DNA from: a virus
DNA: 25,891 bases
Strand: one strand, 5' to 3'
IMG/VR virus record: IMGVR_UViG_3300047557_000144
Span: 1 to 25,891 of that record
Part shown: positions 1-25,891 of the stretch, in pieces
Layout of the letters: the number at the start of each line of letters is the position of its first letter
How positions within the stretch are numbered: position 1 is the first letter of the stretch
The notes under the pieces: generated by a model
Seen by the model: the letters and a program-made list of their open reading frames with translations, nothing else
Told to the model about the DNA's origin: nothing
Database searches by the model: none
Translations under genes and position numbers: made by a program

Positions 1-468
1 GATGACGGCAGAGCATTGCAAACCGTACAACTGTTCTATTTGGCAAATGGCGATATAACCAAGTCCGTATTGGATTATGGTTGCGGTAAAGGGTTTGGTG
101 TCAATAAGCTCAAAGAAATGGGCTATGACGCTTATGGTGCGGATATATACCTACAAGACATAGAAAACTATAGCACCTTAGACCACGCCACGCCAAAAGA
201 TATTGCAATCGCTTGTGAGGTGGTTGAACATTTTACTGACCCAGTTGCTAGTTTTAAGCATTTTTGTAGCTTGGGTAAAGAAGCAATAGCGTTTCAAACC
301 GCTTACCAAGACGGCAACCCTGATAGGGAATGGTGGTATTTAGGCCCTGCCAACGGACATACAAGCCTTTATTCTGAAAAAGCACTACAAATTCTTGCAG
401 AGCAAAATAATGTAAAAAAAGTCAAATTAAAAGACGATTACATCGGTATTCAAGCATGGTTTTTCTAA
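1..468 (+). CDS. SAM-dependent methyltransferase (5' end cut by window)
   Basis: Class I SAM-dependent methyltransferase, Methyltransf_23-like. The first in-frame start inside the window is TTG at 16, but the frame is open back to base 1, so the true start probably lies to the left and the N-terminus is missing. Seen: motif I, VLDYGCGKG, which binds S-adenosylmethionine; an acidic residue after the next strand (YGADIY); and the post-II motif ACEVVEHFTDP, typical of small-molecule and protein methyltransferases. The later stretch WWYLGPANGHTSLYSEKAL resembles phage members of this family. No DNA-methylase catalytic motif (DPPY or PC) is present, so it is probably not a DNA modification enzyme. 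The substrate is unknown. It begins the accessory block upstream of the terminase genes. Confidence 0.75.
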   Translation, partial: DDGRALQTVQLFYLANGDITKSVLDYGCGKGFGVNKLKEMGYDAYGADIYLQDIENYSTLDHATPKDIAIACEVVEHFTDPVASFKHFCSLGKEAIAFQTAYQDGNPDREWWYLGPANGHTSLYSEKALQILAEQNNVKKVKLKDDYIGIQAWFF

Positions 469-495
469 TATAATTAAGTATCTAAAGGAGTTTTT

Positions 496-852
496 ATGGA
501 AAACTGTGCATTATTTGTAGCTACATTGCTACATTCTGCGACTAACACCCACTTCTTTCATTGGACTACGGACAGTTTTTCCAAGCACACCGCATTGGGC
601 GAATATTATGACGGCATCGTAGAACTAACCGATAGCTTTGCTGAAGCTTACATGGGCAAATACGGCAAATTCACCGCATTTCCAAGTGTTTACCATCAAC
701 CTAAAGACCCCGTTAAATACTTAGAATCCCTACAAAACTTTGTAGCGGATGCCCGCCAAGATTTACCTCAAGACAGCGAACTGCAAAACCTGATTGATGA
801 GATTGCAGACCTAATAAATACAACAACTTACAAGCTTAAATTTTTAAGATAA
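496..852 (+). CDS. Dps/ferritin-like small phage protein (DUF5856-type)
   Basis: A 118-residue, probably all-helical protein. Residues 18-45 carry the motif THFFHWTT, then H31 and GEYYDGIVEL, which resembles the helix of Dps and ferritin-like proteins that supplies histidine and acidic metal ligands. The C-terminal helix DEIADLINTTTYKLKFL resembles the last ferritin helix. It is shorter than a bacterial Dps (about 160 residues). Similar short proteins are known from marine phages (DUF5856 as I recall it). Iron binding or DNA protection is inferred from resemblance only; a dead or structural role is possible. The start is fixed by AAAGGAG at 484-490. The next gene follows after 9 bases, so they are co-transcribed. 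Confidence 0.55.
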   Translation: MENCALFVATLLHSATNTHFFHWTTDSFSKHTALGEYYDGIVELTDSFAEAYMGKYGKFTAFPSVYHQPKDPVKYLESLQNFVADARQDLPQDSELQNLIDEIADLINTTTYKLKFLR

Positions 853-861
853 GGAGCTACC

Positions 862-1047
862 ATGCCACTAATTAAGTCAGGAAGCAAGGAAGCCGTAGGC
901 AAGAATTATGAGAAAGAAAAAGCTGCGGGAAAATCAAAGAAGCAAGCATTGGCGATAGCCCTAGCCACCGAGCGTAAATACGCTAAGGGCAACCGCAAAG
1001 CCAAACTTGAAGATGCTTACGCTAAATACATTGAAGAAAAGGCATGA
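862..1047 (+). CDS. Small basic protein, 61 aa
   Basis: Lysine-rich and largely helical, with about 16 Lys/Arg against 8 acidic residues. The motif SGSKEAVGKNYEKE...GKSKKQALAIALA matches a short recurring phage and environmental protein type (K-A-x-G-x-N and KQA-x-AIAL blocks) with no assigned function. AAGGAG at 851-856 overlaps the previous stop codon and fixes the start. The stop overlaps the next start (ATGA). It is the first of four adjacent tiny basic genes. Nucleic-acid binding would fit the charge but is not shown. Confidence 0.7.
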   Translation: MPLIKSGSKEAVGKNYEKEKAAGKSKKQALAIALATERKYAKGNRKAKLEDAYAKYIEEKA

Positions 1048-1346
1048 GCCGCCAAGACCAAATCCGTGCCGCAATAGAAAAGCACGATAAGCCAATCGCC
1101 AAGACTACGAAAGGCAAAGGTCGGCATTACTTATCGACAGAAGAAGGCGCAGGTATGACGGCAGCAGGTCGAGCCGCATATAACCGCAAGAACAACGCTA
1201 ATTTAAAAGCCCCCGCCCCAAATCCAAAGACTGAAGCTGATAAAGGTCGTAAAGCTAGTTTCTGTGCAAGGATGCAAGGTGTTGTAAACAAAAGCAAAAA
1301 TGCTGAACGAGCAAAAGCAAGTATGAGGAGATGGAACTGTGGCTAA
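1044..1346 (+). CDS. Small basic protein, 100 aa (DUF6321-like)
   Basis: Strongly basic protein. The block GMTAAGRAAYNRKNNANLKAP followed by KASFCARMQGVV and a terminal RRWNC is the signature of a small family found in many phages of aquatic bacteria (I recall it as DUF6321). The two cysteines (in FCARM and RWNC) are typical of it. Function is unknown. It starts with an ATGA overlap to the gene before. Its last codons overlap the GTG start of the next gene, so the two are probably translationally coupled. Confidence 0.7.
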   Translation: MSRQDQIRAAIEKHDKPIAKTTKGKGRHYLSTEEGAGMTAAGRAAYNRKNNANLKAPAPNPKTEADKGRKASFCARMQGVVNKSKNAERAKASMRRWNCG

Positions 1347-1524
1347 AGAAGGTTTGTACCATAATATTCACCAAAAAAGGGCTAGGATTAAGGCTGGTTC
1401 AGGCGAAAAAATGCGTAAGGTTGGTAGCAAAGGCGCACCAACCGCCCAAGACTTCAAAGATGCCGCTAAAACTGCTAAAAAGCCCCGCAGACAAGTAATC
1501 TCTGACGCTATGAAGGATATGTAA
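1339..1524 (+). CDS. Small basic protein, 61 aa, GTG start
   Basis: Starts with GTG at 1339, preceded by GAGGAG at 1325-1330 with 8 bases of spacing, which supports the start although it lies inside the previous gene. The N-terminus MAKEGLYHNIHQKRARIKAGS resembles a widespread short phage peptide (MA-K-GLY-NI-x-KR). The remainder is Lys/Arg rich. There is no known function. It overlaps the next small gene by one base (TAATG), continuing the chain of basic mini-genes. Confidence 0.65.
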   Translation: MAKEGLYHNIHQKRARIKAGSGEKMRKVGSKGAPTAQDFKDAAKTAKKPRRQVISDAMKDM

Positions 1525-1670
1525 TGTTTAAAAAAGAAAAGATTAAACCTGAGAATTCTTTGTTGCAACCGCACAAACAGACCACGCTAGAGAAGAATCA
1601 AGATAAGCGTGAAAAGCGTAAAGCCGCATTAATGAAACACTTTAATAAGTTTGCAAAGGATATGGCATAA
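1524..1670 (+). CDS. Very small basic protein, 48 aa
   Basis: An open frame starting with ATG at 1524, which shares one base with the preceding TAA. It encodes 48 residues beginning MFKKEKIKPENSLLQPHKQ and ending FNKFAKDMA, with stop TAA at 1668-1670 immediately followed by the next ATG. The perfect packing between its neighbours, with no bases lost on either side, is the main evidence that it is real. It is rich in Lys and predicted helical. There is no recognisable family. Confidence 0.6.
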   Translation: MFKKEKIKPENSLLQPHKQTTLEKNQDKREKRKAALMKHFNKFAKDMA

Positions 1671-2669
1671 ATGGCTACATTGGCGCAAGTTCTACGCCAA
1701 GCTGGATATGTAACACCCCAAGGTCAGGTGGTAGGCCCACGCACAACCACGGCTCAGACCATGAGCAACTACATTCGTAACATCATTCCCAATGCCGCCC
1801 AAAACCTAGCCCAACAACGCTCAGATATTGACGCTGCTTTAACGATGGGGCAAAACGGCATACAAGTGGGCGATAGAGCCGCATTTGAACGCCAAATGGC
1901 TCAAGTACCCAATTTAATGGGATTAACCGCTTATCATGGCACACCCCATACCATTAAAGGCAAGTTTGACATAAGCAAAGTAGGAACTGGCGAAGGCGCA
2001 CAAGCTTATGGGCATGGGATGTATTTTGCTGAAAATCCTGAAGTTGCTAAATCATATATGCCAAATTTTGTGGAAAAGCAGGCGCAAAATAGATTATTTG
2101 GCTCAAAGGATATAAATCAAGCAATTTCTAAGGCTAAATCGGAACTTGAATATGTAATTAAAAACAACGCACCCGCATCTACTATCAATGAAGTTCGTCA
2201 AGAAATAGCGCAATTAGAAGCTAAAAAAACGGGCGCAAATCAAGTTGGAAACCTATACAAAGTAGATATACCTGATGAATACATCCCTAATATGTTGGAT
2301 TGGGATAAACCGATTAGTCAACAATCTGACGCAATTAAAAAAGCGTTGGGATTGACTGAGGACAGGTTTGCAAATTTTAAAATACCAGCCACAGGCACAA
2401 ATTACAGTTTTTCGCCAAACATGACTGGTAGTGAGCTTTACCGAGAACTTACAAATTTAGCTAAAACACAAGCCGAAGCATCTAAATTAATGAATTCATT
2501 AGGAATTAAAGGCATACGCTATTTAGACGAAGGTAGTCGTAGTTCGGGTAAAGGCACAAACAACTTTGTAGTATTTGAACCATCTGATGTAAAAATCCTT
2601 GAACAAAATAACAAACCAGTCACCCGTAAAGAAATAATTACTAAACAATTAGAAAAAGTATCAAAATAG
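1671..2669 (+). CDS. ADP-ribosyltransferase-like protein (ART-PolyVal type)
   Basis: A 332-residue protein. Residues 1-85 are a helical N-terminal part (TMSNYIRNIIPNAAQNLAQQR) of unknown role. From about 86 the ADP-ribosyltransferase fold begins: AYHGTP (H89), then GEGAQAYGHGMYFAENP (Y118), the His and Tyr expected to grip NAD in H-Y-E type ARTs. A helical insert (about 140-190) follows, then TGSELYREL (E255 or E259 as candidate acidic residue), LGIKGIRYLDEGSR and NNFVVFEPSDVKIL, the C-terminal signature of ART domains in phage polyvalent proteins. The catalytic Glu is not certain. It probably transfers ADP-ribose from NAD to a host or phage target, as injected or early phage ARTs do; target unknown. 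It directly follows the small basic genes and lies 41 bases before the terminase genes. Confidence 0.7.
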   Translation: MATLAQVLRQAGYVTPQGQVVGPRTTTAQTMSNYIRNIIPNAAQNLAQQRSDIDAALTMGQNGIQVGDRAAFERQMAQVPNLMGLTAYHGTPHTIKGKFDISKVGTGEGAQAYGHGMYFAENPEVAKSYMPNFVEKQAQNRLFGSKDINQAISKAKSELEYVIKNNAPASTINEVRQEIAQLEAKKTGANQVGNLYKVDIPDEYIPNMLDWDKPISQQSDAIKKALGLTEDRFANFKIPATGTNYSFSPNMTGSELYRELTNLAKTQAEASKLMNSLGIKGIRYLDEGSRSSGKGTNNFVVFEPSDVKILEQNNKPVTRKEIITKQLEKVSK

Positions 2670-2710
2670 TATTAGAATTTACCCTAACTAAATCAATCAC
2701 TTGAGGTAGT

Positions 2711-3088
2711 ATGGATAATAAACTGTCGAAATCTGTCGACAACTTAAATCGAGCAGGCAGAAAAGCTGGCGTACCTAATAAGACTACAGCCGTTGCTAGA
2801 CAGGCTTTCGCTAACTTGGTAGAGGGGAACGCACCAAAAATGCAAGATTGGCTCTATAAAGTCGCAGAGGGTATTCCGTTAATGGAAACCGTTAAAGAAG
2901 ATGATGTAATGATTGAACGCCAAGTGGTTAAGAATGGCGTACCAATGTGGCTTGTGCCACCCGCCCCCGACAAAGCATTAGACATTATGCAAAAGATGGC
3001 TGAATATCATATACCCAAACTGGCTCGTACAGAGCATATTGGTAACGAGGACAAACCCATTCGCTATGTGGTTACATGGAAGAAGTAA
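2711..3088 (+). CDS. terS: Terminase small subunit (putative)
   Basis: A 125-residue protein with NRAGRKAGVPNKTTAVARQAFANL near the N-terminus, a basic, possibly DNA-binding segment common in small phage proteins encoded just before the large terminase. KALDIMQKMAEYHIPKLARTEH follows near the C-terminus. The role would be recognition of phage DNA and regulation of the motor. The identity rests on this pattern and on position: it overlaps the large terminase by 13 bases. An upstream GAGGTAG can serve as the ribosome site. A different helix-turn-helix head-region protein is the alternative. Confidence 0.65.
   Translation: MDNKLSKSVDNLNRAGRKAGVPNKTTAVARQAFANLVEGNAPKMQDWLYKVAEGIPLMETVKEDDVMIERQVVKNGVPMWLVPPAPDKALDIMQKMAEYHIPKLARTEHIGNEDKPIRYVVTWKK
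2723..2739 (+). repeat. Paired CTGTCGA repeat at the start of terS
   Basis: CTGTCGA occurs at 2723-2729 and again at 2733-2739, ten bases apart (one helical turn). The second copy is part of a GTCGAC palindrome. It lies in the first codons of the small terminase gene, where some headful phages keep their packaging recognition site. It may be chance, since it also encodes the serine- and lysine-containing N-terminus. Confidence 0.25.
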
Positions 3089-4440
3089 TCGAATATACAG
3101 ACTTCAACATTGAACTGTATAAGCCTAGGGATGTATTCCTAGACTTCCACGACAGAACCCAACGCTGGGCTGTTATCATTGCCCACCGAAGGGCTGGCAA
3201 GACTGTAGCCTGTATTAACGACATTCTTTGGCGAGCCTTAACTGAAAGTAAGGAAAATGCCCGATATGCTTACATTGCCCCGTACTATGCTCAAGCTAAG
3301 TCTATTGCTTTTGATTATCTTATGCAGTTTAGTGAGCCTGCACGGGTTAAGCACAATATCTCAGAGTTGTGGGTGGAGTTATTCAATGGGGCTAGAATTC
3401 GTTTGTTTGGTGCAGACAATCCTGACGCACTTAGGGGTTTATACCTAGATGGCGTAGTTTTAGACGAATACGCTGATATGCGTAGCCCAAAGGTTTGGGG
3501 TGAAGTAATACGACCATTGCTTGCGGATAGACAGGGCTGGGGTACTTTTATTGGCACACCAAAGGGTCACAACACCTTTTACGATATTTACCAGTACGCC
3601 ACGCTAAATCCTGACGAATGGTATAGCAAAGTCCTACGGGCTAGTCAAACCAAGCTAATCGCACAAGCTGAATTGGATGATGCCCTAAAGTCAATGTCGA
3701 TTGACCAATACCAACAAGAGTTTGAGTGTTCGTTTGAAGCTGCCATTATTGGTGCTATTTACGGTACAGAGATGCGATTGCTTACTGATGCAGGGCGTAT
3801 TACCAAAGTGGAGTGCGACCCTATGTTTCCTGTGCATACAGCATGGGATTTGGGCTTTAACGATGCTACGGCTATTTGGTGGTTTCAGGTGGTGCATGGC
3901 GAGATTCGGGTATTGGATTACCACGAAGCACACGGTCAACCAATTATCTATTACGCCAACCAAATTAAAGAACGACCCTACGAATATGGCACACATTGGC
4001 TACCGCATGACGCTAGAGCAAAAACATTAGCAAGCGGTGGCAAGTCAATAATTGAACAATTAATGGATAAATTGCCACTAAAAAGCGGAAATTTGTTTAA
4101 AATAGTACCAAATCTGTCATTACAAGACGGTATTCAAGCTACAAGAATGGCTTTAGCTAGAACTTGGTTTGATGCCTTTAAATGTCAAGACGGGATTGAG
4201 TGCTTGCGTCAGTATCAAAGGGAGTACGATGAGGATAAGAAAGTATTTAGGGATAAGCCCCGCCATGATTGGACTTCACACGGTGCGGATGCTTTCAGGA
4301 TGCTTTCTGTTGCTTGGCAGGATGAATCGGAAATTGCTAGACAAAATCAGCCGATTCGTGGCATTACTGTCGGGGCAAACGAAACGACCTTAGAAGAACT
4401 GTGGCGAAGCACACCGACAACTAAATATCAAAGGTATTAG
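3076..4440 (+). CDS. terL: Terminase large subunit
   Basis: A 454-residue packaging motor ATPase and nuclease. ATPase domain: Walker A HRRAGKT (37-43), Walker B LDGVVLDEYADM with D130-E131, coupling motif GTP at 160-162. RNase H-like nuclease domain: AWDLGFND with D258 and D263, HDAR with D312, HGADAFRM with D405, giving the acidic residues expected for two-metal cleavage. All motifs are in the usual order and the length is normal, so the protein looks intact. It pumps DNA through the portal encoded next and cuts the concatemer. It overlaps terS and is separated from the portal gene by two bases. Confidence 0.96.
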   Translation: MEEVIEYTDFNIELYKPRDVFLDFHDRTQRWAVIIAHRRAGKTVACINDILWRALTESKENARYAYIAPYYAQAKSIAFDYLMQFSEPARVKHNISELWVELFNGARIRLFGADNPDALRGLYLDGVVLDEYADMRSPKVWGEVIRPLLADRQGWGTFIGTPKGHNTFYDIYQYATLNPDEWYSKVLRASQTKLIAQAELDDALKSMSIDQYQQEFECSFEAAIIGAIYGTEMRLLTDAGRITKVECDPMFPVHTAWDLGFNDATAIWWFQVVHGEIRVLDYHEAHGQPIIYYANQIKERPYEYGTHWLPHDARAKTLASGGKSIIEQLMDKLPLKSGNLFKIVPNLSLQDGIQATRMALARTWFDAFKCQDGIECLRQYQREYDEDKKVFRDKPRHDWTSHGADAFRMLSVAWQDESEIARQNQPIRGITVGANETTLEELWRSTPTTKYQRY

Positions 4441-4442
4441 GT

Positions 4443-6731
4443 ATGAACGATACGCTAAACAAGACTTATCAGGACTGGTACAACACCATTGCCCAATACG
4501 ACAAAGCGTTTAGGGAATGGGAAGCAAGAGTACCCCGCATTATTAAGCGTTACCGTGATGACAGCCGTACCCGTAATAACCCTAATGCCCGTTTTAATAT
4601 CCTTTGGTCAAATGTTCAGGTAATCAAGCCTGCTATTTTTGCAAGACTTCCTCGCCCTGATGTAAGCCGTAGATTCCGTGACAACGACCCGATTGGTCGT
4701 GTAGCGTCAATGATGCTTGAACGGGCGTTGGAATATGAAATTGAACACTATTCTGACTACCGTTCTGCGATGGATAATGCGGTGCTTGACCGCTTATTGG
4801 GTGGGCGTGGCACGGCATGGGTTCGTTATGAGCCACATATTGTTGCCGAGCAAAACGACTTAAACACAGGGTTGGCTGGTCAGGATGTAGGCAACGGAAT
4901 ACAGATTACAGAGGATGCCGATGAAGCTGAAACGGAAAACGCTGAATTATTGGAATCGCAAGAACGCATTGAGTATGAGTGCGCCCCTGTGGATTATGTT
5001 CATTGGCGTGACTTTGGTCATACTGTTGCTCGTACTTGGGAAGAAGTAACTGCCGTATGGCGTAAGGTTTATATGAGCCGTCAAGCCTTAATTGACCGCT
5101 TTGGCGAAGAAGTTGGTAATCGTATTCCGCTAGACACTAAACCTGAATCCGACAAATGGGCCACCAAACAAATGGTTGCCGAGCATTACCAAGCCTGTAT
5201 ATACGAGATTTGGGATAAAGAACAAGGCAAGGTCTTTTGGATTAGCAAATCAATGGGCGAGATTCTTGATGAGAAAGATGACCCGCTACAGTTAGAAGGT
5301 TTTTTCCCATGCCCCAAACCTTTGTATGCAACCCTGACTACAGACAATCTTGAGCCAATTCCTGACTTTGTTTTGTATCAAGACCAAGCCAAGCAGTTAG
5401 ATACATTGGCTGACCGCATTGATGGATTGGTAAACGCACTACGAGTTCGTGGTGTATATGACGCTTCTGAATCTGCACTACAACGCTTATTTTCTGAGGG
5501 CGAAAATAACGCATTAATACCAGTTAAGAATTGGGCCGCTTTTGCTGAAAAGCAAGGCATGAAAGGTGCGATTGACCTTGTTGACCTAGCCCCGTTTGCT
5601 CAAGCCTTACAGATGGCTTATCAGGCGATGGAGCAAGTTAAAGGTCAGATTTACGAAATTATGGGTATTGCCGACATTCAGCGTGGTCAGACCGACCCCA
5701 ATGAAACGCTTGGTGCTCAGATTATTAAGTCCAATAATGCGGCTGGCAGATTAAAGTATTTGCAACATTCCGTTGTAGATTTTGCAACAGAACTTTTAAA
5801 GATTAAAGCTCAGATTATTTGCAAGCACTTTACTGACGATACGATTGTCAAAATTAGTGGTGCAATGCAACTCAGCCCGCAAGACCAAGCGTTGATTCCG
5901 CAAGCGTTGATGTTGCTTAAGGATGAACCCGCTAAGAACTTCCGTATCGAAGTTACTAGCGATTCCATGATTTACCAAGACGAACAACAAGAAAAAGCTG
6001 ACCGTGTTGAGTTTTTAGCAGCAGTTAGTCAATTTATGAACAACGCCTTGCCAATCGCTACAAACGCACCTGAATTAACTCCGTTGCTAATGGAAATGCT
6101 TAAATTTGGTGTAACCGCATTTAAGGCTGGCAAAGGAATGGAAGGACTTATTGATGAAACTGCCGACCAATTTAGAAATCAAGCTAAAGCGATGGAAGGC
6201 CAACCCAAGCCACCGCCAGTTGAAGTGCAAAAGATTCAGGCTCAAACCCAAGCCAAGATGCAAGAAATGCAGATGTCAGTCCAGCTTGAACAGCAGAAGA
6301 TGGCTGCTCAGATTGAATTGGAGAAAGCTAAACAAGAGTATCAGGCACAAGAGAATCAGCTTAAATTCCAACTGGAAGAACAGCGTAACGCTCAAGACCG
6401 TGAGATGGAGATGAAGCTGGCTCAGATGAAGATGATGACTGAGCGTAATACCCAACTCTTGCTGGCTTATATCAATAATGGGGCTAAGATTGAAACTGCT
6501 CGTATCTCGGCAGGCGTAGATTCAGGCGAAGGCATCGCTGAAATGTATGACATGGATGAGGACATGATTAAAGCCCAAGAACATCCATTAGCCCCGATTG
6601 CCAACGCTATTGCACAAGGCAACGCAGAAATGACAGCGACTTTAGGTGCATTGATTGATAAACTTAACCAACCCAAACAAGTTCTCCGTGATGAGAACGG
6701 CAAAATCATAGGAGTAACAAATGCCCAGTAA
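4443..6731 (+). CDS. Portal protein (podovirus type)
   Basis: A 762-residue protein following terL directly. The N-terminus (RDDSRTRNNPNARFNILWSN followed by IKPAIFARLPRPDV) and the core with WRDFGHTVARTWEEV, the stretch around FFPCPKPLYATLTTDN, and the loop with GQTDPNETLGAQIIKSNN are typical of large portals of short-tailed phages. The C-terminal third (about 590-690) is Gln/Glu/Lys rich and strongly predicted coiled coil, like the barrel helices of P22-class portals that extend into the head. The portal forms the dodecameric ring at one vertex: DNA entry, head nucleation and tail docking. Its last codons overlap the next gene by 11 bases. Confidence 0.92.
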   Translation: MNDTLNKTYQDWYNTIAQYDKAFREWEARVPRIIKRYRDDSRTRNNPNARFNILWSNVQVIKPAIFARLPRPDVSRRFRDNDPIGRVASMMLERALEYEIEHYSDYRSAMDNAVLDRLLGGRGTAWVRYEPHIVAEQNDLNTGLAGQDVGNGIQITEDADEAETENAELLESQERIEYECAPVDYVHWRDFGHTVARTWEEVTAVWRKVYMSRQALIDRFGEEVGNRIPLDTKPESDKWATKQMVAEHYQACIYEIWDKEQGKVFWISKSMGEILDEKDDPLQLEGFFPCPKPLYATLTTDNLEPIPDFVLYQDQAKQLDTLADRIDGLVNALRVRGVYDASESALQRLFSEGENNALIPVKNWAAFAEKQGMKGAIDLVDLAPFAQALQMAYQAMEQVKGQIYEIMGIADIQRGQTDPNETLGAQIIKSNNAAGRLKYLQHSVVDFATELLKIKAQIICKHFTDDTIVKISGAMQLSPQDQALIPQALMLLKDEPAKNFRIEVTSDSMIYQDEQQEKADRVEFLAAVSQFMNNALPIATNAPELTPLLMEMLKFGVTAFKAGKGMEGLIDETADQFRNQAKAMEGQPKPPPVEVQKIQAQTQAKMQEMQMSVQLEQQKMAAQIELEKAKQEYQAQENQLKFQLEEQRNAQDREMEMKLAQMKMMTERNTQLLLAYINNGAKIETARISAGVDSGEGIAEMYDMDEDMIKAQEHPLAPIANAIAQGNAEMTATLGALIDKLNQPKQVLRDENGKIIGVTNAQ

Positions 6732-7125
6732 TCTTAAATATTCCAACGGTACTCGTAATGCCCAACAGGTTGGGTTAATCACTTATGCGGGTTCAGGTGC
6801 TTTGATTAACATTTATGCAGGTAGCCAACCCGCTAACGCCAATACAGCCATATCAGGGCAAACGCTACTGGTTACGCTTACAGTATCAGGTTCATTTGGC
6901 ACAGATAGCAACGGAACAATTACTTTATCGACTGTAACTAATGGCACGGCAGTAGCAACTGGCACAGCTTCTTTTTTCCGTATTACTCAATCTAACGGCT
7001 CTACTGTGGTTATGGATGGTTCTGTAGCTACAAGCGATGCCGACTTGGTGCTAAACAATACAAGTATTGCAACAGGTCAGGTTGTCAGCATCTCCGCAGG
7101 TACGATTATCAGAGCAAACCAGTAA
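6721..7125 (+). CDS. Small beta-rich virion protein
   Basis: A 134-residue protein, rich in Thr, Ser, Gly and Asn with almost no charge, predicted all-beta. A block of ALINIYAGSQPA and SGQTLLVTLTVSG followed by GTASFFRITQSNG and DLVLNNTSIATGQVVSISAG resembles a family of small phage structural proteins located between portal and capsid genes. AGGAG at 6710-6714, inside the portal gene, fixes the start. A role in head decoration or a fibre base is possible but not demonstrated. Ten bases separate it from the next structural gene. Confidence 0.6.
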   Translation: MPSNLKYSNGTRNAQQVGLITYAGSGALINIYAGSQPANANTAISGQTLLVTLTVSGSFGTDSNGTITLSTVTNGTAVATGTASFFRITQSNGSTVVMDGSVATSDADLVLNNTSIATGQVVSISAGTIIRANQ

Positions 7126-7135
7126 AGGATAATTC

Positions 7136-8803
7136 ATGGCTTTAGTTCTTAAAGACCGTGTAAAAGAAACTACAACCACGACTGGCACAGGCTCGTTTAG
7201 CCTTGCGGGGGCGGTTACTGGTTATGATTCGTTTGGTCAAATTGGGTCAGGAAACACCACCTATTACGCTGTTTATTTAGACGGTGGCTCAGAGTGGGAA
7301 GTGGGTATTGGTACTTACACCGCACCATCTACGCTATCTCGTGACACCATCTTAGCATCTAGTAACTCAGGCAATATCGTTACATTTAGTGCAGGGCAAA
7401 AGACGATTTGGTGTGATTACCCCGCAGGCAAGGCTGTATATACAGACGCTTCAGGCTCAATTAGCCAGACCATCGTTAATGTTTCAGGAATTACAGGCGA
7501 TATATCTACTCCCGATTCGATTACTTTTGATACAACAGCAGCCGAAGCTTCTGCTACCGCCAAGCTATTTTGGGATGACGGTGACGGTGTTTTGTCTAAC
7601 GGATTAAAGGGTGGCAATGTAACACTACAAGTCGGTACGCAACAATATGCACGGGTTTATAACGATAGCGGTACGACACTAACAAAAGGTCAGGTAGTTT
7701 ATATTTCAGGCTCACAAGGCAACCGTGTAGCCGTCAAATTGGCTAGGGCTGATGTAGAAGCCACATCATTTGGCACGATTGGCTTAGTCGCTGAAACCAT
7801 GACTAGCGGTGCAGAAGGTTTTATTATCGTATCGGGTGCTTTGTATAAATTAAACACTACAGGCTTAGTAGCTGGTGCTACGGTTTATTTATCACCTACG
7901 ACTGCGGGTGCGGTCACCACAACCAAGCCCCAAGCCCCTGACCAACTTGTAGTTATCGGTTGGGTTGAGCGGGTCGATAACATCGTAGGGTCTATTTATG
8001 TCAAGATTGATAACGGGTATGAATTAGACGAATTACATGATGTGCGGATTACAAGCCCCCAAAGCGGTAACTTATTAATTTATGACGCTACTACAACCCC
8101 AGTTGGTGTATGGAAGAACGCAAACCTAACAGACGGCACAGGCATCTCAATAACCGAAGGGGCGGGTTCAGTCACCATAGCGAATACTGGTGTTACCGCT
8201 CTCTCTGCTGGTACAGGCATATCCGTATCGGGTTCGACTGGTAATGTAACCGTAACCAACACCGCCCCCGACCAAACTGTAAGTCTAACGGGTGCGGGAA
8301 CTACATCCATTAGTGGTACTTACCCTAACTTTACAATTACCAGTAACGACCAATTTACAGGAACGGTTACAAGCGTTGCAGCTTTAACTTTAGGAACTAC
8401 AGGCACAGATTTAAGTTCTACGGTAGCAAACAGCACGACAACTCCTGTAATTACATTAAATGTACCAACTGCATCGGCTACTAATCGTGGTGCGTTAAGT
8501 TCTACGGATTGGACTACTTTTAACAATAAAGCCCCATCCGTAACTTATACAACCAACTATGTGCCTTATGGTCAAGGTACTACGACCCCAGCTTTATCGA
8601 TTGATTTTCAATACAACCCTACCCTTAAAAATCTCATTGCCCCACAAGTTAGGGCATCAAACGGGATTGTGGTTAATAGCAAAACCGTAGCTGCAAGCTT
8701 CACAATAGCAAGCGGGGATTCTGCTATGTCGGCAGGGCCAATTACCGTTAATTCAGGGGTAAGCGTCACCGTATCAAGTGGCTCTCGTTGGGTAGTTCTA
8801 TAA
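7136..8803 (+). CDS. Fibre-like virion protein, 555 aa
   Basis: N-terminal domain (about 1-105): DRVKETTTTTGTGSFSLAGA, then GNTTYYAVYLDGGSEWEVGIG and STLSRDTILASSNSG, a module found at the start of many phage fibre-like proteins. The middle (about 170-300) is a compact beta domain containing YARVYNDSGTTLTKGQVVYI. From about 320 there are repetitive strands (DGTGISITEGAGSVTIANTG, SAGTGISVSGSTG) and the fibre motif NRGALSSTDWTTFNNKAP. The last 34 residues end in SGSRWVVL, a tail shared with the fibre-like protein at 22001. AAAGGAT before the ATG is the ribosome site. A fibre-like gene between portal and scaffold is unusual; it may be a head fibre. Confidence 0.7.
   Translation: MALVLKDRVKETTTTTGTGSFSLAGAVTGYDSFGQIGSGNTTYYAVYLDGGSEWEVGIGTYTAPSTLSRDTILASSNSGNIVTFSAGQKTIWCDYPAGKAVYTDASGSISQTIVNVSGITGDISTPDSITFDTTAAEASATAKLFWDDGDGVLSNGLKGGNVTLQVGTQQYARVYNDSGTTLTKGQVVYISGSQGNRVAVKLARADVEATSFGTIGLVAETMTSGAEGFIIVSGALYKLNTTGLVAGATVYLSPTTAGAVTTTKPQAPDQLVVIGWVERVDNIVGSIYVKIDNGYELDELHDVRITSPQSGNLLIYDATTTPVGVWKNANLTDGTGISITEGAGSVTIANTGVTALSAGTGISVSGSTGNVTVTNTAPDQTVSLTGAGTTSISGTYPNFTITSNDQFTGTVTSVAALTLGTTGTDLSSTVANSTTTPVITLNVPTASATNRGALSSTDWTTFNNKAPSVTYTTNYVPYGQGTTTPALSIDFQYNPTLKNLIAPQVRASNGIVVNSKTVAASFTIASGDSAMSAGPITVNSGVSVTVSSGSRWVVL
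8699..8800 (+). repeat. C-terminal module copy 1 (shared with 22742-22843)
   Basis: The last 34 codons of the 555-residue fibre-like protein. They match the last 34 codons of the fibre-like protein ending at 22846 in 22 of 34 residues by hand count, including PIT-x-NSGV near the middle and the terminal SGSRWVVL. It probably forms a small beta cap or trimerisation tip. Confidence 0.7.
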
Positions 8804-8804
8804 A

Positions 8805-9599
8805 ATGCTAGGCTTTAACGCCTTTTCCGAACAGGCAATATCGGACATAAGCTTGCCCGTTATTACGGGTGTGCTTTACGCTACCGATAGCAATGACACC
8901 GCAAGCCTTACGGGTGAGGTATTAGTAACTGGTCAAATCAATACTACCGATGGCACAGACTTTGCATTATTAAGCGGTGAGAACCGTGTAGATGGTGTAT
9001 TAGATACCACCGATAGCCCTGATACCGACCAATTTACAGGGGCAGTAGCCGTAAGTGGCGTAATAAGTGCTACAGATGGCACAGACACCGCAAGCTTAAC
9101 TGGTGCGGTTCGTGTAACTGGAATCATTAACACAACAGACGGAACTGATACCGCCCTATTGCTTGGCACGACAGGCCCAAGTCCTGAACCACCATCGGGT
9201 ATTGATACCCATGACGGCATTACCCCTGCAGAAATTCGCAGAGCTAGAAACCTAGACCGCAAGATTCGGGAAAAACAATTAGCACTTTACAAAGCACAGC
9301 AAGAAGCTAAGAAACGCAGAAAACAACAGTTACGGGATGCTATTGACCCACCAAAAATTGTTGCAAAAGCAAAACAAAATAAATTACAATCTATTCAAGA
9401 GGTTAAGGCTGATATACCGTCAGTCGATACTACAGAACTAGAGCAGTCTATCGCCTACCTTGAGAACCAACGCAGTAAGTTACAACGGGCGGTAGAACTA
9501 AGAAAGCAACAGGCTTATATTCAAGCACAGTTAGCGATTCTTGAAGCCCAACGACAAGCTGAGTTGGATGACGAAGAATCAATACTGATGCTTTTATGA
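8805..9599 (+). CDS. Virion protein with 21-residue repeats and coiled coil
   Basis: A 264-residue protein in two halves. Residues 19-121 are five repeats with exactly 21-residue spacing: glycines at 22, 43, 64, 85 and 106, and TD-x-x-D motifs at 27, 48, 69, 90 and 111, consistent with a beta solenoid or stacked strands. After a proline-rich linker (TTGPSPEPPSG), residues 140-255 are a highly charged Lys/Arg/Gln/Glu helix, likely a coiled coil. It starts one base after the stop of the fibre-like gene with no good Shine-Dalgarno site, suggesting translational coupling and a partner role. Similar TD/TE repeat proteins are known from other phages with no assigned function. Confidence 0.65.
   Translation: MLGFNAFSEQAISDISLPVITGVLYATDSNDTASLTGEVLVTGQINTTDGTDFALLSGENRVDGVLDTTDSPDTDQFTGAVAVSGVISATDGTDTASLTGAVRVTGIINTTDGTDTALLLGTTGPSPEPPSGIDTHDGITPAEIRRARNLDRKIREKQLALYKAQQEAKKRRKQQLRDAIDPPKIVAKAKQNKLQSIQEVKADIPSVDTTELEQSIAYLENQRSKLQRAVELRKQQAYIQAQLAILEAQRQAELDDEESILMLL
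8859..9167 (+). repeat. Five tandem 63-bp coding repeats
   Basis: In-frame 21-codon repeats with consensus V-x-G-x-(I/L)-x-(T/A)-T-D-(G/S)-x-D-T-A-x-L-(T/S)-G. Spacing is exact with no insertions; the last unit is truncated before the proline-rich linker. Copies 4 and 5, and copies 1 and 4, are closest in sequence. Confidence 0.8.
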
Positions 9600-10489
9600 C
9601 ACCATATACGCAATATCAAAAAGGCGTTGATTTACTACACTTAGGTCATTACCAGTCAGGCTTTCGCCTGTATGAGTTTAGATGGCATCGGAAAACCCGT
9701 GAAGCTACGGGCGAACAATGGCAAAAATGGATAGAAGCTCCCAAATGGGATGGTGAAAGGCTTTACGGTAAACACATTACCGTTCAGATGGAACAAGGCT
9801 TTGGGGACATTATTCAGTTTGCTAGGTTCTTGCCCATGCTTAAGGCTTGGGGGGCTAAAGAAGTATCGGTGATGACCCACCGCTCTATGCTTCAGTTATT
9901 GGGACAAATGGATTGTATTGACACCCTATCTTGTATTAGAGATGAAGGCAGACCGCTAGAAGCCGATTATTGGGTAGGTAGCATGAGTTTGCCATTTTTC
10001 GCCCTACACGCCCCGCTTTATGTGCGTCAATCCTTTCCCATAAGTAAGGAAAAGATTGTTGGGTCGGAAGGCTATTTAAACTCTATTCCAAGCGGTATTG
10101 AACGCAAGGTAGGGGTGAATTGGCACGCAAGCGGTGGCCCTCTCCACTATGTCAAATCCATTGATGTCAATTTTTTGCGTGAAACCCTTGGTAGCGACTG
10201 TTATTCCTTAAACATCACCAATGACGATATTTTTGTGCCATTGCCACAAGACGGTTGGAAAGAGAACTTTTACCGTACCGCTTGCCACATGAAGTCGTTA
10301 AAAGCGGTGGTAGCCCCCGATACGGCTACGGCTCATCTTGCAGGTGCGTTAGGGGTCAAATGTTTTTTACTATTGCCTGACGATGAATACATTTGCTGGC
10401 GATGGAAACATGGGGTGTGGTATGACAGCATCGTACCGCTAAGAAAACAGGAGTGGCACAAACTCCCACATTTATTGGAGAAACTATGA
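9596..10489 (+). CDS. TPR/GT9-type glycosyltransferase
   Basis: A 297-residue protein resembling the fused TPR plus glycosyltransferase family 9 proteins of Proteobacteria. Residues 1-35 look like one TPR-like helical pair ending in YEFRW. PKWDGERLYGKHITV is followed by EQGFGDIIQFARFLPML (66-82), the glycine-rich GT-B N-terminal loop. The C-terminal nucleotide-sugar half has VVAPDTATAHLAGALGVKCF (from 238), then CWRW (267-270) and VWYDSIVPLRKQEW, all in the usual family order. It is shorter than bacterial homologues and keeps essentially one domain set. The donor and acceptor are unknown: candidates are host LPS, altered to block superinfection, or virion proteins. It overlaps both neighbours by 4 bases (ATGA), so it is expressed with the head genes. 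Confidence 0.75.
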   Translation: MTPYTQYQKGVDLLHLGHYQSGFRLYEFRWHRKTREATGEQWQKWIEAPKWDGERLYGKHITVQMEQGFGDIIQFARFLPMLKAWGAKEVSVMTHRSMLQLLGQMDCIDTLSCIRDEGRPLEADYWVGSMSLPFFALHAPLYVRQSFPISKEKIVGSEGYLNSIPSGIERKVGVNWHASGGPLHYVKSIDVNFLRETLGSDCYSLNITNDDIFVPLPQDGWKENFYRTACHMKSLKAVVAPDTATAHLAGALGVKCFLLLPDDEYICWRWKHGVWYDSIVPLRKQEWHKLPHLLEKL

Positions 10490-10860
10490 TTTGCCCTAAT
10501 TGTGGCTGGTCAGATACCAAGCATATTGAAGTCAAGACCGATAAAGAAAAATACTTAGATTTTTGGGGATATAAACTAGGAACGCCCGAAGCGGAAGAAG
10601 CTTGGCGGCAAAAGCAAGAAATGACCGCCAAAGAAGCCCCAATGGTCATGTCAGACATTGAAGGCTATGTATCTCAAATTGATGGCACTTGGATTAAATC
10701 CCGTAGTCACCACAGAGAACACCTTAAACAACACAGAATGATTGAATTAGGCAACGATGTACCTTTGCAACATAAGCCTGTTGAATTAAGTCGTAAAGAG
10801 CAAGAATCCCGTAAACGCAAGATTGCCGAACTTGCTTACGCCAAACTAAACTATCGTTAA
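10486..10860 (+). CDS. Conserved head-region protein with CPNC motif
   Basis: Start chosen at ATG 10486, which overlaps the previous TGA and has GGAG at 10476-10479; a further upstream in-frame start would extend deep into the glycosyltransferase gene. The 124-residue protein begins MICPNCGW, a half zinc ribbon with only one CxxC. The central block MSDIEGYVSQIDGTWIKSRS, then HHREHLKQHRMIELGND, is the hallmark of a small protein encoded immediately before scaffolding genes in many short-tailed phages. The function is not established. The last residues are basic and helical. Confidence 0.7.
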   Translation: MICPNCGWSDTKHIEVKTDKEKYLDFWGYKLGTPEAEEAWRQKQEMTAKEAPMVMSDIEGYVSQIDGTWIKSRSHHREHLKQHRMIELGNDVPLQHKPVELSRKEQESRKRKIAELAYAKLNYR

Positions 10861-10869
10861 GGAGCAAAC

Positions 10870-11964
10870 ATGGCAGACCGCAGAGAGATGTTGGAAGCAG
10901 CTTTATCAGAAGCATTAGAACCTCAAGATGAGGGTAAACCCGTAGATACAGAACCACAAGAGGAAGTCCATGCGGAAAGTGAAGTCGAAGTTTCTAAAGA
11001 CGAACCAGTACGGGATGAAAAAGGTCGCTTTGTCGCAAAAGATGAAACGCCAACAGAGGAAGCAAGCCCTGAGAATATTGCAGATGATGAGGTTGAAGCC
11101 GAACAGCCCGAAGAACAGCCTACGGTTGACGATATACCAAAGCCTACAACTTGGAAGAAAGACTTATTACCTTTATGGGATAAGATAGCTAAAGGCGAAA
11201 CACTCACACCTGAAGAAAGTAGAAAACATCTTGAATACCTTAACCAACGAGAAAACGAATTTAAAAAAGGCGTTAGCGTATATAAAGCGGAAGCGGAGCG
11301 AGCAAAGGCTCTTGAAGAAGCGATTAATCCATTTATACCTGAACTCCAATCACAAGGAATCTCTCCAGCGGCATGGATAAATAATCTTGGTCGGGCACAC
11401 ATGGTTTTGACCCGTGCCCCATACGAACAAAAAGTGCAAATGTTTCATAGACTTGCACAAGATTATGGAGTAAACTTAAATGCAGTAGCTCAACCAACTG
11501 GTGAACAAGCACCGCAAGATGCTTACACTCAACAGTTAATGCAACAACTTTATCAAGTTAATCAAGAGGTTAGCACGATAAAGTCAAGGTTTGAGCAAGA
11601 AGAACAACAACGCTTGGCTAGTGAAATCGAGCGTGTAAGAAGTAACAAAGAGCGGTTTCCGCACTTTGACATGGTTAGGGAAGAAATGGCTCAACTACTT
11701 GAGCTAGGTAAAGCACCCGACCTTGAAACGGCTTATGCCAAAGCTGTGCGACTGAACGATGAAGTTTGGGCATTGGAACAGGAAAAACTCCTGAACGATG
11801 CGAAAAAACAAGCATCTAGGTCACAGCAAGTAGCTAGAGCTAAAGCAACGGCTGTTAGCCCGAAATCCGTTACTCCTAACGGTGTTCAAGCGAAAGTCGA
11901 TGCAAAGGACAGGCGTTCAATGCTAATGGCTCAATTAGCCGAAGCAGAGAACGGTAGGCTTTAA
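10870..11964 (+). CDS. Scaffolding protein (putative)
   Basis: A 364-residue protein directly before the major capsid gene. Residues 1-95 are extremely acidic and low complexity (runs of E, D, P, V) with one GRFVAKDE break. The middle is helical, and about 205-260 (QQLYQVNQEVSTIKSRFEQE) is predicted coiled coil. The C-terminal 50 residues are basic (KKQASRSQQVARAKATAVSP), matching the capsid-binding tail of scaffolds. No protease domain is visible, so internal cleavage would need another enzyme; exit of intact scaffold, as in P22, is possible. The start is fixed by AAGGAG at 10859-10864. Composition and position give the call, not a specific motif. Confidence 0.8.
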   Translation: MADRREMLEAALSEALEPQDEGKPVDTEPQEEVHAESEVEVSKDEPVRDEKGRFVAKDETPTEEASPENIADDEVEAEQPEEQPTVDDIPKPTTWKKDLLPLWDKIAKGETLTPEESRKHLEYLNQRENEFKKGVSVYKAEAERAKALEEAINPFIPELQSQGISPAAWINNLGRAHMVLTRAPYEQKVQMFHRLAQDYGVNLNAVAQPTGEQAPQDAYTQQLMQQLYQVNQEVSTIKSRFEQEEQQRLASEIERVRSNKERFPHFDMVREEMAQLLELGKAPDLETAYAKAVRLNDEVWALEQEKLLNDAKKQASRSQQVARAKATAVSPKSVTPNGVQAKVDAKDRRSMLMAQLAEAENGRL

Positions 11965-11987
11965 CTTAATTTAACAAAGGAAATATC

Positions 11988-12962
11988 ATGGCATTTGCTA
12001 ATTCAGCAATCACCGATATTATCGCTACTACCATTCAAAGTCGTAGCGGTGAGCTCGCTGATAACCTAACAGCTAACAATGCAATCTTACAAAGATTGAA
12101 CTCTAAGGGCAATGTACGCCCATTCTCGGGTGGTAATGTGATTTTGGAAGAAATCATGTACAACGACCCCAACACCAACAACGCTAATTCTTATAGCGGT
12201 TACGAAGTATTGAACATTGCTCCTGATAGCCCAATTTCTGCGGCTCAGTACAAGATTGCTCAATACGCTGCTGCTGTAACAATGAGCGGTTTGGAAATGC
12301 TCCAAAACTCCAGCAAAGAAGCAATTATTGACCTTTTAGATGGTCGTATGCAAGTTTCTGAAGCTCGTCTTTTGAACCGCATTTCTAGCGACCTTTATGG
12401 TGACGGTACTGGTAACGGTGGTAAGAACATTGACGGTCTAGCTGCCGCAATTTCTACTTCTCCAACCACAGGTACTTACGGTGGTATTAACCGTGCAAAC
12501 TGGTCTTTCTGGCAGAACCAAGTAACTACTGGTCTTTCTTCTACCAATACTTTGGCAAAGATGACCGAAGCCGCTATCAAGCAGGTTCGTGGTACTGACA
12601 AGGCTGACCTTTACATTGCTGGTAACACCGCATATCAGTATTTCGTAGGTGCATTGCAAGCAATTCAGCGTATTACTACCGAAGAAAGCGGTGCGGCTGG
12701 TTTCGCATCTCTCAAGTTCTACGGTGGCGGTACATCTGCTGATGTTGTACTTGGTGGTGGTGTAGGTAATCAACAGAACCCTAACTATATGTATTTGTTG
12801 AATACCAACTACATTTTCTTCCGCCCACACAAAGAGCGTAATTTCGTGCCTATCGGTGGTGAGCGTCAAGCCATCAACCAAGACGCTATCGTTAAGCTCT
12901 ACGGTTGGGCTGGAAACCTAACTACCAGCAACGCTCAGTTGCAAGGTATTTTGACCACCTAA
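11988..12962 (+). CDS. Major capsid protein
   Basis: A 324-residue protein of the expected size and place (after scaffold, before a small head protein). The stretch MAFANSAITDIIATTIQSRS, then LADNLTANNAILQRLNSKGN, GGNVILEEIMYNDPN, SGYEVLNIAP and AVTMSGLEMLQNSSKEAIID, matches the capsid family of podoviruses with an HK97-type fold. Codon choice differs from neighbouring genes: glycine is nearly always GGT, arginine nearly always CGT/CGC, and AAC, TAC and TTC are common, as expected for a very highly expressed protein. AAAGGAAAT before the ATG is a good ribosome site, repeated before the next gene. A terminator follows the two-gene head set. Confidence 0.92.
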   Translation: MAFANSAITDIIATTIQSRSGELADNLTANNAILQRLNSKGNVRPFSGGNVILEEIMYNDPNTNNANSYSGYEVLNIAPDSPISAAQYKIAQYAAAVTMSGLEMLQNSSKEAIIDLLDGRMQVSEARLLNRISSDLYGDGTGNGGKNIDGLAAAISTSPTTGTYGGINRANWSFWQNQVTTGLSSTNTLAKMTEAAIKQVRGTDKADLYIAGNTAYQYFVGALQAIQRITTEESGAAGFASLKFYGGGTSADVVLGGGVGNQQNPNYMYLLNTNYIFFRPHKERNFVPIGGERQAINQDAIVKLYGWAGNLTTSNAQLQGILTT

Positions 12963-12981
12963 TTTGTAAAGGAAATTAATC

Positions 12982-13290
12982 ATGGCTTATTCAGTTCTGC
13001 CCATTTCGGGCGTTGATTTAAACGGTACGACCAAAATTAGCTTTGACTACACTAACGGTTCTACTGCTGTTTCTATCCCAAGCTTCGGCCCTCTCGGTGC
13101 TGAAACTTTTGGTAGCGATGGCTTGCGTTATGTGTTTGCTAAAGCTGGTGGTGCGATTGCCGCTAATGCAACCGATGTAACCGTTAATGCTTCTACCTTT
13201 GCCGCTACTAGCGGTGGTGGTACTTACATTGCTCCTGCCGTTTCGATGGTTTCGGGCGAGTATGGCTGGTTTGGTAAAGCAAGCGTTTAA
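12982..13290 (+). CDS. Small head protein, possible capsid decoration
   Basis: A 102-residue protein rich in Gly, Ala, Ser and Thr, with predicted beta strands and no visible catalytic motif. It starts 20 bases after the capsid stop, with the same AAAGGAAATTA ribosome site as the capsid gene and similar codon preference (GGT, GCT, ACC). That suggests high copy number, as for a decoration or cement protein. It is the last gene before the terminator at 13311. The identity is inferred from position and expression signals; I do not recognise the family with certainty. Confidence 0.6.
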   Translation: MAYSVLPISGVDLNGTTKISFDYTNGSTAVSIPSFGPLGAETFGSDGLRYVFAKAGGAIAANATDVTVNASTFAATSGGGTYIAPAVSMVSGEYGWFGKASV

Positions 13291-13310
13291 CCAAAAATTG
13301 TAGTAAAAAC

Positions 13311-13349
13311 AAGGGGCTATCTCGTATGGGGTAGCTCCTTTTTTCTTTT
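13311..13349 (+). terminator. Rho-independent terminator after the capsid genes
   Basis: A 13-bp hairpin: the left arm 13311-13323 (AAGGGGCTATCTC) pairs with 13328-13340 (GGGGTAGCTCCTT), using ten Watson-Crick and three G-U pairs around a GTAT tetraloop. It is followed by TTTTCTTTT (13341-13349). The 93-base gap between the small head gene and the next gene contains nothing else except the downstream ribosome site TAAGGAG at 13371-13377. Confidence 0.85.
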
Positions 13350-13383
13350 AACCGTAGTACCTTAACCACTTAAGGAGTTTTAA

Positions 13384-14028
13384 ATGATTGATAGCGATAC
13401 CCAAGACGCAGATTCTCGTTTGGCAGTTAAGTTTTATAAGCGAGCCGTCAAACTAGAACATGAATCTAACGAAGCTGGCAGACCCATATTCAAGGACTTT
13501 GATTTTGTCCGAATTATGATTGCAGGCGATAATTTGACCGAAATTGACACCTACGCACAGGAACACCATAAACAACGGTTTCCAAAGCAATGGCTTCAAT
13601 ATCAAGCTACACAAGAATCTAATAGCGAGATTATTGGTACGCCCGTAGAACAATGGCCTTTAATTAGCCAATCTCAAGCCCAAGAATTACGGGGTGTAAA
13701 GTTTATGACCGTAGAATCGATTGCTAACGCTTCTGACCTACAGTTACAACGAATTGGCATGATTGCGGGTATGTCACCCCATTCGTTTAGGGATAAAGCT
13801 AGAACATTCCTTAATTTAGCCGAAGAAACCGCAGAAGCCACCAAGCGAGCAGAAGAAATTAACGCTTTGAAGCAAGAACTTGCCAAAAAAGACGAGGAAA
13901 ATGCTCGTATAAAAGCAGAAACAGACCAAAAATTGGCTGTTATGCAAGAGCAGATGGCAGCTTTATTGGAAGCGGTTACTGAAAAGAAAACTAGAACTCG
14001 CAAGCCAAAAGCTGAACAAACGGCTTAA
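13384..14028 (+). CDS. Head-tail region protein with helix-hairpin-helix-like segment and coiled coil
   Basis: A 214-residue protein. Residues 84-145 hold a pattern common in podoviral proteins next to capsid genes: GTPVEQWPLISQSQAQELRG, then FMTVESIANASDLQLQRIG and RDKARTFLNLAEE. This resembles a helix-hairpin-helix segment, although DNA binding is not established. From about 148 to 200 it is a coiled coil of charged helix (EEINALKQELAKKDEENARI), ending in a basic tail KKTRTRKPKAEQTA. It begins after the terminator with its own TAAGGAG site. Its stop overlaps the stop of the opposing endonuclease gene (shared TTAA). The role in the virion or in assembly is unassigned. Confidence 0.6.
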   Translation: MIDSDTQDADSRLAVKFYKRAVKLEHESNEAGRPIFKDFDFVRIMIAGDNLTEIDTYAQEHHKQRFPKQWLQYQATQESNSEIIGTPVEQWPLISQSQAQELRGVKFMTVESIANASDLQLQRIGMIAGMSPHSFRDKARTFLNLAEETAEATKRAEEINALKQELAKKDEENARIKAETDQKLAVMQEQMAALLEAVTEKKTRTRKPKAEQTA

Positions 14029-14513
14029 TTGTGCCTAGCAAACTTGCCGTGATATTTGTTACGGGCTTCTGTGGCAACTAACTCGGCAAGTTCTAAATCA
14101 CAAAAATAACCAAAATGTAAAACTTTTTTGTCATATCTTATTTGGACTTGCCATTTGCCTGTTCTTTTGTAAAGACTTACATTTTTTATTTTGTTTTTTG
14201 GCTTTGTGTTGTAATTATTTTCAGAAGCAGTTGCTGCCCTCAAGTTTTCAATTCTATTGTCGTATTTGTTGCCATTTATATGGTCAATTATTTTAGGCAT
14301 AAAGCCGTGAAACATCATATAAATAAGCCTGTGGGCTAAGTGTTTTTGGCGGTTAATTGTTATACGAACATAAGGTCTTGAATAATCTACATGACCTGCA
14401 ATACCACCTTTATTTACGCATTTTTTTGATATTTTCCAATAAAGCACCCCGTCTTTATAATTAAAAAAATTATGTAAATCTGTTTGTGTTAGGGTAAAAT
14501 TGGATTCAGACAT
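14025..14513 (-). CDS. HNH homing endonuclease with AP2 DNA-binding domain
   Basis: The only confident minus-strand gene: 162 residues. HNH nuclease core at about 58-100: HLAHRLIYMMFHG, then IIDHINGNKYDNRIENLRAA with D77-H78, N86 and N90, and N99 in TASENNYN. These are the metal-binding and catalytic positions of the HNH_3 type. Residues 109-160 (KNVSLYKRTGKWQVQIRY, FGYFCDLELAELVATEARN) are an AP2/ERF-like domain, a standard DNA-binding partner of homing HNH enzymes. AGGAG lies 7 bases before its ATG. It is free-standing between structural genes and convergent with the gene to its left. It should cut a cognate phage lacking the insertion and spread by repair. Confidence 0.9.
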   Translation of the reverse strand: MSESNFTLTQTDLHNFFNYKDGVLYWKISKKCVNKGGIAGHVDYSRPYVRITINRQKHLAHRLIYMMFHGFMPKIIDHINGNKYDNRIENLRAATASENNYNTKPKNKIKNVSLYKRTGKWQVQIRYDKKVLHFGYFCDLELAELVATEARNKYHGKFARHN

Positions 14514-14545
14514 GGCAACTCCTATAAGTTGTTGTGTTTAGGGGC

Positions 14546-14568
14546 TAGGGCAAGCTCAAATTGCCCTA
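14546..14568. other. Perfect 8-bp inverted repeat in leader of the HNH gene
   Basis: TAGGGCAA (14546-14553) pairs perfectly with TTGCCCTA (14561-14568) around a 7-base loop. No T-run follows on either strand, so it is not a standard terminator. On the minus strand it lies between the proposed promoter and the ribosome site of the endonuclease gene. Confidence 0.45.
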
Positions 14569-14578
14569 AGTTCCGATA

Positions 14579-14605
14579 ATTATACCCCAACTACTTGGGT
14601 GTAAA
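14579..14605 (-). promoter_or_regulatory. Probable sigma70 promoter for the HNH gene
   Basis: Read on the minus strand: -35-like TTTACA (complement of 14600-14605), a 15-base spacer, and a perfect TATAAT -10 (complement of 14579-14584), about 65 bases before the endonuclease ATG. The spacer is shorter than the 17-base optimum, so strength is uncertain. I found no comparable + strand promoter in the same gap. Confidence 0.4.
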
Positions 14606-14626
14606 CCACAGTAAAAAAGGATAATT

Positions 14627-15544
14627 ATGTCGTCAACAATGTTACAGTTAATCCAACAGACCACTAGCGAGTTAAACCTTGCTGTGCCGACTTATGTTGC
14701 AGGTAATACCAATCAGGATGTTCAACAAGTTTTAGCCCTTATGAATCGTGTGGGCTACGATTTGGTCAAGGAATACGATTGGCAAGCCCTAGAGTTGGAG
14801 TATCGGTTTTACACCGATGCGGTAACTTTTGTAGGCGATACCGTAAGCAACCAAAGTTATAACATTATTGTTACAGGCGATGCTACCGCCTTAAATAGCA
14901 ATTATTCGATTACTGGCACAGGTGTAAATCAAGATACTTATGTGCAAAGCGTGACCTTTAACGGCACAACTTCCACGATTGTAATGAGCCAATTAGCTAG
15001 TGGCACATACACAGGCGTTACTTTTACCTTTTCACAGACAAAATACGATTTACCGCCTGATTTTGAAACCATTACTGACAAAACCCATTGGGACAAAACG
15101 AAGCGTTGGCAAATGTTAGGCCCTGAAGATGCTCAACAATGGCAATGGCTAAAGTCAGGTTATATCTCGACTGGCCCTAGAATCCGTTGGCGTATTTTGG
15201 GTAATCAATTTCAGATTTGGCCACCTTACAATACCCAAGAATATTTAGGTTTTGAATATCGCTCAAAAGGTTGGGCTAGAAGTGCCACAGGTGCGGTTAA
15301 AAACAGTTTTACGGCAGACACCGATACAACCGTGCTTGATGATACGGTCATGGTTTTGGGCACAAAACTTAAGTACTTCCAAATTAAAGGATTTGATACT
15401 ACTGCGTTGCAACAAGATTATTTCCGCTATTTAAATGTAGCCAAAGCCAACGATAAAGGTTCTGATAACCTTAGTTTTGCACCATATCCAGCCAAAGTGC
15501 TTATTGGTTACGCTAACATTCCCGATACTGGTTACGGGACTTAA
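14627..15544 (+). CDS. Head-tail adaptor / tail tubular A-like protein
   Basis: A 305-residue protein. N-terminal helices MLQLIQQTTSELNLAVPTYV, then VQQVLALMNRVGYDLVKEYDW, are typical of podoviral adaptor proteins that sit under the portal (P22 gp4 / T7 gp11 role). A Thr/Ser/Asn-rich beta insert at about 60-140 separates them from KYDLPPDFETITDKTHWD, RWQMLGPEDAQQWQWL and RIRWRILGNQFQIWPP, all common in this family. The C-terminal part has FQIKGFDTTALQQDYFRYL. AAAAAAGGA before the ATG is the ribosome site. It lies just downstream of the inserted endonuclease and two bases before the nozzle-like gene, as expected for the two-ring tail stub. Confidence 0.8.
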   Translation: MSSTMLQLIQQTTSELNLAVPTYVAGNTNQDVQQVLALMNRVGYDLVKEYDWQALELEYRFYTDAVTFVGDTVSNQSYNIIVTGDATALNSNYSITGTGVNQDTYVQSVTFNGTTSTIVMSQLASGTYTGVTFTFSQTKYDLPPDFETITDKTHWDKTKRWQMLGPEDAQQWQWLKSGYISTGPRIRWRILGNQFQIWPPYNTQEYLGFEYRSKGWARSATGAVKNSFTADTDTTVLDDTVMVLGTKLKYFQIKGFDTTALQQDYFRYLNVAKANDKGSDNLSFAPYPAKVLIGYANIPDTGYGT

Positions 15545-15546
15545 AC

Positions 15547-17313
15547 ATGGCAGTACCACAGCAACGAAGGGCAGTTACCGCTTCCGTGCCATCCCCTATT
15601 GGCGGTTGGAACGCACGGGATTCTGTTGCAGAAATGAACCCGTTAGATGCGGTAGTTCTAAATAACTTTTACCCAACCCCATCGGAAATACAGTTAAGAA
15701 AAGGCTATACCAAATACGCCACAGGCATTACGGGGCAAGTTGATACCTTAATGCAATATTCAGGTGGTTCTACAAGCAAGCTATTTGCGGCTGCTGGTAG
15801 CGTGATTTATGATGTTTCTAGCGGTGGAACTGCTAGTTCTGCGGTTACTGCACTTGGAAGTGACCGTTGGCAATATGTCAATGTATCAACCGCAGGTGGA
15901 AACTTTTTAACAGCCGTTAATGGCACAGATGCACCCTTAATTTATGATGGCACAAATTGGATTAAATACGCCACCACATCAACTGCCCAAACTATTAGCA
16001 ATTTAACCAGTTCAGGAACGACTTGTACCCTAGTTACTAGCGTTGCTCATGGCTTAGTTTCAGGCAATCAGGTCACAATTACAGGTGCAAGCCCCGCAGA
16101 ATATAACGGAACATTTGTAATTACAGTAGTAAATGGCACAACTTTTACTTATACAGCACTTTCAGCCCCCGCAAGTAGCCCCGCAAGCCCATTAGGCTCA
16201 TATACAGTTGCTAAATACTTAACTGGGGTTACTAATAGTCAATTAATCCATGTTAATTTGCATAAAGAACGCTTATATTTTGTGCAAAATGGCACTTTAA
16301 AGTTTTGGTATTTGCCCGTTAATCAAATTAGCGGTAATTTGACCTCATTTGACTTAGGTGGAATTGCTCGAAATGGCGGTTACATTCAAGCAATGGGCAC
16401 TTGGACTTTAGATGCTGGCTACGGAGCAGATGATTACGCTGTATTTATTACTAATAACGGTGAAGCGATTGTTTATAAAGGCTCTGACCCTTCAAGTTCT
16501 ACAGATTGGGCATTAATTGGGGTATGGCAATTAGGTCAGGTCTTTACTAGACGCTGTTTTTTTAAGTGGGCTGGAGATTTATTGTTACTAACGCATGACG
16601 GAATCGTGCCGTTGACGGGTGCTTTGCAATCATCCCGACTTGACCCCCGAATTAACATTACCGACAAGATTTATTACGCTGTAAGCCAAGCGGCAGACCT
16701 TTATAGCACCGAATTTGGCTGGCAAATTACCTATTACGCCAAAGAAAATATGTTAATTTTTAATATTCCTGTAATTGGCGGTCAGCAACAGTTTGTAATG
16801 CACACCATCACTAAAGCATGGGCTAGTTTCTCAGGATTAAACGCCACTTGCTTTGAAAGCTACAACGAAAATATGTATTTTGGTGGTAATGGCTATGTTG
16901 GTAAGTTTTGGGATGGTTTATCCGATGATGACCAAAACATTAAGGCTTCATGCCAACAAGCGTATAGCTATTTTGACGCTAGAGGGCAGTTAAAACGCTT
17001 TACGATGGTTCGCCCTATCCTGTTTACTGATAACGGCACACCCGCCATTTTATGCGGCATTAACACCGATTTTGAAACCCAAAATAACATTGGTCAAGTA
17101 AGCTTTAACCCCGCTTTAGTATCAGTTGGGGTTTGGGACACATCTACTTGGGATGACTTTGATTGGGGCGGTGGCAATACCATATCAAAACAATGGCAAG
17201 GCGTGACAGGCATAGGTTATGCTGCAGGAATTATCCTAAATATTGCATCGCAAGATATTGATGTGCGGTGGGCAAGTACAGATTATGTAATGGAGCGTGG
17301 TGCGGTGCTGTGA
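15547..17313 (+). CDS. Tail nozzle / tail tubular B-like protein
   Basis: A 588-residue protein, nearly all beta. It begins SVPSPIGGWNARDSVAEMNP, followed by AVVLNNFYPTPSEIQLRKGY, the recurring start of podoviral nozzle proteins encoded after the adaptor. Propeller-like repeats continue (GNFLTAVNGTDAPLIYDGTN, DLLLLTHDGIVPLTG, MHTITKAWASFSGLNATCFE). Residues about 149-224 are an inserted domain shared with the fibre-like protein at 22001. The C-terminal part (WDTSTWDDFDWGG, KQWQGVTGIGYAAGI) is also typical. It should form the central tail tube or tip. It starts two bases after the adaptor stop with a weak ribosome site, and its stop overlaps the acetyltransferase start. Confidence 0.8.
   Translation: MAVPQQRRAVTASVPSPIGGWNARDSVAEMNPLDAVVLNNFYPTPSEIQLRKGYTKYATGITGQVDTLMQYSGGSTSKLFAAAGSVIYDVSSGGTASSAVTALGSDRWQYVNVSTAGGNFLTAVNGTDAPLIYDGTNWIKYATTSTAQTISNLTSSGTTCTLVTSVAHGLVSGNQVTITGASPAEYNGTFVITVVNGTTFTYTALSAPASSPASPLGSYTVAKYLTGVTNSQLIHVNLHKERLYFVQNGTLKFWYLPVNQISGNLTSFDLGGIARNGGYIQAMGTWTLDAGYGADDYAVFITNNGEAIVYKGSDPSSSTDWALIGVWQLGQVFTRRCFFKWAGDLLLLTHDGIVPLTGALQSSRLDPRINITDKIYYAVSQAADLYSTEFGWQITYYAKENMLIFNIPVIGGQQQFVMHTITKAWASFSGLNATCFESYNENMYFGGNGYVGKFWDGLSDDDQNIKASCQQAYSYFDARGQLKRFTMVRPILFTDNGTPAILCGINTDFETQNNIGQVSFNPALVSVGVWDTSTWDDFDWGGGNTISKQWQGVTGIGYAAGIILNIASQDIDVRWASTDYVMERGAVL
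15991..16218 (+). repeat. Inserted beta domain copy 1 (E1-FCCH-like)
   Basis: 76 codons from TISNLTSSGTT to YTVAKY inside the nozzle-like gene. They align without break, except one codon, to 22439-22663 in an unrelated fibre-like gene, sharing AHxLV, VTITGA-type and the YNGT-x-x-ITVV-x-GT-x-FTYT core. Over the 72-base core the two copies agree at 57 bases by hand count. Confidence 0.75.
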
Positions 17314-17741
17314 GAAGGGTTACAACGGAAAACCAAGAATATTTACGGGGGTGGCTATCCAAAGTTTTGGGGATGCAATTCTCTAATTATTCACGCTTTA
17401 TTGGTCAAGAAATTAACGGTCAAATCCAAGCAGTTGTAGGTTTTGACAACATTATGGATAAGTCGTGTTGTATGCATGTTGGGGCTTTAGTCCCTAATTG
17501 GATTAGTAAAGATTTGTTGTGGGCAAGCTTTGATTACCCCTTTAACATATTGAAACTAAAGGTTATACTAGCGTTAGTTTCTTCCAACAATACGGAAGCA
17601 CTAAAACTAGACCGACACCTTGGTTTTGTTGATAAAGCGTATATCGAAGATGCCCATTTAGATGGGGATTTAGTTATATTAGCGATGAGGCGTGAAAATT
17701 GTCGTTGGCTCGACATTAAAGCACCCTTAAAAGGAGATTAA
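17310..17741 (+). CDS. GNAT-family acetyltransferase
   Basis: Start chosen at GTG 17310, overlapping the previous TGA (GTGA). This gives 143 residues beginning MRRVTTENQEYLRGWLSKVL, which agrees with the usual start of phage GNAT proteins next to tail genes. An upstream in-frame GTG would add 14 residues encoded inside the nozzle gene. Features: IGQEINGQIQAVVGFDNIMD (central strands), WASFDYPFNILKLKVILALV, then SSNNTEALKLDRHLGFVDKA, where the Asn-rich loop and the LGF motif are the usual acetyl-CoA fold end, and GDLVILAMRRENCRWL. It transfers acetyl groups from acetyl-CoA; the target is unknown. Such genes recur between nozzle and ejection genes, implying a virion- or host-related job. Confidence 0.8.
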   Translation: MRRVTTENQEYLRGWLSKVLGMQFSNYSRFIGQEINGQIQAVVGFDNIMDKSCCMHVGALVPNWISKDLLWASFDYPFNILKLKVILALVSSNNTEALKLDRHLGFVDKAYIEDAHLDGDLVILAMRRENCRWLDIKAPLKGD

Positions 17742-17742
17742 C

Positions 17743-18894
17743 ATGGGCGGTGGTGGCGGAATTGGTGGTTTAGTAGGCGGTGGATTAGGCTTTTTGGCTG
17801 GCGGCCCAGTCGGGGCGGCTATTGGTGCTGGTATTGGCATGGGTGCTGGTTCAGCATTAGGCGGTGGAAATCAAGCACCTGCCGCACCCGATTACACAGG
17901 TGCAGCACAAGCTACCGCTCAAGGAAATTTAGATGCCGCTAGAGCAGCCGCAGCCGCTAACCGTGTAAATCAAATAACTCCATACGGTAATCTTACATAT
18001 CGTGTAAGCGGTTCAGACCCATTCGGCAATCCAACTTGGACTGCTACTCAAACTTTAGCCCCCGCTCAACAACGCTTATTGGATATTCAAAACGAATTAA
18101 GTATTGGTCAAGGCGAACTTGGCAAAACTGGTCTTAAATATGTTGGCGAACAATTAGCTAACCCATTTGATGTTAGCAAACTACCAAGCATAGGTATTAA
18201 CCCTAGTGAAACTTATTCTGACGCAATTATGCGTAGGCTTGCTCCTACTTTGCAACAACAAAACGAGCAATTAGAGCAACAATTAGCAAATCAAGGTATT
18301 CCAGTTGGTTCTGAAGCTTACAACCGTGCAAAAATGTCTTTATCTCAGCGTCAAAACGATTTAATGTTAGGTGCTCAAACTCAAGGTTTACAAGCTGGTT
18401 TATCTGCAAGACAACAACAATTAGGCGAATTAGCTTATCGCAGAAACGAGCCTTTAAACATTTTGAACGCATTACGAAGCGGGGCACAAGTTACAGGCCC
18501 AAGCTATGTAAATACACCACAACAAGCTACAACGGCTGGTGCTGATTTGTTAGCCGCAAATCAAATGGGCTATAACGCTCAAATGGGTGCATACAACGCT
18601 CAACAAGCTCAACAAGCTAACTTAATGGGTGGTTTGTTTGGATTGGGTGCGGCTGGCTTAATGGGCGGTTATTCTGACCCACGCACTAAAGAAAACATTA
18701 AAGCGATTGGCGTAATGGAAAACGGATTAACTCTTTACAGCTTTGAATACAAAGATGAATTTAAAGACCGTAGTTATGGTGGTCATGGCGTTCATGTTGG
18801 CGTTATGGCTGACGAAGTTGAACAAGTTTACCCATACGCAGTACGAACACTTGATGACGGCTACAAAGTCGTAGATTACGGACTAATACCATGA
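17743..18894 (+). CDS. Ejection-type protein with C-terminal S74 auto-processing domain
   Basis: A 383-residue protein. Residues 1-42 are almost all Gly, Ala, Leu and Ile (GLVGGGLGFLAGGPVGAAIG), a likely membrane-active segment. The middle is Gln/Ala/Asn-rich helix (LAPTLQQQNEQLEQQLANQG), typical of podoviral internal or ejection proteins, followed by a second glycine-rich hydrophobic stretch at about 297-310. From S311 comes SDPRTKENIKAIG, then LYSFEYKDEF, HVGVMADEVEQVYPYAV and KVVDYG, the peptidase S74 chaperone domain of fibres. The Ser-Lys spacing (S311, K316) matches the self-cleaving dyad. It probably cleaves off its last 73 residues after assembly. AAGGAG at 17731-17736 fixes the start; its stop overlaps the next gene by 4 bases. 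Confidence 0.7.
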   Translation: MGGGGGIGGLVGGGLGFLAGGPVGAAIGAGIGMGAGSALGGGNQAPAAPDYTGAAQATAQGNLDAARAAAAANRVNQITPYGNLTYRVSGSDPFGNPTWTATQTLAPAQQRLLDIQNELSIGQGELGKTGLKYVGEQLANPFDVSKLPSIGINPSETYSDAIMRRLAPTLQQQNEQLEQQLANQGIPVGSEAYNRAKMSLSQRQNDLMLGAQTQGLQAGLSARQQQLGELAYRRNEPLNILNALRSGAQVTGPSYVNTPQQATTAGADLLAANQMGYNAQMGAYNAQQAQQANLMGGLFGLGAAGLMGGYSDPRTKENIKAIGVMENGLTLYSFEYKDEFKDRSYGGHGVHVGVMADEVEQVYPYAVRTLDDGYKVVDYGLIP

Positions 18895-19211
18895 ATCCAT
18901 ACATTATGCCTATGCAACAAGCCCAAGATGTAAGCGGGCTATTGCCTATTTATCAAGCGATTGGTCAACAACAAGCCATGCAAAACGCTGCGTTGGCACA
19001 ACAAAACCAATTAATGAATCAAGCGGGACAAACCACAGGTGGCTTTAATCCTTCTGCTATGGCTCAAATGTTGCGTGGTGGCAATATGAGTGGTGTTTTG
19101 TCATCCATTCCCGCAAATTTGCGTTATGGCTCAAGCAATGTGTACGGTGGATTGGGTCAAGGCAAAGTGCCGACCGCAATTTTAGCTGACACTTGGGGCA
19201 TGGGAGAGTAA
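18891..19211 (+). CDS. Gln/Met-rich small protein, probable virion component
   Basis: A 106-residue protein overlapping the previous stop (ATGA). It is rich in Gln, Met, Asn and Gly: YQAIGQQQAMQNAALAQQNQ followed by MNQAGQTTGGFNPSAMAQML. The composition is like the neighbouring ejection-type proteins, and it sits inside that gene run, so a minor internal virion role is inferred. No family was recognised. It has no catalytic motif, membrane segment or cysteine. Confidence 0.5.
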   Translation: MNPYIMPMQQAQDVSGLLPIYQAIGQQQAMQNAALAQQNQLMNQAGQTTGGFNPSAMAQMLRGGNMSGVLSSIPANLRYGSSNVYGGLGQGKVPTAILADTWGMGE

Positions 19212-19213
19212 TT

Positions 19214-20353
19214 ATGGCTAATGGATTTTTGCCAACTAACGCGGGAATCGGAGCAATCCCACCTGATTTGCTAATGCAACAACAACAATTAAACCGTCAA
19301 CAAAAGATGGCTGAATTGTTAATGGCTCAAGGTATGCAACAACCACAAGGTCAAATGGTTAGTGGGCGTTATGTTGCACCTAGCGTGTTTCAGTATTTAA
19401 CACCAGTATTTCAAGCATATGCAGGTCAAAAACTTGCTAAAGAAGGCGATAAAGCCATGCTTGACCTTGCTGAACAATTACGCAAAGGCAAAGAACAAGA
19501 AACACGGGCAATTATGGAACAACTTACACCCCGTGATGTTCAAACTGAAATGGCTGGGCCATATACAGGCAATGTGCCTATGCCCACTATGACGCAAACT
19601 GTACAACCTAACATTCAAAATGCAATGAATTTGGCGTTGCAATCTCGTTATGGTGCTGGCAAAGAACTATTGCCGACATTAATTCAACGCTCATTGCCTG
19701 AGCCTGTTAAACCTACGACTGATATGCAAAACTATGAGTATGCAAAAACTCAAGGATTTAAAGGTTCGTTTAACGATTTTAAAAATCAAATTACCCCAGC
19801 CGAGCGTGAGCGTTTAGCTTTAGACCGTGAAAAGTTTGAGTTTGAAAAACAAACTAAAGGTAGCGGTAAAGATTTAACCGAAGCACAAGGAAAAGCATCT
19901 GCTTTCCAAAGTCAAATGGTAAGTGCTAACAATGTGGTTCGCAATCTTGAAGCCCAAGGTTTTAATCCAACTTCTTTTGCAAGCCAAACAGCAGTTCGTT
20001 TAGCTGGTGGTGTTGCAAATCCAGTTATTCCTGTTGCAGCACAACAATATAAACAAGCACAAGACCAATGGTCAGAAGCTTATTTACGATTCAAAACTGG
20101 TGCTGCCGCTACTGAGCAAGAAGTTCAAAGAAATAACCGCACATTTTTCCCTGTTTTGGGTGACAAGCCTGACCAAATTGCTCAAAAAGCTGCGGCTAGA
20201 GAACAAGCCGAAAAAGATATTGGTATTGCCGCAGGTCGTGGTGCTGGTTTAGGAGCACAACCAACAGCAGGCAAACCAAAAGAAGAAAAACCAGCAGGTA
20301 TGCCAAGCCAATCTGCTATTGATGCAGAACTAAGACGCAGAGGACTAAAGTAA
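19214..20353 (+). CDS. Internal virion / ejection-type protein, Gln-rich
   Basis: Start chosen at ATG 19214 with GGGAGAG just upstream; an earlier in-frame start would lie inside the preceding gene. The product is 379 residues, largely helical and Gln/Lys-rich: DLLMQQQQLNRQQKMAELLM, FQAYAGQKLAKEGDKAMLDL and the charged segment ERERLALDREKFEFEKQ at about 202-218. A part near AYLRFKTGAAATEQEVQRNN, followed by TFFPVLGDKPDQIAQKAAAR, is seen in phage proteins injected with DNA. The C-terminus IDAELRRRGLK is also a recurrent ending in such proteins. It may line the translocation channel, as P22 gp7/gp20 do. Function is inferred from composition and order. Confidence 0.6.
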   Translation: MANGFLPTNAGIGAIPPDLLMQQQQLNRQQKMAELLMAQGMQQPQGQMVSGRYVAPSVFQYLTPVFQAYAGQKLAKEGDKAMLDLAEQLRKGKEQETRAIMEQLTPRDVQTEMAGPYTGNVPMPTMTQTVQPNIQNAMNLALQSRYGAGKELLPTLIQRSLPEPVKPTTDMQNYEYAKTQGFKGSFNDFKNQITPAERERLALDREKFEFEKQTKGSGKDLTEAQGKASAFQSQMVSANNVVRNLEAQGFNPTSFASQTAVRLAGGVANPVIPVAAQQYKQAQDQWSEAYLRFKTGAAATEQEVQRNNRTFFPVLGDKPDQIAQKAAAREQAEKDIGIAAGRGAGLGAQPTAGKPKEEKPAGMPSQSAIDAELRRRGLK

Positions 20354-22008
20354 TGGATTTATCCAAACTTTCAGATGCCGATTTGTTAGCCTTAAAAGGC
20401 GGTGATTTAACTAAACTTTCTAACGAAGGTTTAATGTCACTTAAAGCTACTCCAACTCAACCAACTCAATCTGAGTTTGCTGAAACGGGTGGCGGTGCGG
20501 CTGTTGGCAGACCTGTTCGTGGTGTGCGTTTAAATGTTCAGCCTACCCCTAGACCACTTGAATCATTTATGGCAGGTGCTACTCGTTCTGTGGTTGACCC
20601 TGCATTAGCCGTAGCCCAAGCGGTTACAGGTGGGCGTGGTGGTGTAAGCGAAGCAGTTAAGCGTTTAGCCCAAGAATCACAAGCTTATGAAGAAGCTAAT
20701 CCAGCATCGTATATTGGTGGTCGTGTTGGCGGTGCTGTATTGCCTGCCGCAGGCGTAGCAAAAGGCGTAGGCATGATTCCTAGCTTTGCCCGTGCTAATC
20801 CTTATGTACAAGGTGCTAGCGTAGGTGCAATTAGTGGTGGTTTAACACCGGTAGAAACTGGTGAAACAGGATTGCCAATGTATCAACAGGCCGCAGAAAA
20901 TGTAGCGACTGGAACTGCCATCGGTACAGCGATTCCTGTGGTTGGGCGTGGAATACAAGCCGCAGGTTCAGGTATTCGTAGAGCTTTAGGTCTTACTACG
21001 GGTGCGGGCGAAGAATCCATTGCTCAAGCCGTTAAAGCAGGTCGTGAAGGCAATCAAGCATTTTTACAAAATATTCGTGGTGAAGTGCCTGCAATGGATG
21101 TATTAGACCAAGCTAAAGATGCTTTGGCTAATATGAGAGCGGCTCGTAGTCAAGCTTATCGTCAAGGCATTACAACCACTATGCCCGACCTTGAAATTCG
21201 TGCTGGTAAACCATTACCTAAAGTGCCACCCCGTTTAGACTTTGCACCTATTACAGGAAAGTTAGATGAGGTTGTAGAAAGCCTTAAAGTAAAAACACCT
21301 ACAGGTTCTCAATTTAAGATTGGTTCTGCTGAACTTAACAAAATTGAAGAATTGCAAGATGTTGTCAAAACATGGCAAAAAGACCCCGCATTACATACAG
21401 CAGAAGGTTTAGACGCTCTTAAACAGCGTTTAGATGCTTTATATCCTGATAGTCCCGCACAAAAACAAGTTCAACGAGCAGTAACTTCTGTGCGTAATAC
21501 TGTTAAAGATACGATTGTGGCTCAAGACAAAAACTACGCTAAAACTATGAAAGCGTACGAAGAAGCATTAAGTTTAGAGCGTGAGATTGAAAGAGCTTTG
21601 TCTTTAGGTAACAGAAGTGCCGCAGATACCGCTATTCGTAAACTTCAATCTTTGACCCGTAATAACGCTAATACCAATTATGGCTATCGCATGGAATTAG
21701 CTAAAGCATTACAAGAACAAGGCGGTCAGGATTTAATGCCAGCATTAGCTGGTCAAGCATTAAGTTCATTTACGCCAAGAGGATTAGCGGGGCAAGGTGC
21801 AGCTTTAGGTATTGGTGCGGGCGGTGCTTTAACTGTAAATCCTGCCGCACTAGCCGCCTTACCATTAACTAGCCCACGCTTAGTTGGTATGGGTGCTTAT
21901 GGTTATGGCAGAGCAACAAGAAATATTCCAAAATTAACTGATGCAGAGCTAAGAAACATGGCTCGTATGCTTACTACACAAGGTATTCAAGGAGTAATAA
22001 ATGAGTAG
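20353..22008 (+). CDS. Internal virion / ejection-type protein, 551 aa
   Basis: Starts within the previous stop (TAATG). N-terminus MDLSKLSDADLLALKGGDLT, then KLSNEGLMSLK, is a short duplicated motif common at the start of podoviral injected proteins. Residues about 120-215 contain Gly/Ala-rich hydrophobic stretches (YIGGRVGGAVLPAAGVAKGV, GASVGAISGGLTPVETGETG) that could insert into a membrane. The rest is long amphipathic helix (AYRQGITTTMPDLEIR, KTMKAYEEALSLEREIERAL), with another hydrophobic Gly/Ala segment at about 480-510. No lysozyme or transglycosylase catalytic motif was found. It is a likely partner of the two preceding proteins in DNA delivery through the periplasm. Confidence 0.65.
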   Translation: MDLSKLSDADLLALKGGDLTKLSNEGLMSLKATPTQPTQSEFAETGGGAAVGRPVRGVRLNVQPTPRPLESFMAGATRSVVDPALAVAQAVTGGRGGVSEAVKRLAQESQAYEEANPASYIGGRVGGAVLPAAGVAKGVGMIPSFARANPYVQGASVGAISGGLTPVETGETGLPMYQQAAENVATGTAIGTAIPVVGRGIQAAGSGIRRALGLTTGAGEESIAQAVKAGREGNQAFLQNIRGEVPAMDVLDQAKDALANMRAARSQAYRQGITTTMPDLEIRAGKPLPKVPPRLDFAPITGKLDEVVESLKVKTPTGSQFKIGSAELNKIEELQDVVKTWQKDPALHTAEGLDALKQRLDALYPDSPAQKQVQRAVTSVRNTVKDTIVAQDKNYAKTMKAYEEALSLEREIERALSLGNRSAADTAIRKLQSLTRNNANTNYGYRMELAKALQEQGGQDLMPALAGQALSSFTPRGLAGQGAALGIGAGGALTVNPAALAALPLTSPRLVGMGAYGYGRATRNIPKLTDAELRNMARMLTTQGIQGVINE

Positions 22009-22846
22009 AAACGGGTCAGGTACATATACACTTCCTGCGGGTAATCCCGTAGTTAGCCAAACAGTTATTTCGTCAACATGGGCGAATAACACCATGAACG
22101 ATATTGCTTCCGCACTTACGGGTTCGGTAGCGGCAGACGGTCAAACCCCGATGACTGGCCCTTTAAACATGAATAGCAACAAAATTGCTAATCTTGCTAA
22201 CGGAACAATCAATGGCGATGCAGTTAATTTCACGCAATTTAACACTCCTACTTTTGGCGGTGCAGCAACATTTAATTCCACAATTACAGTAGTTGGAAAC
22301 GGTATTTTTTCAGGCACAGGCTTTGTAAAACTGCCTAATGGCACAACCGCCCAAAGACCCGCAAGTTACACAGTTGGTGCGGTACGCTATAACACCACAT
22401 TACAGCAATTTGAAGGATATTCAACTTATAGCGGACAAACCATTAGTTCAATTACTAATAGTACGACTACCGCTACTTTAACAACTGCAACCGCCCATAA
22501 CTTAGTAAACGGCACATATATCACAGTTAGTGGTGCTACCCCAGCCGCATATAACGGAACTTACGCAATTACGGTGGTAGATGGCACTAGCTTTACTTAT
22601 ACAATGGGTACTGACCCCGCAGGCCCAGCTACAGTTGTAGGTTCGTATTTGGTTGGAAAATGGGCACAAATTGGCGGTGGGGCAACAGGTAATGGCGGTG
22701 ACCAAGTATTTGTGGAAAACAGCCAAACAATTACTGCGTCTTATCAAATTCCTAGCGGAAAGAACGCATCGACTGTTTCACCCATTACAATTAATAGTGG
22801 CGTAACTGTAACTGTTCCTAGCGGTAGTCGCTGGGTTGTTCTATAA
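22001..22846 (+). CDS. Tail fibre protein, 281 aa
   Basis: N-terminal MSRNGSGTYTLPAGNPVVSQ, then TVISSTWANNTMNDIASALT and DGQTPMTGPLNMNSNKIANL, is the standard virion-attachment start of many podoviral tail fibres. Residues about 110-145 (PNGTTAQRPASYTVGAVRYN) are a fibre repeat ending in a strand seen in many phages. Residues 147-221 are the beta domain shared with the nozzle-like protein. The last 34 residues end SGSRWVVL, as in the 555-residue protein near the portal. It is compact for a fibre and probably trimeric. AAGGAG at 21989-21994 fixes the start, which overlaps the previous gene by 8 bases. It likely anchors or precedes the short receptor proteins that follow. Confidence 0.8.
   Translation: MSRNGSGTYTLPAGNPVVSQTVISSTWANNTMNDIASALTGSVAADGQTPMTGPLNMNSNKIANLANGTINGDAVNFTQFNTPTFGGAATFNSTITVVGNGIFSGTGFVKLPNGTTAQRPASYTVGAVRYNTTLQQFEGYSTYSGQTISSITNSTTTATLTTATAHNLVNGTYITVSGATPAAYNGTYAITVVDGTSFTYTMGTDPAGPATVVGSYLVGKWAQIGGGATGNGGDQVFVENSQTITASYQIPSGKNASTVSPITINSGVTVTVPSGSRWVVL
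22439..22663 (+). repeat. Inserted beta domain copy 2 (E1-FCCH-like)
   Basis: 75 codons matching the domain at 15991-16218 in the nozzle-like gene. Both copies run from TIS-x-x-T through a conserved YNGT core to GSY-x-V-x-K. The host proteins are otherwise unrelated, so this is a mobile or internally copied module. Confidence 0.75.
22742..22843 (+). repeat. C-terminal module copy 2 (shared with 8699-8800)
   Basis: The last 34 codons of the 281-residue tail fibre, identical at 22 of 34 residues to the end of the fibre-like protein at 7136-8803. Both finish with SGSRWVVL and a TAA stop. Confidence 0.7.
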
Positions 22847-22855
22847 GGAAAAACT

Positions 22856-23434
22856 ATGTCAAGCGTTGTACTTTCAGGCGATACATCAGGGTCAATTACC
22901 CTTGACGCTCCAGCAGTTGCTGGCTCTAGCGTTCAAACTTTAGTCGCAGCTACAGGCACTCTTGCTCCGTTGATTGCTGGAACTGCACAAACAGCATCAG
23001 GAAGCTCTGTAGATTTTACTGGTATTCCATCTTGGGTTAAGCGAATTACTGTGATGTATCAAGGACTTTCTCTATCTGGAACTAGTGGAATGATTATTCA
23101 GTTAATTGCCTCAGGAACTCCAGTTACTTCAGGCTATACTCAAGTTAATACTTATTTACCAGCAAGCACAACCTCTACTTCAGTTACAACAAGTATTTTT
23201 GCTAATGGCGCAAGTGTTAATGCTTCTGTTGTAAATGGCGCAATTTATATTCATAATATAAATTCAAATAGTTGGGTAGCTAACGGAATAGTATGTCGAA
23301 CAGGAAGTGAAACTGCAACTCAAGTCGCAGCTGGTAGCATTACATTGGGTTCTGCTTTAACAGGAATTAGGGTAACTTCTGGTAACGGCACAGACACATT
23401 CGATGCTGGCACTATTAACATTTTGTATGAATAG
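22856..23434 (+). CDS. Short fibre / receptor-binding-like protein A
   Basis: A 192-residue Ser/Thr/Gly-rich beta protein. The N-terminus SVVLSGDTSGSITLDAPAVA is a fibre anchor pattern also seen in other phages. The core SVDFTGIPSWVKRITVMYQG and the C-terminal end GNGTDTFDAGTINILYE recur in the next protein, so the two are tandem paralogues. AAGGAAA precedes the ATG. The middle (about 85-165) varies strongly from its paralogue, as expected for a surface that contacts receptors or polysaccharide. No enzymatic motif was seen. The likely place is at the tail periphery with the preceding fibre. Confidence 0.6.
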   Translation: MSSVVLSGDTSGSITLDAPAVAGSSVQTLVAATGTLAPLIAGTAQTASGSSVDFTGIPSWVKRITVMYQGLSLSGTSGMIIQLIASGTPVTSGYTQVNTYLPASTTSTSVTTSIFANGASVNASVVNGAIYIHNINSNSWVANGIVCRTGSETATQVAAGSITLGSALTGIRVTSGNGTDTFDAGTINILYE

Positions 23435-23442
23435 GAACTAAC

Positions 23443-24018
23443 ATGAGCGTAACTTTAAATGCGAGCACTAGCTCAGGACTGGTTCAAACAGCCGACACTA
23501 GCGGAACAATCGAACTACAAAGTAATGGCACTACTAAATTAACAGTATCCTCTACTGGTGCTTATGGTCAATTAGTAAGTGCTACAGCACAAACAGCCAG
23601 TTCTACTGCGGTGGACTTTACTGGTATTCCTAGTTGGGTAAAGCGGATTACTGTGATGTTTAGTGGTGTATCTACTAACGGAACTAGCAACCCACTTATT
23701 CAATTAGGAGATGCTGGTGGATTTGAAACTACTGGATATAGTGCTACATCACTTGAATCTACAACCACACACTACACTACTGGTTTTGGTATTCGATTTG
23801 CTTCTGCTTCAGCAGTTTTAAATGGTAGCTATGTTTTTACTTTAGTTGGTTCAAATGCTTGGACTGGAATTGGTTTGATTAACAACACAAGTACTGCTGT
23901 TGCGACTTGTTGCGGTGTTAAAACATTATCCGATACATTAACTCAAATCCGCATTACCACAGTCAACGGCACAGACCAGTTTGATGCTGGCACAATCAAC
24001 ATTCTTTTCGAGGGCTAA
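23443..24018 (+). CDS. Short fibre / receptor-binding-like protein B (paralogue of A)
   Basis: A 191-residue paralogue of the preceding gene. It shares AQTAS-x-x-x-VDFTGIPSWVKRITVM near residues 48-73 and GTD-x-FDAGTINIL at the end, with a divergent middle containing two adjacent cysteines (TCCGV). Its N-terminus (SSGLVQTADTSGTIELQSNG, then TTKLTVSSTG) is a common phage fibre attachment segment. That part differs from paralogue A, suggesting the duplication was followed by exchange of the anchor. AGGA ends 6 bases before the ATG. It may offer a second receptor specificity on the same virion, or A and B may form a mixed complex. Confidence 0.6.
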   Translation: MSVTLNASTSSGLVQTADTSGTIELQSNGTTKLTVSSTGAYGQLVSATAQTASSTAVDFTGIPSWVKRITVMFSGVSTNGTSNPLIQLGDAGGFETTGYSATSLESTTTHYTTGFGIRFASASAVLNGSYVFTLVGSNAWTGIGLINNTSTAVATCCGVKTLSDTLTQIRITTVNGTDQFDAGTINILFEG

Positions 24019-24021
24019 TAT

Positions 24022-24483
24022 ATGAGCATTGTTATTGACGGAACAACTGGTATTAGTAGTATTGGCTCTCTTTCGGGCGTTACTTCTATATCAGCGACTA
24101 ACGCTGCATTAACTGGTATTACTTCCGTTGCCAGCAATGCTGCCGATACTCCTGTAATTCTTCAAGATAGTTCATCAAACTCCGCTACTTGCCGAGCATG
24201 GGTGAACTTTAATGGAACTGGAACACCTGCTATTCGTGCAGACTTTAATGTAAGTTCTATTGGTGATGTTGGTCCAGGTCAATTTACGGTCAACTTTTCC
24301 AATGCAATGCCTGACGCAAACTATTCAACCACAACTAGCATAGAAATTACAGTTGCTTCTTCAAGCTATGCAGTACCTTTGCTCAGTAATCAAGTATCAG
24401 GTAGTGTTCGAATCAACGCATTTGGAGCAAACACTCTTGGCACGCCAGACCCAACTTTAGTGTGTGTTGCAGTATTTCGCTAG
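24022..24483 (+). CDS. Short fibre-like protein C
   Basis: A 153-residue Ser/Thr/Ala-rich beta protein. It starts SIVIDGTTGISSIGSLSGVT, a short repeating-strand anchor common to phage fibres. It continues with CRAWVNFNGTGTPAIRADFN, then FTVNFSNAMPDANYST, a domain that recurs as the distal part of many aquatic-phage fibres. It is not alignable by eye with paralogues A and B outside the anchor composition. It is placed three bases after B with GAGGG as the ribosome site, completing a row of short fibre genes. Confidence 0.65.
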   Translation: MSIVIDGTTGISSIGSLSGVTSISATNAALTGITSVASNAADTPVILQDSSSNSATCRAWVNFNGTGTPAIRADFNVSSIGDVGPGQFTVNFSNAMPDANYSTTTSIEITVASSSYAVPLLSNQVSGSVRINAFGANTLGTPDPTLVCVAVFR

Positions 24484-24491
24484 GAGAAACC

Positions 24492-24683
24492 ATGAACCAA
24501 AGAATAATTTTCCCCAATGACGAAGGTGGCGTATCTATTCTGATTCCTTCACCAAATTGGCAAGGAACTATGGAAGAACTAGCGGCTAAAGATGTGCCTG
24601 CTGGCAAACCATACAAGATTGTCGATGTTGCTGACATTCCTACCGACAGAACTTTTAGAGCAGCTTGGGAGTATCAAGAATGA
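24492..24683 (+). CDS. Small post-fibre protein, 63 aa
   Basis: Start at ATG 24492, with AGGAGA at 24483-24488; the longer in-frame form would begin inside the previous gene without a ribosome site. The protein MNQRIIFPNDEGGVSILIPS, followed by MEELAAKDVPAGKPYKIVD and RTFRAAWEY, belongs to a small conserved phage type encoded right after tail-fibre genes. The function is unknown; a fibre assembly or chaperone role is a guess from position. It overlaps the next gene by 4 bases (ATGA). Confidence 0.7.
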   Translation: MNQRIIFPNDEGGVSILIPSPNWQGTMEELAAKDVPAGKPYKIVDVADIPTDRTFRAAWEYQE

Positions 24684-24901
24684 TTACGATTAACTTTGAC
24701 AAAGCCAAAGCGATTACCAAAGACCGACTAAGAGCAGAGCGTAAGCCTTTGCTAGAAGCTCAGGATGTAGCATTTCAACGGGCTTTAGAAAGCGGTGCTG
24801 ATACGGCTGAGATTGTGGCTGAAAAACAGCGTTTGCGTGATATTACTAAGCTGGTTGATGACGCAACTACCCTTGATGAACTAAAAGCCTTAAAGGTGTA
24901 A
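24680..24901 (+). CDS. Small helical post-fibre protein, 73 aa
   Basis: Starts at ATG 24680, which overlaps the previous TGA. It begins MITINFDKAKAITKDRLRAE, continues as charged helix and ends DDATTLDELKALKV. This protein and the preceding one form a recurrent pair in phages after fibre genes, where this type is usually unassigned. The helical C-terminus (TTLDELKAL) is typical. A role in fibre folding or assembly is possible; no enzymatic motif is seen. Confidence 0.65.
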   Translation: MITINFDKAKAITKDRLRAERKPLLEAQDVAFQRALESGADTAEIVAEKQRLRDITKLVDDATTLDELKALKV

Positions 24902-24903
24902 TT

Positions 24904-25068
24904 ATGTTTATCATTGACTGGGTATTCGATAAGATGGGTTATACACGAAAAGTGTATTGGGCTGATGTATTTAAAAATTGGGATTGCCCAAAACCTGTTA
25001 AAAAAGTTGCGACTAAACGAAAAACCGTTGCAAAAAAGTCGGTTAAAAGTCGAGCAAAAAAGGTGTAA
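24904..25068 (+). CDS. Very small basic protein, 54 aa
   Basis: An open frame from ATG 24904, two bases after the previous stop, to TAA 25066-25068. The first 30 residues (MFIIDWVFDKMGYTRKVYWA) are mixed and aromatic. The last 24 (KPVKKVATKRKTVAKKSVKS, then RAKKV) are Lys/Arg/Ala/Val/Ser, like the tail of histone H1. Tight spacing to both neighbours supports it as real. Binding to nucleic acid or acidic lipid is possible from charge alone. Confidence 0.55.
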   Translation: MFIIDWVFDKMGYTRKVYWADVFKNWDCPKPVKKVATKRKTVAKKSVKSRAKKV

Positions 25069-25070
25069 TT

Positions 25071-25238
25071 ATGTCTAACGAAATTGAAAAAGAAATCGTT
25101 AAACAAGCCATTAAGGAGTGGTTAAACGAAAAGGTAGCCCAATTTGGTTGGTTTTCTATTCGCACCATTTTCTATGTATTTGTAGCTGGACTTGGTTATG
25201 CTTATTTAGTAACTCACGGCTGGTCTTTGCCTAAATGA
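25071..25238 (+). CDS. Small one-pass membrane protein, 55 aa, lysis region
   Basis: An open frame from ATG 25071 to TGA 25236-25238, two bases after the previous gene. The N-terminus is a charged helix (SNEIEKEIVKQAIKEWLNEK). Residues about 29-49 form one transmembrane segment (SIRTIFYVFVAGLGYAYLVT), followed by a short tail. It overlaps the holin gene by 4 bases. A holin partner, antiholin or small spanin-like role is possible, but no lipobox is present. No family was recognised. Confidence 0.6.
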   Translation: MSNEIEKEIVKQAIKEWLNEKVAQFGWFSIRTIFYVFVAGLGYAYLVTHGWSLPK

Positions 25239-25603
25239 TTTTAGAAACTATTATTGGTGCTTTAGTCCCAGTAGGGGTAGAAGGCATTAAACAACTTATA
25301 GGGCGTTTTAACGGTGGAGTTCGCCCAACCACCATTGCCGAGCAGATTCAGCTTGATAACAGCGAAATCGCTCGTTTAGAAGCCCTTGCAAAGCTTGACA
25401 ACCCATACGGACAACCTAGCCAATGGGTGATTGATTTAAGAGCTTCTAGCCGTTATATAGGAGCTTTAGTAGTCATTATCGTAGGACTATCTACCCTATT
25501 CTTACCTGTTGACCCATTTGTACAGCGTATTGGCTTAGAAGCCGCCAACATCGCCTTTGGATTCCTATTTGGTAGCCGTATTATGGCTAACCTAAAAAAA
25601 TGA
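25235..25603 (+). CDS. Holin, GTA 3TM type
   Basis: A 122-residue membrane protein: hydrophobic N-terminal segment LETIIGALVPVGVEGIKQLI, a polar middle (about 30-65), then PSQWVIDLRASSRYIGALVV leading into the second segment IIVGLSTLFLPV and a third, AANIAFGFLFGSRIM, with a basic end NLKK. This arrangement and the W-x-x-DLRASSRY motif fit the holin family named for gene transfer agents (GTA_holin_3TM). It would form membrane holes that let the endolysin reach the cell wall. It overlaps both neighbours (ATGA), placing membrane protein, holin and endolysin in one lysis unit. Confidence 0.8.
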   Translation: MILETIIGALVPVGVEGIKQLIGRFNGGVRPTTIAEQIQLDNSEIARLEALAKLDNPYGQPSQWVIDLRASSRYIGALVVIIVGLSTLFLPVDPFVQRIGLEAANIAFGFLFGSRIMANLKK

Positions 25604-25891
25604 GATTTGAGGAATGTTTAGCCCGTGTGCTTAAACATGAAGGCGGTTATGTAAACGACCCATTAGACCGAGGTGGCCGAACCAACTTAGGTGTTACTCA
25701 GCGTGTTTGGGAAGAATTTGTAGGACACCCCGTATCGGAAGCCGATATGCGAGCCTTGACCCCTGAAAAGGTCGGTAAACTATATAAACAAAAGTATTGG
25801 AACGCTGCCTACTGTGAAGTCTTACCGAAAGGGCTAGATTATGTGGTATTTGATTTTGCCGTTAATGCTGGGACAGGGCGAGCAGTTAAGA
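25600..25891 (+). CDS. Endolysin, GH108 N-acetylmuramidase (3' end cut by window)
   Basis: 97 codons are visible from ATG 25600. KHEGGYVNDPLDRGGRTNLG, followed by VTQ, contains the family's catalytic Glu (E14 in HEGGY). LYKQKYWNAAYC and LDYVVFDFAVNAGTGRAV match the next conserved blocks of glycoside hydrolase family 108. It cuts the glycan strands of peptidoglycan. No signal peptide is seen, so export should depend on the holin that it overlaps. The C-terminal part, including any wall-binding domain, lies beyond the window. Confidence 0.92.
   Translation, partial: MRFEECLARVLKHEGGYVNDPLDRGGRTNLGVTQRVWEEFVGHPVSEADMRALTPEKVGKLYKQKYWNAAYCEVLPKGLDYVVFDFAVNAGTGRAVK

Follow-up and report, generated by a model that had tools for sequence, protein, structure and literature searches.

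A genuine Peptidase_S74 (ICA) domain with a Ser311/Lys316 dyad is encoded by codons 311–383, the last codons of the gene for a 383-residue podovirus protein. The domain is short, has no coiled coil after it, and is carried by a protein of the DNA-ejection type. With confidence only slightly better than even, we propose that this compact, coil-less S74 domain is a chaperone that is removed autocatalytically from the ejection protein, and that its activity depends on assembly of the carrier around the portal.

The phage, the gene, and its S74 domain

The window, i.e., the whole stretch of 25,891 bases that was analysed, comes from an IMG/VR virus record and is probably a fragment. It shows a podovirus layout with genes for the terminase, portal, major head protein, tube-like proteins, and an acyltransferase, followed by the 383-aa protein. 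Genes for proteins of 106, about 380, and 551 aa lie 3′ of it, and then come fibre-like genes. The features in and around the S74 gene are as follows.

17268..17741, plus strand: acyltransferase-like protein (IVPA / P22 gp14 position), directly 5′ of the S74 gene; phrog_4470, 1.1e-33; equivalent place in phiGT1
17743..18894, plus strand: ejection-type virion protein of 383 aa at the internal virion protein B position, with S74 at its C-terminus; phrog_6121 and phrog_4287; gene order shared with phiGT1 and Mx8
17743..17874, plus strand: N-terminal Gly-rich hydrophobic extension, window phage only; missing from aligned orthologs; pLDDT <50
18616..18672, plus strand: Gly-rich hydrophobic segment before the predicted cut, ANLMGGLFGLGAAGLMGGY; from the alignment; low-confidence linker with pLDDT <50 at residues 292–308
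18673..18891, plus strand: short (73-residue) Peptidase_S74/ICA domain, Ser311–Pro383; PF13884 E 8.5e-9; AlphaFold2 pLDDT 94; profile match to solved S74 domains
18673–18675 (S311) and 18688–18690 (K316), plus strand: dyad codons within the S74 domain
18891..19211, plus strand: 106-aa protein, its start overlapping the S74-gene stop (ATGA); layout kept in 18 of 20 sampled loci of the window's family; 119-aa ORF at the equivalent place in Mx8
19211..20353, plus strand: putative ejection protein of about 380 aa, by position; weak phrog_24864
20353..22008, plus strand: putative large ejection protein of 551 aa (IVPD / P22 gp16 position), by position; weak T3SSipB match, 7e-4, below cut-off

Elsewhere in the window, a 332-aa protein (1671–2669) has a weak match to ART-PolyVal, an ADP-ribosyltransferase domain that occurs in polyvalent proteins of phages (E 3e-5, below cut-off). 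A similar insert is common to a tube-like protein (15547–17313, residues 147–225) and a fibre-like protein (22001–22846, residues 145–225), and phrog_9998 and phrog_5838 match both. An HNH_3 endonuclease ORF (E 1.5e-16) lies on the minus strand at 14025–14513, inside the structural module; HNH genes within the structural module are also present in phiGT1.

The original prediction placed an S74 domain at 18673–18894, which agrees with the reading frame: in ORF 17743–18894, codon 311 (Ser) begins exactly at 18673, and the stop codon is 18892–18894. PF13884 matches residues 311–367 at 36 bits versus a gathering cut-off of 22, covering profile positions 1–57 of 58. The predicted dyad spacing is also correct, as S311-D-P-R-T-K316 is S-x4-K like endoNF S911/K916 and MyRF S587/K592 (PMC8326128). 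A profile built from 73 short S74 domains, with the window sequence first, matches the solved structures of the S16 long tail fibre (6F45, 6e-7), the MyRF ICA (7DC3, 4e-6), and the GA-1 neck appendage (3GUD, 1e-4, over the first 67 of 129 residues only), and likewise 8HQZ. In the full-length AlphaFold2 model, which was run on an alignment of 46 sequences, the mean pLDDT of residues 311–383 is close to 90 or higher. The domain modelled alone is a compact monomeric unit, and Foldseek with this model ranks three MyRF ICA chains at the top, weakly (E 0.03, TM 0.47). Foldseek of the whole protein against the PDB gave no significant match. In phmmer searches of the PDB, the full protein matched nothing and the domain alone reached only E 0.5, and an NCBIfam search of the protein found no family.

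An ejection-type carrier

The carrier had been described as a Gln-rich helical protein with no beta-helix, and the AlphaFold2 model bears this out. The Gln/Ala-rich region upstream of S74 consists of helices at residues 51–73, 107–139, 158–183, 191–245, and 269–293, apart from one small beta hairpin at 77–105. Neither a beta-helix nor an upstream trimeric or interdigitated beta-structure is found in the model. The Gln content upstream of S74 is ~17%, versus 3% in fibres. The Gly-rich N-terminus is disordered (pLDDT <50). The description of the protein as Gly-rich and hydrophobic holds for a conserved stretch directly before Ser311, but not for the N-terminal stretch of 30 residues, which is in no aligned ortholog. 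A PHROG search matches the protein to phrog_6121, a virion structural protein (4e-75), and more weakly to phrog_4287, a DNA ejection protein (8.6e-12).

In viral contigs, 260 relatives were matched, the best 80 of which were retained, and a scan of genome contigs found no relatives. The gene order in the window is tube A, tube B, acyltransferase/IVPA, the S74 gene, and large ejection genes. Cultured or complete relatives that share this order are phiGT1, Rhizobium phages RHph_N2 and RHph_I3_18, pCB2047-C, EBPR podovirus 2, and Mx8. Because of this gene order, the 383-aa protein is assigned as podoviral internal virion protein B, the position of P22 gp7 and T7 gp14, and it is probably injected with the phage DNA. 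The likeness to P22 gp7 and T7 gp14 is one of gene position, beside the acyltransferase or the large ejection genes. The internal virion protein B relatives phiGT1_17, RHph_N2 EVC05_012, Mx8 p54, and PAE2_13 also carry a short C-terminal S74, and the N-domain HMM finds Mx8 p54 at 1.5e-31. What sets the window phage apart from phiGT1_17, RHph_N2, Mx8 p54, and PAE2_13 is an additional Gly-rich N-terminus, together with a 106-aa gene that separates the S74 gene from the large ejection genes. P22-like phages of Vibrio and Pseudomonas have a different helical N-terminus, an equivalent short S74, and adjoining P22-type injection genes; the gene next to their S74 gene has an Inj_translocase match of 3.6e-5, below the Pfam cut-off. 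Relatives of the 383-aa protein are listed in records as virion structural proteins. The claim that this S74 sits on an ejection-type protein and not on a fibre is upheld by a gene order that is alike or equivalent in the phiGT1, Rhizobium, Vibrio, Pseudomonas, and Mx8 relatives, several of which adjoin P22-like injection genes.

The accompanying premise that S74 domains normally occur only on fibres and spikes proved too narrow. Ejection proteins with a short S74 domain are widespread and have been annotated, and MyRF, a eukaryotic membrane-tethered transcription factor, provides a precedent outside fibres. Sulfitobacter, Rhizobium, Brucella, and Pseudomonas phages have the pairing annotated, and Mx8 carries it without annotation. 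It is known at the level of annotation, since the depositors of phiGT1_17 annotated a Pfam S74 domain and PMC4422536 lists ORF 23 of a Brucella phage as a structural protein (peptidase_S74). A search of the open-access literature found no earlier description of an S74 domain cutting on an ejection protein. The new elements are the missing coil, a putative nucleophile that is only Ser or Cys and switches between them, the S74-less orthologs, and the S74 domains within fused ejection polyproteins.

The missing coiled coil and the conserved dyad

The window protein terminates at DYGLIP, without a C-terminal trimeric coiled coil. When the end of the S74 core is defined as V[DN]Y..., all 10 of 10 annotated fibre S74 domains have 19–36 further residues that are coiled-coil-like as judged by eye, and 13 ejection-type or other non-fibre S74 proteins stop 0–16 residues after the core. 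The window domain resembles the S74/CIMCD domains of fibres and spikes (endoNF, T5 pb1, GA-1 gp12, and S16 gp37) in its PF13884 core, its SDxxxK dyad, and its profile match to 6F45, 3GUD, and 8HQZ. In contrast to them, it lacks the coil and the upstream beta-structure, and its carrier is internal and helical. Without a C-terminal coil, it cannot be assumed that the domain works as a fibre S74 does, which normally severs itself from the tail fibre.

The MyRF ICA is the top Foldseek match and is similar in dyad spacing and in having a non-fibre carrier. A profile alignment pairs MyRF S587, R590, K592, Y617, and F621 with S311, R314, K316, Y336, and F340 of the window protein (PMC8326128). Unlike the window protein, MyRF has a trimerisation-driving C-terminal coiled coil and a transmembrane helix. 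It is chiefly this coil that makes MyRF trimerise, and coil-disrupting mutations prevent both trimerisation and cleavage; provided that trimerisation occurs, the MyRF S74 cuts without a beta-helix sensor (PMC8326128). Since the coil drives both steps in MyRF, the short form, if it cuts, needs another means to gather its copies. Supply of the missing coil in trans by the next gene was considered and set aside, as Mx8 p55, at the equivalent place, lacks the relevant motif. The motif in question, DLGGLxPVFQNIxQQQ, forms an N-terminal helix in the 106-aa ORF (18891–19211) that is faintly like the first part of the coiled coils on fibre S74 domains.

Across the sampled loci, the Asp and Lys of SDxxxK are invariant (207 of 207 aligned S74 domains), and at the nucleophile position 190 of them have Ser, 17 have Cys, and none has another residue, in a sample where dyad-less domains are somewhat under-represented because the seed profile held the dyad and some loci were recruited via S74 peptides. 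The residue immediately before the nucleophile varies freely in the same 207 domains. This conservation fits an active site. All the Cys cases fall in the window's family (17 of 81 loci). In the Cys subtype, the Asp is always followed by Pro and a later motif reads MADEV, not MAQEV; Asp stands there where MyRF has Q639. With the S74 columns left out, a tree of the N-terminal part implies 7 Ser/Cys changes, at least 5 of which are forced by well-supported (starred) branches, and a tree of the S74 part alone also implies 7, with 2 forced. If the two parts have recombined with each other, the true number of changes may be smaller.

Two orthologs, in Manatee Spring ctMlz233 (L086) and Bradyrhizobium phage ppBjS10J-1 (L201), have a strong N-terminal profile match and lack S74. 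Both proteins end near the Gly-rich hydrophobic stretch, close to the predicted cut. At eight loci (L087, L148, L151, L152, L166, L167, L169, and L171), S74 is internal to ORFs of roughly 1,200–1,600 residues. These fused ejection-type ORFs contain one S74, in some cases two, with intact dyads, and an SLT transglycosylase, a muralytic domain, lies downstream of the internal S74 in two of the three fused ORFs scanned (L171 and L087). The S74-less orthologs and the internal S74 domains would fit a removable or junction-processing domain, without proving that it cuts.

Possible roles of the domain

In the self-removal mechanism that we propose, S74 would help neighbouring copies of the helical ejection protein to associate during head assembly. 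Having no coiled coil of its own, it would become active only when oligomerisation of the carrier gathers the copies. A cut between residue 310 and Ser311 would then release the 73-residue fragment, and the remaining ejection protein would end in the Gly-rich hydrophobic segment. Cutting would be in keeping with the invariant Asp and Lys, the Ser/Cys-only nucleophile and its changes, the cut-like ends of the S74-less orthologs, the internal S74 domains with intact dyads, and the MyRF precedent. On the other hand, MyRF cleavage needs the coil, and by analogy the coil-less window domain might not cut.

The main rival is that the short S74 does not cut and stays on the protein as a module for folding or interaction, such as a dock on the portal, the scaffold, or another ejection protein, in which the dyad is kept for structural reasons. 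We regard this as rather unlikely. The missing trimerising coil, the lack of predicted upstream beta-structure, and the folding of S74 alone as a compact monomeric unit with pLDDT 94 would suit such a module, whereas a nucleophile that is never Ala, Thr, Gly, or any residue other than Ser or Cys, the invariant Lys, and the dispensability of S74 in two orthologs argue against it. P22 gp7 is present in ~12 copies per virion (PMC4992974), and T7 gp14 goes from 8 copies in the virion to 6 once ejected (PMC11784390); these numbers do not decide between a self-removed and a retained S74. It is less probable still that S74 is a tag for packaging or targeting into the procapsid, later removed by itself or by another protease, with a minor chaperone role. 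The C-terminal position and the existence of S74-less orthologs are consistent with a tag, and the internal S74 of fused proteins could mark processing junctions; however, internal S74 domains are unlike terminal tags.

Several records call the gene a tail fibre or tail spike, labels that stem from the S74 domain itself, and the protein could accordingly be a misread external component whose S74 serves fibre folding. This is very improbable and was rejected. The body is all-helical and Gln/Ala-rich with a Gln content far from that of fibres, the gene lies between the acyltransferase and the ejection genes, and one locus (L065) encodes the short-S74 ejection-type protein and, in another ORF, an S74 that does have a coiled-coil tail.

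The self-removed chaperone can be extended to a more tentative proposal, possible but doubtful, in which coil-less S74 domains form a widespread class of self-cleaving proteases in the DNA-ejection machinery, gated by assembly and able to use Ser or Cys interchangeably as nucleophile, and some members process fused polyproteins at internal sites. The original prediction had gone in another direction, with cleavage next to a membrane-like segment as a timer that arms the delivery protein. Its S74 domain, intact dyad, and ejection-type carrier are real, but the Gly-rich N-terminus on which it was partly based is unique to the window phage; the arming step is speculation and is not needed.

If coil-less S74 domains do cut, podoviruses would have a built-in proteolytic maturation of their ejection proteins, which we did not find described in the T7 and P22 literature, and S74 chemistry would be independent of the coiled coil that is thought to drive cleavage. 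The natural exchange of Ser and Cys would put the S74 mechanism to the test. Moreover, if this is true, tail-fibre calls that rest on S74 alone would need correction across many phage genomes.
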